64,000 nucleotides of DNA from Hymenobacter aerilatus (GTDB lineage: Bacteria > Bacteroidota > Bacteroidia > Cytophagales > Hymenobacteraceae): NCBI RefSeq assembly GCF_022921095.1, contig NZ_CP095053.1, positions 2,522,501 through 2,586,500 on the forward strand. Direction: 5' to 3'. The translations under genes were made by a program, and so were the position numbers. The notes beneath the pieces are model-generated. The model was given only the letters and a program-made list of their open reading frames with translations, was not told the origin of the DNA and did no database searches. Positions 1 to 64,000 of this stretch are shown here, in pieces. Each line of letters opens with the position of its first letter. Within the stretch, counting starts at the first letter, position 1.

Positions 1-681
1 GCGCAGGTCTTGGCTGTGCTCGACAGCGTGGCCGGCGCCCTTGCCTGGCTGGCGGCTCATCCTGCGCCCGACCTTATCCTGTCGGACGTTCAGCTGGCCG
101 ATGGGCTGAGCTTTGCGCTGTTTGAGCAACTGGTAGTGCGCGCCCCGGTTATCTTCACCACGGCCTACGACCAATATGCCATCCGGGCGTTTCGGGCCAA
201 TAGCATCGACTACCTACTCAAGCCCGTGAAGCTACAGGAACTGCAAGCGGCCCTCACCAAGCTGCGCCAGTGGCCTACCCTCCCCGACCCGGCGCAGCGC
301 CTAGAGCGCCTGCTGGAAACACTGGCCGCGCCTCAGCAAACCTATAAAACCCGGTTTCTGGTGCGTAGCGGCGAGCAGCTACTCCCGTTGCCTACGGCGC
401 AGGTAGCCTGGTTCCAGAGCCGCCACGAAACCACTACCCTCGTCACGCAGGAGGGCCAGCGCTTTGTAGTGGAGTACACGCTGGAGCAGTTGGAGCAATT
501 GCTGAACCCGCAGGAGTTTTTCCGTCTCAATCGGCAGTTCATTGCCCAGCTACCGGCTGTGCAGCGTCTGCACGTCTATTTCAACGGCAAGCTCAAGCTC
601 GATTTACACCCCGCCCCCAGTGAAGAAGTACTTGTGAGCCGGGAAAAAGCTACTGTGCTCAAGCAATGGTTAGAGCGATGA
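1..681 (+). CDS. LytTR-family response regulator, 5' end cut by window edge
   Basis: The reading frame is open from base 1, so the true start lies outside the window and about 30 N-terminal residues are missing. What remains is the second half of a receiver domain, with the phospho-acceptor Asp in LILSDVQLADG and the conserved Lys in YLLKPVK, followed by a C-terminal LytTR DNA-binding domain (residues about 115-226). Proteins of this kind are phosphorylated by LytS/YehU-type histidine kinases and bind promoter repeats. Its kinase is probably just upstream, outside the window. It closely resembles the regulator encoded convergently at 841-1623, sharing QLADGLSF, VIFTTAYDQYA and NSIDYLLKP, so the two are paralogues. 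Confidence 0.9.
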   Translation, partial: AQVLAVLDSVAGALAWLAAHPAPDLILSDVQLADGLSFALFEQLVVRAPVIFTTAYDQYAIRAFRANSIDYLLKPVKLQELQAALTKLRQWPTLPDPAQRLERLLETLAAPQQTYKTRFLVRSGEQLLPLPTAQVAWFQSRHETTTLVTQEGQRFVVEYTLEQLEQLLNPQEFFRLNRQFIAQLPAVQRLHVYFNGKLKLDLHPAPSEEVLVSREKATVLKQWLER

Positions 682-692
682 GGCGGTTAGAT

Positions 693-830
693 AGTGAGTA
701 GAAATACGACTGTCATCTTGAGCGCAGCGAAGGACCTTCTTACGTCAGCACGATGCTCGCAACAACAACTTGTTCTAGCGTGAGAAGGTCCTTCGCTGCG
801 CTCAGGATGACAGTCGTATTTCCACTCACT
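693..830. repeat. Family-1 intergenic hairpin repeat, copy 1
   Basis: The arms at 693-744 and 779-830 are inverted copies over 52 bp with three mismatches. The core is GTCATCYTGAG-CGCAGC-GAAGGACCTTCT. The outer 18 bp on each side (AGTGAGT.GAAATACGACT) are not part of the family core, yet are also mirrored. It fills the gap between two convergent regulator genes, where it could end transcription from both sides. Confidence 0.92.
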
Positions 831-840
831 ACTTACCATC

Positions 841-1623
841 TCACCTTTCTAGCCAGGCGCGGAAGGTGCTTACCCGCTCGCGGCTGACGAGTACGTCGCC
901 CTCGGGGCTGGCGGGGGCGAGGGTTGTTTTCAGGCGGGAGTTGGTGTAGTGGATGATGTCCTGAATGGCGGCGTGGTGCACGAGGTAGGCGCGGTTGAGG
1001 CGGAAGAACTCGCGAGGGTTCAGGAGCTGCTCCAGTTGCTCCAGCGTCTGGTCTACCACCACGCGCCTACCCTCGCGGGTTTGCAGGAAGGTGGCCTTCT
1101 CAAAGCTGAAGAAATACGCCACCTGCGCCACCGGAATCACCTTGAGGTGCTCGCCTACCTTCACCACAAACTGCTGCTTGTACTGCGGCTGGGGTTGGAG
1201 CTGCTGCACCAGCTGTGTGAGCAGGGTAGCATCGAAGGCAGGGGCCGGGGCCGGCTGGCGGGCTTGCAGGCGGGCCACGGCGGCGGCCAGCTCGTCGGCA
1301 TCAATGGGCTTTAGCAGGTAGTCGATGCTGTTGTGCTTGAAGGCGCGCAAGGCGTATTGGTCGTAGGCGGTGGTGAAGATAACCGGGCAGCGAACCTGCA
1401 CGCGTTCAAACAGCTCAAAGCTCAGCCCATCGGCCAGCTGAATGTCTAGAAACAGCACGTCGGGGGCGGGTTGCGTGGCGCGCAGCAGCTCGGCGGCTTC
1501 CTCCACCGACTCGGCCGTGCCCACCACCTCGAGGGGCACTGGCTGCTTGCGGAGCAGGTCGGCGAGGCGGCGGGCGGCCAGGGGTTCGTCTTCAACCAGA
1601 ATGGCACGCAGGGGGGTAGACAT
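841..1623 (-). CDS. LytTR-family response regulator
   Basis: A 260-residue cytoplasmic DNA-binding regulator. The receiver domain covers residues about 7-125, with the acidic pair in VEDEP, the phospho-acceptor Asp60 in LFLDIQL and the switch Lys in YLLKPID. A LytTR output domain occupies residues about 150-258 (VAYFFSFEKATFLQ, FFRLNRAYLVH). The ATG at 1623 is preferred over an in-frame TTG nine bases upstream. It is the last gene of a minus-strand row with the DUF2306 protein (12 bp gap) and the histidine kinase at 2178-3278, which is its likely phospho-donor. The target genes cannot be read from the sequence. Confidence 0.93.
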   Translation of the reverse strand: MSTPLRAILVEDEPLAARRLADLLRKQPVPLEVVGTAESVEEAAELLRATQPAPDVLFLDIQLADGLSFELFERVQVRCPVIFTTAYDQYALRAFKHNSIDYLLKPIDADELAAAVARLQARQPAPAPAFDATLLTQLVQQLQPQPQYKQQFVVKVGEHLKVIPVAQVAYFFSFEKATFLQTREGRRVVVDQTLEQLEQLLNPREFFRLNRAYLVHHAAIQDIIHYTNSRLKTTLAPASPEGDVLVSRERVSTFRAWLER

Positions 1624-1635
1624 AGGAGACAAGTG

Positions 1636-2106
1636 TTATACAGATGTTTTTTTCGGTAAGAACCGTGCGGCGTTCCTACGAATCAGGAGGGAGCCTACTG
1701 TGGCCGTGAGTACAGTAGCCACCAGTACCATGGGCCAAAAGCGTTGCGAGGGTAGTGTCCGGGTAAGCGTTTCGGCCCAAAATGCGGCGTAGAGCCCTAC
1801 CACCGACCAGTTCATGAAATAGTAGTGCCAGTGCAGCGCATTCTTCACGCGCCACCACATGGGCAGTATGCCCCCGGTCAGGACAGTTAGACTAACGATG
1901 GATAAGGCGTGAAACGGCCCAAACGTACCAAAGAGATGGTAGATCATGAAGGCGGTGGCGTTCAGCACCAGCATACATGCTACGTATGCATAGCCTAGGC
2001 GCTTGTGTGTGTGCCCTCCCTTACGATTTAGCAGCACCATCGCGCCTGTGAGCATAGCCAGCAGTGCCGACAGCAAATGAATGAGTCCGGTAGCAGAGTG
2101 AAACAT
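1636..2106 (-). CDS. DUF2306-type membrane protein
   Basis: About 156 residues when started at the ATG at 2106 (MFHSATGLIHLLSALLAML). The frame stays open further upstream, but the protein-like part begins here. Four hydrophobic segments are visible, with the loop motif GGHTHKRLGYAYV, and HWHYYFMNWSVVGLYAAFWAE further on. This matches small multi-helix integral membrane proteins of the DUF2306 type, whose function is unknown. The gene lies between a LytS-type kinase and its likely LytTR regulator, in the same direction, so it may be part of that signalling unit or a target of it. Confidence 0.8.
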   Translation of the reverse strand: MFHSATGLIHLLSALLAMLTGAMVLLNRKGGHTHKRLGYAYVACMLVLNATAFMIYHLFGTFGPFHALSIVSLTVLTGGILPMWWRVKNALHWHYYFMNWSVVGLYAAFWAETLTRTLPSQRFWPMVLVATVLTATVGSLLIRRNAARFLPKKTSV

Positions 2107-2177
2107 AATAACATACGAGGTTAGGTGTTCAACACATAGGGAGCAGGGGTGCGGCGCTTTATGCACCCAGCATGCTC

Positions 2178-3278
2178 CTACCCCAGGGTCAGCAGCGGCA
2201 GCGCTACCACAAACTCGGTGGCCGTACGCTCAATGCGCACCGGCTGCTCGGTCAGGAAGCCGTAGCGCGCCTGCAAATTCCGCAGCCCCAGCCCGGTCGA
2301 CTCGGCGGCGGCCACGGTGCGCGGGCGCAGGGTGTTGGCTACGCGCAGCTCGCGGGCAGCAGGGTCTATTTCCACCGTGATGTGTAGCGGGTTGCGCTGG
2401 CTGGTGGCATTGTGCTTGAAGGCGTTTTCGAGCAACAGCTGCACGGCCAGCGGTGGCACCAGCAGCGTATCTGCGCTGGCATCTGGCTGCTTTATCTCTA
2501 CCTGAATGCCTTCGCCCAGGCGGGTGCGCTGCAAGTGCAGGTAAGACTCCACAAAAGCCAGCTCTTCGGTGAGCGGCACAACTTCCTGCTCCTGGCTATC
2601 GAGCACGTAGCGGTATACCTGAGCCAGCTGCCGGATGAAGCGCGTGGCACGGGCCGGGTCGTTTTCCTCTACCAGCACCGTCAGGGCGTTCAGCGAGTTG
2701 AACAAGAAGTGCGGGTCTACCTGCCGGCGCAGCGAGTCGAGGCGGGCGACGGCGCTTTCTTTTTCCAACCGCTGGGTGCGGATAGCCGCCTCGCGCCAGC
2801 CCAGCAAAAACGACCGGCTATGAATAAACAAGGACACCACCGTCGTCGTCACCAGAGGCAGAATAAACTGCCCCCACACGCGCGGCTCCAGTAGCTCGCG
2901 CAACGGCCGATGGTGGTAGAGCACCCGAAATCCGCCGTTCACCAGCACAATCACCAGCAACGACAGCACCGTGGAAAGCCCTACTGTGAGCAAAAACCGG
3001 CGGAGTGGCTCCTGGCGCCAGTCGGCTTTGCGGTTCAGCCAGGCGGCGGGGTAGCCATTGGCCAGCCACAGACCAACCGTGTAGCAAACGTTGTAGCCGA
3101 ACGTTAGCCGGAAGTCCTCACTATTGATTGCGCACCCAGGGCAGAACAAAAAGGTAAGCCCCACCGACAACAGCAGCATAAGTCCCAGCAGCTGCCACCA
3201 GCGCAACGCATTGGCGTAGTGCTTTTTGAAGGTAGGAACTTCGGCCTTCGTGTGGGCTCTCATGGCTACAGAAATCAT
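2178..3278 (-). CDS. LytS/YehU-type sensor histidine kinase (His_kinase family)
   Basis: 366 residues. The N-terminal third holds four hydrophobic membrane segments and no recognisable periplasmic sensor domain. The cytoplasmic part starts with a short helix and the phospho-acceptor box DPHFLFNSLNAL, typical of the His_kinase (PF06580) group, followed by an HATPase with the N box LLENAFKHN and the G box GLGLRNLQARYG. Such kinases pair with LytTR regulators, here most likely the one at 841-1623 in the same row. A second possible start lies at 3263. The signal sensed is unknown. Confidence 0.93.
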   Translation of the reverse strand: MISVAMRAHTKAEVPTFKKHYANALRWWQLLGLMLLLSVGLTFLFCPGCAINSEDFRLTFGYNVCYTVGLWLANGYPAAWLNRKADWRQEPLRRFLLTVGLSTVLSLLVIVLVNGGFRVLYHHRPLRELLEPRVWGQFILPLVTTTVVSLFIHSRSFLLGWREAAIRTQRLEKESAVARLDSLRRQVDPHFLFNSLNALTVLVEENDPARATRFIRQLAQVYRYVLDSQEQEVVPLTEELAFVESYLHLQRTRLGEGIQVEIKQPDASADTLLVPPLAVQLLLENAFKHNATSQRNPLHITVEIDPAARELRVANTLRPRTVAAAESTGLGLRNLQARYGFLTEQPVRIERTATEFVVALPLLTLG

Positions 3279-3343
3279 AACAGCAAAAAAAGTGTGTGGA
3301 AGTTACAGAAAAGCCGGTGGCAGCCAACCCGGAGCACGGCACA

Positions 3344-4039
3344 CTACTTGGCAGCGGCCAGGGCGGTATTGCAGGTTTTGAGGCGGCTCAGTAGCTGCCC
3401 TTTGCCCCAATCGGGTGCAATAGCCGACGTCGGCTGAAACGCATCGAATTTCACCTTGGCCTCTTCATACAAAGGCTTGGCTACTTCCGGACCGCCGCCA
3501 AACATCTTGGGCGTGAAGAAGGCATTGTTGGCACCGATGAGGTAGGGCCGTGGGTTGTTGGGATTCAGCTTTTTAGCCTGCGCAATGGCCTCGTTCACCA
3601 TGCCCGAATACTTCATGGAGCGCAGCATGGGCGACACGCCCAGTCGGGCCTGGTAGAGGTAGGCCTGCAATGCCAGCAACTCCGACTCGTCGCCGCCCAG
3701 CTTGCGGGCCTGCGCCAGGGCGGCCTCGGCCTGGTCGAGCGTCTTGTCTTTCATGTCGCCTTCTTCCTGACTTTGGAATACGTTGATCAGCAGCGCATAA
3801 GCCTGGTAATAGCGCGGCAACCAGTCCTGGGGCGCTACGGTAGCGGCGCGCTCAAACTTAGCGGCGCTGGCCTTCAGGGCAGCGGGGTCGCCAGTTTGCA
3901 TCAGCTCCTGAATGGTGGCCGCCATCAAGTCCTGGTAGCCGGCCGGGGCCGTTTGGGTAGTGGCCGAAGCCGGTTTCGTTTGAGCCGATGTCGAAAGAGA
4001 AGCGGTGGCCAGGGCGAGCAGGAAGAACACCTTTTTCAT
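3344..4039 (-). CDS. Exported tetratricopeptide-like protein
   Basis: 231 residues from the ATG at 4039. It has a clear signal peptide (MKKVFFLLALATASLSTSAQ). The mature part is helical, with TPR-like pairs such as AALKASAAKFERAATVAPQDW and DQAEAALAQARKLGGDESEL, and ends GKGQLLSRLKTCNTALAAAK. It is probably a periplasmic scaffold protein, with no enzymatic motif. It lies 65 bp upstream of the histidine kinase on the same strand, so it may be cotranscribed with it. Similar Bacteroidota proteins are annotated only as hypothetical or TPR proteins. Confidence 0.8.
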   Translation of the reverse strand: MKKVFFLLALATASLSTSAQTKPASATTQTAPAGYQDLMAATIQELMQTGDPAALKASAAKFERAATVAPQDWLPRYYQAYALLINVFQSQEEGDMKDKTLDQAEAALAQARKLGGDESELLALQAYLYQARLGVSPMLRSMKYSGMVNEAIAQAKKLNPNNPRPYLIGANNAFFTPKMFGGGPEVAKPLYEEAKVKFDAFQPTSAIAPDWGKGQLLSRLKTCNTALAAAK

Positions 4040-4293
4040 TGTGGTAAGTGGTTGTGTGGATGTATCATCCAAAAGTCAGCAACCCCGACAATTGATGAAA
4101 TTTCCTGCGTCTAAAGCGTCAGATAAGCCGGATGAAGTGTAGAAATCTTCTGATGGTATGATGGGCGCCTGGTGTAGTTCGGCTTGCCGGGCGCAATGCC
4201 CTTAGCCAAGCAACCCTACCCTGTTAGGCGCGTTTGCGGAAGATGCACAGCCGCCTTTTGGCTGTCCTACCCACTCGTCTCACTTTCTTTCCA

Positions 4294-5070
4294 ATGAAAA
4301 AACTAATCAACAAAACAGCCCTCATCACCGGCTCCGATTCGGGAATTGGCCAGGCCACGGCCATCTTATTTGCCCAGGAGGGCGCCAACGTGGTAGTGGT
4401 GTACCACACCGATGCCGATGGGGCCGAGCACACGCGCCAGCAGGTGACGCAAGCCGGCCAGCGCGCTCTAGTGGTGCAGGCCGACGTGAGCGATGCCCAA
4501 CAAGCTGAGCAACTTTTCAAGCAGACGCTGCTGGAGTTTGGTTCCGTGGATATTCTGGTGAACAACGCCGGCGTGAGCGGGGCGCACAAACCCGTGGTGG
4601 AGATGCAGCCCGAAGAGTTTGAGAAAACCATTCGCACCGATTTATTTGGGCCATTTTACCTAGCACGGCTGTTTGCCCAGCACCGCAAGCAGCGCGGCGG
4701 CAAGGGCAAGATTGTCAACGTCACGTCTATTCACGAGGAGGTAGTATCACCCGGCACGGCCGACTATTGCGCGGCCAAGGGCGGCCTACGCAACCTCACG
4801 CGCACGCTGGCCCTTGAACTGGCTGAAGACGGTATCAACGTCAACAACCTCGCCCCCGGCATGATCCTGACGCCCATGAACCAAAAAGCTCTCGACGACC
4901 CGCAAAAGCGTGAGGAGGGCGAGCAGCGCATCCCCATGAAACGGGCCGGCCAACCCGAGGAAATCGCCAAACTAGCCCTGTTTCTTTCCTCCGCTGATTC
5001 GGATTACGTGACGGGTTCTACTTACGTGATGGATGGCGGTTTCATGCGCATGGTGGCGCAAGGCGCGTAA
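4294..5070 (+). CDS. SDR-family oxidoreductase (glucose 1-dehydrogenase-like)
   Basis: 258 residues from the ATG at 4294 (MKKLINKTALITG). It is a classical short-chain dehydrogenase: cofactor motif TGSDSGIGQ, NNAG at VDILVNNAGVSG, catalytic Ser in VNVTSIHE, and YCAAK carrying the Tyr and Lys. The C-terminal ending VTGSTYVMDGGF is typical of the tetrameric family. The acid-free TGxxxGIG and VVYHTDADG region suggests NADP rather than NAD, but this is inference. The substrate is unknown. It stands alone, facing the TonB receptor gene across a hairpin repeat. Confidence 0.92.
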   Translation: MKKLINKTALITGSDSGIGQATAILFAQEGANVVVVYHTDADGAEHTRQQVTQAGQRALVVQADVSDAQQAEQLFKQTLLEFGSVDILVNNAGVSGAHKPVVEMQPEEFEKTIRTDLFGPFYLARLFAQHRKQRGGKGKIVNVTSIHEEVVSPGTADYCAAKGGLRNLTRTLALELAEDGINVNNLAPGMILTPMNQKALDDPQKREEGEQRIPMKRAGQPEEIAKLALFLSSADSDYVTGSTYVMDGGFMRMVAQGA

Positions 5071-5110
5071 TGAGGGGAGGGGAGGAAGGTGTGAAGGTAA
5101 GAAGGGTAAG

Positions 5111-5222
5111 AAGGGTGTCATCCTGAGCGCAGCGAAGGACCTTCTCACGTCTGAACGACAAGCGTAATAAAGACTCGCCCTCACGTGAGAAGGTCCTTCG
5201 CTGCGCTCAGGATGACACCCTT
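5111..5222. repeat. Family-1 intergenic hairpin repeat, copy 2
   Basis: Perfect 40-bp arms at 5111-5150 and 5183-5222 around a 32-nt loop. The covarying segment is GCGCAGC/GCTGCGC. Outside the arms the flanks (purine-rich at left, pyrimidine-rich at right) continue to match imperfectly for about 30 bp. It sits between convergent genes. Confidence 0.95.
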
Positions 5223-5260
5223 CCTACTCTCCTCTACCTTCCCTACCCTCCTACCCTACC

Positions 5261-7510
5261 TTAATCCTCCGGCGCCGTGTGCAAATCCACCGGGCGGTTT
5301 TTGTTGATGGAAATCAGAAGGTACACGAACACCATGCGGCGGGCCGAGGGGAGCAGTGGCACGGCGGTGTAGCGGCCAGTAGCGGCGTCGGGCGTGCTGG
5401 CGTAGCGGTAGCCGAACACGTTCTGGCGGCCCAGGATATTGGAGCAACTCACATGAATGATGGCGAGGTTCTTATGGATTTGGGTGAGGTAGCTTAGGTT
5501 CAGACTCAGGTCTTGGAAGCTGGGTAGGCGGCCCGCGTTATAGCCTGTGCCTGTGGCAGCATCGTAGCGGTTGGGGTCGAAGTAGGCACGGGGGCTGCCG
5601 TAGCTGTAGGTGGCCCCGAATAGCGTGTGCCACTTATCTACCCAGTACTTACCCACCACCGAGAGATTGTGACGCGCCGCGTAGGTAGGCACTGCCCGTA
5701 CTGGGTCGAAGCGCTGTTGGCGGCGGGTGTCGAGCAGGCTGTAGCTCACCCAGTAATCGAAGTTGCGCAAGGTGGTTTTGTCACGCCAGAGCACATCCAG
5801 GCCGCGGGCGTAGCCGGTGCCGGTGCTGCGGTAAGTAGCGGGGCTGGGCAGTTGGTAAGCCAGCGTGGCCGGGTTGAATGCGCCGGGCAGGTCGTAGCGC
5901 ACTAGGTTGGCGTAGCGCTTGTCGTAGGCTTCGAGACGCAGCAGCCGGCGGTGCGCTTCGTACTGATACGTGAGCTGGTAATGGCGGGCACGCTCGAAAC
6001 GCAGGGGCTCCGGGGCGTACTGCCCCAATCGCATGGCATCGTTGGTGGGCGTTTGGTAGAAGTAGCCCCAAGCGCCGGATAACTGGCTGTGTGGGTTGAT
6101 TTGATAGGCCAGTGCCGCCCGCGGTGCGGCGTTCCAGCGGCCCAGCACCGCCGAGTATTCGGCCCGCGCTCCTACCCTGCCAGCTACCTTGTTGGAGAAG
6201 GCAATTTCCGACTCGGCAAAGCCCGCAGCCCGGCGTTCCGTGAAAGCCAGTGCCCGCGTCATGTCGCTTTCCCGAGCTTGATAGTGAAATTGATACCGCT
6301 GCGCCAATACTTCTGCGCCCAGCTTTAGGTTCCAGTAGGCACTGGCCGAGTCGTTGGTAACCACGGCCCTACCCACCACCGACTGCTCCAATTCCTGCAC
6401 GCGCTGCTGGTCGGGTTGGATATGCTGGTTGTCGCGGGTGGCGGCAGCACCGGTTTGCAGACTCCAACCGCGGGCCAAGGGGGTGCGCCAGGTGGCATTG
6501 AGGTAGGCGTTGGTGTTGCGCAGGTCTACGGGCTGCCGACCATCAGCGTAGTCGGCGTTGGGTGTGAGTACGGCCATGTGCTGCTGCTGAAACGTTCCGT
6601 AGAGTTTCAGCATGCCCATCTCGCCGGTGCGTTGCCGGGCCGCTACCGAGCCACTGGCCGCTTGCAACGTGCGCAGAATCTGCTGGGGTACCAGCCCAAA
6701 GTAGGGTCGCATGTTCATGTAATCGGCCGTCACGGCTACCGACGACCGTTCCCACCGCTGCTGCCGGGCCAGCGTCAGCCCACCTAACGACAGCGCCGAA
6801 ATGCCCGTTTGCGTCTCATCGGCCAAATCCACCGACCGCAGCGCCACCACCGCCGACAACGCCTGCCCGTACTCTGCCGAGTAGCCGCCCGTGCTGAACA
6901 TCGTGCCCTTGAACAAAGTAGGCGCAAACCGCCCCCGCGCCGGCACGCCGCCCGGTGCGGCATTATAAGGGCTTTGCAGGGGTAGACCGTCGAGGTATTG
7001 TTTGGTTTCATAAGCCGCGCCGCCGCGCACAAACAGCTGGCCAGCCTCGCCATTGCGGGTAGTGCCGGGTAGGGTATTCAGGGCGCCGGCCACGTCGGCC
7101 TGGGCGCCGGCGGTGGTCTGCACGTCGCGGGCCGAGAAGGTGGTATTGCGCTTGTCGTCGCCGGCCTCGTAGGTACCAGCCGTTACGATTACGTCGCCTA
7201 GTTGATTGCGCACAGCCTTCAGCCGAAAGCTGAGTTGATGCGCTTTCCCATCCAGCACCACCGGTTGCTCCTGCGCCACATACCCCAGCAGCGAGGCTAC
7301 CAGCGGCAGCGTGCCGCTTTGGGTAGTGGTGAACCGGAACCGGCCCAGTGTATCGGTGCTGGCCCCGTCGAAGGTGGTTTTCAAAAACACGTTCACGCCC
7401 GGCAGCGGCTGGCCGGCGGCATCGCGCACAGTGCCCGCAAGGGTAGTGGTCTGGGCCAGCAGGCGGCCGGCAGTAAGCAACAGGAGCAAAAGAGGTAGCA
7501 GTCGTTTCAT
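5261..7510 (-). CDS. TonB-dependent receptor with N-terminal carboxypeptidase-like domain
   Basis: 749 residues. A signal peptide (MKRLLPLLLLLLTAGRLLAQ) is followed by a carboxypeptidase-regulatory-like beta domain (LAGTVRDAAGQPLPGVNVFLKT, residues about 22-105), a plug domain (GALNTLPGTTRNGEAGQLFVRGG) and an outer-membrane barrel. It should import a ligand across the outer membrane using TonB energy. No SusD partner lies beside it, so it is not a SusC-type pair. The C-terminus ends RMVFVYLLISINKNR plus a short tail rather than at a strong final beta strand. The gene is isolated between two hairpin repeats. The ligand is unknown. Confidence 0.93.
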   Translation of the reverse strand: MKRLLPLLLLLLTAGRLLAQTTTLAGTVRDAAGQPLPGVNVFLKTTFDGASTDTLGRFRFTTTQSGTLPLVASLLGYVAQEQPVVLDGKAHQLSFRLKAVRNQLGDVIVTAGTYEAGDDKRNTTFSARDVQTTAGAQADVAGALNTLPGTTRNGEAGQLFVRGGAAYETKQYLDGLPLQSPYNAAPGGVPARGRFAPTLFKGTMFSTGGYSAEYGQALSAVVALRSVDLADETQTGISALSLGGLTLARQQRWERSSVAVTADYMNMRPYFGLVPQQILRTLQAASGSVAARQRTGEMGMLKLYGTFQQQHMAVLTPNADYADGRQPVDLRNTNAYLNATWRTPLARGWSLQTGAAATRDNQHIQPDQQRVQELEQSVVGRAVVTNDSASAYWNLKLGAEVLAQRYQFHYQARESDMTRALAFTERRAAGFAESEIAFSNKVAGRVGARAEYSAVLGRWNAAPRAALAYQINPHSQLSGAWGYFYQTPTNDAMRLGQYAPEPLRFERARHYQLTYQYEAHRRLLRLEAYDKRYANLVRYDLPGAFNPATLAYQLPSPATYRSTGTGYARGLDVLWRDKTTLRNFDYWVSYSLLDTRRQQRFDPVRAVPTYAARHNLSVVGKYWVDKWHTLFGATYSYGSPRAYFDPNRYDAATGTGYNAGRLPSFQDLSLNLSYLTQIHKNLAIIHVSCSNILGRQNVFGYRYASTPDAATGRYTAVPLLPSARRMVFVYLLISINKNRPVDLHTAPED

Positions 7511-7652
7511 CGGGGCAGCAGTGAAGTGATGCCCAAAAGTGCGCGGTGCCTACCGGGTAGGAAATTTGCTGTTACTGAAGTGTTGGATTAGGAGGATGAA
7601 GGGTAAGGGGAGGTAGGTAAAGCTATTTCTTATTCCCGGCGAAAATGCTTCT

Positions 7653-7753
7653 TGTCATCCTGAACGCAGTGAAGGACCTTCTTATGTTAGAACAATGTCG
7701 TGTAAACGACTCGTTCTAACATAAGAAGGTCCTTCACTGCGTTCAGGATGACA
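7653..7753. repeat. Family-1 intergenic hairpin repeat, copy 3
   Basis: Perfect 41-bp arms at 7653-7693 and 7713-7753 with a 19-nt loop. The covarying segment is ACGCAGTG/CACTGCGT, differing from copy 2 on both arms together. It lies 14 bp past the gldG stop codon. Confidence 0.95.
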
Positions 7754-7767
7754 GATTCCTGTCAATG

Positions 7768-9477
7768 CTAAAACCGTGCGTACCGCCGCTTGCGCCACCA
7801 GGCCCTACCTAAGCCAAATGCGGCCAGTAGTGCCAGCGGCGCTGCCAGATTCAGCAGCTGCCAGCGTTGGCGCTGTTCGGCTACCTTCACCTTGTCCAGG
7901 GGGCGGAGGGTGATTTGCTTGCCACGAACGGCGATGAGGCCGGTTTCGTCGAGGAGGTAGTCCACGGCATTCAGCACCAGCTCGCGGTTGGCAAATTCGG
8001 TGTTGGCGAGGCGGTCGTAGCCGAGGCGGAAGGGGTTGCCGGTTTTGGGGTCCACGTCGTTGCGCACGAAGTCACCGTCAGGAATAACCAGCAGTTTGGC
8101 GGGCTTAGCCAGGGGTGACTTTTCGGGCTGAAACTGGGTGGTACCGGGCTGGGCGCGGTTGGCATAGAGCGAACGGAACTGCCCTTCCAGCAGGTAGCCT
8201 ACTGGCTCGAAGCTCTGCTTATACAGCTTGGGGTCGGGAGGTAGGCGGGCGTCGTTGAGGTTGACGGGCACAGGCGCGGGCAGCACGCGGGTGTAACGTG
8301 AGGTGAACATGAGTGGCGTTTTGCGGATGCCCACGGCCTTCACCGTATCAATGCTGCTCACAAACTTGGTGTACACCGCGTCGAGGTTGCGGGTGATGGG
8401 GTGCTGGCTGAAGTTGTTGATGAGGGGGTAGAACTGCCAGGGCAGCGGCTCCACTTGCGGCTTGTCGCCCAGAGTGCCCGTCACCAGCGGAATCACGCCG
8501 GAGTTGAGGTCCAGCATGAGGTCGGGGTTGATGCGCACGCCGTACTTAAACAGCATGTCTTCCAGGTTCAGCTGCAAGGGAAACGAGAGCATGCCGCCGC
8601 GGTTGGCACTGTCGAGGTTCACGCGCATGGCATCCACGAAAAACAGTGTATTACCGCCTTGTGTGATGAACTGGTCGAGCTTGAACTTCTCTTCCTCGGT
8701 GTACGCCGTGGCAGGCTTGGCCACAATGATGGCGTCGAGCGGGCGCAGGTCGCGCACTTTGGTGAGGTTCACCCGGAATACGTCGTAGTTCTGGCGCAGG
8801 GAGCCAATCAGGTCGCCGGCTTCGGCGTTGTCCAGCTCACCGTGACCTTCCACGATGCCGATGCGCTTGCGCTGGCTAGGCTCCAGCCGCCGGATGGTGC
8901 TAGCTAATTCGTACTCCAAACCTTCAATACTTTGGTTGAGGCGCACGTCGGCGGGGGCGGCCTGGTTGCCACGCAGTAGCAACACTGGCAGCTCCTGTGC
9001 GCCCACCGACACGGTAGCCCACGGGAAGATGATTTTCTCGACCCGCTTGCCGTTCTCATTGGCGCCCAGGTTAGTAGGGCGCAGGCCTTTCTTGAGTAGA
9101 GTTTCGTAATACTGATTGCGCGCCTGCTCGGTGCCGGCCGCCGAGGGGTCCACAAACACGTAGTGCAGGTTGCTACCCCCATAGATCTGCATCTCGTTCA
9201 GTGTCTCGCGGGTGGCCTGCTGCAAGCGCCGGAACGCAGGCGGAAAGTCGCCATCCAGGTACACGGTGATGGTAACAGGCTGCTTCAAATTCTCCAGCAA
9301 TTGCTTGGTTGCCGGCGACATAGAGTAGCGCTTCTCCTCCGTCAAATCGACACGAAAAAAGAACTGCTGGGCCAGGAAATTGAGCAGTAACAACGCGCCT
9401 ATTACCACAAAGAACGTAGTTAGGTCGCGTCGCTTGCGGGAGGTAGCAGGGGTAGAAACAGATTCAGACGAAGCCAT
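7768..9477 (-). CDS. gldG: Gliding-associated ABC transporter protein GldG
   Basis: 569 residues from the ATG at 9477. One N-terminal membrane helix (TTFFVVIGALLLLNFLAQ) and one near the C-terminus (LLNLAAPLALLAAFGLGRAWW) flank a large extracytoplasmic domain of the ABC-type-uncharacterised family (DLTEEKRYSMSPATKQLLENL, GIVEGHGELDNAEAG, FFVDAMRVNLD). Length and motifs match GldG, which in gliding Bacteroidota forms an ABC complex with GldA (ATPase) and GldF (permease) and is needed for gliding or secretion. gldA, gldF and gldG run in this order on one strand here. Whether this strain glides cannot be judged, since other gld genes are outside the window. Confidence 0.93.
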   Translation of the reverse strand: MASSESVSTPATSRKRRDLTTFFVVIGALLLLNFLAQQFFFRVDLTEEKRYSMSPATKQLLENLKQPVTITVYLDGDFPPAFRRLQQATRETLNEMQIYGGSNLHYVFVDPSAAGTEQARNQYYETLLKKGLRPTNLGANENGKRVEKIIFPWATVSVGAQELPVLLLRGNQAAPADVRLNQSIEGLEYELASTIRRLEPSQRKRIGIVEGHGELDNAEAGDLIGSLRQNYDVFRVNLTKVRDLRPLDAIIVAKPATAYTEEEKFKLDQFITQGGNTLFFVDAMRVNLDSANRGGMLSFPLQLNLEDMLFKYGVRINPDLMLDLNSGVIPLVTGTLGDKPQVEPLPWQFYPLINNFSQHPITRNLDAVYTKFVSSIDTVKAVGIRKTPLMFTSRYTRVLPAPVPVNLNDARLPPDPKLYKQSFEPVGYLLEGQFRSLYANRAQPGTTQFQPEKSPLAKPAKLLVIPDGDFVRNDVDPKTGNPFRLGYDRLANTEFANRELVLNAVDYLLDETGLIAVRGKQITLRPLDKVKVAEQRQRWQLLNLAAPLALLAAFGLGRAWWRKRRYARF

Positions 9478-9506
9478 AAGCGGCGGATTGTAACTCAATT
9501 ATGACT

Positions 9507-9605
9507 GTTATCCTGAGCTTGTGAAGGACCTTATGCCCGCAGAACAAATCGTTGGTACGAGCATCGTTCTGTTGTGAGAAAGTCCTTCACTGCGCTCAGG
9601 ATGAC
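9507..9605. repeat. Family-1 hairpin repeat with mismatched arms, copy 4
   Basis: The left arm reads GTTATCCTGAGCTTGTGAAGG and the right CCTTCACTGCGCTCAGGATGAC, so the segment that covaries in other copies does not match here. It looks decayed or recombined. It lies between gldG and gldF. Confidence 0.85.
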
Positions 9606-9635
9606 ATACTTATTTCACTTCTATTTCACTTACCC

Positions 9636-10361
9636 CTACCAATTTCTGCTCCGCAGCGCCAGTCGCGTAGCCCACAGCATCGCCACTATCATGCTCAGAA
9701 AATATAGCAGGTCGCGGGAGTCGATAAGGCCTTTGCTTAGGTCGCGATAATGGGCGGCAATGCCTAATTGGCTGATGTAGTAAGCCGTGCTACCCTCGAA
9801 CACCGAAGCCAGCGAGTCGAAGCCCGTGTACACCAAGAAGCATCCTACCACAGCCACTAGAAAGGCAATAATTTGGTCGCGGGTAATAGCCGAGGCAAAG
9901 ATGCCGATGGCCGCAAACACCGCCGCCAGCAGCCCTAGCCCCAGGTAGGAGCCTACCGTGGCCGCCGAATCGATGTTGCCCTCGGGGTTACCTAGCTGGT
10001 ATACTGAATAGTAGTAAAGTAGGGTAGGCACCAGCGCCAGCAGTGCCAGCAGCAAGCACGCCAAGTATTTGCCGCCGATAATCTGCCCGTCGGTCAGTGG
10101 GCGCGTGAGCAGCAGCTCGATGGTGCCAGCCTTCTTCTCCTCCGCAAACGTGCGCATGGTGATGGCCGGAATCAGAAACAGGAAAATCCAGGGCGCGATG
10201 TTGAACAGCGTTTGCAGGTCGGCGTAGCCGTAGTCAAGCACTGAGCTATCTGGAAACACCCACACAAACAGCCCCGTAGCTACCAGGAACACGCCAATAA
10301 CGACGTAGGCAACAGGTGAACTAAGGAAGGCGTTGAATTCTTTGCGGAGAATGGAATACAT
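9636..10361 (-). CDS. gldF: Gliding-associated ABC transporter permease GldF
   Basis: 241 residues with six hydrophobic segments. The N-terminus MYSILRKEFNAFLSSPVAY and the segment FAEEKKAGTIELLLTRPLT are hallmarks of ABC-2 type permeases of the GldF group. It should form the membrane channel for GldA and work with GldG. It lies between gldG and gldA, each separated by a hairpin repeat instead of the usual short or overlapping junction. Confidence 0.94.
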   Translation of the reverse strand: MYSILRKEFNAFLSSPVAYVVIGVFLVATGLFVWVFPDSSVLDYGYADLQTLFNIAPWIFLFLIPAITMRTFAEEKKAGTIELLLTRPLTDGQIIGGKYLACLLLALLALVPTLLYYYSVYQLGNPEGNIDSAATVGSYLGLGLLAAVFAAIGIFASAITRDQIIAFLVAVVGCFLVYTGFDSLASVFEGSTAYYISQLGIAAHYRDLSKGLIDSRDLLYFLSMIVAMLWATRLALRSRNW

Positions 10362-10378
10362 AAAAAACGGTTGTCATA

Positions 10379-10492
10379 ACTTTTCTGTCATCCTGAGCCT
10401 GCGAAGGACCTTCTCACAGCAGAAAGGTTCGTTATTACGCCTATCGTTCTTCCGTGAGAAGATCCTTCGCAGGCTCAGGATGACAGAAAAGT
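10379..10492. repeat. Family-1 intergenic hairpin repeat, copy 5
   Basis: 39-bp arms at 10379-10417 and 10454-10492 with one mismatch. The covarying segment is GCCTGC/GCAGGC. The mirrored match includes the flank ACTTTTCT/AGAAAAGT outside the family core. It lies between gldF and gldA. Confidence 0.95.
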
Positions 10493-10499
10493 AGACATA

Positions 10500-11408
10500 T
10501 TACTTCGTCAAATTCTTAAACACCTGCTCCAGCGACTGTTCTTCCTGGCGCAGCCCTAGTAATATCCAGCCCTGCTCGGCTGCCAAACGCGAAATGCTGC
10601 CGCGCAGGTCGGGACCGGCGGCGTGGATGCGGTAGGTAGCGGGGGCCGCGTCGGCCTCCACGGCTAGGATGCCGGGTAGGGCGCGTAGCGGCGCAGGGTC
10701 GATGGGCTGCTCGAACTCAGCTCGGATGAGGGTTTCGCCTTTCGTGCCGGCGGCCAGGTCGGCTACGGGCGAGTCGGCTACCAGTTGGCCGCGGTTGATG
10801 ATGACCACCCGGCTGCACAGAGCTGTGACTTCGGGCAGGATGTGGGTAGAGAAAATCACGGTCTTGTCCTCCCCTACCTCCCGAATGAGGGTGCGGATTT
10901 CGCCGATCTGGTTGGGGTCGAGGCCGGTGGTGGGCTCGTCGAGGATGAGCACGCCCGGGTCGTGGATAAGCGCCTGGGCCAGCCCTACCCGCTGCCGGTA
11001 GCCTTTGCTCAAAGCTCCGATTTGCTTGTTCTGCTCGCGCCCCAACCCTACCCTATCTACCATTTGCTGCACGCGTCGGCGTAGCTCACTCCCCTTCAGG
11101 CCGTGTACCGAGCCGATGAATTCGAGGTACTCGTGCACGTACATGTCCAGGTAGAGTGGGTTGTGCTCGGGCAGGTAGCCCACGCGGCGGCGCACCTCTA
11201 GAGGCTGCTCCGTCACGTCGAAGCCAGCTAGCTTCACGGTGCCGGCCGAGGGCGGTAGGTAGCCAGTGGCAATCTTCATGGTGGTAGACTTGCCCGCGCC
11301 ATTTGGCCCCAGAAACCCCAGGATTTCACCTTTCCCCGCCGTGAAGCTGATGTTGTTCACGGCGTTTTGCGCGCCGTAGGTTTTTGTGAGTTTCTCGACC
11401 TCTACCAT
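10500..11408 (-). CDS. gldA: Gliding-associated ABC transporter ATP-binding protein GldA
   Basis: 302 residues. Walker A is GPNGAGKST (residues about 34-42), the signature is LSKGYRQRVGLAQAL, Walker B is VLILDEPTTGLDP and the switch His is in FSTHIL. The roughly 80-residue C-terminal tail, ending in EEQSLEQVFKNLTK, is typical of GldA and related ABC-2 ATPases. It powers the GldFG membrane part. It starts the minus-strand gldA-gldF-gldG row, and no clear promoter could be recognised in the short upstream gap, which is filled by another repeat. Confidence 0.94.
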   Translation of the reverse strand: MVEVEKLTKTYGAQNAVNNISFTAGKGEILGFLGPNGAGKSTTMKIATGYLPPSAGTVKLAGFDVTEQPLEVRRRVGYLPEHNPLYLDMYVHEYLEFIGSVHGLKGSELRRRVQQMVDRVGLGREQNKQIGALSKGYRQRVGLAQALIHDPGVLILDEPTTGLDPNQIGEIRTLIREVGEDKTVIFSTHILPEVTALCSRVVIINRGQLVADSPVADLAAGTKGETLIRAEFEQPIDPAPLRALPGILAVEADAAPATYRIHAAGPDLRGSISRLAAEQGWILLGLRQEEQSLEQVFKNLTK

Positions 11409-11435
11409 GTACGTTGTTGAATCTTACTCTTAGCC

Positions 11436-11548
11436 GTCATCCTGAGCAGAGCGAAGGACCTTCCCACGAGAGAACGATCTATTGAACGATAACCGTACCA
11501 ACGACTTAGTTCGTACGTGAGAAGGTCCTTCGCTCTGCTCAGGATGAC
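11436..11548. repeat. Family-1 intergenic hairpin repeat, copy 6
   Basis: 33-bp arms at 11436-11468 and 11516-11548 with one mismatch. The covarying segment is GCAGAGC/GCTCTGC, unique to this copy. It lies upstream of gldA and 20 bp past the stop of the next SDR gene. Confidence 0.95.
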
Positions 11549-11568
11549 AAAACCATTTTGGCAGAACT

Positions 11569-12258
11569 TTATTTCGGCTGTGAAGGCCGCATCTGAATCT
11601 CCGAAATCATAGTGGCCTTGGGCGCTTCCAGCGCGTGGATGATGGCGTCGGCAATGTCTTCGGGCTGCATTTTGTGGGGGTTAGGCTCCTGGCCGGGCTC
11701 TGTGCCGCCGAAGTTGGTTTCCACCGAGCCGGGCATCACACACGTCACGCGCACGCCATCCTGGCGCACTTCCTTGAACAGCGCATCGGAGAAGCCACGC
11801 ACGGCAAACTTGGTGGCGCAGTAGCCCGCCATACCCGCCGAGCCAGCGGTACCAGCCAATGAAGCCACGTTGATGATGTGGCCTTCACCTTGCTGCTTCA
11901 TCCGCGGCAGCACAGCCTTGGTGCAGTAGAACACGCCATGCACGTTGGTATCAAACATAGCGTGCCACTCCTCCGACGGAAAGCCGTCGATAGCGCCCAT
12001 GTTGCCAATACCGGCATTGTTGACGAGTATTTGCGCCGCGCCCAGCTTGTCAATAGTAGCGGAGTAGGCTTGCTGTACCGACTGCTCATCCTGCACATTG
12101 CACTCGAAAAAGTGAAAGTTCTCGTGCTGCAAACCGTCAGGAGCTGAGCGGCTCCAGCCAGCTACTACGGCGCCTTTTGCCAGCAGCGCTTCGGCTGTGG
12201 CCTTGCCAATGCCTTTGCTGCCTCCTGTGATTATCGCTACCTTGCCCCGTAAGTCCAT
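11569..12258 (-). CDS. SDR-family oxidoreductase
   Basis: 229 residues from the ATG at 12258 (MDLRGKVAIITGG). The cofactor loop is TGGSKGIGK, then NNAG in QILVNNAGIGNMGA, the catalytic Ser in NVASLAGTAGSAG, and YCATK with Tyr and Lys. The C-terminus ISEIQMRPSQPK is that of the cytosolic 3-ketoacyl reductase-like subgroup common in Bacteroidota. The substrate is unknown. Its start is only 12 bp from the start of the divergent GIN lipoprotein gene, so the two share a very small promoter region or overlap in their promoters. Confidence 0.9.
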   Translation of the reverse strand: MDLRGKVAIITGGSKGIGKATAEALLAKGAVVAGWSRSAPDGLQHENFHFFECNVQDEQSVQQAYSATIDKLGAAQILVNNAGIGNMGAIDGFPSEEWHAMFDTNVHGVFYCTKAVLPRMKQQGEGHIINVASLAGTAGSAGMAGYCATKFAVRGFSDALFKEVRQDGVRVTCVMPGSVETNFGGTEPGQEPNPHKMQPEDIADAIIHALEAPKATMISEIQMRPSQPK

Positions 12259-12270
12259 ATACCTGTGTTG

Positions 12271-13044
12271 ATGTTTCAGATTGCGTTGCTGCCGCAAGTT
12301 AATCGCCCTATCCGGCTTTTATGCATCGGGATAGTCAGCAGCCTGCTTTTGTTGTTGATGGCCTGCGGCAGCGACAATGAAGCCGACTGCCTGAAAAGCA
12401 CGGGCAGCATCACCACCGAACGCCGTGAGTTGCCCGCCTTTCGCCAGTTGTATATCTACGATAACCTCGAGGTAGTGTTGGTGCAAGACACGGCCATCTA
12501 CGCCGAGGTGCGCACGGGCGAAAACCTGCAGGAGGAGATTAAGTTGGAGGTCACCAATCATCAACTTATTATGCGCAATACCAGTACCTGCAACTGGACG
12601 CGCCGCTACGATGTGCCCCGCGAAATCAGGCTGCACACGCCTTCCGTGCTCGACGTATTCCAGCGCGACCAAAGCACGCTGCGCATCCCTACCCCCTTTC
12701 AGGCCGACCAGTTCTTCTACCACTTCCTAGGCTCCGGCGACGCCGATCTTAATCTGCATGTGCAGTACCTGAACATGGACATGTACGAGCTAGGCGATGT
12801 GACCTTGCGTGGCACCGTGGCCAGTGATGCGGTAACGCTGCTAGGCGGCAGCGGTACCCTCCGCACCACCGATTTAACGGTCCGCAACCTTACGCTCCAA
12901 ACCACTCGCGGCAGCATCGGCGACGCGCATGTGCGCGCTACTAATACGCTGGGCATCACCCATGCGGGCGCCGGCACCGTTTTCTACCGGGCCCCTACCC
13001 CCTACGTGGAGGTGACTGGTAGGGGCAATGTGGTGGCGGAGTAG
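12271..13044 (+). CDS. Head-GIN domain (DUF2807) lipoprotein
   Basis: About 257 residues. The hydrophobic N-terminus ends in a lipobox (LLLLMAC, Cys near residue 32), so the protein is probably anchored in a membrane facing the periplasm or outside. The rest is a DUF2807 auto-transporter adhesin head-GIN fold: ITTERRELPAFRQLYIYDNLEVVLVQ, then repeated short beta strands with the GSGDADL and GGSGTL turns typical of a right-handed beta helix. Proteins of this group are common in Bacteroidota and lack a proven function. A GTG six bases earlier is an alternative start. Confidence 0.88.
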   Translation: MFQIALLPQVNRPIRLLCIGIVSSLLLLLMACGSDNEADCLKSTGSITTERRELPAFRQLYIYDNLEVVLVQDTAIYAEVRTGENLQEEIKLEVTNHQLIMRNTSTCNWTRRYDVPREIRLHTPSVLDVFQRDQSTLRIPTPFQADQFFYHFLGSGDADLNLHVQYLNMDMYELGDVTLRGTVASDAVTLLGGSGTLRTTDLTVRNLTLQTTRGSIGDAHVRATNTLGITHAGAGTVFYRAPTPYVEVTGRGNVVAE

Positions 13045-13048
13045 TATG

Positions 13049-13076
13049 GTCCTGCTGAGTGGAGTCGAAGCAGGAC
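13049..13076. repeat. Short family-2 hairpin
   Basis: GTCCTGCT and AGCAGGAC form a small inverted repeat around GAGTGGAGTCGA. The sequence resembles one arm of the larger element at 63520-63610 (CCTGCTGA..AGAGTCGAAGC). It lies 4 bp past the GIN gene stop, in a convergent gap. Confidence 0.6.
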
Positions 13077-13090
13077 GTTCCGATCAGAAG

Positions 13091-13804
13091 CTAGATGTCG
13101 CCCAGCTGCGGCCGGATCAGCAGCTCCTCTACCACGGCTTGCTCCGAGAGCTGATAGGTAGCAAATACGGCCTCGGCAAGGTCTTCGGGCTTGATGAACC
13201 GCTCGGGGGGTAGGCCGGCGCCGGCCCAGCTGTCGGTATAAGTGGCGCCGGGCAGCACGGCCGTTACGCGCACGTTGTGTTCCTTCAGTTCTTCGCGCAG
13301 GTTTTTGGTGAAGCCGTAGAGCGCGTGCTTAGCAATCCCATAGGAGCCCCCGTTGGGATAGGCCGTGAGGCTGGCCGTAGAGCAGATCGTGAAGATGTGC
13401 CCGTGGCGCTGCGCTATCAGGCCGGGCAGTAGGGCCTGCGTCACATCGTAGGCACTTAGCAGGTTCACGGCCAGCATCTGGCGCAGCTGCTGGCCGTCGG
13501 TGGGCTCGTCTTGCAGGCGGCCGGGGATGAAGGAACCCGTGTTGTGTACCAGCACCTCTATCCTACCCGGCAGCGCCCGTACAAACTCCCCAAACCGAAC
13601 GGCGTCTGCGTGGTTGCTTAGGTCGGCGGGTAGGGTGTGCAGCACAGCACCCGGCGTGGCCTGCTGCACGGCGGCCGTTAGAGTGGCCAAGTCCTCGGCC
13701 GAGCGGGCACAGGTGACAACTGGATACCCAGCCTGCGCAAACCGTTCTACCAGGGCACGTCCTATTCCGCGGCTACCGCCGGTCACAACGATATTTTTTT
13801 GCAT
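13091..13804 (-). CDS. SDR-family oxidoreductase
   Basis: 237 residues. The cofactor motif is TGGSRGIGR, the NNAG position reads HNTG (VLVHNTGSFIPG), the Ser is in ICSTASLTAYPNG and the active-site pair is in YGIAK. The N is kept at NTG, so the enzyme is likely active. The end VVEELLIRPQLGDI is typical of short-chain reductases of the YciK/FabG-like side group. The substrate is not evident. It is transcribed convergently with the GIN lipoprotein gene. Confidence 0.9.
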   Translation of the reverse strand: MQKNIVVTGGSRGIGRALVERFAQAGYPVVTCARSAEDLATLTAAVQQATPGAVLHTLPADLSNHADAVRFGEFVRALPGRIEVLVHNTGSFIPGRLQDEPTDGQQLRQMLAVNLLSAYDVTQALLPGLIAQRHGHIFTICSTASLTAYPNGGSYGIAKHALYGFTKNLREELKEHNVRVTAVLPGATYTDSWAGAGLPPERFIKPEDLAEAVFATYQLSEQAVVEELLIRPQLGDI

Positions 13805-13915
13805 TCCTTTGTTTATATGTTGAGGTTTTACGTATGGTGCAACAGGCCTGCTTTCGCGTGTGCGTAGGCCCTGTTTTTTCGCAAGTTCCTGCTTTTCTCT
13901 TTCCGGACGCTTTTT

Positions 13916-14647
13916 ATGGTAAAGACCTTCGGCTCTTTTCTACTCTTTCTCCAAAGCATGGTTTCCCGCGGCGAGCGGTTCAAAACGCTTTGGAACCGTA
14001 CCATCGACGAAGCCATTCTTATTGGGGTCGATTCTGTGTTTATCGTGTCGCTGGTGAGTGCCTTTATTGGGGCCGTAACCTGCGTGCAGATTGCCTACAA
14101 CCTAGTCAACCCGCTTATTCCGAAGGCTACTATTGGCTACATGGTGCGCGAAATGACCATTCTGGAGCTGGCCCCTACCATCACCAGCGTGGTGCTGGCG
14201 GGCAAGGTAGGCTCAAGCATTGCCGGCGGCCTGGGCACCATGCGCATCACCGAACAGATTGACGCGCTGGAAGTGATGGGCATCAACTCCTCTTCCTACT
14301 TGGTGTTGCCCCGCATTCTGGCCTCCCTACTGATGTTTCCGCTGCTGGTAGTTTTGGCCATGGGCCTGTCTATCATGGGCGGCTACATTGCAGGTACGCT
14401 GTCGGGCTCTATCTCGGCGCAGGAGTATATCGAGGGCATCCGTCAGGATTTCATTCCTTACAACATCGTGTTTGCCCTCATTAAATCGGTGGTATTTGCC
14501 TTCTTGATTTCGGCTATTTCGTCTTTCAAAGGCTTCAACACCCGCGGCGGCGCCTTGGAGGTAGGGGCAGCCAGCACCGGCGCTGTCACCAACTCCATTA
14601 TTGCTATCCTGATAGCCGACTTTGTGCTGGCGGCTGTTCTGTTGTAA
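13916..14647 (+). CDS. mlaE: MlaE-type lipid transport permease
   Basis: 243 residues, an integral inner-membrane protein of the MlaE/YrbE family: five to six hydrophobic helices, with the family motifs VREMTILELAPTITSVVLAGKVGSSIAGGLGTMRITEQIDALEVMGINS split here at AGKVGS and EQIDALEVMG. With MlaF it forms an ABC system that moves phospholipids between the inner and outer membranes. The gene lies 110 bp upstream of mlaF. No mlaD substrate-binding gene follows within the window, although mlaD often sits in this place. Confidence 0.93.
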   Translation: MVKTFGSFLLFLQSMVSRGERFKTLWNRTIDEAILIGVDSVFIVSLVSAFIGAVTCVQIAYNLVNPLIPKATIGYMVREMTILELAPTITSVVLAGKVGSSIAGGLGTMRITEQIDALEVMGINSSSYLVLPRILASLLMFPLLVVLAMGLSIMGGYIAGTLSGSISAQEYIEGIRQDFIPYNIVFALIKSVVFAFLISAISSFKGFNTRGGALEVGAASTGAVTNSIIAILIADFVLAAVLL

Positions 14648-14660
14648 TTGTTTTCGGAAC

Positions 14661-14739
14661 CTGAGGGACCGAGAATCTGGGTTTACGTTTATTAGATAAA
14701 ACAAAACGTTACCTCTTCTCTGAGTCTCCAGCCCCTCAG
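14661..14739. repeat. Weak inverted repeat between mlaE and mlaF
   Basis: CTGAGGG at 14661 can pair with CCCTCAG at 14733, and GGTTTACGTTT at 14680 imperfectly with AAAACGTTACC at 14703. It could slow transcription between the two genes. It lacks the core of the family-1 repeat. Confidence 0.3.
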
Positions 14740-14757
14740 TCTCAGACACTAAGAAAG

Positions 14758-15567
14758 ATGATCGAAATTCATAACGTTCAGAAGTCCTTCGATGGCAACG
14801 CCGTATTGAAGGGTATCAACTGCACTTTCGAAACGGGCAAGTGCAACCTCCTGCTAGGCGGCTCGGGCACCGGCAAATCGGTGTTGTTGCAGTGCATTGT
14901 GGGCCTGATGAAGCCGGATATTGGCAGCATTACCTTTGATGGCACTGTGTTCACCAACAACAAGGTGAATATCCGGCAGGAAATCCGCCGCAAAATCGGG
15001 ATGCTGTTTCAAGGCTCGGCGCTGTTCGACTCCATGACGGTATTCGAGAATACCGAGTTTCCGCTGAAGATGCTGACGCCCGAGATGACCAAGGAGGAGC
15101 GCCGCGACCGAGTGGAATTTTGCCTGAAGCGGGTAGGGTTGGAAAATGCCGGCAACAAAATGCCTTCCGAAATATCGGGTGGTATGAAGAAGCGTGTAGG
15201 CATTGCCCGCGCTATTGCGCCCAACTGTACCTACCTGTTTTGCGACGAGCCCAACTCCGGCCTCGACCCACTCACCAGCCTTAAAATCGACGAGCTGATT
15301 CACGAAATCACGCACGAGTACAACATCACCACCGCCATCATCACCCACGATATGAACTCGGTGGTGGAAATCGGCGACCACATCATCTTTCTGCATAAAG
15401 GCTTAAAGCTGTGGGATGGTACCAAAGACACCATCCTCAACGCCGAAGTACCCGAGTTGAAAGAGTTTATCTTCAGCAGCAGCCTAGTGCGCGCCGCCAA
15501 GCGCGTAGACGAGCAGGAAGGCGGCTTGGAAAGCATCTCAGCAGAAGACCCCATGAATGCTCATTAG
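14758..15567 (+). CDS. mlaF: MlaF-type lipid transport ATP-binding protein
   Basis: 269 residues. Walker A is GGSGTGKS, the signature is SGGMKKRVGIARA, Walker B is YLFCDEPNSGLDP and the switch His is in IITHDM. GMKKRV is the diagnostic signature of MlaF/TtgA-type ATPases. It should energise the MlaE permease encoded just upstream. The tail (KEFIFSSSLVRAAKRVDEQ) is slightly longer than in the E. coli protein. A strong convergent hairpin follows 68 bp later. Confidence 0.94.
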   Translation: MIEIHNVQKSFDGNAVLKGINCTFETGKCNLLLGGSGTGKSVLLQCIVGLMKPDIGSITFDGTVFTNNKVNIRQEIRRKIGMLFQGSALFDSMTVFENTEFPLKMLTPEMTKEERRDRVEFCLKRVGLENAGNKMPSEISGGMKKRVGIARAIAPNCTYLFCDEPNSGLDPLTSLKIDELIHEITHEYNITTAIITHDMNSVVEIGDHIIFLHKGLKLWDGTKDTILNAEVPELKEFIFSSSLVRAAKRVDEQEGGLESISAEDPMNAH

Positions 15568-15634
15568 GTATGTTGCAGATACAACGTGCGTATGCGTTCA
15601 GACCACAACTCCGGCTGAAACCTGTGCATCACTA

Positions 15635-15675
15635 GCGAAATGACCAGCTCTAATTATCAGAGCTGGTCATTTCGC
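15635..15675. terminator. Bidirectional terminator hairpin
   Basis: Perfect 17-bp arms (GCGAAATGACCAGCTCT) at 15635-15651 and 15659-15675 around a 7-nt loop. It lies between the convergent mlaF and FAD-oxidase genes and overlaps the stop codon and last codons of the latter. Downstream T-runs are short. Confidence 0.8.
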
Positions 15676-17165
15676 GTTTCTACTCGGTACTGTTGATAGA
15701 ATTGGTTCTGAAAAACTGCCTGCGGATCGTATTTCTGTTTAAGCTGCAGAAACTCTTGAAACCGTGGGTAAGCGCGTTGCAATTGGGCAGGAGTAGCGTG
15801 CAAGCGGTAGGGTAAGTAATACGTACCGCCTAGCCGCTCAGCTTCCGTAATGAGTTTCCGCGTTAGAGCAATCATATCCGCTTCGGCAGCCGGGGTAAGG
15901 GCTTGATTGAAGAACAGCACGAACCCAAACACTTCCTCACGAGCGTAGGGTAGGAACGTGTCGTGGTCGGCGTATACGTTGCGTAAGGTTACGTTCAACA
16001 AATCTGCCTGGTGGCGGGGAATGCACCGCTGCAACACTCGTCGGAAATGATTGTAGTGGCGGGCTGGAATGAAGTACTCGTGCAAAATATCTGTCTGACC
16101 AGTCGAGCGGTTGAGGTAAAGCGCCGGGCTTTCATTCATAATTTGATTACGGCTGAATGTCTTTCCTACCTCATTCCGTGTGAATACCTGCTCCAAATCC
16201 CAACGTAGCTGTTTGCCGTAGGCATCACGCTTCGACCCCACAAATACGGCCCGCTTTAGGTTTGCCAGACCCGGTTCAGGAAGGTCAGCGTATGGCGATG
16301 CTGCTTGATGCACCACGAAAAAGTTTAGGGTTGATTCTTCCAAAAAATGCTCTTTCGTTACGTTAAGGCGCCCATAGGCCAACTGCACCCGCGGATTAGC
16401 ATCCACATAACGACGATAGTTGACTAAGTACTCCTCCGCCGGACCAGCCACACGCTGGTAGGTGTACAGCGCATTGGGCACCGTGCGTAAGCGTGCGTCG
16501 ATGATGATACCAAATAGCCCGTAGCCACCCAGCGTCAGCCTGAAAAGCTGCTGGTTTTGCTGGCGGCTACACGTCAGAAGTCGGCCGTCGGCCAGTAGCA
16601 CCCGCATCGACTCAACAGTAGCCGCAATGGGTGGCTGATTGGGTTGCCAGCCATGACAGTTTACGCTTAGTGAGCCCCCAATGCTGAACGCATTATCTGA
16701 TTGCATAGTCGCCACGGCTCGACCGTGACGGTTCAGGTAGGGAATTACATCCGCCCAGTGCGCACCGCTGCCTACCGTTAGCAGGTTCGAAACGGTATCT
16801 AGGTGCAAGTAGCGAAACGGCCGCATCACCAGCCGCATACCACCTGCTGCTACCGTGTGGCCTCCCATACTATGTTGTGCGCCGGCAATGGCTACTGGTA
16901 GGTGTCGTGCCCGCGCCGTATCCAGTAGCTGCCGCAGTTGCCGGAGCGCCGCCGCCGAATCGGCCGCCACAGCCACCGTTCGCATGGCTGTGGCATTGAG
17001 GCCGCTGACATCATTGGCTATACCTGGTTGCGGAGTGAGTGGTTGAGGTGCGTCTCGTGTGTATGCCTGCCAAAGGTGGTGCGCCGGACGCCCCCCCATG
17101 CCTAACAGGATACTGCACCCAGCCATTAGGCCAATTACAACATTTCTTTTCCAGCGCACAGCCAT
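15657..17165 (-). CDS. FAD-linked oxidase (sugar lactone oxidase-like)
   Basis: 502 residues. An N-terminal hydrophobic segment (KRNVVIGLMAGCSILLGMG) suggests a membrane anchor or export. Then comes a PCMH-type FAD_binding_4 domain, with the AGAQHSMGGHT loop where FAD is usually bound and the second FAD segment GGSLSVNCHGWQ. The remaining part resembles the ALO/GlcD substrate-side fold and ends KYDPQAVFQNQFYQQY, a typical ending of the D-arabinono-lactone/L-gulono-lactone oxidase group. The substrate remains open. It follows the Crp-type regulator and DinB-fold genes on the same strand, with a 95-bp gap. Confidence 0.85.
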   Translation of the reverse strand: MAVRWKRNVVIGLMAGCSILLGMGGRPAHHLWQAYTRDAPQPLTPQPGIANDVSGLNATAMRTVAVAADSAAALRQLRQLLDTARARHLPVAIAGAQHSMGGHTVAAGGMRLVMRPFRYLHLDTVSNLLTVGSGAHWADVIPYLNRHGRAVATMQSDNAFSIGGSLSVNCHGWQPNQPPIAATVESMRVLLADGRLLTCSRQQNQQLFRLTLGGYGLFGIIIDARLRTVPNALYTYQRVAGPAEEYLVNYRRYVDANPRVQLAYGRLNVTKEHFLEESTLNFFVVHQAASPYADLPEPGLANLKRAVFVGSKRDAYGKQLRWDLEQVFTRNEVGKTFSRNQIMNESPALYLNRSTGQTDILHEYFIPARHYNHFRRVLQRCIPRHQADLLNVTLRNVYADHDTFLPYAREEVFGFVLFFNQALTPAAEADMIALTRKLITEAERLGGTYYLPYRLHATPAQLQRAYPRFQEFLQLKQKYDPQAVFQNQFYQQYRVETRNDQL

Positions 17166-17260
17166 ATGTCAGCCTACTTAAAGTATACCGACAAAAATCA
17201 GCATTCCGCAACGTGCTTTTTCTGATAAATATCATTTTCCATATACCCGCAGCTACTCCT

Positions 17261-17836
17261 TTAGCTACGGCTCCGCAACCGACTGAGCGTTTCCGGCGCC
17301 ATGCCCAAATGTGAGGCAATGTGCTGCACAGACACCCGCTGAAACACCGTAGGAAAATCCTGTAGCAGCCGGGCATACCGCTCGGCTGCCGACAGTGCCC
17401 GAAGGTGACGGGCCCGCCATTCGCTCAGCACATAATAGCGCTCCGTGAGCACCCGGCCATGAAAATTAAACGCCGGAAAATTCTGGTAAAGCTGTTGCAG
17501 CTGCTCGTAGCTAAGGCTAAAGCCATGACTATTCTCCAATAACTCTAGGCACTCTTCGCCGGGTGTTTGGGTAAAAAAGCTAGCAATAGAAATTACAAAA
17601 TCACCCTCTTGCATAAACCATGAAGACACCTCACGCCCTTGGCGCAAAGTGTAGCCGCGCACCAGCCCACTTTCCAGAAAATATACCCGTCGTGCTACCT
17701 GACCTGGTTCCAGTAGCCGATGCTGTGCCGGCCACCTTTCAGGCCGCACGCTGGCTTGCAGAGCAGCCGTGAGAGCCGCCCCAAGCGGCTGAATAGCTGC
17801 CAGCGTGGCTAGAAAGCGCGGAGAATTATTTTGCAT
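17261..17836 (-). CDS. Crp/Fnr-family transcriptional regulator
   Basis: 191 residues from the ATG at 17836. An N-terminal cyclic-nucleotide-binding-like beta roll (LLEPGQVARRVYFLESGLVRGYTLRQGREVS with WFMQEGDFV) leads into the dimerisation helix and a C-terminal winged helix (VSVQHIASHLGMAPETLSRLRSR). The cNMP pocket residues of true Crp (the RE and TS pairs) are not clearly kept, so it may bind another effector or none, as many Bacteroidota members of this family do. It lies upstream of the FAD oxidase, a possible target. Confidence 0.9.
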   Translation of the reverse strand: MQNNSPRFLATLAAIQPLGAALTAALQASVRPERWPAQHRLLEPGQVARRVYFLESGLVRGYTLRQGREVSSWFMQEGDFVISIASFFTQTPGEECLELLENSHGFSLSYEQLQQLYQNFPAFNFHGRVLTERYYVLSEWRARHLRALSAAERYARLLQDFPTVFQRVSVQHIASHLGMAPETLSRLRSRS

Positions 17837-17865
17837 CGAGCGCACTATTCACGGTTATTTACCCC

Positions 17866-18408
17866 CTACCACTGCTCGCGGCGGCGCAGCTCCGTAATGT
17901 GCGCTAGGTGGTGCCGCCCATGCCAGGCATATAGCACCAGGACCTGATCGAGCGTGAAGGTGCGCTGCGAGCCAGGGTGGTAGAACGTGCGCTGCCATTG
18001 TGCATCCGTAAGCTGCCGCAACAGGGTAGTCCAGCGAATGTGCAGCGCCTCCAGCAGCGCCAACGACACGGCAGGCTTAGTAGCAGCCGTGTCGGGCAGC
18101 TCGGCCCAGGCGTGCTCCTCGTAGGGGCTGATGGTAGGGGTATCTTCGGTGAGGGCCAACTTGAAGCGCACGTAGCTGTTCAGGTGGCTGTCGGGTAGGT
18201 GGTGCACTACCTGGCGCACCGTCCAGCCGCCGGGGCGGTAGGGCGTATCCAGCTGCGCTGGGCTAAGGCCGGCTACAGCCGCCCGCACTTGGTCGGGTAG
18301 TAGGGCTAGCTGCGCAATGTAAGCGATGCGGGCACCCTGAGCCAATGGCTGGGTAGGCAGTTCGGGCTGGCCAATGGGGTAGCGTAGGTCGGGAAGGTTG
18401 GCTGTCAT
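17866..18408 (-). CDS. DinB/YfiT-type metal-dependent protein
   Basis: 180 residues from the ATG at 18408 (MTANLPDLRYPIGQ). The three metal-binding histidines of the DinB/YfiT four-helix fold are visible: one in VRQVVHHLPDSHLNS and two in YAWHGRHHLAHI. The closest named relatives are bacillithiol S-transferases (BstA) and the uncharacterised YfiT group. The enzyme likely acts on a thiol cofactor or a small substrate in the cytoplasm. It runs in the same direction as the Crp-type regulator, 29 bp upstream. Confidence 0.85.
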   Translation of the reverse strand: MTANLPDLRYPIGQPELPTQPLAQGARIAYIAQLALLPDQVRAAVAGLSPAQLDTPYRPGGWTVRQVVHHLPDSHLNSYVRFKLALTEDTPTISPYEEHAWAELPDTAATKPAVSLALLEALHIRWTTLLRQLTDAQWQRTFYHPGSQRTFTLDQVLVLYAWHGRHHLAHITELRRREQW

Positions 18409-18470
18409 AAGCGAAGATAAGTAAGGCACGAAAGGTAGTAGTCAAGCGGTAGTAATTAGTCTGCCCATAT

Positions 18471-18511
18471 AAAACAAAAGCCTCTTCCTGAGAGGAAGAG
18501 GCTTTTGTTTT
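18471..18511. terminator. Strong bidirectional terminator
   Basis: Perfect 19-bp arms (AAAACAAAAGCCTCTTCCT) at 18471-18489 and 18493-18511 with a 3-nt loop. The A-rich start and T-rich end serve as U-tracts for both strands. It ends transcription of the DUF151-UVR gene. Confidence 0.9.
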
Positions 18512-18526
18512 ATAAAACTAGCTGCG

Positions 18527-19147
18527 TTATTCCTTGTTGCGTTTGTTTAGCTCGTCGCGGATTTTGGCAGCTTTCTCGTAATCTTCTTTTTCCAGAGCCT
18601 GGGCCAGCATTTTGGTCAGCTCGTCCAACGACACCTGCCCGCTGGGCTCACGGGGTTCTGGTGCAGGCTTGCTGCTGCTGGTGTTATCGTCATCATCGTC
18701 ATCGTCGTCATCCGACTCCTCAGCGTTTTCGTCCAAATCGCTTAGGATGATGCCGGCCTCGCTCAGTACGCTTTCCACCGTATAAATCGGTACGCCGAAA
18801 CGCAGACCGATAGCAATGGCGTCGCTCGGGCGGGCGTCTAGCTCGAAGGTAGTAGCCCCATCCGAGCACACAATTTTGGAGTAGAACACACCTTCTTTCA
18901 GGTCAGAGATTATGACTTCCAGAATGGCTACGTGTACCTGCTCGGCAAAGGACTTGAACAGGTCGTGCGTGAGCGGACGATTAGGATTTATTTTTTCAAT
19001 CTGAATCGCGATACTCTGGGCCTCAAACATGCCAATGATGATGGGCAGCCGACGGTTGCCGGTCTTCTCCCCCAAAATCAGGGCAAACGACCCCGACTGG
19101 GATTGGCTGGATGAAAGTCCTAGTATCTCGAGCTGAATTTTTTTCAC
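18527..19147 (-). CDS. DUF151 bifunctional-nuclease-like protein with UVR motif
   Basis: 206 residues, starting at a GTG (first possible start in frame). The N-terminal half is a DUF151 fold (FALILGEKTGNRRLPIIIGMFEAQSIAI, DARPSDAIAIGLRFGVPIY). An acidic linker with nine Asp in a row (residues about 146-154) joins it to a C-terminal UVR-type helix pair (LAQALEKEDYEKAAKIRDELNKR), as in UvrB/UvrC. The Asp run is encoded by a simple GAT/GAC triplet repeat. Family members are described as bifunctional nucleases in plants, but the bacterial role is unsettled. Confidence 0.88.
   Translation of the reverse strand: MKKIQLEILGLSSSQSQSGSFALILGEKTGNRRLPIIIGMFEAQSIAIQIEKINPNRPLTHDLFKSFAEQVHVAILEVIISDLKEGVFYSKIVCSDGATTFELDARPSDAIAIGLRFGVPIYTVESVLSEAGIILSDLDENAEESDDDDDDDDDNTSSSKPAPEPREPSGQVSLDELTKMLAQALEKEDYEKAAKIRDELNKRNKE
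18686..18712 (-). repeat. Triplet repeat encoding nine Asp residues
   Basis: Nine consecutive GAT/GAC codons, mixed in order, so the DNA repeat is imperfect. Next to it, three AGC codons make a Ser run. Length change would alter the linker between the DUF151 and UVR parts without a frameshift. Confidence 0.85.
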
Positions 19148-19245
19148 AGGAGAAAATATGTGCTGGTAGTGAGGTAAGTGCGCCTAACAGAATTGCAAGG
19201 AGCGTTTAGCCTAAAGCATAACGCTCATTATCAATTGTTTACGCC

Positions 19246-20223
19246 TTAACCTAGTTCCTTAACGGCTTGGGTTAGTTTCGGTAGTACGTCGAATACGTCG
19301 CCAACGATGCCATAATCGGCAGCTTTGAAGAACGGCGCTTCCGGATCTTTGTTGATAACCACAATCACCTTGGAGGAGTTTACGCCCGCCAAATGCTGAA
19401 TAGCGCCCGAAATACCGCAGGCAATGTATAGGTTGGGCGAGATAGTGATGCCCGTTTGGCCCACGTGCTCGTGGTGGGGGCGCCAGTCTACGTCTGATAC
19501 GGGCTTAGAGCAAGCCGTGGCAGCGCCTAGGGCCTTGGCCAAGTCCTCAATCAGATTCCAGTTTTCCGCACCTTTCATGCCGCGGCCACCCGATACTACC
19601 TTATCGGCTTCGGGCAGGAGCACGCCACCGGCCTGGTCCTGCATGATTACCTGCTTGGGCGCATCCGCAAAGTCGGCGTCGGTCAGGTTGGCCGAGAACT
19701 TCTCTACCGGTGCAGTCTTGCCAGCTTCGTGTTGGGCCTCGATGGAGTTTTTCTTGACAGCAATAATCTTGCGGTCGGTGGTGAGAGCCACATCGGCCAG
19801 GGCTTTGCCCGAGAAGGCGCCGCGCTTCACCACAAATTGTCCGCCTTCGGTGCGGGGCATTTCTACGGCGTTGGTCGCCAGGCTAGCCTTCAGGCGAATA
19901 GACAGGCGCGAGCCTACCGCCGCGCCAATGTTGGAGTTGGCCAGCACCAGTACCTGCGCACCTTCCTGCTCGGCAGCGGTGGCAATGAGCTTGGTATACG
20001 CACCATTCACGAAGTCTTTCAGGCGAGGCTCGGCATCGTACAGCACTTTGCTGATGCCCTGCTCGCCTAGCTTAGCCAGGTTGTCCTCAGTGGCTTCGCC
20101 CACGGCTACGGCCGTGGCCGTGGTGCCCAGCTGCTGGGCTACCTGGCTGGCGTAGGTAGCCACTTCCAGCGAAGATTTTTTCACTTCGCCTTTATCGCAC
20201 TCTATAACAACTAATACAGACAT
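19246..20223 (-). CDS. etfA: Electron transfer flavoprotein subunit alpha
   Basis: 325 residues. The N-terminal ETF domain starts VLVVIECDKGEVKKSSLEVATYASQ. The C-terminal FAD domain carries the family signature: GGRGMKGAENWNLIEDLAKALGAATACSKPVSD, then QTGITISPNLYIACGISGAIQHLAG. With EtfB it forms a heterodimer taking electrons from acyl-CoA and other dehydrogenases in the cytoplasm. etfB lies upstream on the same strand, 123 bp away with a hairpin repeat in between. Confidence 0.96.
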   Translation of the reverse strand: MSVLVVIECDKGEVKKSSLEVATYASQVAQQLGTTATAVAVGEATEDNLAKLGEQGISKVLYDAEPRLKDFVNGAYTKLIATAAEQEGAQVLVLANSNIGAAVGSRLSIRLKASLATNAVEMPRTEGGQFVVKRGAFSGKALADVALTTDRKIIAVKKNSIEAQHEAGKTAPVEKFSANLTDADFADAPKQVIMQDQAGGVLLPEADKVVSGGRGMKGAENWNLIEDLAKALGAATACSKPVSDVDWRPHHEHVGQTGITISPNLYIACGISGAIQHLAGVNSSKVIVVINKDPEAPFFKAADYGIVGDVFDVLPKLTQAVKELG

Positions 20224-20236
20224 GTTTTTGCGTTTT

Positions 20237-20340
20237 TGTCATCCTGAGTGGAGCGAAGGACCTTATCACGTCCGCGCCACTTGAAGTAGGAAAACCAACG
20301 AAAGCAGCCGTGATAAGGTGCTTCCTTCGTCAGCATGACA
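20237..20340. repeat. Degenerate family-1 hairpin repeat, copy 7
   Basis: The left arm (20237-20270) is close to consensus with TGGAGC as its variable part. The right arm (20309-20340) has lost part of the core, reading AAGGTGCTTCCTTCG-TCAGCATGACA. It is probably decayed. It lies between etfB and etfA. Confidence 0.8.
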
Positions 20341-20346
20341 GTCAAA

Positions 20347-21087
20347 CTAGATTACCTTGGCCTCGTTGCGCAGCAGTTTGATCAGCTCGCCGGCATTTTC
20401 GGCGGGGATGAGCTTCACACCTTGCTTCTTGGGGGGTAGGGCAAACTCGGTTACCTCCGTGCGGGGAGCGTCGCCGGTGGGCTCTACTACCTTCAGGGGC
20501 TTAGTACGGGCCGTCATGATACCGCGCATGTTAGGGATGCGGGGTTCGCACATAGGCTGCTGGCACGACGCCACGAAGGGCGTGTTCACCTCCACGATTT
20601 CCTTACCGCCTTCAATCTCACGCTCCAGGGTAGCCGTATTGCCACTCAGGTCCAGCTTCATAGCCGGCGCTACTGTGGGGATGCCCAGCAGTTCGCCTAC
20701 CATGCCGTGCACCTGGAAGCCGTTGTAGTCGATGCTTTCTTTGCCCATCAGAATTACATCGTAGCCGCCATCTTTGGCTACGTTAGCAATCTGCTCGGCC
20801 ACGAAGAAAGCATCCTTCGGCGCGGCGTTTACGCGTATAGCGTCGTCGGCGCCAATGGCCAGGGCTTTGCGGATGTTGGGTTCCGTATCGGCTTCGCCTA
20901 CGTTGAGCACCGTCACGGTACCGCCGCCCTGGGCTTCCTTCAGCTCAATGGCGCGGGTTAGGGCGTATTCGTCCCAAGGATTTATCACAAACTGCACGCC
21001 GGCCTTGTTGAACTCTTTGTTGTCGGGCGTGAAGGTGATTTTAGTCGTCGTGTCGGGCACGTTGCTGATGCAAACGAGAAACTTCAT
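20347..21087 (-). CDS. etfB: Electron transfer flavoprotein subunit beta
   Basis: 246 residues. ETF beta fold: MKFLVCISNVPDTTTKITFTPD at the N-terminus, NPWDEYALTRAIELKE, VILMGKESIDYNGFQV (AMP-binding segment) and the family segment VEVNTPFVASCQQPMCEPRIPNMRGIM. It pairs with EtfA. The gene is divergent from a small TPR gene over a 74-bp gap. Confidence 0.96.
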   Translation of the reverse strand: MKFLVCISNVPDTTTKITFTPDNKEFNKAGVQFVINPWDEYALTRAIELKEAQGGGTVTVLNVGEADTEPNIRKALAIGADDAIRVNAAPKDAFFVAEQIANVAKDGGYDVILMGKESIDYNGFQVHGMVGELLGIPTVAPAMKLDLSGNTATLEREIEGGKEIVEVNTPFVASCQQPMCEPRIPNMRGIMTARTKPLKVVEPTGDAPRTEVTEFALPPKKQGVKLIPAENAGELIKLLRNEAKVI

Positions 21088-21161
21088 TAGGCTGCGTTAG
21101 ATAGACAAACAATACGGGAAAGCCCCTAATTTCGGGCGAAGATACAGAAAACTCCTACCCG

Positions 21162-21503
21162 ATGGATAACACACCTAGCCGCCTTTCGCAACTCCTCGCT
21201 TTCTACGCCGACGACCCGAATGATGCCTTCACGATCTACGCGCTGGCCACCGAATACCGGGCGTCGGACCCGCAAAAAGCCATGGAATATTATCAAACGT
21301 TGCTGGATGAGCATCCCGAGTATGTGGGTACGTATTATCACGCCGGAAAGCTGCTGGCTCAACTAGAAAAGCCCGACGAAGCCGAAAAAGTTTTCCGCAA
21401 AGGCTTGCAAGTAAGCCGCAAGGCTGGCCAGATGCACGCCGCCAGTGAGTTGCAGCAAGCTCTCAACCAGCACTTGGGCTTAGACTATGAGGACGAGGTG
21501 TAA
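21162..21503 (+). CDS. Small tetratricopeptide repeat protein
   Basis: 113 residues without a signal peptide. Two to three TPR units can be read: DPNDAFTIYALATEYRASDPQKAMEYYQTLL, then EYVGTYYHAGKLLAQLEKPDEAEKVFRKGL. It is a cytoplasmic protein-interaction module and has no catalytic motif. Short proteins like this are widespread in Cytophagales next to etfB, but their role is unknown to me. Confidence 0.85.
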   Translation: MDNTPSRLSQLLAFYADDPNDAFTIYALATEYRASDPQKAMEYYQTLLDEHPEYVGTYYHAGKLLAQLEKPDEAEKVFRKGLQVSRKAGQMHAASELQQALNQHLGLDYEDEV

Positions 21504-21544
21504 GGTTTTATTTCAGGAACCGAAGGCTGAGAACTAAATAGGGT

Positions 21545-21585
21545 CTGTCATCCTTCATCTGGCGTCCGCTTGCGAAGGATGACAG
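21545..21585. repeat. Short family-1-like hairpin, copy 8
   Basis: 12-bp arms (CTGTCATCCTTC / GAAGGATGACAG) around a 17-nt loop. It keeps the outer GTCATCCT of the family but lacks the middle segment. It lies between the TPR gene and the response regulator gene. Confidence 0.7.
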
Positions 21586-21648
21586 TACCTCCTCAGTCTC
21601 TACCTAACTATTCATACAGCCCGCCCCCTACCCTACTGAGAAACACCT

Positions 21649-22326
21649 ATGAAAATCCTACTAGTCGAAGATGAGCCGAAGGTGTCCGCGTTTATCCGGC
21701 GGGGGCTGGAGGAGGAGCAGTACGAGGTGGAAGTAGCTTACGATGGCACCTTCGGACAGCGCTTGGCGCTTTCGCATGCCTACGACCTAATTATTCTGGA
21801 TGTGATCCTACCCAACCAGAGCGGCCTGGATGTACTGAAGGCCATACGGCAGCAAGATCAGCAAGTGCCGGTGTTGATGCTCACGGCCCTGGGCACTACC
21901 ACCGACAAGCTCCACGGCTTCGATGGTGGCGCGGATGACTACCTCGTGAAACCCTTTGATTTTGCGGAATTGCTGGCCCGCGTGAAAGTGCTGACGCGCC
22001 GCCGCGGGCAGACGACCAAAGGGGCCGTACTCACCCTAGCCGACCTCAACCTTGATACAGCTGCCAAAACCGTTACGCGCAGTGGCCAGCCCATCAAGCT
22101 CACAGCCCGCGAGTTCAACCTGTTGGAGCTATTCATGCGCAACCGCGGCCGGGTACTCAGCCGCGCCGAAATTGCCGAAAACTCTTGGGAAGAGTCCTTC
22201 GACTCCGGCTCCAACGTCATCGACGTGTACGTGAACTACCTGCGCAATAAGATCGACAAGAACTTTCCGACTAAGCTTATTCACACAGTAGTAGGCATGG
22301 GCTATGTGCTGCGCGAAGAGGGGTAG
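21649..22326 (+). CDS. OmpR/PhoB-family response regulator (heavy-metal type)
   Basis: 225 residues. The receiver domain carries the phospho-acceptor Asp51 (LIILDVILP) with Lys in YLVKPFDF. The winged-helix output domain has LTAREFNLLELFMRNRGRVLSRAEIAENSWE and ends VVGMGYVLREEG. This is the CusR/CzcR-type subgroup that typically controls metal efflux genes. The kinase gene follows after a hairpin repeat, and the czcCBA-type operon begins 1.9 kb downstream with four CTAAT boxes at an 11-bp period, fitting a DNA site for this regulator class. Confidence 0.93.
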   Translation: MKILLVEDEPKVSAFIRRGLEEEQYEVEVAYDGTFGQRLALSHAYDLIILDVILPNQSGLDVLKAIRQQDQQVPVLMLTALGTTTDKLHGFDGGADDYLVKPFDFAELLARVKVLTRRRGQTTKGAVLTLADLNLDTAAKTVTRSGQPIKLTAREFNLLELFMRNRGRVLSRAEIAENSWEESFDSGSNVIDVYVNYLRNKIDKNFPTKLIHTVVGMGYVLREEG

Positions 22327-22327
22327 C

Positions 22328-22467
22328 AAAAAAGCGTTTGTCATCCTGAGCATTCCGCGCATCAAGCGGCGACGAAGGACCTTATGCCAGTTGAACGAGT
22401 CGTTGTTACGCCTGTCGTTCTTACGTGAGAAGGTCCTTCGCAAGCTCAGGATGACAAACGCTTTTTT
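22328..22467. repeat. Family-1 hairpin repeat with an inserted mini-hairpin, copy 9
   Basis: 24-bp perfect outer arms at 22328-22351 and 22444-22467 include the locus-specific AAAAAAGCGTTT. The left arm has an extra 20-odd bp (CCGCGCATCAAGCGG can itself fold) that the right arm lacks. It separates the response regulator from its kinase, starting one base past the stop codon region. Confidence 0.88.
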
Positions 22468-22512
22468 CTATCTCACTTACTTCCCTACCCACACCTTCCC
22501 ACCCTACCCCTC

Positions 22513-23871
22513 ATGACCATCCGCAACCGTCTGACGCTCTTGTTTCTCAGCATGGTGGCCGTTATTCTGGCAGTAGCACTCACGGTGGCGTATGTACTGC
22601 AAGCCCGGTACTCGCAGCGCGAGTTTCGGCAGCGCCTGCGCGACCGGGCAGAGGTGACGGGCTATATTTTTTTGGAGCAAGACGAAATGCGGGCCGGGGC
22701 TTTTCGGTCGTTTCAGCAACGCTATTTGCAGGCGCTGAACAACGAGGTGCTCCAGATTTATGACTCCGACCACCGGGCGCGTTTTCTGGAAGAAGACGAA
22801 AGCGTGACGCTCTCCGATAAGCTGCTGGCCCGCATTGTGGTAGATGGCGAAATGTACTTTACCATTGGCCCGCGGCAGGCTATTGGGGTGTTCTACCACG
22901 ACAACCAAGGCGACTATATTATAGTAGCGGCGGCCGAAAACAAGCTGGGTAAAGCTCGACTGCAAAACCTTGCCCTGATTTTGTCGCTGACGTTTGTAGG
23001 CAGCCTAGCCGTTATCTACGTGGCCGGGCGAATCTTTGCGGGGCGGGCGCTGGCCCCTATTGCGGCCGTAAACGACCAGGTAGACCGCATCACAGCCCGT
23101 GACCTGCACTTGCGGGTAGACGAAGGCCTGAGCCACGAGCAGGATGAAATTGCCCGCCTGGCCACCACCTTCAACCGCATGCTAACGCGCTTGGAAGACA
23201 GCTTTGAGGCGCAGCGCACGTTCGTCAGCAATGCCTCGCATGAGTTGCGCACTCCACTCACGGCCACCATCGGCGAGGTGCAGGTGCTCTTGAAGCGTGA
23301 CCGGGAGCCGGCTGAGTACCGCGAGGCGCTGGCGTCGGTGCTGGCGGAGCTACAGCAACTAAAAACCCTGTTTAATGACTTGCTGGAGCTTACGCAGGCA
23401 GAAACCAGCAGCCTTCATACCGACGATATTCGCCTAGATGAGTTGCTGTGGGAAGCCCGGGAGGCCTTGCTGCCCGAGATGCGACGGCGCGTGCACATTC
23501 ATCTGGAGGCCCTTCCCGCCGAGCCAGAAGCGCTGGAAATTAAAGGCAATCGTCAGCTGCTCACCCGCGCTCTAATCAATCTGCTGGACAACGCACTGAA
23601 GTACTCGGGCGAAGCGCCTGTGGAAGTCACGTTTCGCTACACCAGCGAGGCCATCCGGATCCAGATTCAGGACCAGGGTATTGGCATTGCCGAGAAAGAC
23701 TTGGCCAACATCTTCCAGCCTTTCTTTCGGGCGGCCAATGCGCGGGGTGTTGTAGGGCATGGGGTAGGCTTACCCTTGGCACGTAAGATTATCGAGCTTC
23801 ACCAAGGACAGTTGCACATCACTTCTGCGCTGCACCAAGGCACATCGGCGGAAGTAGCTTTCGTTGCTTAA
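22513..23871 (+). CDS. Sensor histidine kinase (heavy-metal type)
   Basis: 452 residues. Two membrane helices (residues about 8-30 and 152-175) flank a periplasmic region of about 120 residues, followed by a HAMP segment (FAGRALAPIAAVNDQVDRI), the HisKA box with His243 in SNASHELRTPLT, and an HATPase with N box NLLDNALKYS, G boxes DQGIGIAEKDL and GHGVGLPLARKI. It should phosphorylate the regulator encoded just upstream. The periplasmic part shows no clear Cys/His/Met metal site. Confidence 0.93.
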   Translation: MTIRNRLTLLFLSMVAVILAVALTVAYVLQARYSQREFRQRLRDRAEVTGYIFLEQDEMRAGAFRSFQQRYLQALNNEVLQIYDSDHRARFLEEDESVTLSDKLLARIVVDGEMYFTIGPRQAIGVFYHDNQGDYIIVAAAENKLGKARLQNLALILSLTFVGSLAVIYVAGRIFAGRALAPIAAVNDQVDRITARDLHLRVDEGLSHEQDEIARLATTFNRMLTRLEDSFEAQRTFVSNASHELRTPLTATIGEVQVLLKRDREPAEYREALASVLAELQQLKTLFNDLLELTQAETSSLHTDDIRLDELLWEAREALLPEMRRRVHIHLEALPAEPEALEIKGNRQLLTRALINLLDNALKYSGEAPVEVTFRYTSEAIRIQIQDQGIGIAEKDLANIFQPFFRAANARGVVGHGVGLPLARKIIELHQGQLHITSALHQGTSAEVAFVA

Positions 23872-24140
23872 AAGCGGTGAGCTACTCCGCTCACGGCGTG
23901 CGTTGCTGAGAAGCGCGGCGGCAGTTTTTGTTGTAGTTGACTATACCGGCAACCACAGCATTGTCAACGGAGCTGCTCCCCTAATTGGCCATCCACTACC
24001 TATTTTGTGATGTTGGCTAAAGTCAACATCACAACCATAAAAAAATAATATTCTTGCATTCTTCATGCTTTCATCATTTTTCCACAAAAAACAAGGACAA
24101 AAACTATCTATACGACTATATAACGTATTATTTTTCATTT
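23872..24140. other. AT-rich intergenic stretch before the czc operon
   Basis: No gene is visible. It is much richer in A+T than the surroundings. An 11-bp inverted repeat (TTGTGATGTTG at 24005, partner 24024-24034) could form a hairpin ending kinase transcription. A small GTGAGC/GCTCAC repeat lies at 23877-23894. Confidence 0.5.
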
Positions 24141-24178
24141 CTAATCAGTTTCTAATGCACCTCTAATACGGCCCTAAT
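24141..24178 (+). promoter_or_regulatory. Four CTAAT boxes at an exact 11-bp period, likely regulator site
   Basis: CTAAT starts at 24141, 24152, 24163 and 24174. OmpR/PhoB-type regulators bind tandem direct repeats spaced about one helical turn, and such a regulator is encoded 2 kb upstream. The array ends 42 bp before the first czc gene, with a TATAAT-like box at 24204 in between. The assignment is inference. Confidence 0.6.
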
Positions 24179-24220
24179 ACGGGCCGCGTACTCTTGCATA
24201 TCCTATAATTCACTCCGGAT

Positions 24221-25513
24221 ATGCGACGCCTTTTTTCGCTTTTCTTGCTGCTGCTGACGATGGGTGGGGTAGCCCACGCTACAGCCCCTTTTCCCGCGGC
24301 GGCCGTGCCCGATACGGCTCAGCTAACCCTCGCCGAAGCCGAGCAGCGCTTCGCCCAAAACAACTTGCTACTGCTAGCCCAGCGCTACAACGTATCGGCG
24401 GCGCAGGCGCAAATCCTGCAGGCCCGGCTCTGGGACAACCCTACCCTCTCGCTAGAGCAAAATACGTATAACCCCAACACGCGGCGCGCTTTCGACGTGA
24501 CCCAGCGGGGCGAGAGCATTGTGCAGGTGCAGCAGCTGTTTGCCATTGCCGGCCGCCGCAAAGCCGCCGCCAACGTGGCCCAACAGGGTGCCCTGGTAGA
24601 GCAGTACAACCTGGAAGACCTGCTGCGCAACCTCAACTACCAGGTGCGCACTACCTTCTTCGACCTGTACTACAAGCAACAGACTGTTGGCACCTATAAC
24701 ACTGAAATCAACTCGTTTCAGCGGACGCTGACTGCCTACCAAAACCAGTACGACAAGGGCAACATTGCCCTGAAAGAGGTGATTCGGTTGCGGGCCTTCC
24801 TATTTGATCTGCAAACAGAGCGGCAGGCCCTACTTTCCGAAATTGCCACGCAGGAGTCTGATTTGCGGATTTTGCTGCGCGAATCGTCGGGCACTTACTT
24901 CCGCCCTACCGTCAACAACGACCGGCTACAGGCGTTGTCGCTCACAGGGTTTTCGGAAGAGCAGCTGGCTGATACGGCTCAGGTAGCCCGCGCTGACTTA
25001 CGTGCCCGTCAGGCTGATGTGGAGCAGCAAAACCAGAACCTGCGCCTGCAACGCGCCCTGGCGGCCCCCGATCTGGCTGTGGGCTACGTGTACGACCGCG
25101 CCGGCAGCTACATCCAGAACTACAACGCCGTGACGCTAGGCGTGGCCGTCCCAATTTTCAACCGCAACCAGGGCAATATCCGCACAGCGCAGGCCCAGAT
25201 TGAGCAGAGCCGCGCCCAGCGCGACCAGCAGCTCCTCACGGTGCGCAACGACGTGCAGGAAGCCTGGCGCCAGGCCCAGCAAACCGACGCACTCTACCAA
25301 ACGGCCACCCGCAACATCAGCGACTTCACCCGCCTGATTCAGGGCATCGAGCAGAGCTACGCCAAGCGCAACATCACCATCGTGGAGTTCCTGGACTTCT
25401 ACGAGAGCTACAAGAACAACATTGTGCAGCTCAACCAATTACGCGCTGCTCGCCTGCGTGCTTTCGAATCGCTCAACTTCTCGGTAGGGCGCACTGTCTT
25501 CAACGCCGAGTAA
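24221..25513 (+). CDS. TolC-type outer-membrane efflux protein (CzcC-like)
   Basis: 430 residues with a signal peptide (MRRLFSLFLLLLTMGGVAHA). Two repeats of the outer-membrane efflux protein fold follow: LTLAEAEQRFAQNNLLLLAQRYNVSAAQAQI and the coiled-coil-rich second half with VAVPIFNRNQGNIRTAQAQIEQSRAQRDQ. It should form the outer-membrane duct of an RND efflux pump, with the adaptor and pump encoded in the next two genes (42-bp and 99-bp gaps). The gene context is that of czcC in metal resistance operons. Confidence 0.93.
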   Translation: MRRLFSLFLLLLTMGGVAHATAPFPAAAVPDTAQLTLAEAEQRFAQNNLLLLAQRYNVSAAQAQILQARLWDNPTLSLEQNTYNPNTRRAFDVTQRGESIVQVQQLFAIAGRRKAAANVAQQGALVEQYNLEDLLRNLNYQVRTTFFDLYYKQQTVGTYNTEINSFQRTLTAYQNQYDKGNIALKEVIRLRAFLFDLQTERQALLSEIATQESDLRILLRESSGTYFRPTVNNDRLQALSLTGFSEEQLADTAQVARADLRARQADVEQQNQNLRLQRALAAPDLAVGYVYDRAGSYIQNYNAVTLGVAVPIFNRNQGNIRTAQAQIEQSRAQRDQQLLTVRNDVQEAWRQAQQTDALYQTATRNISDFTRLIQGIEQSYAKRNITIVEFLDFYESYKNNIVQLNQLRAARLRAFESLNFSVGRTVFNAE

Positions 25514-25555
25514 GGCTGCCGATACTTTCAACAGAACAAACTAACCGCATACGAT

Positions 25556-26659
25556 ATGAACCGCTTTGCCACGTTGGCCTCTACCCTGGCCCTCCCGCTC
25601 GCCGTGGGTTTGGCGAGCTGCTCCACTCACACCGAAGCCGAACAGCCGCACAAAGCCGAGGCCGGCTTCTCGCTGTCGGATCAGATGTTGCAGGAGCTGA
25701 AGATTGATACGGTGCACGCCGAACCCGTGCGCGACGAGCTACTGCTGACGGGCCAGATTGCTTCCAACGGCGACAAAACCGTGAAAGTGTACCCGCTGGT
25801 AGGCGGCGTGGTAGAGCAGCTGTCGGTGGAGTTGGGCGACCACGTAACCAAGGGGCAGGTGCTGGCCGTGATTCGCAGCAGCGAAATTGCCGACCTGCAA
25901 AACCAGTCGTCTACGGCTGGCTCCGATCTGGACATTGCCCGCAAGAACCTGCAAGTGGCCGAGGACCAGTTTGCAGATGGCCTGGCCTCGGAGCGCGACG
26001 TGACCTTGGCGCGCCAGGAGCTGCGCAAGGCCCAGAGCAACGTGGGCAAGAGCCGCAAGCAGCTGAATGTCTACGGTGTATCGGCTGACGGCACCTACAC
26101 GTTGCGTGCCCCCATTTCGGGCTTCATCACGGAGAAAAACGTGACCGACCACATGCAGTTCAACGCCGACAACGTGGGCAACCTATTCACGGTCAGCAAC
26201 CTGGACGATGTGTGGATTATGGCCAACGTGTTTGAATCGGACATTGCCAAAGTGCACCAGGGCTACACGGCCCAGGTAACGACCCTCTCCTACCCCGACA
26301 AAGTGTTCACGGGCCGCATCGACAAGGTGTTCAACGTGCTCGACCCTGACTCGAAGGTGATGAAGGTGCGCGTGCGCCTCGATAATCCCGGCTACCTGCT
26401 CAAGCCCGAAATGTACGCCCAAATCAAGGTCGAAAACACCCAAAACGAGAAGATGCTGGCCGTGCCGGCCCAAAGCGTAGTGTTCGACAAGGACCGCAAT
26501 TTCGTGATGGTGTTCAAGGACCGCAGCCACATTGAAACCCGTGAGGTGAAGGTAGCCAAAACGGTAGGCGACACCAGCTACGTGGAGTCGGGCCTGCAAG
26601 ACGGCGAGCGAATCATCGCCCAGAATCAGCTGCTGGTGTACGACGAGTTAAATGATTGA
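25556..26659 (+). CDS. RND efflux periplasmic adaptor lipoprotein (CzcB-like)
   Basis: 367 residues. The N-terminus is a lipoprotein signal (GLASC, Cys at about residue 22). Adaptor-type domains are visible: a barrel-sandwich hybrid (GGVVEQLSVELGDHVTKGQVLAVIRSSEIADLQ), a helical hairpin (LDIARKNLQVAEDQFADGLASERDVTLARQELRKAQ) and the beta-barrel part. Members of this group link the inner-membrane pump to the outer-membrane duct. No His-rich N-terminal metal-binding domain is present, in contrast to some CzcB proteins. Confidence 0.92.
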   Translation: MNRFATLASTLALPLAVGLASCSTHTEAEQPHKAEAGFSLSDQMLQELKIDTVHAEPVRDELLLTGQIASNGDKTVKVYPLVGGVVEQLSVELGDHVTKGQVLAVIRSSEIADLQNQSSTAGSDLDIARKNLQVAEDQFADGLASERDVTLARQELRKAQSNVGKSRKQLNVYGVSADGTYTLRAPISGFITEKNVTDHMQFNADNVGNLFTVSNLDDVWIMANVFESDIAKVHQGYTAQVTTLSYPDKVFTGRIDKVFNVLDPDSKVMKVRVRLDNPGYLLKPEMYAQIKVENTQNEKMLAVPAQSVVFDKDRNFVMVFKDRSHIETREVKVAKTVGDTSYVESGLQDGERIIAQNQLLVYDELND

Positions 26660-26664
26660 TTTTT

Positions 26665-26750
26665 AGCTAGTAGCTGATAGTTAGTAACTATTAGCTTTTG
26701 TGCTACGAATCATCGCCCTTACCTCTATAAAAAGCTATCAGCTACTAGCT
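26665..26750. repeat. Inverted repeat between the adaptor and pump genes
   Basis: Perfect 16-bp arms (AGCTAGTAGCTGATAG) at 26665-26680 and 26735-26750 around a 54-nt loop, with imperfect extension (TGATTT.. on both sides). The base composition differs from the family-1 repeat. It ends 8 bp before the pump gene start, so folding could affect its translation. Confidence 0.65.
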
Positions 26751-26758
26751 GAAATCAA

Positions 26759-29700
26759 ATGAACAAGTTCATCCAAGGCATTATTGCCTTTTCGTTGAAG
26801 AACCGCGGTTTCATCTTTTTGATGACGCTGCTGGCCATCGTGGCCGGGGTGGTGAGCTACCGGAACACGCCGATTGAGGCGTTTCCGGACGTCACGAACA
26901 CCGAAATCACCATCATCACGCAGTGGCCTGGCCGCTCGGCCGAGGAGATTGAGAAGTTTGTGACGGCCCCGGTGGAAATTGCTCTGAATCCGGTGCAGAA
27001 GAAAACCAGCATCCGCTCGACCACGCTGTTTGGCTTGTCGGTGGTGAAGGTGATTTTCGATGATGGCGTGGACGATGCCTTTGCCCGTGTGCAGGTCAAC
27101 AACATGCTACAAGATGTGGACCTGCCCGAAGGCGTGGACCCCGAGGTGCAGCCGCCCTACGGCCCTACCGGCGAGATTTTCCGCTATACGCTCGACAGCA
27201 AAAGCAAAACCGTGCGCGAGCTGAAAACCCTGCAAGACTGGGTGATTGAGCGCAATCTAAAAGCTGTGCCCGGCGTGGCCGATGTGAACAGCTTTGGCGG
27301 CGAGGTGAAGAGCTACGAAATCAGCGTGAACCCCAGCAAAATCCAGGACTTCGGCATCTCGCCGTTGGACCTGTACAACGCCATTCAGCGCAGCAACATC
27401 AACGTGGGCGGCGACGTGATAAACGCTGGCCAGCAGAACTTTGTGGTGCGCGGCATTGGCCTGCTCAACAACATCTCCGACATCAACAACACGGTCATTA
27501 AGAACGTGAATGGGGTAGGCATTCTGGTGAAGGACGTGGCCATTGTGCACGAGTCGGCCCTACCCAAACTGGGCAAGGTAGGCCGCAACTACGACGACAA
27601 CATGGTGGAGGGCATTGTGGTGATGCGCAAGGGCGAAAACCCCTCGCAGGTGATTGCTGCCCTGAAGGCCAAGGTGACGGAGCTAAACGAGAAAATCCTA
27701 CCCTCCGACGTGAAGATCAAGACCTTCTACGACCGGCAGCAGCTCATTGACTTCTCCACAGAAACCGTGATTCACAACTTGCTGGAAGGCATTATTCTGG
27801 TGACGGTTATCGTGTTCGTATTCATGGCCGACTGGCGCACCACGGTGATTGTGTCGGTGATTATTCCGCTGGCCTTGCTGTTCGCCTTCATCTGCCTGCG
27901 CTTGAAAGGTATGTCGGCCAACTTGCTCTCGATGGGTGCTATTGACTTCGGTATCATCATCGATGGGGCCGTGGTGATGGTGGAAGGACTCTTTGTGGCC
28001 CTCGACCACAAGGCTCATGAGGTAGGAATGGAGCGTTTCAACAAGCTCACGAAAATGGGCCTGATCAAGAAATCTGGCCGGGAGATGGGCAAGTCTATCT
28101 TCTTCGCCAAAGCCATCATCATCACCGCCCTCCTACCCATCTTCTCCTTTGAGAAGGTAGAAGGCAAGGTGTTCTCGCCACTAGCCTGGACGCTGGGTTT
28201 TGCGCTCCTCGGTGCGCTTATCTTCACGCTTACGCTGGTGCCGGTATTGGCTTCGATTCTGCTCAAAAAGAACGTGCGGGAGAAAGACAACTTCTTTGTG
28301 CGCGGCATCAACCGCGGAGCGCAACGCTTCTTTGCCTTCACCTACGCCCGCAAAACCATCAGCTTGCTGGTGGCGACGGTAGTGGTAGTAGTAGGTATGG
28401 GCGCCTTTCACTTCCTGGGCTCGGAGTTCCTACCCGAGCTGAACGAAGGTTCGATTTACGTGCGCGCTCAGTTGCCGCTGAGCATTTCGCTGGATGAAAG
28501 CAACAAGCTCTGTAACGAGATGCGGCGGGTGTTCCTGAGCTTCCCGCAGGTAGGCGATGTGGTGAGCCAGACAGGCCGTCCCAACGACGGCACCGACCCC
28601 ACGGGCTTCTACAACAACGAGTTCCTGGTGCAGCTCAAGCATACGCCCGAGGTAGAGGCCGAGATGAAGCATAAGGACAAGCGCGAGGCCCTCATTGAGC
28701 ACATGAAGGAGAAACTGGCCCGTTTCCCCGGCGTGGACTTCAACTTCTCCCAGCCCATTACCGACAACGTAGAGGAGGCCGCCTCGGGTGTGAAAGGCTC
28801 CATTGCCGTGAAAATCTACGGCACCGACCTAAAGCTGATGGAAGCCAAAGCCCGCCAGGTATACGACGTGCTGAAGGACATCAAAGGCATCGACGACCTG
28901 GGCGCGCTGCGCAATATCGGGCAGCCCGAGCTGCACGTGGAGCTGGACGAGCGGCGCATGGCCCAGTACGGCGTGAGCAAGGCCGACGCCAACGCGGTGC
29001 TGGAAATGGCTGTGGGCGGCAAGCAAGCCACGCAGATGTACGAGGGCGAACGGAAATTTCCCATCGTGGTGCGCTACGAGGAAGGCTTCCGCCAGTCGCC
29101 TACCCAGATTGCAGCCCTGATGGTGCCTATCATGAACGGCAACTCCGTACCGCTGTCGGAAATTGCTACCATTGGCAACGTGAACGGTCCTTCCCTCATC
29201 TACCGCGACGACAACAAGCGCTTTTCGGCCGTGAAGTTCTCTATCCGCGGCCGCGACATGGGTAGCACCATCGAGGAGGCCCAGCGCAAGGTAGACGCTG
29301 TGGTGAGCCTACCCAAGGGCTACAGCATGAATTGGACTGGCGACTTCGAAAACCAGCGCCGTGCCACCCAACGCCTCACGCAGGTAGTGCCCATCTCGCT
29401 GGCCCTCATCTTCTTCATCCTATTCATCTTATTCGGCAACCTGAAAGACGCCGGGCTGGTACTTCTGAACGTGCCGTTCGCCATCATTGGTGGCATTGCG
29501 GCGCTGCTCATCACGCACACCAACTTCTCTATCTCGGCCGGTATTGGCTTCATCGCCTTGTTTGGTATCTGTATTCAAAACGGCGTGATTCTGATTTCGG
29601 TGTTCAAGCAGAACATGTTGAAAAAGATGAGCCTTGACGACAGCATCCACGACGGCGTAACCTCCCGCGTGCGCCCCGTGGTGATGACGGCCCTCATGGC

Positions 29701-29923
29701 TACCATCGGCCTGATGCCGGCGGCCATCAGCACCGGCATTGGCTCCGAAACCTCGAAGCCGCTGGCTATTGTGGTAATCGGCGGCCTGATTACGGGCACC
29801 ATCCTCACGCTGTTCATCTTCCCGCTGGTGTTTGAGCGCGCCTACCGCGCCGAGCACACACACTATGGCGACGACCCTACCCTGCGTCAGAACCACCGCA
29901 AGCCGGCGCTAGCTGGGGCGTAA
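26759..29923 (+). CDS. czcA: Heavy-metal efflux RND pump (CzcA/CusA family)
   Basis: 1054 residues, inner-membrane RND transporter. The HME-subfamily proton relay is visible in DFGIIIDGAVVMVE (Asp, Asp, Glu spaced as in CzcA). Other marks are the N-terminal helix, ITIITQWPGRSAEEIEKFVTAPVE, the two periplasmic porter regions and the duplicated 12-helix core. It should export divalent (Zn, Co, Cd or Ni) or monovalent (Cu, Ag) cations. The methionine cluster needed for Cu/Ag export by CusA is not obvious, so the divalent type is slightly favoured. It is encoded last in the operon and ends at a strong terminator. Confidence 0.93.
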   Translation: MNKFIQGIIAFSLKNRGFIFLMTLLAIVAGVVSYRNTPIEAFPDVTNTEITIITQWPGRSAEEIEKFVTAPVEIALNPVQKKTSIRSTTLFGLSVVKVIFDDGVDDAFARVQVNNMLQDVDLPEGVDPEVQPPYGPTGEIFRYTLDSKSKTVRELKTLQDWVIERNLKAVPGVADVNSFGGEVKSYEISVNPSKIQDFGISPLDLYNAIQRSNINVGGDVINAGQQNFVVRGIGLLNNISDINNTVIKNVNGVGILVKDVAIVHESALPKLGKVGRNYDDNMVEGIVVMRKGENPSQVIAALKAKVTELNEKILPSDVKIKTFYDRQQLIDFSTETVIHNLLEGIILVTVIVFVFMADWRTTVIVSVIIPLALLFAFICLRLKGMSANLLSMGAIDFGIIIDGAVVMVEGLFVALDHKAHEVGMERFNKLTKMGLIKKSGREMGKSIFFAKAIIITALLPIFSFEKVEGKVFSPLAWTLGFALLGALIFTLTLVPVLASILLKKNVREKDNFFVRGINRGAQRFFAFTYARKTISLLVATVVVVVGMGAFHFLGSEFLPELNEGSIYVRAQLPLSISLDESNKLCNEMRRVFLSFPQVGDVVSQTGRPNDGTDPTGFYNNEFLVQLKHTPEVEAEMKHKDKREALIEHMKEKLARFPGVDFNFSQPITDNVEEAASGVKGSIAVKIYGTDLKLMEAKARQVYDVLKDIKGIDDLGALRNIGQPELHVELDERRMAQYGVSKADANAVLEMAVGGKQATQMYEGERKFPIVVRYEEGFRQSPTQIAALMVPIMNGNSVPLSEIATIGNVNGPSLIYRDDNKRFSAVKFSIRGRDMGSTIEEAQRKVDAVVSLPKGYSMNWTGDFENQRRATQRLTQVVPISLALIFFILFILFGNLKDAGLVLLNVPFAIIGGIAALLITHTNFSISAGIGFIALFGICIQNGVILISVFKQNMLKKMSLDDSIHDGVTSRVRPVVMTALMATIGLMPAAISTGIGSETSKPLAIVVIGGLITGTILTLFIFPLVFERAYRAEHTHYGDDPTLRQNHRKPALAGA

Positions 29924-29942
29924 GTAGCTTTTTTTATTCGGA

Positions 29943-29986
29943 ACAACAGAAGCCCCAACGCCTTTTGGTGTTGGGGCTTCTGTTGT
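29943..29986 (+). terminator. Terminator after the efflux operon
   Basis: Perfect 17-bp arms (ACAACAGAAGCCCCAAC) at 29943-29959 and 29970-29986 with a 10-nt loop, 20 bp past the pump gene. The T-run after it is short (TTGTATTAG), so ending might be partial. Confidence 0.8.
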
Positions 29987-30467
29987 ATTAGTACTCCTAT
30001 ACGCTTCAGTTGCCTCAACAGGTCCACGCATGACCCTACAACGAAATTCTATGAGCCACTGGGTGTTTCCGACGCTGCCGGGGTAGGCGACTATAAGCTG
30101 CCTCTCGTGACCGATGCACAAGCTCACGGCACTACCATCGACAGGTTCACAATGATTCGTGGCCTGCCACAGCCTCTTATCAGCTTGCCGTGAACCTAGC
30201 TGCTCCTACCAATTGAGACTGAACTGCGTGTAATAGAATTCCCAAGAAAGCAGCTTTTATTCAGTCAAAAACGCCATCAGCAACCCGGAAAAACATTCAG
30301 TATAACCGATGCAAATGAAATAGAACAGACCAGCTGTATGCTGAACATTAGGCTACTTGTTTTTGCTTTGAAAGGAGCTGCTAGCGGAACATCCATCGGG
30401 GAGCGGCGTAGGTTACTAAGGCTGCCAGGTTACTGACGGTGGCTTTTTCAACCCTTTTCAACCGCTT
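29987..30467. other. Gene-free stretch between the efflux operon and the catalase
   Basis: 480 bp with no credible gene. Frames are open for up to about 65 codons (29999-30193, plus strand) but without a start or a recognisable protein. No repeat of the hairpin families is present and no clear TAnnTTTG promoter could be found. Confidence 0.5.
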
Positions 30468-32618
30468 ATGAAGCAAGAAAACGAACAGAAGGAACTGCAT
30501 GTAAACAATGCCGACACGTTGCTGACCACTAATACAGGCGTGCGGGTTTCTGACACAGATAACTCGCTAAAAGCCGGCGAACGAGGTCCTACGCTGCTGG
30601 AAGATTTTCACTTCCGCGAGAAAATGACCCACTTCGACCACGAGCGAATTCCGGAGCGCGTAGTACACGCACGGGGCTCGGGCGCACATGGGTACTTCGA
30701 GCTATTTGAAGACATGAGCCGCTACACCAGCGCAGGCATTTTGCGGCACACAGGCAAACAAACGCCCGTGTTCGTGCGGTTTTCCACTGTCGTGGGCTTC
30801 CGTGGCTCGGCCGATACAGTGCGTGACGTACGCGGCTTTGCTGTGAAATTCTATACCGAAGAAGGCAACTGGGACTTGGTGGGCAATAACATGCCCGTGT
30901 TCTTTATTCAGGATTCCATCAAATTCCCTGACTTAGTACACGCTGCCAAACCCGAGCCGCACAACGAGATGCCGCAGGCTTCGGCCGCGCACGACTCGTT
31001 CTGGGACTTCATGTCTCTCACGCCCGAAAGCATGCATATGCTCTTCTGGGTGTTGTCGGACCGCGGTATTCCGCGCTCCTACCAGAATATGGAGGGCTTT
31101 GGGGTACACACGTTCCGGCTTGTAAACGAGCAGGGCGAAAGCCACTTCGTGAAGTTCCATTGGAAGCCGGTGGCCGGTATGGCCTCGCTAGTATGGGACG
31201 AAGCACAGAAAATTGCCGGCAAAAATCCTGATTACAACCGCCAGCAACTATGGGAAAGCATTGAAGAAGGCAACTTCCCAGAATATGAATTGGGCGTGCA
31301 GATTATCGAGGAGAAGGACGAGTTTATGTTTGACTTCGACATTCTGGATGCAACCAAGCTGTGGCCCGAAGAGCTGGTGCCGGTACGCATCATCGGCAAG
31401 ATGACGCTGAATAGTAACCCCGACAACTTCTTCGCTGAAACCGAGCAGGTGGCCTTTCACCCCGGCCACGTTGTGCCCGGTATTGATGTAACCAACGACC
31501 CGCTGTTGCAGGGGCGCCTGTTTTCCTACGTCGACACGCAGCTTTTGCGCTTAGGAGGACCTAACTTCCAGGAGATTCCTATCAACCGGCCGCGGATGCA
31601 GGTGCACAACAACCAGCGCGACGGGTTTATGCGGCAGACCATCAACCAAGATCGGAAGAACCGCGCCAACTACTACCCCAACTCGCTGAACAATAATTCA
31701 CCCCGCCCCGCCACCGCCGCCGAGGGGGGCTACGTGCACTACCAGGAGAAAGTGGAAGGCCACAAAATCCGGAAGCGCTCCGAGAGCTTCAACGACCACT
31801 ACACGCAGGCCCGCCTGTTCTACAACAGCATGACGGCCCCAGAGCAGAAGCATATTGCGGAGGCATTCAACTTCGAGCTGGGCAAGGTAGAGCACCTGCA
31901 CATTCGGGAGCGAATGGTGGAGCATATTGCACAGGTAGATGTGGCCCTAGCAGTGCAGGTGGCCCAGGAAATCGGAGTGGAATTCGATGAGGCATCTTGG
32001 AAAGCCAAGCTCAAGGATACTGCTCACAACGTGGCCGATAAGGTAGCCAGCGCTGTGAGCAGCAAAAAAAGCGTGACGGATTCGCCCGCGCTTAGCATGG
32101 AGAAAAACAAGAAGGAGCACATAAAGGGCCGCAAAGTGGCTGTACTGCTCGCCGAAGGTTTCAACCACGAAGCGTATCAGCATTTGCAGCAAACACTGCT
32201 AGCGAACGGAGCTGAGCTGGAAGTGGTGTCCACGATGCTGGGCGTGATCAAGGCAGCCGACGGACAGCAGGTAGAAGCAAAGAAAACATTCAATACCACT
32301 GCTTCGGTGCTTTACGATGCTGTATTTGTGCCCGGTGGCAAAGAGAGCGTACAAAAGCTGTTGAAGCTGGGCAAAGCGGTTCACTTTATTGAGGAAGCCT
32401 ACCTGCACCATAAGCCTTTGGCAGCCAGCGGCGAGGGCGTCGACCTGTTCGCTGAATGCCGCCTTCGGGATGTAGCTCTCTCAGATGGCAGCACCCAAAT
32501 GGATAAAGGTGTGGTAACCGCCCGCGATACCAACTGGCAAGACCTAACGGAAGCTTTCCGTCAAGCCATTGGGCAGCACCGCTTCTGGGAGCGAATGGTA
32601 GAAGCTATTCCAGGGTAG
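30468..32618 (+). CDS. katE: Large-subunit monofunctional catalase with DJ-1-like C-terminal domain
   Basis: 716 residues, clade-2 haem catalase, which breaks down hydrogen peroxide. The catalytic His67 sits in VVHARGSGAHGYFE, Asn140 in WDLVGNNMPVFF and the haem-ligand Tyr354 in LFSYVDTQLLRLGG. The C-terminal 170 residues form the extra flavodoxin/DJ-1-like domain of large catalases (VAVLLAEGFNHEAYQHLQQTLL, YDAVFVPGGKESVQKL). The N-terminus is shorter than in E. coli HPII (His67 instead of His128). It is monocistronic, with its own hairpin terminator. Confidence 0.96.
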   Translation: MKQENEQKELHVNNADTLLTTNTGVRVSDTDNSLKAGERGPTLLEDFHFREKMTHFDHERIPERVVHARGSGAHGYFELFEDMSRYTSAGILRHTGKQTPVFVRFSTVVGFRGSADTVRDVRGFAVKFYTEEGNWDLVGNNMPVFFIQDSIKFPDLVHAAKPEPHNEMPQASAAHDSFWDFMSLTPESMHMLFWVLSDRGIPRSYQNMEGFGVHTFRLVNEQGESHFVKFHWKPVAGMASLVWDEAQKIAGKNPDYNRQQLWESIEEGNFPEYELGVQIIEEKDEFMFDFDILDATKLWPEELVPVRIIGKMTLNSNPDNFFAETEQVAFHPGHVVPGIDVTNDPLLQGRLFSYVDTQLLRLGGPNFQEIPINRPRMQVHNNQRDGFMRQTINQDRKNRANYYPNSLNNNSPRPATAAEGGYVHYQEKVEGHKIRKRSESFNDHYTQARLFYNSMTAPEQKHIAEAFNFELGKVEHLHIRERMVEHIAQVDVALAVQVAQEIGVEFDEASWKAKLKDTAHNVADKVASAVSSKKSVTDSPALSMEKNKKEHIKGRKVAVLLAEGFNHEAYQHLQQTLLANGAELEVVSTMLGVIKAADGQQVEAKKTFNTTASVLYDAVFVPGGKESVQKLLKLGKAVHFIEEAYLHHKPLAASGEGVDLFAECRLRDVALSDGSTQMDKGVVTARDTNWQDLTEAFRQAIGQHRFWERMVEAIPG

Positions 32619-32704
32619 GAAGATTGCCTAGCCGCTTTAGTGATCTAGCCGGAGTAAGCAGGGAGACATCCTTTCCCTATCTGTTCCGACAGGATTAGTA
32701 AGTA

Positions 32705-32738
32705 AAAAACCTCAGTGCCGGAAGGCACTGAGGTTTTT
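32705..32738. terminator. Bidirectional terminator
   Basis: Perfect 15-bp arms (AAAAACCTCAGTGCC) at 32705-32719 and 32724-32738 with a 4-nt loop, A-run before and T-run after. It lies between the convergent catalase and GH43 genes. Confidence 0.9.
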
Positions 32739-32753
32739 ACTTTTTGGTGGTAG

Positions 32754-33842
32754 TTATTCCCCGCTGGGCACGGGTAGGGCTGTGCCTACGGCCACGGGCG
32801 TGCCAAAATCGGGCATTCCGTCGCTTTTCCAGGTGAAGCTTTGCATGCGGGGCGTGCGGGAGTTGCTGCATCCCTGACCCGTCATCGGATTGGCATGGTA
32901 GACTATCCAATCCTGGGTACCGTCTTTCGATTTGAAGAAACCATTGTGACCGGGGCCGTAGGCCTGACTAGCGGCATTCTTGGAGAAGACCGGGGTAGCC
33001 GTTTTGGTCCAGGACTCGGGCTTAAGCGGGTCGGCGGTGCTAGAAGCTGTGAGCAGGCCTAGGGCGTAATCGTCGGTGCTACAGTGGCTGGCCGAGTACA
33101 CAATGAATGTTTTATCACCGTGTTTCAGCGCCTCGGGGCCTTCATTCACAAAGGGGTAGCCGGTTTTCTCCCAGCCATAGGTAGGCTGCGAAATCTCCAC
33201 CCGCTCGCCGGTGAGGGTGGTAGGGCTGCTCATTTTGGCAATGTACAGGCGCTGGGTTTCGTTTTCTACCCCGCTGCCAAAATCCTTGTGGCCCGACCAT
33301 ACGAAGTAGCGCTGGCCGTTTTGTTCCAGCACAGTGCCATCAATGGCCCACTTATCATCGGCGGTAGCTACTTTGCCAATCAGCGTCCAAGTGCCGGTGG
33401 TAGGGTCGGCAGCAGGGTTTTCCAGCACCCAGGTGCGGTGGCCGCCGCAGCAGTTGGGGTCGGCGCTGAAATACACGTACCACTTACCGTCGAAGAAGTA
33501 GATTTCCGGTGCCCAGATGTCGCGGTAGCTGCCGTTGGGCGTCCAGATTATCTTTTCCGGCGCCGTCCCTACCTCCGACATCTTCGCGGTTTTGCGCAGG
33601 CGCAAGTCGCCACCCGAGGTGCTCATGTAGTAATAGAAACCATCTTTCTGATATACCCACGGGTCGGGACCAGAATTGAGCAACGGGTTTCGAAAAGTAG
33701 CCGCGCCGGTGGTAGGCGGCGTAACAGGCGGGAGGATAGGCGGAGCAGGCGTAGGGTCCGACGACGAACCGCCTCCGCAGGCTAGGGCGCCCAGCAGGAC
33801 AGCTGGCACCAGTAACCAGCGAGTAAGAATAGCTGCGAACAT
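32754..33842 (-). CDS. GH43 family glycoside hydrolase, lipoprotein
   Basis: 362 residues. It starts with a lipoprotein signal (LGALACGGG) and a Pro/Thr-rich linker, so it is probably an outer-surface lipoprotein. A five-bladed GH43 propeller follows, with the catalytic base Asp in SGPDPWVYQ, the pKa-modulating Asp in WAIDGTVLEQ and the acid Glu in VNEGPEALKHG. Members remove alpha-L-arabinofuranosyl or beta-xylosyl units. It is about 45 percent similar by eye to the enzymes at 41488 and 43866. It lies third in the row susC-susD-GH43, and is likely made together with them. Confidence 0.92.
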   Translation of the reverse strand: MFAAILTRWLLVPAVLLGALACGGGSSSDPTPAPPILPPVTPPTTGAATFRNPLLNSGPDPWVYQKDGFYYYMSTSGGDLRLRKTAKMSEVGTAPEKIIWTPNGSYRDIWAPEIYFFDGKWYVYFSADPNCCGGHRTWVLENPAADPTTGTWTLIGKVATADDKWAIDGTVLEQNGQRYFVWSGHKDFGSGVENETQRLYIAKMSSPTTLTGERVEISQPTYGWEKTGYPFVNEGPEALKHGDKTFIVYSASHCSTDDYALGLLTASSTADPLKPESWTKTATPVFSKNAASQAYGPGHNGFFKSKDGTQDWIVYHANPMTGQGCSNSRTPRMQSFTWKSDGMPDFGTPVAVGTALPVPSGE

Positions 33843-33870
33843 AAAAAAACAAGGAAGAAGGATTCATGAA

Positions 33871-33905
33871 AAAGCCGCCGCACCGATGGCAGGCGCGGCG
33901 GCTTT
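33871..33905 (-). terminator. Weak hairpin after susD
   Basis: 11-bp arms (AAAGCCGCCGC) at 33871-33881 and 33895-33905 around a 13-nt loop, just past the susD stop. With an A-run on the plus strand side (T-run for the minus-strand transcript), it may attenuate reading into the GH43 gene. Confidence 0.65.
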
Positions 33906-33913
33906 CTGTGGCC

Positions 33914-35467
33914 TTATTGCCAGCCTGGGTTTTGCGTCAGACCGGCCGCATCAATATCAACTTGCGGAATGGGTAGCAGATTGCTTTTGCCAATTACGAA
34001 GTTGTTGAAATCAGCATCCCGGGCTTTTAGTTGATCCAAGGTGCTCTGGTTATTTAGCAGATTCCAGCGCTTCAAATCAAACCAACGTAGTCCTTCACCG
34101 GTCAGTTCAGTTACGCGCTCGTGCATGATCTGCGTGCGTAGGCTGGCCTGGTCGAAGTTGGCACTGGTAAGCGGCGCCAGGGTAGCCCGGCTCCGCACGC
34201 GGTTGATCAACGGAATGGCGTTGGCCGTCTGGCCTTGCTCGTTCAGGGCCTCGGCTTGCAGCAGTAGTACGTCAGCAAAGCGCATCACCCGGTGATTAAT
34301 GGGCGAATCGAAGTTCTCGAACGTCCGGTAATAATCCGTCTGGTACTTGCGCCAGTAGATACGGGCGCGGTTGCGCGCATCTGTTCTGTACCGGTTCAGA
34401 AAACCTACCCCATATACCAATGTGTCGCCATCAACTGGCAGATTGGTAGAGAATTGCCGCCGATTATAGAACACGGTAGCTGCTAAGCGCGGGTCGCGGG
34501 CACCACTCGTAGTTCCTTCTTTCAAGAATTCATTTACCACCCAGGGTCGCGCTTCACCATCTACAAAACCGCCGGCATTGGGGGCGCCGAAGAACTGAGA
34601 ACGTTGCCCGCCCTCTGAGGAGGTAGCGTCGTCGCCGTCGTTGCCTCCTTGCCGGGCGTCGGAGAACTGTACCTCGAAGATGGATTCCGAATTGTTTTCC
34701 GTTGTGTGCCGGAAGTTATCGGTGTAGGTGTTGGTGAGCGAGTACTGGTTGGAACTGATGACCTCCGCAAACTGGGCCGAGGCATCGGCCCAGCGGCGGT
34801 TTTGCATGTAGGCCTTGCCCAGCAGAGTAGCCGCCGCGTTGCGGGTAGCGCGCCCAATATCATTACCCGAGTAGGACACGTCGAGGTCGGGCTTGGCGGC
34901 CAGCAGATCGGTATAAATCTGATTCCATACTGCCTCCTCGGTACCTTGGGGTGGGCGGTAGTCAAGGGTAGATGGCTCCAGCGCCAGCGGCACATTGCCG
35001 TAGAGCGATACCAAGTTGAAGTACAGCAACGCGCGCAGGAAGCGGGCCTCGGCAAGCACCCGCGCCTTCAGCTGGGCATTCATCTCAATGGCCGGCACAT
35101 TGGCAATTACCTGGTTGCAGCGCCAGATGCCCCGGTACCCATCGCGCCACAGATTCTGCGACACCTCGAAATTGTAGTTCACCAGCGTGAACTTGGTGAA
35201 GTCGGCCAGCTCGCCCCAGGGGCTTTGGCTGAAGCCATCGTCGGAGCGCAGGTCGTAGGCAAAATTATACCAGCGGCGGTAGGTACCCAGCTGCTGTAGG
35301 CCACTATAGCAAGCATTCACGCCCTGCACGGCATCGTCGCTGGTGGCCCAGAAGGAGGCCGTGGTGGGCTGGTTGGGGTTTACCTGTTCCAGCAGATTGT
35401 CTTCGCAGGCGGTGGTCAGCAACAGGGTGCCGGCCAGCGCGGTTATTTTTACGAAAGGATATTTCAT
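33914..35467 (-). CDS. susD: SusD/RagB-family nutrient-binding outer-membrane lipoprotein
   Basis: 517 residues. The lipobox is visible in LLLTTACEDN. The N-terminal SusD-like part (NPNQPTTASFWATSDDAVQGVNACYSGLQQ) and the C-terminal RagB/SusD part (ITRVRSR-type segment, INRVRSRATLAPL; WFDLKRWNLL, LLPIPQVDIDAAGLTQNPGW) are complete. It should bind a glycan on the cell surface and deliver it to the SusC channel encoded just upstream (35-bp gap). The ligand is probably an arabinose/galactose-containing plant glycan, judging from its neighbours. Confidence 0.95.
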   Translation of the reverse strand: MKYPFVKITALAGTLLLTTACEDNLLEQVNPNQPTTASFWATSDDAVQGVNACYSGLQQLGTYRRWYNFAYDLRSDDGFSQSPWGELADFTKFTLVNYNFEVSQNLWRDGYRGIWRCNQVIANVPAIEMNAQLKARVLAEARFLRALLYFNLVSLYGNVPLALEPSTLDYRPPQGTEEAVWNQIYTDLLAAKPDLDVSYSGNDIGRATRNAAATLLGKAYMQNRRWADASAQFAEVISSNQYSLTNTYTDNFRHTTENNSESIFEVQFSDARQGGNDGDDATSSEGGQRSQFFGAPNAGGFVDGEARPWVVNEFLKEGTTSGARDPRLAATVFYNRRQFSTNLPVDGDTLVYGVGFLNRYRTDARNRARIYWRKYQTDYYRTFENFDSPINHRVMRFADVLLLQAEALNEQGQTANAIPLINRVRSRATLAPLTSANFDQASLRTQIMHERVTELTGEGLRWFDLKRWNLLNNQSTLDQLKARDADFNNFVIGKSNLLPIPQVDIDAAGLTQNPGWQ

Positions 35468-35502
35468 GATAAAGTAGAGGCGAATGGAATGAAACGACGC
35501 GC

Positions 35503-38500
35503 TTAGAAGCCCAGTTGGATGCCGGCCGTGTAGGAACGCACGATGGGGTAGGTACCATCGTCGATACCACGGGCCAAGCTGCCACCGCCCGGCGTTTCGG
35601 GGTCGTAGCCGCTGTATTTGGTGATGGTGAAGACGTTCTGGCCCGTCAGGTACACGCGCAGGCTGCCAATGCCTTTCACCTTACTCAGCGCCGTTTGGGG
35701 CACGTTGTAACCAATTTGCAGGTTCTTCAGGCGCAGGTAGGAGCCATTTTCCAGCCAGCGCGTAGAGTTCACGCGAGAGTTGTTGGCAGCCGACACGCCA
35801 GCCGCGCCGCCACCGCCCGCTTGCACAATGCGAGGCGTATTGGTGGGGTTTTCGGGCGTCCAGGGGTTGTAATCCGTACGGTAGTTGCTGTTGTCGTCGC
35901 CGCGGTCTACCCACCATTTGCCCACGTTAAGCACGTCATTGCCCTGCACACCCTGAAACAGAGCGGCAATGTCAAAATTCGCGTAGCCAGCATTCAGGTT
36001 CACGCCGTACTGAATTTTAGGAAACACCCGTCCTACATGTACGCGGTCGAGGTCGTTGATCGTGCCATCTCCGTTGATGTCGCGGTAACGCGCATCGCCC
36101 GGCGAGGCATTGGGCTGGGCGCTGGCCGCAATTTCGTCGGCCGTCTGAAACACCCCTTCGTACTGATACAGATAGAACGACCCGATTTCGTAACCTACCT
36201 CCGTGCGAGCCGCCCCGTTCGGACCAGCTTGGTAGATCTGGCCGTCGCCTCCTAGTTGCTTCACCCTATTGCGCAGGGTAGTAATATTGGCCGAAGCCCC
36301 GTAGGTAAAGGCGTTGCGCGTGTCAGCGTAGCCTAAGTTCAGCTCAAAGCCGCTGTTTTCCAGTCTTCCGATGCGCTGGTACGGGTCACCACCAGCGTTA
36401 CCTAAAAAGATGGGGGGCACCGGGTTAACTAGCGCTTGGCGCGTTTGAGCAATGTAGTAATCGGCCGAGAGTGTCAGGCGGTCTTCCAGCAGCCCCAGGT
36501 CTACCCCAAAATTAGTGGTACGACGCTCCTCCCAGCCAATACGCAAGCTGGGTAGCTGAGTCTGAATCTTCCCATTAACAATGGTTTGGGTAGGCCCAAA
36601 CGGGTAGTTCACGTTCGGGTTGATGTTGGCCGTGATGAGGTAGGAGCCGCCATAGGCACCACCGAGCAGGTCGTTGCCTAGAGAACCGTAGCTGGCCCGC
36701 ACCTTCAGGTTGCTGATGCTGCTCACATTCTCAAAGAACCGCTCTTTGGAAATGCGCCATCCTAGCGAGGCAGCGTAGAAGTTGCCGTACTTGTTAGCCG
36801 GGTCGAAGCGGGAGGAACCGTCGCGGCGGTAGGCACCCGTCACGAGGTAGCGCTGGTCGTAGTCATAGGTTAGCTGACCGAAGTAAGAACGCTTCGTGAA
36901 GGTATACTGATTGCCTTGCACAGCCGGGTTCTGCGTACCAGCACTCAACGCCCAATAGTACTCAGGTCCGGTGCCATAGCCGTAGTTGATGCCACGCGTA
37001 AGGCTGTAATCAGTGCGCTGCTCGGAGTAGCCCGCCACAGCCGTCATGTTGTGCAGGCCGAAGCTTTTATCAAACGTCAGCGTATTTTCGGCTAGGCCGA
37101 AGAAGTTACTGCCTTGGTTTTCAGCAAAGCTCGACGGGTTCAGCGGGTCATTTTGCCGCCACTGGCCGTATTTGCGCTTGGCTTGGTCGTGGAACGCGTA
37201 GTAGTCCATGGCCAGGTTGAGGCGGTAACGCAGAAAATCGGTAAAGGCAAACTCACCGAACACGCTACCCTGCAAGTGGTTCTGGGTGTTAGTATCGTTC
37301 AGCAGGTTTTGCAGCGCAATGGGGTTGGTGCCGAAGGTGCTGGCGTTGGTATTGCCAAAGCCGTAGCCCCCGGGGTTGGCCGCATCGTACACGGGAATCA
37401 CGGGTAGCATCCGCAGCACATCAATGAACGGCACCCCGTTGAGGCGAGTCTGATTGGCGCGCGTAAGCAGCAGGCTCTCCCCTACTTTCAGCTTGCCCTT
37501 TGTGAAGCCCGAGTTGATGCGCAGGCTGTACCGCTCAAACTTCGGCCCCTCGATAATGCCTTTCTGGTTGAAGTAGCCGGCCGAAATCAGGTAGTTGGAC
37601 GTGGAAGTACCGCCCGAGAAGCCCAGGTCGTAGTTTTGTACCGAGCCGTGTTGTAACAGTTCTTTCTGCCAATCGGTATCTACCCCGTTGTCGTTTGCGG
37701 CAAATGGCTGCCGGGTTCGGCCGGCGTTGTCGTAAGATTGGTTGTTCAGTTCGCGCCAGCGGGCGGCTCCTACCAGGTCGTAGGTCCGGCCAATCACCTG
37801 TGGCCCACCCGAGGCACTCAGGTTGATTTTGGCCTCACCCGAGCGGCCGCGGCGGGTAGTGATGATAATAACCCCGTTGGCACCGCTGGCGCCGTAGGGG
37901 GCCAGCGAAGCTGCATCCTTCAGCACTTGTACTGACTCCACATCCTGCGGGTTGAAGTCACGGATATCATACGTCCACAGACCATCCACCACGTACAATG
38001 GGCTGCTACCGTTGTTGATAGAACCAATACCCCGGATATTCACGGTAGGATTTTGACCCGGCACGCCCGAGTTGGTCACCTGCACACCCGGCAAGCGCCC
38101 CTGAATGGCCTCCGTGACCGTGGCCACCGGTGCCCGGCGCACTTCCGTGCCGGTAGTCGTAGCCACGGAGCCCGTCACGTCCTCGCGCTTTTGCGTGAGG
38201 TAGCCTACCACCACTACATCGTTTAGCGTCTGGGCATCCGGCGCCAGCGAAACATCGATGCTCGTGCGGCCGTTCACGGCCACCTCTTGGCTGGTATAGC
38301 CCACAAACGAGAAAACGATGGTTGCATTCTCTGGCACTGTCAGAGTATAACGACCATCGGCGTCGGTCTGCGCACCATTGGTGGTGCCTTTCACTACCAC
38401 GTTTACGCCTGGTAGGCCGACACCCTTCTCATCCACCACACGCCCCGCTACAGCTATATCAGCTACCTTGTTTAGGGCACTGTGCAAGGAAGCGGGCGTA

Positions 38501-38586
38501 GGTGCTGCTGCAGCCAGCGTCATTGGCACACAATAGAGCAGCGAGGGTAGCGCTATCTGATGTAGGTAACGTACATTTTTTTTCAT
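35503..38586 (-). CDS. susC: SusC/RagA-family TonB-linked outer-membrane channel
   Basis: 1027 residues from the ATG at 38586 (MKKNVRYLHQIALP). A signal peptide, a carboxypeptidase-like domain (AGRVVDEKGVGLPGVNVVVKGTT), the plug with the SusC signature (LYVVDGLWTYDIRDFNPQDVESVQVLKDAAS) and a 22-strand barrel follow. It is the TonB-driven importer for the SusD-bound glycan. Two LacI-type operators lie 36 and 74 bp before the start codon on the coding side. It is the first gene of the susC-susD-GH43 row. Confidence 0.95.
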   Translation of the reverse strand: MKKNVRYLHQIALPSLLYCVPMTLAAAAPTPASLHSALNKVADIAVAGRVVDEKGVGLPGVNVVVKGTTNGAQTDADGRYTLTVPENATIVFSFVGYTSQEVAVNGRTSIDVSLAPDAQTLNDVVVVGYLTQKREDVTGSVATTTGTEVRRAPVATVTEAIQGRLPGVQVTNSGVPGQNPTVNIRGIGSINNGSSPLYVVDGLWTYDIRDFNPQDVESVQVLKDAASLAPYGASGANGVIIITTRRGRSGEAKINLSASGGPQVIGRTYDLVGAARWRELNNQSYDNAGRTRQPFAANDNGVDTDWQKELLQHGSVQNYDLGFSGGTSTSNYLISAGYFNQKGIIEGPKFERYSLRINSGFTKGKLKVGESLLLTRANQTRLNGVPFIDVLRMLPVIPVYDAANPGGYGFGNTNASTFGTNPIALQNLLNDTNTQNHLQGSVFGEFAFTDFLRYRLNLAMDYYAFHDQAKRKYGQWRQNDPLNPSSFAENQGSNFFGLAENTLTFDKSFGLHNMTAVAGYSEQRTDYSLTRGINYGYGTGPEYYWALSAGTQNPAVQGNQYTFTKRSYFGQLTYDYDQRYLVTGAYRRDGSSRFDPANKYGNFYAASLGWRISKERFFENVSSISNLKVRASYGSLGNDLLGGAYGGSYLITANINPNVNYPFGPTQTIVNGKIQTQLPSLRIGWEERRTTNFGVDLGLLEDRLTLSADYYIAQTRQALVNPVPPIFLGNAGGDPYQRIGRLENSGFELNLGYADTRNAFTYGASANITTLRNRVKQLGGDGQIYQAGPNGAARTEVGYEIGSFYLYQYEGVFQTADEIAASAQPNASPGDARYRDINGDGTINDLDRVHVGRVFPKIQYGVNLNAGYANFDIAALFQGVQGNDVLNVGKWWVDRGDDNSNYRTDYNPWTPENPTNTPRIVQAGGGGAAGVSAANNSRVNSTRWLENGSYLRLKNLQIGYNVPQTALSKVKGIGSLRVYLTGQNVFTITKYSGYDPETPGGGSLARGIDDGTYPIVRSYTAGIQLGF

Positions 38587-38621
38587 GATTATTGAAAAGG
38601 GAAAGTGGGAACTGTTAGTTT

Positions 38622-38633
38622 GCAAACGTTTGC
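38622..38633. promoter_or_regulatory. LacI-type operator 1 (susC proximal)
   Basis: Perfect palindrome GCAAACGTTTGC, 36 bp ahead of the susC start. A central CpG and flanking A/T pairs are typical of LacI-family sites. The likely ligand-binding partner is the regulator at 46390. Confidence 0.85.
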
Positions 38634-38659
38634 CTAGCAGGTTATAAAAGAATGCATTT

Positions 38660-38671
38660 GCAAACGTTTGC
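38660..38671. promoter_or_regulatory. LacI-type operator 2 (susC distal)
   Basis: Same 12-bp palindrome with extended symmetry TGCAAACGTTTGCA. Its centre is 38 bp from operator 1, about 3.6 helical turns, which allows binding of two dimers or a small loop. Confidence 0.87.
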
Positions 38672-38879
38672 ATATTCGTAGAATAAAAAAGCCCGTAGGC
38701 TTATAAGAGAGGTAGCTCGTAGAACACGTGATGGCGCTTATTGCTACCGCTACTGAAATATGATACAACTCAACACACCGCAAACACAGGTACAATGGTA
38801 GCATTTCAGCGTGCTAAAGTCAAGATTATACTTGAATAATTACATACTATCCCTACCACTACTCAACTGTAGCATGACT

Positions 38880-38887
38880 CAAAACTA
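38880..38887 (-). promoter_or_regulatory. Possible TAnnTTTG promoter for susC
   Basis: On the minus strand the sequence reads TAGTTTTG, matching the Bacteroidota -7 element. A TTG about 16 bp upstream could be the -33 box. It would leave a leader of nearly 290 nt, with both susC operators downstream of the start point acting as roadblocks. Confidence 0.3.
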
Positions 38888-38945
38888 TAGGACAAAGCAC
38901 ATACAACGCCTTACCAACCAGTGCAAACTATTTTAAATAAATAAG

Positions 38946-38957
38946 ACAAACGTTTGC
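38946..38957. promoter_or_regulatory. LacI-type operator 3 (galK)
   Basis: ACAAACGTTTGC, one mismatch from the consensus, 54 bp before the galK start. A TA-N3-TTTG promoter-like sequence begins two bases further on, so a bound repressor would block polymerase. Confidence 0.8.
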
Positions 38958-39010
38958 GTAAATTTTGTTCTTTTGCACTTAGTATTCTGTTCTATTTCAC
39001 TTCTTCGCAC

Positions 39011-40183
39011 ATGCTTTCTACCACCGTCGCAGCCGCATTCCGGCAACACTATCCTGCAACCCCCTTGCTGGTCCGGGCACCGGGCCGGGTCAATCTGATT
39101 GGGGAACACACCGATTACAACAACGGTTTTGTGCTGCCGGCGGCCATCGACAAAGAAATCTGTTTTGCGGTAGCACTGAACAATCAACCGGAAGCACGCC
39201 TCTACTCGGTGGACCAGGACGAGCATTATACGCTGAACTTGCAGGATGTGCAGCCAGGCAATACCCAGTGGGCCAACTACCTAAAAGGTGTGGTGGCAGG
39301 ATTTCAGCAGCGGGGCGTTACAGTGCCGGGCTTCGACTGTGCGTTCGGCGGCAACGTACCCATCGGGGCCGGCTTGTCGTCGTCGGCGGCTGTGGAATGC
39401 GGGTTGGCTTTTGCTCTAAATGAGCTGCTCAATGCCGGCTTCAGTCGGATGGAGCTGGCCCTGATTGGGCAGCAGGCCGAGCACCAGTTTGCGGGCGTGC
39501 GCTCCGGCCTGATGGACCAGTTTGCCAGCCTGTTCGGCAAGGCCGACCATGTGGTGCGCCTCGATTGCCGCTCGCTGGACTATGAGTATTTCCCCTTCGA
39601 CACGGCCACTTGCCACATTGTGCTCTGCAACTCCGGTGTGAAGCACTCCCTGGCCAGCTCGGAGTACAACACCCGCCGCCAAGAATGCGAGAAGGGTGTG
39701 CAGATCTTGCAGCAGTACTACCCTGAGGTGGAAAGCCTGCGCGACGCTACCCTGGATCAGCTGGACCAGCACCGCGAGGAGCTGGGCGACGTGGTATACC
39801 GCCGCTGCTCCTACGTGGTGCGCGAAAACCAGCGCGTAGAAATTGCCTGCCAGCACCTGACCCAAGGCGATTTAGCCGCGTTTGGACAGCAGATGTACGC
39901 CTCCCACGCTGGCCTGCGCGACGATTACGAAGTGAGCTGCCCTGAGCTAGATGTACTGGTAGAAATTGCCCGCGAAACGCCTGGCGTTCTGGGCTCTCGC
40001 ATGATGGGTGGCGGATTTGGGGGCTGCACCATCAATTTGGTGCCTACTGAGTTGGTGGATAGCTTCTGCGAGCGGGCCGCCGCTGAATACCAGAGCCGCC
40101 TGGGTCTGCACCTGGAAACGTATAAAACCTCTATCGTGGCTGGCGTGGAGGCATTGCCAGCTGTAGCCACGTCGGGGCAGTAG
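39011..40183 (+). CDS. galK: Galactokinase
   Basis: 390 residues from the ATG at 39011. It phosphorylates galactose at C1 using ATP, the first Leloir step. The galactokinase signature GRVNLIGEHTDYNNG, the ATP loop GAGLSSSAA and the GHMP motif 3 (MMGGGFGGCTINL) are all intact. It heads a two-gene unit with galT and is divergent from susC over 424 bp that contain three LacI-type operators. galE and galM are not in the window. Confidence 0.96.
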   Translation: MLSTTVAAAFRQHYPATPLLVRAPGRVNLIGEHTDYNNGFVLPAAIDKEICFAVALNNQPEARLYSVDQDEHYTLNLQDVQPGNTQWANYLKGVVAGFQQRGVTVPGFDCAFGGNVPIGAGLSSSAAVECGLAFALNELLNAGFSRMELALIGQQAEHQFAGVRSGLMDQFASLFGKADHVVRLDCRSLDYEYFPFDTATCHIVLCNSGVKHSLASSEYNTRRQECEKGVQILQQYYPEVESLRDATLDQLDQHREELGDVVYRRCSYVVRENQRVEIACQHLTQGDLAAFGQQMYASHAGLRDDYEVSCPELDVLVEIARETPGVLGSRMMGGGFGGCTINLVPTELVDSFCERAAAEYQSRLGLHLETYKTSIVAGVEALPAVATSGQ

Positions 40184-40286
40184 CCGGCTACCTTTCCGAC
40201 GGAAGCAGCATGGCCTGCGTATGCTTTCTAACACGTATTGGCGGCTACTTGGCGCCCGTTTTTCACTTTCAGACTTCTAACAGCAC

Positions 40287-41336
40287 ATGGCTGAGTTTAA
40301 TTTCAACGACCATCCCCACCGTCGCTTCAACCCCTTGTTGGGGGAGTGGATGCTTGTTTCGCCCCAACGCTCGAAGCGGCCGTGGCAGGGCCAGCAGGAA
40401 GAGCCCGACACCGCTCAGCGCCCTACCTACGACCCTACTTGCTACCTGTGCCCTGGCAACGTGCGCGCCAATGGAGAGCATAACCCGCAGTATACGGGCA
40501 CCTTCGTGTTCGACAACGACTTTGCCGCCCTGCAAGCCGACGTGCCCGCCGGCGACCTGAACGTAGAAGGCCTGCTGCAAGCCAAGGCCGAGTCGGGGGT
40601 AGGGCGCGTGATTTGCTTCTCGCCCCGCCACGACCTCACCCTACCCGAAATGAGCGTGGAGGCCATCCGCGGGGTAGTAGATGTGTGGGTGGAGCAGTTC
40701 CGCGAGCTGGGCGCCCAGCCCGACATCAACTACGTACAGATTTTTGAGAACAAAGGGTTCATCATGGGGTGCTCCAACCCCCACCCGCACGGCCAGATCT
40801 GGGCGCAACGCCACGTACCCGGCGACCCGGCCAAGGAAACAGTGCAGCAGGAAGTGTATTACAAGGAGCACGGCAAAACGCTGCTGGCCGACTACCTGGC
40901 CCTGGAGCTACGCACCAAAGAGCGGGTAGTGGTAGAGAATGAGCACTTTGTGGTGCTGGTACCCTTTTGGGCGGCTTGGCCCTACGAAACGCTGGTGCTA
41001 CCGCGCCGTGTGGTGCAGGATATTACCCAACTGACCGACGAGGAGCGCACGGCCTTTGCCGACATCATCCGCCGCCTCACCATCCGCTACGACAACCTGT
41101 TCCAGACCTCGTTCCCCTACTCCGCCGGCCTGCATCAGCGCCCCACCGATGGCCAGGAGCACGAAAGTTGGCATCTGCACATGCACTTCTACCCCCCGCT
41201 GCTACGCTCGGCCACCGTGCGCAAGTTTATGGTAGGCTACGAACTGTTGGCTGAAGCCCAGCGCGACATCACCGCTGAGTATGCTGCCCAGCGCCTCCGC
41301 GAGCTACCAGAAGTTCATTATAAGGCTAGCTTGTAA
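40287..41336 (+). CDS. galT: Galactose-1-phosphate uridylyltransferase
   Basis: 349 residues. It swaps UMP between UDP-glucose and galactose-1-phosphate. The active-site motif is NPHPHGQIW (nucleophile His168), with the Zn/Fe-type ligands CYLC near residues 53-56 and HLHMHFYPP near the C-terminus. Its 104-bp gap to galK has no apparent promoter, so the pair is probably one transcript under operator 3. Confidence 0.95.
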
Positions 41337-41361
41337 AAGCAGAGTCAACACAAAATTGGCT

Positions 41362-41461
41362 GTCATCCTGAACGCAGTGAAGGACCTTCTCACGCGTGAA
41401 CGATACTCGTAACAACGAATCGTTCACGCGTGAGAAGGTCCTTCACTGCGTTCAGGATGAC
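41362..41461. repeat. Family-1 intergenic hairpin repeat, copy 10
   Basis: Perfect 43-bp arms at 41362-41404 and 41419-41461 around a 14-nt loop. The covarying segment is ACGCAGTG/CACTGCGT as in copy 3, but the inner stem (CACGCGTGAACGAT) is unique. It lies between convergent galT and GH43 genes. Confidence 0.95.
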
Positions 41462-41487
41462 GACTTCCTACCCTCCTACCTTCCGAC

Positions 41488-42630
41488 TCACTTCTCCCCA
41501 CTAGGCCGGGCCAGGGGCGTGCCCGTAGCTACCGGCACACCGAAATTGGGCGTGCCGTCGGTGTTCCAGGTGAAGCGCTGGGCGCGGGGTGAGCGGAACC
41601 CGCCGCAGCCCTGACCGGGCTGGTTGTTGGCATGGTAGAGAATCCAGTCCTGCTTGCCGTCCGGCGACTTGAAGAAGCTGTTGTGACCGGGCGCGTACAC
41701 GCCGTTGGTGGGATTGGCCTGAAAGACTGGTTCGGGACTTTTTGTCCAGCTTTCGGGCTTGGTCAGGTCGCTTTTGGCGGAGGCCGTGAGCATCCCGAGT
41801 TTGTAGGAATCGGTCCAGCAGCCGCTGGCGGAGTAGATGAGGTAGAGCTTGTTGCCGTGGCTGAGCACCTCAGGGCCTTCGTTTACGTCTACATGGGGCG
41901 GGTTGCTGGTGGCACCCAGGTCGCCGTCCTTTTCCCAAGCATAGGTAGGGGTAGACACCAGCACGCGTGGGCCATCTACAGTCCACGGGTTTTTCAGGTG
42001 GGCCAGGTAGATGTTCTGGCGGCCGTTCACGTCGCCTTCCCACCCCGACCATACCATGTACAGTTCCTTGTTGTGCTCGAAGATGGAGCCGTCAATAGCC
42101 CACTTGTTGGTGGTATCGGTGAGTTGGCCTTTGTCGGTCCAGGTGCCTTGCAGGGGGTCGGGCGAGGCGTTTTCGAGCACCCAGAGGCGGTGCGTTTGGT
42201 TGGTGCCCGCATCGGCCGCATAGTACACATACCACTTGCCGCGCAGGTAGTGCAGCTCCGGCGCCCAGATTTCGCGGGAGTTGGGGCCGGTGGCAGGGGG
42301 CGTCCACACCACGCGCTTCTCAGCCGTACCTAACTGGCTTAGCGACTTAGTTTTCCAGAGCGTGATGTTGCGGCCCGTGGTGTGCGTGTAGTAATAATAG
42401 CCGTCGTGGTAGATGCTCCACGGATCGGCGCCGGAGGGTAGCAGCGGATTGGTGAAGGTAGCCTCCGGTGCCGTAGCCGCAGCAGTATCCGCGGGGGTGG
42501 TAGCAGCGGGGCGGGTACAGCCCCCTACCCCGCCTAGCAGCGCCACGCTGAGCAGCAAGCTGCTCAGCCACCGGGCAGGTGCTATGCTTCTGGTTGGAGG
42601 TAGTGTACGCGATGAAGTCAACAGCGTCAT
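41488..42630 (-). CDS. GH43 family glycoside hydrolase, lipoprotein
   Basis: 380 residues with a lipobox (GGVGGCTRP) after a hydrophobic stretch. The GH43 propeller keeps the catalytic Asp in SGADPWSIY, the second Asp in WAIDGSIFEHN and the Glu in VNEGPEVLSHG. The sequence is closest to the enzyme at 43866 and also like that at 32754. It is predicted to be an alpha-L-arabinofuranosidase or xylosidase on the cell surface. It is the last gene of the row 43866 > 42634 > 41488, with only 3 bp between it and the clan GH-A gene. Confidence 0.92.
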   Translation of the reverse strand: MTLLTSSRTLPPTRSIAPARWLSSLLLSVALLGGVGGCTRPAATTPADTAAATAPEATFTNPLLPSGADPWSIYHDGYYYYTHTTGRNITLWKTKSLSQLGTAEKRVVWTPPATGPNSREIWAPELHYLRGKWYVYYAADAGTNQTHRLWVLENASPDPLQGTWTDKGQLTDTTNKWAIDGSIFEHNKELYMVWSGWEGDVNGRQNIYLAHLKNPWTVDGPRVLVSTPTYAWEKDGDLGATSNPPHVDVNEGPEVLSHGNKLYLIYSASGCWTDSYKLGMLTASAKSDLTKPESWTKSPEPVFQANPTNGVYAPGHNSFFKSPDGKQDWILYHANNQPGQGCGGFRSPRAQRFTWNTDGTPNFGVPVATGTPLARPSGEK

Positions 42631-42633
42631 AGC

Positions 42634-43734
42634 TTATTTACTGTTCAGCTTTTTGATAAGGTCGGCTTCGTCCTGACGGTAGGGCGTGCCGTCTTTGCGG
42701 AACACTTCGTGGAACCACTCGATGGGCTCCGAGCCATCGGCCAGAGGCGTATCCCAGGCGTATTTGGTGTTGGTTTTGCCATCTACCAAGCCCCAGTTGA
42801 TAGCACCCACGTTTTGCTTTTTCAGCATGGGCATGGTGGTGGCAAAGCGGCTGTTGCGCGGTCGGGCCATGTACTCGGTGCAGATTAGCGGCCGGCCGTT
42901 GGCTTTTAGCAGTTCCACCACGCGGCGGTGCCAGTCCTCGCTTTCGTAGTTGTGGTAGGTCACCACATCAGAATGACCAAGTTGATAGGTGTTCAGCTTC
43001 TCGAAGCCCCAGTTCCACAGGCCGACGCTCAGGGGCTGTGAGGGGTTTACCTCACGCGCCCAGGCAAAAGTATTGCGCAGCAGCGGCAGCGAGGTGTCGC
43101 CCTTGCCGGAGTTGCCAGGCTCGTTGTATAAGTCCCAGAGCAATATGCGCTTATCATTGGCGAAGGTGCGCAGCACATCCTGCACATAGGGTTTCAGGAC
43201 CATGAAGGTAGCCGAGTCGCGCGAGGCCGGGTCGCCGGGGTCCTGCACCCAGCCGGAGTTGTGCACGCCGGTTTTGGGTGCCGGCTGTGTGCCCGGCTGC
43301 GACGTCTTGTTCCAGCAGTCATCAAAAAACACGAAGATGGTCTGGATGTGGTGCTTGTCGGCAATGGCCAAGTAGTCGTTCATGCGCTTTTTGAAGCCTG
43401 CCTGATCTTCTTTCCAGGCCACGCTGTGCAAAAACACCCGCATGGCGTTGAAACCGATGCCCTCGGCCCAACCTAGCTCTTTGTCAATCGTGGCGGGGTC
43501 GAAGGTAGCGGCCTGCCACATCTCCAGCTGGTTGATGGCCGTACTGGGCGTGAAATTGGCCCCGCTGATCCACGCGTGTTGCTTATACCAGGCATTGGCC
43601 TTTTCTGCCGACCAGCGCTGGCCAATGGTGGCCGCAGCCACGGCACGGCTCTTGGTTTTGGCTTTCGTTTTCTGCGCCTGCGCGCCAGTGGTCGTTAGTA
43701 GCGCCAACGACAAGTAGAGCAATAGTTTTTTCAT
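42634..43734 (-). CDS. Clan GH-A glycoside hydrolase (GH5-like)
   Basis: 366 residues from the ATG at 43734, with a signal peptide (MKKLLLYLSLALLTTTGAQAQ). A TIM-barrel hydrolase: the acid/base Glu is in LWDLYNEPGNSG and the nucleophile Glu in PLICTEYMARP, as in clan GH-A. The family (GH5 or a neighbour) cannot be decided by eye, nor the bond it cuts. The enzyme is likely periplasmic. It lies between two GH43 genes in one transcript, which argues for joint action on the same glycan. Confidence 0.88.
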   Translation of the reverse strand: MKKLLLYLSLALLTTTGAQAQKTKAKTKSRAVAAATIGQRWSAEKANAWYKQHAWISGANFTPSTAINQLEMWQAATFDPATIDKELGWAEGIGFNAMRVFLHSVAWKEDQAGFKKRMNDYLAIADKHHIQTIFVFFDDCWNKTSQPGTQPAPKTGVHNSGWVQDPGDPASRDSATFMVLKPYVQDVLRTFANDKRILLWDLYNEPGNSGKGDTSLPLLRNTFAWAREVNPSQPLSVGLWNWGFEKLNTYQLGHSDVVTYHNYESEDWHRRVVELLKANGRPLICTEYMARPRNSRFATTMPMLKKQNVGAINWGLVDGKTNTKYAWDTPLADGSEPIEWFHEVFRKDGTPYRQDEADLIKKLNSK

Positions 43735-43778
43735 AGGGAAAGTGGGAGTGGAAAAATGAAGTCGAAGTTGAGGTAGTG

Positions 43779-43853
43779 CTGTCATTTTGGACGCAGCGAG
43801 AAATCTGGCATGTGACGGCGAATACCAGATTCTCACTGCGTTCAAAATGACAG
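43779..43853. repeat. Divergent hairpin repeat lacking the GGACC core, copy 11
   Basis: Arms of about 29 bp, CTGTCATTTTG.ACGCAG.GAGAA and its partner, with three differences. The outer GTCAT and ACGCAG resemble family 1, but AGATTTCTCGC replaces AAGGTCCTTCGC. It lies between the GH-A gene and the upstream GH43 gene. Confidence 0.75.
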
Positions 43854-43865
43854 TCGGCTCCTACC

Positions 43866-44954
43866 CTACTTACTGGTGGGCCAGCGCAGAGACGTTTGCA
43901 ACGAAACCGGAATGCCGAAATCGGGCGAGCCATCGGGGCGCCAGGTGAAGGGCTGCATGCGGGCGCTGCGGCCTTCGCACTTGCCGTCGGCCTGCTCTTT
44001 GGCGTGGTATACCAGCCAGTCCTGGCCGTCGGGCGATTTGGCAAAGCCGTTGTGCCCGGTGCCCCACACGCGGTTTTCAACTGAGGGTTTAAACACGGGC
44101 TGCGGCGCTTTCGTCCACGACTCGGCCCGGAGCGGATCGGCGCCTTTAGCGGCTGTCAGCATGCCCAGGCAGTAGTTGTCGTCCCAGCAAGCGCTGGCCG
44201 AATACACAATGAACAGCTGACCTTTTTTGCCGGCCAAAAACTCCGGCCCCTCCAGAATCTGCCTACCCCCACCTTTCTCCCAAGCGTGGGTAGGGCGGGC
44301 GATGATGGCTTCTTTGCCTTGCTCGATAGTCCAGGGATTTTGCAGGGGCGCAATGCACAGCACGCTCTGCGGCCCCACGTAGGCCGAGTAGAGGAAATAC
44401 GGCTTGCCGTTGTGCTCGAACACAGAGCCATCAAGGCCGGTGTATTTCGTGTTTACCCTACCCTTGTCTACCCATTGGCCCTGAGTAGGGTCGGCCGAGG
44501 CGTTTTCCAGCACAAACACATAGCGATGGTCGTCGTCGGGGTGGCCTTTGTCGGCGGCGGTGTAGTAGAGGTACCACTTGCCGCGCAGGTAATGCAGTTC
44601 CGGCGCCCAAATTTGGGCGGAGTTGGGGCCGGTAGTAGGGGGAGTCCAGACTGTGATGGGCTGGGCGCTTCCTACCTCACTGAGCTTCTGGGTTTTCCAG
44701 AGGGCAATGCGGTTGCCGAGCGTGTTAGTATAATAGTAATAGCCGCCGCGCTGCGCTACCCACGGGTCGGGACCGTTCTTCTGTAGCGGATTGGAAAATG
44801 ATTGTTGCGCCCAGGCACTTATCGGGAGTAGTGCTACCAGCAAACCAGTGGCTACACTGCGTGGCAGTAGCCGTTGTCGGTGAAAGCAAGCTTTCTTCCT
44901 GATCTGAGCATATGCAACTACTTCTTTCTGTCTTCGCGAAAATCTAATCATCAT
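43866..44954 (-). CDS. GH43 family glycoside hydrolase, exported
   Basis: Up to 362 residues. The GH43 propeller keeps Asp in NGPDPWVAQ, Asp in YTGLDGSVFEHNG and Glu in ILEGPEFLAG. A hydrophobic signal (ATGLLVALLPISAWA) appears only about 33 residues after the ATG at 44954, and an operator touches that ATG, so the actual start may be a later GTG/TTG codon. No lipobox is seen, so it is secreted or periplasmic. It is the first gene of a row with the GH-A enzyme and another GH43. Confidence 0.88.
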   Translation of the reverse strand: MMIRFSRRQKEVVAYAQIRKKACFHRQRLLPRSVATGLLVALLPISAWAQQSFSNPLQKNGPDPWVAQRGGYYYYTNTLGNRIALWKTQKLSEVGSAQPITVWTPPTTGPNSAQIWAPELHYLRGKWYLYYTAADKGHPDDDHRYVFVLENASADPTQGQWVDKGRVNTKYTGLDGSVFEHNGKPYFLYSAYVGPQSVLCIAPLQNPWTIEQGKEAIIARPTHAWEKGGGRQILEGPEFLAGKKGQLFIVYSASACWDDNYCLGMLTAAKGADPLRAESWTKAPQPVFKPSVENRVWGTGHNGFAKSPDGQDWLVYHAKEQADGKCEGRSARMQPFTWRPDGSPDFGIPVSLQTSLRWPTSK

Positions 44955-44966
44955 GCAAACGTTTGC
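44955..44966. promoter_or_regulatory. LacI-type operator 4
   Basis: Perfect GCAAACGTTTGC directly against the 5' end of the GH43 frame at 44954. A repressor here would block initiation or early elongation of this row. Confidence 0.85.
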
Positions 44967-45136
44967 CTTAATACGTAATGGAATGTCAGCGTATGTATCC
45001 TAATAGAGATTATCAGCTAGCCAGAAAATAGCAGTATGTTTCCTACTAGTCCTCTCTCCTGGTCAAAATCCAGCTTAATGTTATGCGAGTGCTACTGAGT
45101 AGAGGAATGGCAAGCTACTTGTCTAACGCCAATAAT

Positions 45137-45148
45137 GCAAACGTTTGC
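45137..45148. promoter_or_regulatory. LacI-type operator 5
   Basis: The best copy, with full 16-bp symmetry ATGCAAACGTTTGCAT (45135-45150), 55 bp before the Tat-type GH43 gene. It lies 182 bp from operator 4, so one tetramer could bridge both divergent genes. Confidence 0.88.
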
Positions 45149-45204
45149 ATCTGATGCCAAAAAACTCTTACTTGCTCGCCCAGCATTTACCTTTCCCTTG
45201 CATC

Positions 45205-46275
45205 ATGATTTCCCGCCGTCACTTCCTCCAACAATCTGCTGCTGGCTTAGCCGCACTGGCCTTGGCCAACCAACAGGCCCTGGCTGCCGCCCGCACCTAT
45301 ACCAACCCCGTCTACCCTGGCTCTTTCCCCGACCCTTTCGTGCTTCGCCACGGTAAGCGTTATTACGCATTTGGCACCACAGGCCAGAGCCGCACCACCG
45401 ATGGACGCATTTTTACGCTGCTTACTTCGGATAATATGGTAGACTGGCGGCCCCAAGGCGGCGTCCTCCTACCCCCACCTGAGGCCGAAGGTGCCGATTT
45501 CTGGGCGCCGGAAGTGGTGGAGCACAACGGTACGTTTTATATGTACTACTCCAAGGGCGGCGGCGCCATTGCGTCGTCGGTGGGGCACCGGCTCTACGTG
45601 GCTACCAGCCCGAAGCCCGAAGGCCCCTACCAGCAGGTAGCCATGCTGGACGTGCCGGAAAGCAAGTTTACGATTGATGCCCACGCCTTTCGCGACACTG
45701 ACGGGCAGTGGTATCTGTTCTACGCCCGCGACTTTACGGATACCGACAACGGTTACCGCCCCGGCACCGGCCTGGCCGTGGATAAGCTAGTAGGCATGAC
45801 CAAGCTGGCCGGCCAGAGCCGTACCGTGATGCGCGCTCGCCACGACTGGACGGTGTTTGAGAAAAACCGCACCATGCCGCTCTACGACAACCGCACTTTT
45901 GCGGAGTGGCACACGCTGGAAGGCCCCTTTGTACGTCGGCATAATGGCAAATATTACTGCTTCTACAGCGGCGCTAATTTTCTTACGGACCGTTACGGGG
46001 TAGACTATTGCGTGGCTGATACCGTGATGGGCCCCTACCAGGATACGGGGTCCGATAAGGGCGCCCGTGTGCTACACTCTATCCCCGGCAAGGTGCGCGG
46101 CCCCGGCCACCACTCGCACACCATGAGCCCCGATGGCAAAACCGAGTACCTCGTGTACCACGCCTGGGACGAGGGGATGAAGGAACGGCAACTCTGCATC
46201 GACAAGCTGCTCTGGACGGCCCAGGGCCCCCGCTGCCAAGGTCCTACCTATACGCCCCAGCCGACACCGCGGTAG
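45205..46275 (+). CDS. GH43 family glycoside hydrolase with Tat signal
   Basis: 356 residues from the ATG at 45205. The N-terminus SRRHFLQQSAAGLAALALA is a twin-arginine signal, unlike the Sec or lipoprotein signals of the other GH43 enzymes here. The catalytic Asp is in PGSFPDPFVL, the second Asp in TIDAHAFRD and the Glu in HTLEGPFVRR. It belongs to a different GH43 subfamily from the three others (arabinanase/xylosidase side). It folds before export and probably works in the periplasm on short oligosaccharides. Confidence 0.92.
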   Translation: MISRRHFLQQSAAGLAALALANQQALAAARTYTNPVYPGSFPDPFVLRHGKRYYAFGTTGQSRTTDGRIFTLLTSDNMVDWRPQGGVLLPPPEAEGADFWAPEVVEHNGTFYMYYSKGGGAIASSVGHRLYVATSPKPEGPYQQVAMLDVPESKFTIDAHAFRDTDGQWYLFYARDFTDTDNGYRPGTGLAVDKLVGMTKLAGQSRTVMRARHDWTVFEKNRTMPLYDNRTFAEWHTLEGPFVRRHNGKYYCFYSGANFLTDRYGVDYCVADTVMGPYQDTGSDKGARVLHSIPGKVRGPGHHSHTMSPDGKTEYLVYHAWDEGMKERQLCIDKLLWTAQGPRCQGPTYTPQPTPR

Positions 46276-46340
46276 CCTTGCCATTGCTGTTGTGTGCTTC
46301 TATTTCGAATCTTTATCCGTAGGAACACGCAACAATTTGC

Positions 46341-46350
46341 GCAAATTTGC
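46341..46350. promoter_or_regulatory. Possible weak autoregulatory site
   Basis: GCAAATTTGC, a palindrome like the LacI-type operators but lacking the two central bases CG. It lies 40 bp before the regulator gene. Confidence 0.3.
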
Positions 46351-46389
46351 GGCAACTGTTGTGCTTTCTTACTCTAATATCTCCAGAAC

Positions 46390-47412
46390 TTGGCCCGCGC
46401 AAAAGCCTCCATTACCGACCTGGCCGAACAGCTGGGCATTTCTGTTTCTACCGTATCTCGGGCGCTTAGCAACCATCCCAGCATCAGCGACGCTACCAAA
46501 CAGCGGGTGTGGAAGCTGGCCAAGGAGCTGCATTACCAGCCCAACCACCTCGCAGCTGGCCTGCGCAAAGGCCGCAGCAAGCTGCTAGGCGTAATTGTGC
46601 CGCACATCGACGGGCACTTTTTTACGCTAGTAGTTAAGGGCATCGAAACGGTAGCAACCAAGGCCGGTTTCAACGTGCTTATCTGCCAGTCGAACGAAGA
46701 CGTGGCTCATGAGCGTAAGAACATCGAAACGCTGCTGGGGGCGCAGGTAGAGGGTATTCTGGTGTCGTTGTCGCGCACCACGCGCGACTTTCGGCATTTC
46801 GAAAAGGTACAGCAGCAGCAGATTCCATTGGTGTTTTTTGACCGGGTGCTGGATGGTCCCGACGTGAGTGCCGTGGTGCTCGATGACCGCGCCGGGGGTT
46901 ACCAGTCTACCAAGCACCTCATTCAGCAGGGCTACCGGCGCATTGCGCACTTCGGTGGTCCACAACACCTCAATATCTACAAGGATCGGCGCCAGGGCTA
47001 CCTCGATGCCCTACGCGAGCACAACCTACCCGTGGAGGAGGAGCTGATCCATATCGGCAACATGAAGATGGAAGACGGCGCTGCTGGCATTGCCCACCTG
47101 CTCGCCCTACCCCATCCCCCCGACGCTGTATTTTCGGCCAGCGACTTTGCGGCCGTGGGCGCTCTGCAGGTGCTCAAGCAGCGCGGTCTGCGTGTCCCTC
47201 AGGATATGGCGCTGGCAGGTTTCAGCAACGAAACCTTCACCTCCCTCACCGAGCCCATGCTCACTACCATCGACCAACGCTGCGAGCAGATGGGCCAGGC
47301 CGCCGTGCGCCTGTTTCTGGAGATTCTGGCCGAGCCCACCGGCGACTTCTCGCCCCGCCGCGTGGTACTCCGACCCGATTTGCTGGTGCGCAGCTCTTCG
47401 CAGCCTGTGTAA
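46390..47412 (+). CDS. LacI-family transcriptional regulator
   Basis: About 340 residues. The N-terminal helix-turn-helix (ITDLAEQLGISVSTVSRALSNHPSIS) and hinge helix (YQPNHLAAGLRKGRSKLLGVIVP) are typical. A periplasmic-binding-protein-like sensor domain follows. The start is a TTG, since a stop codon lies five codons upstream in frame. It is encoded at the edge of the glycan locus and five GCAAACGTTTGC sites stand before susC, galK and two GH43 genes, so it is their likely repressor. The inducer (arabinose, galactose or an oligosaccharide) is unknown. LacI control differs from the hybrid sensors usual for Bacteroidota glycan loci. Confidence 0.93.
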   Translation: MARAKASITDLAEQLGISVSTVSRALSNHPSISDATKQRVWKLAKELHYQPNHLAAGLRKGRSKLLGVIVPHIDGHFFTLVVKGIETVATKAGFNVLICQSNEDVAHERKNIETLLGAQVEGILVSLSRTTRDFRHFEKVQQQQIPLVFFDRVLDGPDVSAVVLDDRAGGYQSTKHLIQQGYRRIAHFGGPQHLNIYKDRRQGYLDALREHNLPVEEELIHIGNMKMEDGAAGIAHLLALPHPPDAVFSASDFAAVGALQVLKQRGLRVPQDMALAGFSNETFTSLTEPMLTTIDQRCEQMGQAAVRLFLEILAEPTGDFSPRRVVLRPDLLVRSSSQPV

Positions 47413-47434
47413 TGTCATTCTGGGCGTAGCGCAG
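47413..47434. repeat. Lone family-1-like half arm
   Basis: GTCATTCTGGGCGTAGCGCAG resembles a left arm (GTCATCCTGAGCGCAGCG) but has no partner on the other side. It directly follows the regulator stop codon. Confidence 0.4.
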
Positions 47435-47512
47435 ATGGACACATCGCGGGCAACCTTCGCGGCACTTTTGTTTCCTTTGCGTCACAATTCCCCTTCCATC
47501 TACTTTTCTCTG

Positions 47513-50002
47513 ATGAATAAAGCCTTCTTGCTGAGCCTGGGTCTGTTTCTGACTACCGCTGCGACTACGCAGGCGCAAACCCCGGCTACGGCTACCACTG
47601 TAGCCGAGGCCACTCCTTACCGTGCCACCGCCACCAAGCGCAACGATCTGGTGCACACCAAGCTCGACGTGCGCTTCGACTATAAAAAGCGCTACCTCTA
47701 CGGCAAAGAATGGGTGACGCTGAAGCCCCACGCCTACCCTACCGACTCGCTCCAGCTCGATGCCAAGGGCATGGATATTCAGACTGTAGCGCTAGTAAAT
47801 GGCAATGCCAATCAGCCGCTGAAATTCACCTACGACGAGGAGTTTCTGCGCATCAACCTGGGCAAAACTGTGCAACCGGGCACTGAGTACACGGTGTACA
47901 TCGAGTACACGGCCAAGCCCGACGAGCTGAAAGTGAAGGGCTCGGCGGCCATTACCGATGCCAAAGGCTTGTACTTCATCAATCCCGACAGCTCGGTGGC
48001 TGGCAAACCGGTGCAGATCTGGACCCAGGGCGAGACGGAAGCCTCCTCGGCGTGGTTCCCTACCATCGACCGACCCAACCAGAAAACCACTTCGGAAATT
48101 TCGATGACGGTGCCCAGCAAGTACGTAACGCTGAGCAACGGCAAAATGACCGACAGCAAGCCTGCCGGCGCTGGCCTCCGCACCGACACCTGGAAGATGG
48201 AACTGCCCCACTCGCCCTACCTCTTCATGATGGCTGTGGGCGACTTCAAAATCACGCACGACACGTGGCGCGGCAAGCCGGTAGATTATTACCTGGAGCC
48301 CAAATACGCGCCCTACGCTAAGGCAATCTTCGGCAATACGCCCGAGATGCTGGAGTTCTTCTCGAACCGCTTGGGCGTGGAATACCCTTGGAATAAGTAT
48401 GCCCAAGTAGTAGCCCGCGACTACGTGAGCGGCGCCATGGAAAATACCACCGCTACCCTACACGGCGAGGCGGTAGCTGGCACAGCCCGCGAAATGCTGG
48501 ACCGCCCTTACGGCAGCAGTGAGTCGATTGTGGCGCACGAGCTGTTTCACCAGTGGTTTGGCGACTACGTAACGGCCGAAAGCTGGAGCAACCTGACCGT
48601 GAACGAGTCGTTTGCCGATTTCTCGGAAGGCCTATGGGCCGAGCACAAGTATGGCAAAGACGCCGCCGACGCCCACCGCTTTGGCTATATCCGGCGCTAC
48701 CTCAGCGGCCCCGGCAATGCCCAGAAGGACCTCGTGCGCTTCCACTACGCCGACAAAGAAGACATGTTTGATGGCGTGACCTACCAAAAGGGCGGTGCTA
48801 TTCTGGATATGCTGCGCACCTACCTCGGCGACGACGTCTTCTTCAAATCCCTCACCAAATATCTCACCGACAACAAGTTCGGCAACGGCGAAGCACACCA
48901 GCTACGCCTGGCCTTCGAGGCTATGTCGGGTAAGGATTTGAACTGGTTTTTCAACCAGTGGTACTTCGGCGCCGGCCATCCCGTAGTGACTATCGACTAC
49001 GGCTGGGATGCAGCCACCAAACAGCAGAGTGTCACTATCAAGCAAACGCAGGAAGGGCAAAAGTTCATCCTACCCCTGGCTATTGATGTGTATGTGAAGG
49101 GTAAGGCCGAGCGCCATCAGGTGTTGATGACGGAAGGCACGCAAACGTTCCGTTTTGCTGCTGCTGGCCAGCCTGAGCTGGTGAACGTGGATGCCACCAA
49201 AATGACGCTCTGGCAGAAAACCGACAACAAGCCGTTTAGCGCCTATGTGTACCAATACCAGCACGCGCCCCTGTATCTCGACCGGCGCGAGGCGCTGGTA
49301 GCGGCCCAGTCGCGCCAGAAGGAAGATGCTGCCGCCCGCACCCTGTTGTTCTCGGCTCTCAACGACAAATTCTACGGTCTGCGCTTGGCCGCTGCCCAGT
49401 CTCTGGACCTGAAAAATGCTGATCTGCGCAAGAAAGCGCCCGCCCTGTTGCGCAAGCAGCTCAGCCAGGAAAAGGAAACTGCCGTGCAGGCCGCATTGCT
49501 CAGCAGCCTCGCTACCCTCAACGATAAGCGTGACCAGAATCTGTACGAAAAGTACCTTGACAACCAGTCGTACAATGTACAGGGGGCGGCCCTCAACGGC
49601 CTGAGCCTGACCAAGCCTGCCGTGGCCCTGAGCCGTGCCAAATCATTGGAGGCCGATAGCCGTGGGGCCCTCACGCAAGCCATTACCGAAGTGTATGCCA
49701 AATACGGCGACGCCAGCCAGTGGCCCTATATTCAGGCGCAGTTTGATGAAGCGGGTGCGCAACAACGCATCAACATGCTGGAAGCTTTGGATGAGGTAAT
49801 GGTGCGCACCACCGATCCGGCCATCTTCAATGCGGCCCTCACCCGTGTGAAGGAGTTGGGCATCAAGTACAAGCAATACGGCATCGACCAAGCGGTACTG
49901 GGTTTGCTGGGTGATGTGCAGCAGCGTAAAACCGGCGCTACGGCTACCCAGGCCAAACAAGACCTTGAAAAAGCCGCGCAGGAAATCCAGCAAGCGCAGT
50001 AG
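47513..50002 (+). CDS. M1-family zinc aminopeptidase
   Basis: 829 residues from the ATG at 47513, with a signal peptide (NKAFLLSLGLFLTTAATTQA). The exopeptidase motif is GAMEN (around residue 307), the zinc site HELFH with His342 and His346, and the third ligand Glu365 in NESFADF. The C-terminal half is helical and HEAT-like. It should trim N-terminal residues from peptides in the periplasm. The open frame runs further upstream through the regulator gene, but no signal or motif starts there. Confidence 0.95.
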   Translation: MNKAFLLSLGLFLTTAATTQAQTPATATTVAEATPYRATATKRNDLVHTKLDVRFDYKKRYLYGKEWVTLKPHAYPTDSLQLDAKGMDIQTVALVNGNANQPLKFTYDEEFLRINLGKTVQPGTEYTVYIEYTAKPDELKVKGSAAITDAKGLYFINPDSSVAGKPVQIWTQGETEASSAWFPTIDRPNQKTTSEISMTVPSKYVTLSNGKMTDSKPAGAGLRTDTWKMELPHSPYLFMMAVGDFKITHDTWRGKPVDYYLEPKYAPYAKAIFGNTPEMLEFFSNRLGVEYPWNKYAQVVARDYVSGAMENTTATLHGEAVAGTAREMLDRPYGSSESIVAHELFHQWFGDYVTAESWSNLTVNESFADFSEGLWAEHKYGKDAADAHRFGYIRRYLSGPGNAQKDLVRFHYADKEDMFDGVTYQKGGAILDMLRTYLGDDVFFKSLTKYLTDNKFGNGEAHQLRLAFEAMSGKDLNWFFNQWYFGAGHPVVTIDYGWDAATKQQSVTIKQTQEGQKFILPLAIDVYVKGKAERHQVLMTEGTQTFRFAAAGQPELVNVDATKMTLWQKTDNKPFSAYVYQYQHAPLYLDRREALVAAQSRQKEDAAARTLLFSALNDKFYGLRLAAAQSLDLKNADLRKKAPALLRKQLSQEKETAVQAALLSSLATLNDKRDQNLYEKYLDNQSYNVQGAALNGLSLTKPAVALSRAKSLEADSRGALTQAITEVYAKYGDASQWPYIQAQFDEAGAQQRINMLEALDEVMVRTTDPAIFNAALTRVKELGIKYKQYGIDQAVLGLLGDVQQRKTGATATQAKQDLEKAAQEIQQAQ

Positions 50003-50016
50003 GTGGTGAGTGGTGA

Positions 50017-50172
50017 AATGGTGAATTTGTGAAGTAAAAGCGCCTGTCATCCTGAGCTTGCGAAGGACCTTATCATGTCAGAACTACTTTCGTAACAACG
50101 AATTGTTCTTGCGTGAGAAGGTCCTTCGCAAGCTCAGGATGACAGGCGCTTTTACTTCACAAATTCACCATT
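50017..50172. repeat. Family-1 hairpin repeat with very long arms, copy 12
   Basis: Perfect 54-bp arms at 50017-50070 and 50119-50172 around a 48-nt loop. The covarying segment is GCTTGC/GCAAGC. The outer 20 bp (AATGGTGAATTTGTGAAGTA) are specific to this locus yet are exactly mirrored. It lies between two genes of the same direction. Confidence 0.96.
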
Positions 50173-50216
50173 CTATGAGAAGCTGAACTTTCCACGGCGC
50201 GGGCGTGTCGGGAGCT

Positions 50217-51068
50217 ATGCGCACGACCATATTGCTGACGGCTACCGGCTTGCTTCTGCTTGCTGGTCCGGCCCGCACCCTGGCCCAGAACCTCCCCTCC
50301 GACCCTGTAGAAAATGCGGATACGCCTTTTATCCGCAACCTCCGCCCCGACCGTCCGGGCCAGACCGTTACGACCAGTATGCTGCATCCCGGCCAGGTGC
50401 AGGTGGAACTGGGGACTTTGCGTTACGCGCCGCCAGATGGCTTGGGCCCGCGCCGCACGTTGTCGTCGGCGCTGCTGCGGGTAGGCTTTTTCAACCACAT
50501 AGAGCTTCGGGCTTCGCAAGGGTATTTAGCGAGCGTATCCGCTCCTACCCCTGTCGGCGATGCGCCATTGCCTACCCTACCCTCTTACTCCAGCGGCTTT
50601 GCCCCGCTCACAGTAGGAGCTAAGTTCCTCGCTTCCAGCAACCAAGATGCTCGCTCTCAGGTGGTACTGCTTACCGAGCTGACCCTACCCACCGGCGACG
50701 CATCCTACCCTAACCAAACCTACGAGCCGGCAGCCCGCTTGCTGGTATCGCAGCAGCTGGGCCAGCGCTACGGCCTGGAGGCCAACGTGGGCTTTCGGCA
50801 GCGCGGCTTCCGGGCCGAGGGCACCAGCCAAGGACACTACTTGGGCACCTTAGCGCTGAATGGAGCTATTCTGCCCACCATCGGCTTTTTCGCCGAAACG
50901 TATACTTTCTGGCAGCGCATCTATGGCTGGCAGCCGGGCCTCACGGGCGGCTTGTACTGGCGCCTCCTCCCTGGCCTGCGCCTTGATCTGAATGCCGGAA
51001 ATACTTGGCGTGCAGGCCGTGCCGCCCCGCAGATAGGCGCTGGATTAAGCGTGCGGCTACCGAAATAG
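50217..51068 (+). CDS. Outer-membrane beta-barrel protein, MetA-like transporter family
   Basis: 283 residues from the ATG at 50217, with a signal peptide (MRTTILLTATGLLLLAGPARTLAQ). An outer-membrane barrel of the 'MetA-pathway of phenol degradation' transporter family is suggested by IRNLRPDRPGQTVTTSMLHPGQVQVELG and by the regular beta-strand pattern ending QIGAGLSVRLPK. Members are found in many Bacteroidota without known substrates. It is followed by a convergent hairpin repeat. Confidence 0.78.
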   Translation: MRTTILLTATGLLLLAGPARTLAQNLPSDPVENADTPFIRNLRPDRPGQTVTTSMLHPGQVQVELGTLRYAPPDGLGPRRTLSSALLRVGFFNHIELRASQGYLASVSAPTPVGDAPLPTLPSYSSGFAPLTVGAKFLASSNQDARSQVVLLTELTLPTGDASYPNQTYEPAARLLVSQQLGQRYGLEANVGFRQRGFRAEGTSQGHYLGTLALNGAILPTIGFFAETYTFWQRIYGWQPGLTGGLYWRLLPGLRLDLNAGNTWRAGRAAPQIGAGLSVRLPK

Positions 51069-51083
51069 TGAAAAAGTGAAGAG

Positions 51084-51228
51084 GTAAATAACGAGTAAAG
51101 GGGGTATCATCTTGAGTGCAGCGAAGGACCTTCTTCATTCGAACGACGGTCGTACCAATGACTTAGTTCGTACGTGAGAAGGTCCTTCGCTGCACTCAGG
51201 ATGACACCCCCTTTACTCGTTATCTTAC
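51084..51228. repeat. Family-1 intergenic hairpin repeat, copy 13
   Basis: Arms of about 47 bp at 51084-51130 and 51181-51228 with three differences. The covarying segment is GTGCAGC/GCTGCAC. The flank GTAAATAACGAGTAAAGGGG is locus-specific and mirrored on the other side. It fills a convergent gap, ending 3 bp before the M28 stop. Confidence 0.94.
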
Positions 51229-51231
51229 CGT

Positions 51232-52536
51232 CTACTCCTTCGCTACACGTGTAGGGGTTTGCTGGCCCGATATAATGCCGGTGGCGCTGCGGGCAATAGC
51301 GTTAATGACAGCCGTCATATTCTTTAAATCCAGGCTCTCAATTTCATCATCGACGGAGTGGTAGAGCTTATCCGTCGGAATCTGGTCGGTGCTGATGGTA
51401 TGGGCCGGTACGCCTAGTTTTGCTAGTGTAGCGTTGTCGGAGCGGTAGAATAGGTTTTGCTCGGGGTAGGGGTCGGGTTCGAAACGGAAGGGCGAACCTT
51501 GTAGGTTCTGTTGTAGCAGCGGGCCAAAGTTGCTGCGCTCATAGCCGGTGATGAAGGCCGTGTTGGGGCCAAACTTCGCTATTTTGCCAATCATCTCAAT
51601 GTTGAACATAGCCACCACCTTCTCCGGGTCGAGTTGGCGAGAGAAATACTGCGAGCCGAACCCACCTATCTCCTCAGCCGTGAAAGCTGCAAACACCAGC
51701 GTACGGGCGTTTTTCTTCTGTTTCTTGTAGTACTCAGCCAGGGCTACCACGGCTGTAGTACCGCTGGCATCGTCGTCAGCGCCGTTGGCGATGGAGTCGC
51801 CGGCTACGGCTTTGATAATGCCCAGGTGGTCGTAGTGCGCCGAGAAGACCACCATTTCTGGGGCCAGTTTTTTGTCGCGGCCGGGTAGCACTCCTACCAC
51901 ATTGCGCATGGCTATCGGCCGGATAGTGGTAGCGCCCGTAACGGCATAGGTAGGCGCCTCACTATTTAACGGTGTAGTGGCCAGCAACATAACAACGGCA
52001 TGTTCCGCTGGCTTCTGGCCTTTCACAGAGCCGCGGTTCAGCCCCAACAACCGCTTAAACGGCGCCTGATGGGTAGGGTCTACCACCACCACGGCGTCTT
52101 CGTGCAGGTCTAGCAGCGGCCGCACCACTTGGTACAGGTTGTCTTGAGCGCCGACCACAACGGTACGCACTCCGGCATCGGCATTGGTCCAGCTGACCTG
52201 CGGCCGGCCTGAAACCAGCACAATGTTATCTGCGGGCAGGTCTGCCCCATTTAGGGTAGCTGTGCGGGCGGTGGCTTGTGCCTCATAGGCCTCAAACTCC
52301 TGCAAAAATCCGCTTTGACCAGGCAACGGCTTTAGTCCGATGCGCTTGAATTCAGCCGCCAGAAACTGGCCGGCTTTCAGGTTGCCGGGGCCGGCGCTGG
52401 GGCGGCCGCCCATATCGTCGGCCGTAAGAGTGCGGGCCACGCGCTCCACGGTAGCCGCCGATACAGCCGGTTGCTTTTGGGCAGTAGATGAAAAGCCAAT
52501 CAGCAAGCCAGCCGTTAAGAGAAGAAGGTGTTTCAT
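51232..52536 (-). CDS. M28-family zinc peptidase
   Basis: 434 residues with a signal peptide (MKHLLLLTAGLLIGFSSTAQ). The binuclear zinc site can be read as His in FSAHYDHLGI, Asp in NGADDDASGT, the catalytic Glu pair in FTAEEIGGFGS and the last His in KLYHSVDDEIE. A PA-like insert (residues about 120-170) stands between. It is a periplasmic aminopeptidase or carboxypeptidase of the IAP/glutaminyl cyclase-like fold. It runs in the same direction as the hypothetical gene at 52623, across an 86-bp gap. Confidence 0.93.
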   Translation of the reverse strand: MKHLLLLTAGLLIGFSSTAQKQPAVSAATVERVARTLTADDMGGRPSAGPGNLKAGQFLAAEFKRIGLKPLPGQSGFLQEFEAYEAQATARTATLNGADLPADNIVLVSGRPQVSWTNADAGVRTVVVGAQDNLYQVVRPLLDLHEDAVVVVDPTHQAPFKRLLGLNRGSVKGQKPAEHAVVMLLATTPLNSEAPTYAVTGATTIRPIAMRNVVGVLPGRDKKLAPEMVVFSAHYDHLGIIKAVAGDSIANGADDDASGTTAVVALAEYYKKQKKNARTLVFAAFTAEEIGGFGSQYFSRQLDPEKVVAMFNIEMIGKIAKFGPNTAFITGYERSNFGPLLQQNLQGSPFRFEPDPYPEQNLFYRSDNATLAKLGVPAHTISTDQIPTDKLYHSVDDEIESLDLKNMTAVINAIARSATGIISGQQTPTRVAKE

Positions 52537-52622
52537 GAAGCAAGCTTACTGCTTTGCACTAGGTTCTGCAACTGAGTGGTAGGTGAACTACAAAAGACGC
52601 AATATAATGCGCCTCTCCTTCC

Positions 52623-53390
52623 CTACCCAGCCGGATCCACTACCCGCATCAGCACCATCAGGTCAGCCTCCGATTTGCCCATGCTCCGGTTGCGGTCGGC
52701 TTCGCTTTTCAATTTGGACGTTAGCTCCGGCGCCGCGCTTTGCAACGCTTTCAGTGTGAGTTTGGTGATAGGAACTACTGTGCCATCGGGCCGGCACAGG
52801 TAGTATGTTTCCTTGGTCACTAGCTCGTCGTAGCGTTTGTCTTGGCTATAGGCGCCTTTGTAGCTGGCTTGCTCCATTTTCTTTTGGTACTGCTTGAGCA
52901 CCGTATACTTGCCCTCATGCAGCACCTCCACAAACTCGCGGCCCTGCGCTGGATTCGGGGCTTCCGCGAAGCGCCGAAAGCGCCGCTCGGGGATAGAGCC
53001 ACCGGCATCCGTCAGCACGAAGCTTTTCACGCGGTTTTCGTTCAGCAACATCGAGTCGGTGCGGGCAGGCTGACGGGCGTAGAGGAGCTGCTGCACCACA
53101 TCGTATTTCAGCAACACAGGTTGCAGTTTCACATCGTGGTCGGTGGTGACGACGGCCGGCAGCCAGCGGGCAATGGCGTAGGGTGAACCTACCAGTCCCT
53201 GATAGCGCGTATCAACGGTATAACCCTGGCCCCCGCGCACAATAGAGTTGATGTTCTCCTGGGCCATCACGCCGCTGCCGCTCGTCGGCACCTGGCTCAC
53301 CTGCGCCTTGCTTTGTTGCATTGCCAACCCCAACAAGACGGCCGCGACTCCGCCCCAACGAACTGCCCACTGTGTAGTTGCGTACTGCAT
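52623..53390 (-). CDS. Exported hypothetical protein
   Basis: 255 residues. A signal peptide-like N-terminus (VAAVLLGLAMQQSKAQ). The rest is soluble with no motif I recognise: GYTVDTRYQGLVGSPYAIARWLPAVV, then YYLCRPDGTVVPITKLTLKAL near the C-terminus. It resembles Bacteroidota proteins annotated only as hypothetical, and is possibly periplasmic. No functional statement can be made from the context. Confidence 0.7.
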   Translation of the reverse strand: MQYATTQWAVRWGGVAAVLLGLAMQQSKAQVSQVPTSGSGVMAQENINSIVRGGQGYTVDTRYQGLVGSPYAIARWLPAVVTTDHDVKLQPVLLKYDVVQQLLYARQPARTDSMLLNENRVKSFVLTDAGGSIPERRFRRFAEAPNPAQGREFVEVLHEGKYTVLKQYQKKMEQASYKGAYSQDKRYDELVTKETYYLCRPDGTVVPITKLTLKALQSAAPELTSKLKSEADRNRSMGKSEADLMVLMRVVDPAG

Positions 53391-53553
53391 AATGATTCTA
53401 ATTTTTAAATAAAGAGAATGTTCCGACGTTGGCTCTAACGGTTCTGCTTTTCTGGCAGTATGCAGTGGTCTACCCCGTTTGTATACATAGATAAGCAGCT
53501 GCCCACAAAGTTTTATGTTTGCTGCTCATTCTTTGCTTTTTTCTTACTATTCC

Positions 53554-54021
53554 ATGCGCATCCCTCTGCTTTTCACTACTATAACCACCGCGGCGTTGCT
53601 TGGCAGCTGCGCCACCCGCGAGCCGGCCGAAACCAACCAGACACCTGCTACCGCTGCAACGCCCCTCCGCGGCACGTACTGGGTGCTTCACCAACTAGGC
53701 AATTCAGCCGTGACTACTCCCGCAGACAGCCAGGAGCTATACCTTACCTTGAGTGCCGACAGCAGCAACAGCGCCCAAGGGCAAGCCGGCTGCAACCGCT
53801 TTCGGGGCCGCTTCACTCTCGCCGCCAACGATCAGCTGAGCTTCTCACCGCTCATGTCCACCAAAATGGCATGCCCGCGCTTGGCGTTGGAAAGCCGCTA
53901 CATAAGCGCCCTCGAGGGCACTACCCGCTACCAACTCGCCGGCGACACGCTGCGCCTACTAGGTGCCCCCGCCGGTACGCAAGTGGTGGCACAATTTCAT
54001 GCCGGTACAGCTCCAGAGTAA
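53554..54021 (+). CDS. META-domain lipoprotein
   Basis: 155 residues from the ATG at 53554. The lipobox is in ALLGSCATRE. The META fold follows: YWVLHQLGN, SNSAQGQAGCNRFRGRFTLA (the GxxGCNxFxG core), MSTKMACPRLALESRYISAL, and DTLRLLG. META domains (HslJ-like) are found in outer-membrane or surface proteins linked with heat or antibiotic tolerance in other bacteria. The stop codon adjoins a palindrome shared with the pyc gene end. Confidence 0.9.
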   Translation: MRIPLLFTTITTAALLGSCATREPAETNQTPATAATPLRGTYWVLHQLGNSAVTTPADSQELYLTLSADSSNSAQGQAGCNRFRGRFTLAANDQLSFSPLMSTKMACPRLALESRYISALEGTTRYQLAGDTLRLLGAPAGTQVVAQFHAGTAPE

Positions 54022-54106
54022 AGAGGTATTGAGTTAAAAAGCGTCTGTCATCCTGAGCGAAGGACCTTCGCTCAGGATGACAGACGCTTTTTAACTCAAT
54101 ACCTCT
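54022..54106. repeat. Near-perfect 85-bp palindrome, compact family-1 form, copy 14
   Basis: Perfect 42-bp arms around a single central base. The middle part is CTGTCATCCTGAGCGAAGG and its mirror, the core without a loop. The outer 20 bp AGAGGTATTGAGTTAAAAAG are locus-specific and mirrored. It starts right after the META stop codon and ends in the first base of the pyc stop codon, so it is the entire gap. Confidence 0.96.
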
Positions 54107-57100
54107 TACCCCAGCGTCAGCACCAAATCGTCGGCATTCACGAGGGTGCCTTCTTCCAGCGTTACGGCTTCCACGGTGGTATCGTCGGGGGCCGTGATGG
54201 TGGTTTCCATTTTCATGGCCTCGATGATGAACAGCGGCGCGTTGCGCTTCACTTCCTCACCAGGCTTCACCAGCACGCGCGACAACAACCCTTGCAGCGG
54301 CGCACCTACTTGGCGGGGGTTGGCTTTGTCGGCCTTGGCGTTTTGGACCTTCTTCACTTCCACCGACCGGTCGCGCACTTCCAGGTTGCGGGTTTCGCCA
54401 TTGATGGAAAAGAACACGGTACGCTTGCCCTCGTCGTTGGCAATGCCCAAAGAGCGGAACTTCACAATGATGCTCTTGCCTCGGGCAATGTCGATGATGC
54501 TTTCCTCGCCGGGCTGCATACCGTAGAAAAACAGCCGTGTAGGCACCACCGACACGTCACCGTACTCCTGCACAAACGCCCAGTACTGCTCGAACACTTT
54601 AGGATAGAGCAAGTAGGAAAGCAAATCCGTAAACTCCACGCCCGGCCCAAATTTTTCCTGGAACGCCTTCCATTCCGCATCAAAGTCGATGGGTTCCAGA
54701 TGGGCGTTCGGGCGGTCGGTGTACGGCTGCTGGTCTTTCAGGATGATTTCCTGCAACCCCTCGGGCCAGCCACCCTCGGGCTGCCCAATGTCGCCGCGGA
54801 ACAGGCTTTGCACCGATTCGGGGAAGTTCAACGTCTGGCCTTTGTCCCACACGTCCTGAGTGGTCAGGTTGTTCGATACTAGGAACAGGGCCATATCGCC
54901 TACTACCTTCGAGGACGGTGTCACCTTCGTGATGTCGCCGAACAGCTGGTTCACGTCGGCAAACGTCTTTTTAATCAGCTCAAACTTATCGGCCAGGCCC
55001 AGAGCCGCGGCCTGCGGACGTAGGTTGGAATACTGCCCACCAGGAATTTCGTGCTGAAACACGTCGGCCGACCCAGCTTTCAGACCCGATTCAAACGGCT
55101 GGTAGTACGTGCGCACGCCTTCCCAATAGTTGCTGAACTCGTTGAGGCTCTGCTGATCAAACTCGCGGTGGCGGGGCGTGTGGCGCAACATTTCCACCGT
55201 GGCGTTGAAGTTGGGCTGCGAAGTGAGACCCGAAAGGCTACCCAAGGCTACATCAATCACATTTACGCCGGCCTCTACGGCCTTGAGGTAGGTAGCAGCT
55301 TGCAGGCTGCTGGTGTCGTGGGTGTGCAGGTGGATGGGTAGGCTCACGGTGTCGCGCAGGCCCGCAATTAGCTCCTGGGCAGCGTAGGGCTTCAAGAGGC
55401 CCGCCATGTCCTTGATGCAGAGGATATGGGCGCCAGCATCTTCAATTTGCTTGGCTAGGCGCAGGTAGTAGTCCAGGTTGTACTTCTTGTTCTGTGGGTC
55501 CAGCAGGTCGTTCGTGTAGCAGATGCTGGCCTCGGCCAGTCCTTGCGTTTTCTCGCGCACAAACCGGATGCAGCTCTCCATGCCCGGCATCCAGTTCAGC
55601 GAGTCGAAAATGCGGAACACGTCGATACCGGTTTCCCAGCTCTGTTGCACGAAGCGCTCTACCAGGTTGTCGGGGTAGGCCTTGTAGCCCACGCCGTTGG
55701 CACCCCGGATCAGCATTTGCAACAGAATGTTGGGCACGGCCTCACGCAGCTTGGCCAGGCGCTCCCAGGGGTCTTCGTGCAGAAAGCGTAGGGCTACATC
55801 GAAGGTGGCACCGCCCCAGCACTCCAGCGAAAACGCTTGGGGGTGCTGCTTGGCGAAGCGCTCGGCCACCTTCAGCATATCAAACGTGCGCATACGCGTG
55901 GCCAGCAGGCTCTGGTGGGCGTCGCGCAGGGTGGTATCGGTGTAGTGAATGAGGTTGTCCTCGCGCAGCCACTTGGCAAAGCCCTCCGGCCCCAGCTCGG
56001 TGAGGCGGTTTTTGGTACCGGGGGGATAGGGCGCGGTAGCGTCGTAGTGGGGCAGCTTGGGCTTGGGCATGTCGCGGGCCGGGTCCTGGGCACCGTGCAC
56101 GTCGGGGTTGCCGTTCACGATGATGTCGCCTAAGAAGCTCAGCAGCTTAGTACCGCGGTCCTGACGCACCTCAAACTTAAACAGTTCGGGGTGGTCTTTG
56201 ATAAAGTCAACCGTAGCGCTACCATTCTGGAAATCAGGGTGCGATACGATATTTTGCAAAAACTGAATATTGGTGCGCACGCCCCTAATCCGGAACTCCC
56301 ACAGGGTGCGCAGCATCCGTTCGGCGGCCTCCTTAAGGGTAGGCGCCTGCGCCGACACCTTCACCAGCAGCGAGTCGAAAAACGGTAGAATCTTGGCGCC
56401 CTGGTACACCGAGCCCTGGTCGAGGCGAATACCAAAACCGCCCGCCGAACGGTAGGCCACGATGGTGCCATAATCGGGCTTGAAGTCGTTTTCGGGGGCC
56501 TCGGTGGTGAGGCGGCACTGCAAGGCAAAGCCCGTGATGCGGGGCCGCACCTGCGGATCGAGGTTGATTTCGGGGTCCTGCAAGTGGTAACCCGACGCGA
56601 TATAGAGCTGGGTTTTGATGAGGTCGACGCCCGTCACCATCTCCGTGACGGTGTGCTCTACCTGAATGCGCGGGTTAACCTCAATGAAGTAAATCTCGCC
56701 CGCTTCCGGCTTCACCAAAAATTCCACTGTGCCCACGTTGTTGTAGTTCACAGCGCGGGCCAAGCGCAGGGCGTAGTCATAGAGCTGTTCGCGTAGTTCC
56801 TCAGCCAGGCCTAGCGCGGGCGCCACCTCTACTACCTTCTGAAAGCGGCGCTGCACGGAGCAGTCACGCTCATAGAGGTGCGTCACGCTGCCGTAAGCGT
56901 CGGCCACTACCTGCACCTCAATGTGCTTGGGCTGCTCCACAAACTTTTCCAGGAACACGGTATCGTCGCCGAAGGCTTTTAGAGCCTCGTTGCGGGCCTC
57001 GAAAAAGCCTTTTTCCAGCTGGTCATCGTCGCGGATGACGCGCATGCCCCTACCCCCGCCGCCCGAGGCAGCCTTCAGCATCACGGGGTAGCCGATACGG

Positions 57101-57552
57101 TTGGCCTCAGTCCGGGCCGTTTCAAAGTCGTTCAGTTCTTCTTCACTACTCTGAATAATGGGCACTTGCTCACGCAGGGCCACTTCCTTGGCGCGCACTT
57201 TGTCGCCAAGGGCTTCCATCACCTCGGGGCGCGGCCCTACGAAGATGATACCTTCCTCGCCGCAGCGCCGGGCCAGGGTAGCATTTTCGCTCAGGAAGCC
57301 GTAGCCGGGGTGGATGGCATCTACGCCGTTGTCCTTCGCTACGCGCAACAGGCCTTCAATATCAAGGTAGGGCTTCAGGGGGTCGTCGTCCTCGCCTATC
57401 TGGTAGGCCTCGTCGGCCTTGTAGCGGTGCAGAGAGTAGCGGTCCTCGAAGGTATACACGGCCACCGTAGTGATGCCTAGTTCAGTAGCAGCCCGCATCA
57501 CGCGGATGGCAATTTCGCCCCGGTTAGCAACGAGGAGTTTGCGAATATTCAT
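54106..57552 (-). CDS. pyc: Pyruvate carboxylase
   Basis: 1148 residues. It turns pyruvate and bicarbonate into oxaloacetate using biotin and ATP. In order: biotin carboxylase (MNIRKLLVANRGEIAIRVMRAA, with ATP loop KAASGGGGRGM), the carboxyltransferase TIM barrel (TDTTLRDAHQSLLATRMR; HTHDTSS metal ligands), the PYC_OADA conserved domain and the C-terminal biotinyl domain with EAMKMET, biotin at Lys1114. It is full length, and no frameshift is visible. It serves anaplerosis. It stands alone on the minus strand. Confidence 0.97.
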   Translation of the reverse strand: MNIRKLLVANRGEIAIRVMRAATELGITTVAVYTFEDRYSLHRYKADEAYQIGEDDDPLKPYLDIEGLLRVAKDNGVDAIHPGYGFLSENATLARRCGEEGIIFVGPRPEVMEALGDKVRAKEVALREQVPIIQSSEEELNDFETARTEANRIGYPVMLKAASGGGGRGMRVIRDDDQLEKGFFEARNEALKAFGDDTVFLEKFVEQPKHIEVQVVADAYGSVTHLYERDCSVQRRFQKVVEVAPALGLAEELREQLYDYALRLARAVNYNNVGTVEFLVKPEAGEIYFIEVNPRIQVEHTVTEMVTGVDLIKTQLYIASGYHLQDPEINLDPQVRPRITGFALQCRLTTEAPENDFKPDYGTIVAYRSAGGFGIRLDQGSVYQGAKILPFFDSLLVKVSAQAPTLKEAAERMLRTLWEFRIRGVRTNIQFLQNIVSHPDFQNGSATVDFIKDHPELFKFEVRQDRGTKLLSFLGDIIVNGNPDVHGAQDPARDMPKPKLPHYDATAPYPPGTKNRLTELGPEGFAKWLREDNLIHYTDTTLRDAHQSLLATRMRTFDMLKVAERFAKQHPQAFSLECWGGATFDVALRFLHEDPWERLAKLREAVPNILLQMLIRGANGVGYKAYPDNLVERFVQQSWETGIDVFRIFDSLNWMPGMESCIRFVREKTQGLAEASICYTNDLLDPQNKKYNLDYYLRLAKQIEDAGAHILCIKDMAGLLKPYAAQELIAGLRDTVSLPIHLHTHDTSSLQAATYLKAVEAGVNVIDVALGSLSGLTSQPNFNATVEMLRHTPRHREFDQQSLNEFSNYWEGVRTYYQPFESGLKAGSADVFQHEIPGGQYSNLRPQAAALGLADKFELIKKTFADVNQLFGDITKVTPSSKVVGDMALFLVSNNLTTQDVWDKGQTLNFPESVQSLFRGDIGQPEGGWPEGLQEIILKDQQPYTDRPNAHLEPIDFDAEWKAFQEKFGPGVEFTDLLSYLLYPKVFEQYWAFVQEYGDVSVVPTRLFFYGMQPGEESIIDIARGKSIIVKFRSLGIANDEGKRTVFFSINGETRNLEVRDRSVEVKKVQNAKADKANPRQVGAPLQGLLSRVLVKPGEEVKRNAPLFIIEAMKMETTITAPDDTTVEAVTLEEGTLVNADDLVLTLG

Positions 57553-57732
57553 GAGTACGTACAGGTGTTTTTGGTCAGCGCGGGCTCAAACTAGGCAATA
57601 ATTTAACAGAACACGCAGAAACACCCTGTTTTCCTATCAATATTTCAACGCAACGGGCATTTAGCGAGAATACTCTTTTCACCTAATTGAGTAAAAAATA
57701 GGCGTTGGGCTTGCATTGAATTATTTGCGCCG

Positions 57733-57740
57733 TATATTTG
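57733..57740 (+). promoter_or_regulatory. Bacteroidota-type promoter for the methionine unit
   Basis: TATATTTG matches TAnnTTTG exactly, with a TTG 19 bp upstream (57711) as the -33 box. Transcription would start near 57747, just ahead of the riboswitch. Confidence 0.7.
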
Positions 57741-57763
57741 CACTACCGCTCCCGAAACGGAGC

Positions 57764-57879
57764 ACTTATCAAGAAAGGCGGAGGGACAGGCCCGAAGATG
57801 CCTTAGCAACCGGTAGCAGGACTACAAGGTGCTAAATCCTGTTCTGACTCAGCTACGGCTGAATTGGAAGAAGATAAGT
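57764..57879 (+). ncRNA. SAM-I riboswitch (S-box)
   Basis: The closing stem P1 pairs ACTTATC (57764) with GATAAGT (57873). Conserved parts in between are AAGAAAGGCGGAGGGACAGG, CCCGAAGATGCCTTAGCAACC and AAGGTGCTAAATCC, which form the kink-turn and the SAM pocket of class I. It senses S-adenosylmethionine and controls the methionine genes downstream. Confidence 0.93.
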
Positions 57880-57910
57880 TACAAGATGCTCATCGACTGC
57901 AGACGATGCT

Positions 57911-57943
57911 AGCTCTTCTGACTTATCGGAAGAGCTTTTTTTT
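57911..57943 (+). terminator. Riboswitch-controlled terminator
   Basis: AGCTCTTC (57911) and GAAGAGCT (57929) close a 10-nt loop, followed by eight T. The loop contains ACTTATC, identical to the 5' strand of P1, so the P1 3' strand could bind it instead and loosen this stem when SAM is low. Confidence 0.85.
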
Positions 57944-58030
57944 ATGCCCTTCCGGTGAGAAATCTTGATGAAGTGTTTTGGCTGAAGGGATGCGTTTACG
58001 TCCATTTTTCAACGCAAACGTCATTCAACC

Positions 58031-59227
58031 ATGCAAGCTGCAACCCGCCTCCTCCACTCTATTCCCGTTGATGAACTGACCGGCTCTATTGCCGTGCCGA
58101 TCTACCAGACTTCCACCTTCGTGCAGGAAGCGCCCGGCGTAAATAAGGGCTACGACTACGCCCGCACCGGCAACCCTACCCGCTGTACACTGGAAAAGCT
58201 GGTAGCTACCCTCGAAAACGGCCACGCCGGCTACGCGTTTGCCAGCGGCCTGGCCGCCATTGATGCCGTGGTGAAACTACTCTCGGCCGGCGACCAGATT
58301 GTGGCCATTGATGATCTGTATGGCGGCGCTTTCCGCCTGTTTGAGCACGTGTATCGTCGTTTGGGCATCGATATCGTGTATTGTGATACGGCCAATCCGG
58401 CCAATGTAGCGGCGGCCATCACGCCCAAAACCAAACTGGTGTGGCTGGAATCACCTTCCAACCCTACCCTGAAAGTGTCGGACATTGCCACTATTGCCGA
58501 CATTGCCCATGCCAACAACGCCTGGCTGTGCGTGGACAACACCTTCGCCTCGCCTATCCTGCAGCAGCCCCTCGACCTGGGCGCCGACATTGTGGTACAC
58601 AGCGGCACTAAGTACCTGGGCGGCCACTCTGACCTGATTGCGGGCCTAGTAGTGGCTAAAACCGAAGAAATTGCGCTGCAACTGAAGTTTATTCAGAACG
58701 CATCGGGTGGTATTCTGGGGCCGTTTGATTCTTTTTTGGTGATTCGCGGACTGGAAACGCTCCCGCTGCGCATTGAGCGGCACAGCGCTTCGGCTCTGAA
58801 AGTTGCACAGTTCTTGCAAACTCGTCCCGAGGTAGCGGCTGTGTACTACCCTGGCCTGGAAGAGCACCCCAACCATGCTGTAGCGAAAAAGCAGCAGCCA
58901 AAAGGCTTTGGTGGCATCGTTGCCCTCAAGCTGAAAGAAGACACGCAGGAAGCCGCTATCAATTTGGTTACCAGCACCAAATACTTCAAACTAGCTGAAA
59001 GCCTGGGCGGAGCCAAGAGCCTGCTCTGCCACCCAGCCACCATGACACACAAATCGACGCCAGTAGACCAGCGTCGTGCGGCCGGCGTAGCCGATAGCCT
59101 GGTGCGCCTGTCAGTAGGCTTGGAAGATGCCGAAGACCTGATTGCCGACCTAGCCCAGGCTCTCGACCAGCTTAGCGCCGCCGCTACGGCCGTGGCCGAT
59201 CTGAAACAGGAAGCTGAACTCGCTTAA
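58031..59227 (+). CDS. Cys/Met metabolism PLP-dependent enzyme (cystathionine gamma-synthase/lyase-like)
   Basis: 398 residues. It carries the PLP lysine in [14 protein letters not shown] and the family motifs [12 protein letters not shown] and [12 protein letters not shown]. The fold is the Cys_Met_Meta_PP type, covering cystathionine gamma-synthase, gamma-lyase and O-acetylhomoserine sulfhydrylase. Control by a SAM-I riboswitch and linkage to homoserine dehydrogenase (9-bp gap) argue for a biosynthetic role in methionine formation. The exact reaction cannot be read from the sequence alone. Confidence 0.93.
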
Positions 59228-59236
59228 GGATACCGC

Positions 59237-60502
59237 ATGACCCGCTCCGACATTCGTATTGGTTTATTTGGGTTTGGCGTGGTAGGCCAGGGCCTGCACA
59301 CGGTGCTGGAACGCACGCCTGGCCTGCGCGCCCGCATCGGCCGCATTGGGGTGAAGGACCGCACCAAGCAGCGTAGCCTACCCGCCGAGCTGTTTACGTT
59401 TGACCGCAACGCCCTGCTGGATGATGCGTCGCTGAACGTGATTGTGGAGCTGATTGATGATGCCGACGAAGCCTACTACATCGTGACCGAAGCCCTGCGC
59501 CGGGGCAAAGCCGTGGTGACAGCCAACAAGAAGATGCTGGCCGAGCACCTTCCCGAACTCATTGAGTTGCAGCGCCAGACCGGTACGCCCCTACTTTACG
59601 AGGCAGCCGCCTGTGCCAGCCTACCCGTGATTCGGAACCTGGAAGAGTACTACGACACCGACCTGTTGGAGGCAGTGGAGGGCATCATCAATGGCTCTAC
59701 CAACTACATCCTCACGGCCATGCACCGTGACGCTATTTCCTTTGCCGAAGCGCTTAGCAAGGCGCAGGCACTGGGCTTCGCGGAGAGCAACCCGGCCCTG
59801 GACGTAGAGGGCCTCGATGCCCGCAACAAGCTGGTGCTGCTGCTCACGCACGCCTTCGGTCTGGTGACCTCGCCCCAGGAAATCCTGGCCGTGGGCATCG
59901 ACCGGCTAAGCAACCTGGCCTCCGACTACGCCCGCGAAAAAGGGCTGGCGCTCAAGCTCATTGCCGAAGCCCGCCGCCTACCCGACGGCAATGTGGCCGC
60001 CGCCGTGCTGCCTACCCTAGTGCGCCCCGAGCACGAGCTGGCACGGGTGCAGGATGAGTACAATGGCCTCATCACCCAGAGCGGCTTCACCGACCGACAG
60101 TTTTTCCTAGGCCGCGGCGCAGGGGCCGTACCTACTGCTTCGGCCGTGCTCAGCGACTTGTCGGCACTTACTTACGGCTACCGCTACGAGTACAAGAAGA
60201 TCAGCCAGAATACCGACTCGGCCCTGACGCCCGAGGCCGCCGAGGTAGATGTGCTGGTGACATTCACTGACGAGTACGCGCCTCAGGAAACTGATTTCAC
60301 GCGGGTGCACGAAACGTTCCACTCGGCTACGCGTGGGCACTACCTCACCGGCACCATCGGGCTGGCGCAGCTGGCACAGGCCGAGTGGTTGCAGCTGCCG
60401 GGCATTTGTGTAGTGCGCCTCCCTACCCCACTTCGGGCTGCCGCCAATGCTCAGCTTGCTGATACTCAGCTCGCCGGAGCCGAGGCTGTTTTCGCGGAGT
60501 AA
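59237..60502 (+). CDS. hom: Homoserine dehydrogenase
   Basis: 421 residues. The NAD(P) loop is LFGFGVVGQGL and the catalytic region is TANKKMLAEHLPELIEL with ACASLPVIRNLEEYYDTDLLEAVEGIINGSTNYIL, typical of the family. It reduces aspartate semialdehyde to homoserine, feeding methionine and threonine. The usual C-terminal ACT domain is not evident, so feedback control by threonine is probably missing or different. It shares the transcript with the PLP enzyme under the SAM riboswitch. Confidence 0.94.
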   Translation: MTRSDIRIGLFGFGVVGQGLHTVLERTPGLRARIGRIGVKDRTKQRSLPAELFTFDRNALLDDASLNVIVELIDDADEAYYIVTEALRRGKAVVTANKKMLAEHLPELIELQRQTGTPLLYEAAACASLPVIRNLEEYYDTDLLEAVEGIINGSTNYILTAMHRDAISFAEALSKAQALGFAESNPALDVEGLDARNKLVLLLTHAFGLVTSPQEILAVGIDRLSNLASDYAREKGLALKLIAEARRLPDGNVAAAVLPTLVRPEHELARVQDEYNGLITQSGFTDRQFFLGRGAGAVPTASAVLSDLSALTYGYRYEYKKISQNTDSALTPEAAEVDVLVTFTDEYAPQETDFTRVHETFHSATRGHYLTGTIGLAQLAQAEWLQLPGICVVRLPTPLRAAANAQLADTQLAGAEAVFAE

Positions 60503-60508
60503 CTAATT

Positions 60509-60577
60509 ATCACCCAAAAAAGCTCGACCGCTAGCAGGGATATTTTCTCTGCTAGCGGTCGAGCTTTTTTGGGTGAT
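60509..60577. terminator. Strong terminator after the methionine unit
   Basis: Perfect 29-bp arms at 60509-60537 and 60549-60577, starting ATCACCCAAAAAAGCTCG, with an 11-nt loop. A-run and T-run lie inside the stem, so it works for both strands. Confidence 0.92.
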
Positions 60578-60639
60578 GGATAGCCTTTTGCGGGCATTCC
60601 TGCGTAGCAGAAACTCAACTGTTCATCTGCTACGTTTTT

Positions 60640-61356
60640 ATGGAATTTGCTGATAAGAATATTCTTCTAGTAGGAGCTTCCTCGGGTATTGGCTTGGCTA
60701 CGGCCCGCTTGCTGCACGGCATGAAGGCCAACCTATACACGGCATCGCGGCACGAGTCGGCGGAGTTGGCTGAGTTGGGTACCACATTCCTACCCCTCGA
60801 CGTAACCGCACCCTTTGCTCCTACCGCTTTCGATGCCCTACCCGACACGTTGCACGGCGTGGCGTACTGCCCCGGCAGCATCCGGCTGCGTCCGTTTGAG
60901 CGCATTGCGCCGGCCGATTTCCGACAGGATTTCGAGCTAAATGTGCTGGGTGCTGTGCAGGTGGTGCAGGCGGTAGTGAAGCGGCTGAAAAAAGCCAATG
61001 GCGCTTCCATCGTGCTGTTTAGTACAGTGGCCGCCGAAACGGGCATGAGCTTCCATACCAGCGTGGCCACGGTGAAGGCTGCCGTAGAAGGCCTCACCCG
61101 CGCCCTAGCCGCCGAGTATGCCGGCGCTGGTATTCGCGTGAACTGCATTGCGCCCTCCCTCACCGATACGCCCCTAGCTGCTACCCTCCTCAATACCCCC
61201 GAGAAAGCCGAGGCCAGTGCCAAGCGCCACCCCTTGCAACGGGTAGGACAGCCTCAGGACATGGCCTACATGGCGTCTTTTCTTCTCTCCGACCACAGCA
61301 GCTTCATCACCGGCCAAGTACTACCTGTAGATGGTGGTATGAGCCGGTTGAAGTAG
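60640..61356 (+). CDS. SDR-family protein lacking the usual active-site Tyr
   Basis: 238 residues. The cofactor motif is GASSGIGLA and the substrate-loop region reads AYCPGSIRLRPF in place of NNAG. The catalytic Ser seems present in FSTVAAETG, but at the YxxxK position the sequence is FHTSVATVKAAVEG, where the residue four before Lys is Val. The C-terminal VTGQVLP-type ending (FITGQVLPVDGGMSRL) is normal. It may be a non-catalytic or altered SDR. It lies before the photolyase gene, with a hairpin repeat between. Confidence 0.88.
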   Translation: MEFADKNILLVGASSGIGLATARLLHGMKANLYTASRHESAELAELGTTFLPLDVTAPFAPTAFDALPDTLHGVAYCPGSIRLRPFERIAPADFRQDFELNVLGAVQVVQAVVKRLKKANGASIVLFSTVAAETGMSFHTSVATVKAAVEGLTRALAAEYAGAGIRVNCIAPSLTDTPLAATLLNTPEKAEASAKRHPLQRVGQPQDMAYMASFLLSDHSSFITGQVLPVDGGMSRLK

Positions 61357-61374
61357 CGCGGGCCTAGATGGTCC

Positions 61375-61476
61375 CTGTCATCCTGAGCCTGCGAAGGACC
61401 TTCTACCAATTGAACGACCATCGTAACGACAACTCGTTCAATTGGCAGAAGGTCCTTCGCAGGCTCAGGATGACAG
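61375..61476. repeat. Family-1 intergenic hairpin repeat, copy 15
   Basis: 43-bp arms at 61375-61417 and 61434-61476 with one mismatch, covarying segment GCCTGC/GCAGGC. The inner stem CAATTGAACGA is specific to this copy. It ends 32 bp before the photolyase start codon. Confidence 0.95.
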
Positions 61477-61508
61477 ATTTCTTTCAGTCCCATGAGAAAC
61501 CCACCCGT

Positions 61509-62819
61509 ATGAAACTCACGATATTCTGGCACCGGCGCGATTTGCGCATCACCGACAACACCGGCTTGGCGGCGGCGCTGCAAGGGGAGGCGCCGGTAGT
61601 GCCGTTGTTCATCTTCGACCGCGACATTCTGGATAAGCTACCTAGCAAGCAAGATGCCCGCGTCACGTTTATATATGATGCAGTGGAGCAGCTGGCCCAG
61701 GAAACCGGAGGCGCCAGTGGCACTATGCTGGTATGCTATGGCAAGCCAGAGGAGGTATTCGAACAGTTGCTGAAGGACTACGACCTGGCCGCTGTGCACA
61801 CCAACGAGGACTACGAGCCCTACGCTCGCCAGCGCGACGAGGCCATAGCCAAGCTCCTAAAACAGAAAAACGTGCCCTTCACAGCGCACAAAGACCAGGT
61901 AATTTTTGCCAAGGACGAGGTGCTGACTAAATCGGGCACGGCGGCCAAGGTATACGGCGCTTATAATAAGGCTTGGCGGGCGGCCCTGCAGGACGACAGC
62001 TTTCAGGAACGCCCGTCGCGGCAACTGTTTACTAAGAAGAACCTACACCGTATAGATCAAGCTCCGGCTCGCCCTACCCTGGCAGATATGGGATTTGAGC
62101 GGTATGAGCAGCCCGTAACCCCCGCTCAACTACTCAATAAAAACGACGTAGAGCACTACGACAAAACCCGCAACCGCCTCGCCGACGACCATGGTACTAC
62201 CCACCGCTCGGTGCACCTGCGCCACGGCACCCTCAGCGTGCGGCAGCTCATGAGCCAGGCCCAGGAGCTGAACGACAAATTGCTGGACGAGTTGATTTGG
62301 CGCGACTACTTTATGATGCTGCTCTGGCACTTCCCCGAAACCGCTGAGGAAAGCTACGACAAGCCGTTTCGGCGCATTGAGTGGCGCAACAACCAAGAGG
62401 AGTTTGCGGCGTGGTGCGAGGGGCGCACGGGTTTCCCGCTGGTAGATGCCGGCATGCGCCAGCTCAACCAAACCGGCTGGATGCACAACCGCGCCCGCAT
62501 CACCACGGCCAGCTTTCTGATTAAAGATTTGCTGATTGACTGGAAATGGGGCGAGCAATATTTTGCCGACAAGCTCATCGATTACGACATGAGCAACAAC
62601 ATCGGCAACTGGCAGTGGACGGCCGGCACCGGCGTGGTGTCGGCTCCCTGGTTTCGCATCTTCAGCCCCGAGAGTCAGCTCCAGAAATACGACCCCAAGC
62701 TGGAGTACGTGAAGGCCTGGATTCCGGAGTTTGGCACCGACGCCTACCCCCAGCCGATAGTCGACCACAAGGAGGCGCGCCAGCGTGCGTTGGATGCCTT
62801 TCGCGCCGCCCGTAAATAG
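61509..62819 (+). CDS. Cryptochrome/DNA photolyase family protein
   Basis: 436 residues. The ATG at 61509 is chosen because further upstream the frame only translates the hairpin repeat. The N-terminal antenna domain begins LTIFWHRRDLRITDNTGLAAAL. The FAD-binding domain has ELIWRDYFMMLLWHFPE, GRTGFPLVDAGMRQLNQTGWMHNR and NNIGNWQWTAGTG. This matches class-I-type photolyases, which use blue light to repair pyrimidine dimers. The genes around it (SDR, TetR-like, ABC1 kinase) run in the same direction. Confidence 0.94.
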   Translation: MKLTIFWHRRDLRITDNTGLAAALQGEAPVVPLFIFDRDILDKLPSKQDARVTFIYDAVEQLAQETGGASGTMLVCYGKPEEVFEQLLKDYDLAAVHTNEDYEPYARQRDEAIAKLLKQKNVPFTAHKDQVIFAKDEVLTKSGTAAKVYGAYNKAWRAALQDDSFQERPSRQLFTKKNLHRIDQAPARPTLADMGFERYEQPVTPAQLLNKNDVEHYDKTRNRLADDHGTTHRSVHLRHGTLSVRQLMSQAQELNDKLLDELIWRDYFMMLLWHFPETAEESYDKPFRRIEWRNNQEEFAAWCEGRTGFPLVDAGMRQLNQTGWMHNRARITTASFLIKDLLIDWKWGEQYFADKLIDYDMSNNIGNWQWTAGTGVVSAPWFRIFSPESQLQKYDPKLEYVKAWIPEFGTDAYPQPIVDHKEARQRALDAFRAARK

Positions 62820-62863
62820 GCTTTTTGCGGCAACTTAAACCCTTGCTCAACGGTTATACTCTC

Positions 62864-63496
62864 ATGGAAAAGGAAGCTATCAAACTCGCTTATCTCGACT
62901 ACGTGCTGCGCAAAGGCCAGCCGCCGGTTTCGGTCTACAAGCTCATGCACAAGTTGGGCAGCACTGAAGCCGAGTTCTACCAGCACTATGCCACCTTTGC
63001 GGCCATCGACCGCGAGATTTGGGCTGACTTTGGACGCGATGCTCGTGCTCGTGCCGCCGAGGAACCGGTATGGGAGCAATACGGCGCCCGCGAAAAGCTG
63101 CTGGGTTTCTACTACACCTTGCTGGAAATTTTGAAACAAAACCGCAGTTACGCGCTGTGGTCGTTGCGCTATTCACTTTCCAAAATGCCGGGCATGACGC
63201 CGCGTATTCTGGACGATTTCCGCCAGGGTTTCGAGCAGTTTGTGGCCGATATCCTGCGCGATGGTCGTCGCACTGAGGAAGTGGCCTCTCGCCCCATGAT
63301 TCAGGAGAAATACCCACGTGCTTTCTGGCAGCAGATGCTATTTGTGCTGGGCTTTTTCGCTAAAGACGACTCTCTGGGTTTCGAGCGCACCGATGCTGCT
63401 ATCGAAAAAGCTGTTACGCTGAGCTTTGACTTGGTAGGCCGCAACACACTGGACTCAGCCGTGGATTTTGTGCGGTTTCTGGTGCAGAGCCGTTAG
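62864..63496 (+). CDS. TetR-like protein
   Basis: 210 residues from the ATG at 62864 (MEKEAIKLAYLDYVLRKGQ). The N-terminal part resembles a TetR HTH (VSVYKLMHKLGSTEAEFYQHYATFAAIDREIW), with a helical C-terminal domain (FYYTLLEILKQNRSYALWSLRYSL). The recognition helix is atypical, so DNA binding is uncertain. Similar proteins of Bacteroidota often stand by an ABC1 kinase gene, as here. It may regulate, or work together with, that kinase. Confidence 0.82.
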   Translation: MEKEAIKLAYLDYVLRKGQPPVSVYKLMHKLGSTEAEFYQHYATFAAIDREIWADFGRDARARAAEEPVWEQYGAREKLLGFYYTLLEILKQNRSYALWSLRYSLSKMPGMTPRILDDFRQGFEQFVADILRDGRRTEEVASRPMIQEKYPRAFWQQMLFVLGFFAKDDSLGFERTDAAIEKAVTLSFDLVGRNTLDSAVDFVRFLVQSR

Positions 63497-63519
63497 GATT
63501 GCGCTTTCCCGAAGGACTG

Positions 63520-63610
63520 TCCTGCTGAACAGAGTCGAAGCCTCTCGCGTGCTGATGCTAGATAATATCCAACGTCAGCACGCGAGAGGCTTCGACTCTG
63601 TTCAGCAGGA
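63520..63610. repeat. Family-2 hairpin repeat
   Basis: Perfect 36-bp arms at 63520-63555 and 63575-63610 around a 19-nt loop, beginning TCCTGCTGAACAGAGTCGAA. It has the same build as family 1 but a different core. It lies between the TetR-like and ABC1 kinase genes. Confidence 0.93.
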
Positions 63611-63634
63611 TGGTCTGCAATATTATTCCACCCC

Positions 63635-64000
63635 ATGCCAGATTCCCCTAAGCCGCTCGTTTCCCTACCCACCACCAAGGTTGCCCGTGCTGCCCGTTTC
63701 GCCAAAACCGGTTTGAATGTGGGCGCTAACTACGTGAAGCATTATGCCAAGCGGGCGGTGGGCGCCGAAAGCACTACCGCCGACCTGCACCAGGCCAATG
63801 CCGAGGAACTGTACGGCGCGCTAAGCGAAATGAAAGGCTCGGTGCTGAAGGTGGCGCAAATGCTGGCGATGGAGAAGAATATCCTACCGACAGCCTACTC
63901 CGAGCAGTTTGCCCAGGCCCAGTACCAAACGCCGCCGTTGTCGGGGCCGCTGATTGTGAAGGCGTTTCGCGACGCATTTGGCAAGTCGCCTTTCGACTTG
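63635..64000 (+). CDS. ABC1/UbiB-family atypical kinase, 3' end cut by window edge
   Basis: The first 122 codons (MPDSPKPLVSLPTTKVARAARFAKTG) are in the window. The KxGQ-type motif of the family is seen as KGSVLKVAQMLAME, with the helical N-terminal extension AELYGALSEM-like (NAEELYGALSEMKG) before it. The nucleotide-binding and catalytic motifs lie beyond the window. In other bacteria UbiB/ABC1 proteins support ubiquinone or lipid quinone synthesis. It follows a TetR-like gene. Confidence 0.85.
   Translation, partial: MPDSPKPLVSLPTTKVARAARFAKTGLNVGANYVKHYAKRAVGAESTTADLHQANAEELYGALSEMKGSVLKVAQMLAMEKNILPTAYSEQFAQAQYQTPPLSGPLIVKAFRDAFGKSPFDL

Follow-up and report, generated by a model that had tools for sequence, protein, structure and literature searches.

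What makes the two sides of a repeat element match each other in sequence that belongs to the place and not to the repeat? The question is raised by the gene gaps of a 64-kb stretch of the Hymenobacter aerilatus genome (the window, meaning the whole stretch of DNA analysed), for which a first-pass annotation had reported, at five places, flanks that run on outside a conserved core as inverted copies of each other. All five are present. The elements of the window are head-to-head REP-like pairs, TGTCATCCTGAGC..GAAGGACC; 12 of them were found by motif, and a thirteenth, at 51088, was missed by the motif and added from separate inspection. Seven of these 13 carry at least 7 mirrored flank bases.

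At 54021..54107, a palindrome fills the gap between two convergent genes. A collapsed REP pair of 35 bp (54047-54081) is enclosed there by mirrored, locus-specific flanks (54021-54046 and 54082-54107), with perfect arms of 43 bases, a spacer of 1 base and 26 mirrored bases beyond the core, where 20 had been counted earlier within 54022-54106; the mirroring of the TAA stop codons across a one-base gap had been described correctly. A fold of -75.1 kcal/mol is predicted for this palindrome, and a 21-base piece of its flank occurs genome-wide only in its own two arms when up to 3 mismatches are allowed. The equivalent gap of H. profundi holds a different palindrome, with 42-base arms and TAG/TAG mirrored. 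In a tandem gap, the REP pair at 50046-50143 is bordered by exact mirrored flanks of 29 bases beyond GTCAT (50017-50045 and 50144-50172), for a total of 55 perfect bases per arm (54 in the first count); its flanks in H. citatus show several changes, mirrored in both arms. The REP pair of the convergent gap at 51088..51223 has exact mirrored flanks of 18 bases (51088-51105 and 51206-51223), in place of the approximately 20 bp first put at 51084/51209, and H. profundi has at the same site a REP pair whose mirrored flanks differ from these. Around the pair at 712-811, 20-base flanks (692..831) mirror each other at 19 of 20 positions, with 11 exact bases and one mismatch instead of the 18 bp first given at 693/813; H. 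citatus has 45 bp of a different mirrored flank at this site. The pair at 22340-22455, which has an insertion on one side only, in the apex of its left REP (22352-22373), lies between exact mirrored flanks of 12 bases (22328..22467), as many as had been annotated. Shorter mirrored flanks were found at 5106..5227 (pair 5117-5216; 11 bases, mirrored at 10 of 11, 7 of them exact) and at 10379..10492 (pair 10387-10484; 8 bases), the latter with its right flank conserved in H. citatus and its left flank not. The window elements with fewer than 7 mirrored bases are those at 7653..7753 (41-base arms, confined to the core, flanks unmirrored), 9507..9605 (an imperfect pair with unmirrored flanks that are conserved between species), 11436, 20238, 41362..41461 (43-base arms, flanks unmirrored) and 61375..61476, where the mirrored flank is 2 bases only. 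The arms of this last pair differ at 6 of 43 aligned pairs from H. citatus and likewise from H. profundi, always in both arms alike.

Throughout the genome 177 forward and 168 reverse arms were counted, and 57 head-to-head pairs were found in 580 kb of it, a sample made up of the window with the DNA around it and of 20 stretches positioned on elements; the head-to-head pair was the one dimer type counted. An unpaired CGTC tag is not a hallmark of the H. aerilatus arms, in which TGTC predominates (90 of 96 arms in 48 elements, with CGTC in 3 and another tag in 3). The related species G074 and G011 have, as judged by eye, AACGTCATGC / CGTC forms. A RAYT gene, the mover in a REPIN/RAYT system, was sought and not found: a search for PF01797 (Y1_Tnp) in the H. 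aerilatus genome gave 0 matches at E 0.001, although it detected the family in 5 of 14 controls, among which was E. coli. A PF01797 match is present in 83 of 120 genomes of the genus, and the exact repeat motif was absent from the 3.4 kb of each of four PF01797 loci inspected, from four genomes. Rfam gave nothing at the gathering threshold for positions 49900-54300, and the string GTCATCCTGAGC appeared only in works unrelated by title. The elements lie among A tracts: A4 is found within 16 nt on the left of 27 and on the right of 26 of the 57 elements, against a background of 4.6%, and on both sides of 20. A terminator working in both directions would have a GC-rich stem followed by a U tract on each strand, and the REP pairs may serve as such.

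The mirroring of flanks goes well beyond chance. Exact mirroring extends over 8 or more flank bases at 18 of the 57 elements as compared to 0.50% of 3192 re-pairings, in which left flanks were joined to right flanks of other elements, and over 12 or more at 11 of 57 as compared to 0.09%. Chance as the source was ruled out by this re-pairing, and again inside the class with A tracts on both sides (10 of 20 mirrored, 1.6% when re-paired). Three random sequences that follow the W, G088 and G011 stretches in their dinucleotide transitions contained no palindrome of score 18 or higher. It had been proposed that the pattern would dissolve if most copies had unrelated flanks; literally, this is the case, since 35 of 57 elements lack a mirrored flank of 8 bp or longer, mismatches tolerated, but the other elements are too many for coincidence by a wide margin. 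The flanks had also been called unique to their place. This holds for six of seven long flanks (17-24 bases, at most 3 mismatches), which have no further copy in the 580 kb beyond their own arms; it does not hold for the seventh (on L178), with 6 matches, nor for some flank parts that are recurrent kinds of sequence, namely an A tract plus CG, and heptad arrays. Mirrored flanks are more frequent in convergent gaps (14/23) than in tandem and divergent gaps together (8/31, p 0.013). They are also unevenly spread among genomes, with 19/44 in H. aerilatus, 5/20 in H. citatus and 2/50 across four other Hymenobacter. Loss of a hairpin nuclease was considered as a cause of this distribution, but the SbcD and exonuclease VII families have matches in all seven genomes searched for them, so that loss of either does not account for the difference between clades.

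Between species, the two arms have changed together more often than expected. The 41 comparisons of orthologous palindromes, from 190 tried, share sites among species pairs and required a palindrome in both species; they contain 64 paired positions altered on both arms, where about 11 would be expected, and 57 of these 64 had changed to complementary bases. Several joint changes to the perfect complement, a mark of quasipalindrome correction, are thus evident from the species comparison, with a weaker excess in the pair G074/G011, where single-arm changes exceed matching ones by 40 to 8. Twenty-one site pairs were classed as mirrored in both species (7), in neither (8) or in one (5), leaving out the site at 99785 on the window scale, whose partner flank was cut short in the comparison. 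Several additional sites, on L172, L178, L182 and L183, had been chosen for long mirrored flanks in H. aerilatus. Flank columns numbered 138 at the 7 pairs of the first class; between species, 46 of them differ in both arms alike and 7 in other ways, a count that underestimates single changes since the mirrored stretch was selected as mirrored. Over all 21 pairs, arms within a genome are closer to each other than orthologous arms in 14, which is suggestive and not significant (p 0.07). A further 34 palindromes face a partner gap without palindrome, and several gaps have different palindrome families at the same position in two species.

Alignment of orthologous gaps had been put forward as the means of telling inverted duplication, expected to leave a flank on one side only in some relatives, from insertion into an existing hairpin. 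One clear comparison of this kind was obtained, at L172:10000, where the flank stands on the left side alone in H. profundi and H. citatus has an inverted copy of about 37 bp on the right. The right flank of H. citatus finds its match in the left flank of H. profundi (score 20, p 0.0005), the right one giving no significant match (score 8, p 0.43), and H. aerilatus and H. profundi resemble each other in their right flanks (score 13, p 0.03). Parsimony over the three species suggests a gain, and not a loss, of the mirrored flank, which backs the inverted duplication by strand switch that had been offered as one option in the first-pass annotation. Weaker one-sided cases are found at window position 10379 (8 bp, p 0.04) and at 69074 on the same scale, 5 kb past the window end. 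With a divergence of about 15% between H. aerilatus and H. citatus, no single event is captured directly. Spacers, too, have been inverted between species, in 5 of 14 classifiable palindromes from 53 loop comparisons, as is characteristic of quasipalindrome correction; two of the five may be separate insertions. These are the cases at 108078 and 71072, whose loops resemble the usual one of the family.

Hairpin-guided template switching, or quasipalindrome correction, is probably the process that homogenises the arms and duplicates the flanks inversely. Head-to-head REP-like pairs would fold into long hairpins, and during DNA synthesis a strand could switch template within or across the hairpin, copying one arm onto the other; the arms would thereby become identical and the spacer would at times be inverted. 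When the switch point falls outside the element, adjoining unique DNA would be copied inverted to the opposite side and the palindrome lengthened, at most to the nearest stop codons, a limit that may be set by selection against changes of coding ends. We infer that template switching, and not another arm-to-arm exchange, is the agent, as we do its frequency and direction. The model predicts that mirrored flanks go with REP arms that are more alike. No significant link was found, either for the arms (median of 1 difference in mirrored and 2 in unmirrored elements, p 0.11) or for the apices (alike in 13/17 and 13/22, p 0.32), which counts against it, as do the unmirrored majority of elements and the scarcity of mirrored flanks in four other Hymenobacter.

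Three other explanations have to be weighed. Elements could have landed in the loops of terminator hairpins whose flanks were inverted beforehand, the other option of the first-pass annotation. The A tracts beside the elements, which are what survives of this proposal, and the preference for convergent gaps speak for it, as do a few REP families described as lying inside conserved palindromes by Di Nocera et al. (PMC3733652). Such insertion should nevertheless leave a hairpin in the empty site, and the gap of H. profundi at L172:18352, the one empty site inspected for a mirrored element, lacks a strong hairpin, its 55 nt folding at -4.6 kcal/mol. It should also leave residues of the loop, which are missing from 18 of 22 mirrored elements, where the mirrored bases adjoin the core for at least 8 bases, and the flanks change between species in both arms while staying mirrored. 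As a general account we consider it unlikely. A longer mobile element that itself carries mirrored flanks of A tract, CG and heptad arrays, and of which different copies succeeded each other in a given gap, is no more likely. It would account for AAAAAGCG adjoining the core, for GGTGAGA-like heptads at several places, for the other copies that match into the 50017 flank and for the different palindrome families at one gap position, but not for the rarity of second copies of the long flanks, that of 54021 included, nor for the element of H. profundi at L172:10000 with its left flank only.

Selection on RNA hairpins acting as bidirectional terminators could, alternatively, pair the arms through compensatory changes with no copying involved. 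The predominance of complementary double changes fits this idea, and so do the enrichment in convergent gaps and the A tracts adjoining the core. RNA pairing would, however, favour G-U over A-C mismatches, and no such bias is seen on the transcribed strand of tandem gaps (33 G-U, 32 A-C and 21 other, with crude gene calls and core mismatches included). Long mirrored flanks moreover continue beyond the A tract, where an intrinsic terminator is not known to require them, and are present in tandem and divergent gaps too. Differences in mirrored length and the spacer inversions also argue against selection of this type, to which we assign little probability.

If template switching is indeed responsible, the gene gaps of a bacterium would form a readable record of such mutations, with many natural loci per genome, from which the rate of the process, its length and its direction could be measured outside the reporter systems otherwise used to study it, and repeat insertions would have a route by which to become long hairpins. 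Paired arms that co-vary between species, by the same token, need not imply a selected RNA structure. A broader proposal, which we advance tentatively and with some doubt, is that REP hairpins seed palindrome growth in one branch of Hymenobacter: repeated template switching would push the arms outward through unique DNA as far as the coding sequence, and a mutational process, rather than selection or transposition, would build long bidirectional hairpins and keep rewriting both sides together. The far stronger mirroring in H. aerilatus and H. citatus than in the four other species is a contrast whose cause can be tested. Template switching itself is already known; for its reach into the unique flanks of bacterial REP pairs no report was found in titles and abstract beginnings among the matches listed; searches for palindromic intergenic repeats of Hymenobacter, and for REP, template switch and inverted together, also found none. 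Lavi et al. 2018 reportedly dealt with inverted repeats in Proteobacteria.

Template switching is an established route to perfect inverted repeats in both E. coli and yeast, with a reported strand bias (PMC7202029, PMC3820800), and arm homogenisation with spacer inversion is known in yeast (PMC8604942). As described for E. coli lacZ reporters and yeast quasipalindrome mutations, imperfect inverted repeats are perfected arm-to-arm, clustered changes extend the complementarity of the arms and, in yeast, the spacer may be inverted (PMC8604942); in Hymenobacter, the process is deduced by comparing species at their natural REP pairs, and unique flanking sequence, as long as tens of bases, belongs to the mirrored blocks. 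The CGTC-tagged REP dimers of Di Nocera et al. 2013 (PMC3733652) are likewise short stem-loops arranged head-to-head in convergent and tandem gaps by gene ends, and in that report no dedicated transposase was found for them; they differ in their tag, TGTC in nearly all arms here, and in that a few of their families lie in conserved palindromes where ours have mirrored flanks specific to the locus. RAYT-mobilised REPINs (PMC3116915) also consist of REP doublets as inverted repeats that form a hairpin in many extragenic copies, with a GTAG tag and a RAYT, whereas H. aerilatus has neither that tag nor a PF01797 match. Template switching has been described as maintaining the stems of RNA genes through multibase compensatory changes (PMC8794818), with structure-breaking changes rarely fixed there, in contrast to the palindromes studied here, with no sign of selection for RNA pairing. 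Perfect inverted repeats with arms evolving in concert, proposed to result from template switching, are also found in the mitochondria of Nematomorpha (PMC6649704), where they lie inside protein genes, while those of Hymenobacter are centred on a repeat family and lie between the genes of a bacterium.

The repeat lies between genes and consists of two REP-like units placed head to head, with the arm consensus TGTCATCCTGAGC-apex-GCGAAGGACC and a usual length of 98-100 bp from GTCAT to ATGAC, which we call the core. A whole-genome pattern search for arms fitting GTCATCYTGAR-N(2-12)-GAAGGACCTT gave 177 forward and 168 reverse matches, and the reversed control pattern gave 0. A search of this genome for a Y1_Tnp (RAYT-type) transposase gave no match; such a match is present in 83 of 120 genomes of the genus.

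Outside the core, the two sides of some elements continue as inverted copies. The first-pass annotation had reported such mirrored flanks at five places in the window (50017, 51088, 692, 22328 and 54021 in the present coordinates), and all five are borne out with minor corrections to the counts; at least 7 mirrored bases are found in 7 of the 13 elements of the window. The survey was extended to 580 kb of this genome, made up of the window, the DNA around it and 20 stretches chosen because they carry elements; in these, a motif script that overlooks more diverged elements, such as that at 51088, detected 57. Exact mirrored flanks reach at least 8 bp in 18 of them, at least 12 bp in 11 and at least 20 bp in 4 (the longest being 41 bp), against 0.50%, 0.09% and 0.00%, respectively, when each left flank is re-paired with the right flanks of the other elements. 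With mismatches allowed, at least 8 bp are mirrored in 22/57 (null 1.2%), more commonly in convergent gaps (14/23) than in tandem and divergent ones (8/31; p 0.013). The annotation had named, as grounds for rejecting its reading, that most copies have unrelated flanks and leave only these few mirrored by chance. Most copies are indeed unmirrored, yet the mirrored ones do not have a chance origin, because the observed counts far exceed the re-paired null.

Scored with a generic motif, REP elements often have mirrored flanks in this genome (19/44) and in H. citatus (5/20), against 2/50 in four other Hymenobacter genomes (G074, 1/19; G011, 0/15; G088, 1/6; G069, 0/10). Loss of SbcD and exonuclease VII was not found, both being present in all seven genomes checked despite the differing frequency of mirrored flanks. 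The REP arms of mirrored elements are not significantly more alike than those of unmirrored ones. The REP apex variant is identical in both arms of 24 of 37 elements of the 580 kb (chance expectation 22%) and unlike in 13. Longer apex inserts occur at window 22352-22373 and, on the stretch G016:C28, near 73326, 130043 and 74255; ATTCCGCGCATCAAGCGGCGAC is confined to a single arm both in the window and at 73326, and CATCTGGCGTCCGC occupies one arm at 130043 and both at 74255. The REP pair at window 54047-54081 measures only 35 bp, having apparently collapsed by deletion between short CCTTC repeats of its two units.

Orthologous gaps were compared by eye in H. citatus, H. profundi and G074/G011, and by script in these plus G088/G069. 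Where flanks are mirrored, their sequence varies from species to species while left and right continue to agree in each one: the flank of window 50017 reads AATGGTGAATTTGTGAAGTAAAAGCGCC on both sides in this genome and GTGAAGTTGTGAAGTTGTGAAAGAAAAAGCGCC on both sides in H. citatus. Seven of 21 site pairs are mirrored in both species, and of their 138 columns 85 are unchanged, 46 carry the same change in both arms, 0 show a conserved left-right difference and 7 fall outside these classes, a count that understates single changes since the mirrored stretch was selected as such. Two arms that drifted independently would not change together in one third of their columns. An unmirrored site can evolve like ordinary DNA: at window 9507 left and right do not resemble each other, and each is almost unchanged between the two species. 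Over all 21 pairs, the similarity between the two arms of a genome does not significantly exceed that between orthologous arms. For whole palindromes, 41 of 190 attempted comparisons were usable (in the others the partner lacked an ortholog or a palindrome, or its palindrome was unlike); both arms had changed at 64 paired positions, where the single-arm rates predict about 11, and at 57 of the 64 the new bases are complementary. The excess stands out between this genome and H. citatus (31 against 6.0 expected) and is weaker between G074 and G011 (8 against 1.5), where 40 changes affect a single arm. Loops were compared in 53 cases, 14 of them classifiable, with spacers in the same orientation in 9 and inverted in 5. 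Judged by eye, two inverted loops resemble the usual loop of the family and may have arisen by separate insertion (this genome/H. citatus, 108078; H. citatus/H. profundi, 71072), and three look locus-specific (H. citatus/H. profundi, 74270; G074/G011, 113016 and 167438).

Two origins had been proposed for the mirrored flanks, insertion into existing terminator hairpins and inverse duplication by strand switching, to be told apart in the gaps of relatives. At L172:10000, a site on one of the surveyed stretches, the element is present in all three species; H. profundi has the flank GGTAGGAGGATAGGAAGTAAA on the left only, in H. citatus a flank of like kind, about 37 bp, stands on the left with a mirrored counterpart on the right, and this genome has 14 bp mirrored with one mismatch. 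The right flank of H. citatus resembles the left flank of H. profundi (score 20, p 0.0005) but does not resemble the right one (score 8, p 0.43), and the right flanks of this genome and H. profundi are alike (score 13, p 0.03). In H. citatus the flank has thus most probably been copied in inverted form from the left side to the right, unless it was lost in H. profundi and largely in this genome. This one-sided against mirrored state fits inverse duplication. Weaker cases are window 10379, where the right flank is conserved in H. citatus and the matching left one (8 bp) is not, and 69074 (window scale, 5 kb past its end), where the H. citatus right arm departs from H. profundi where it now equals the left arm. 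An existing hairpin in an empty site would have favoured insertion; the one empty gap examined for a mirrored element, in H. profundi at L172:18352, where about 50 bp separate the stop codon from the following ATG, has no strong one (-4.6 kcal/mol). For 34 palindromes the partner gap contains none that reaches score 18. If RNA pairing maintained the arms, G-U should predominate among the remaining mismatches, read on the transcribed strand; the counts for tandem gaps are 33 G-U, 32 A-C and 21 other (gene directions from simple ORF calls, core mismatches included). The lack of G-U predominance, the mirrored flanks in tandem gaps and the running on of flanks outside the A tracts speak for a DNA process, rather than RNA pairing, keeping the arms alike. 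In view of the adjoining A tracts, a role of the elements as bidirectional terminators is also possible.

Palindromes are not limited to the REP-like repeat of this genome. The gap after pyc holds one of score at least 16 in 14 of 52 loci of Hymenobacter and close kin, with mostly unrelated arms of 16 to 42 bases, the distance from the last matched codon to their start being 1 to 24 bases. For the pyruvate-carboxylase gene next to the 54 kb site the best matches are in Hymenobacter (amino-acid identity with H. citatus and H. profundi 97%), and in H. profundi the gap at this site carries a palindrome of other sequence, mirroring TAG stops where this genome mirrors TAA. The palindrome at window 63520-63610 belongs to another family (TCCTGCTGAACAGAGTCGAAGCC), its place being taken in H. 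profundi and H. citatus by one of ACCCCACCCCCCG type. G074 and G011 have palindromes of quite different repeat families in the same gene gap (e.g. 119120, 120286 and 184388 of the G074 stretch). Degenerate heptad arrays (TGGTGAG, TTGTGAA) follow stop codons at window 50002-50045, L182 about 3240-3283 and G016:C28 about 5544 and 53018; their seven-base spacing places TGA in each reading frame in turn, and they lie within several mirrored flanks. At L182:3283, H. citatus and H. profundi (L221, L222) are about 0.7 kb longer than this genome, which has possibly lost a gene.

Template switching within a hairpin during DNA synthesis is the best-supported mechanism. Acting on REP pairs, it would make their arms perfect, invert spacers and occasionally transfer unique flank DNA to the other side. 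Such switching is described from E. coli and yeast reporters (PMC7202029, PMC3820800), and likewise from yeast genes (PMC8604942) and RNA genes (PMC8794818). The repeat itself resembles the CGTC-tagged REP head-to-head dimers, for which no dedicated transposase is reported (PMC3733652); we do not class it with them, because its tag is, unlike theirs, mostly TGTC.
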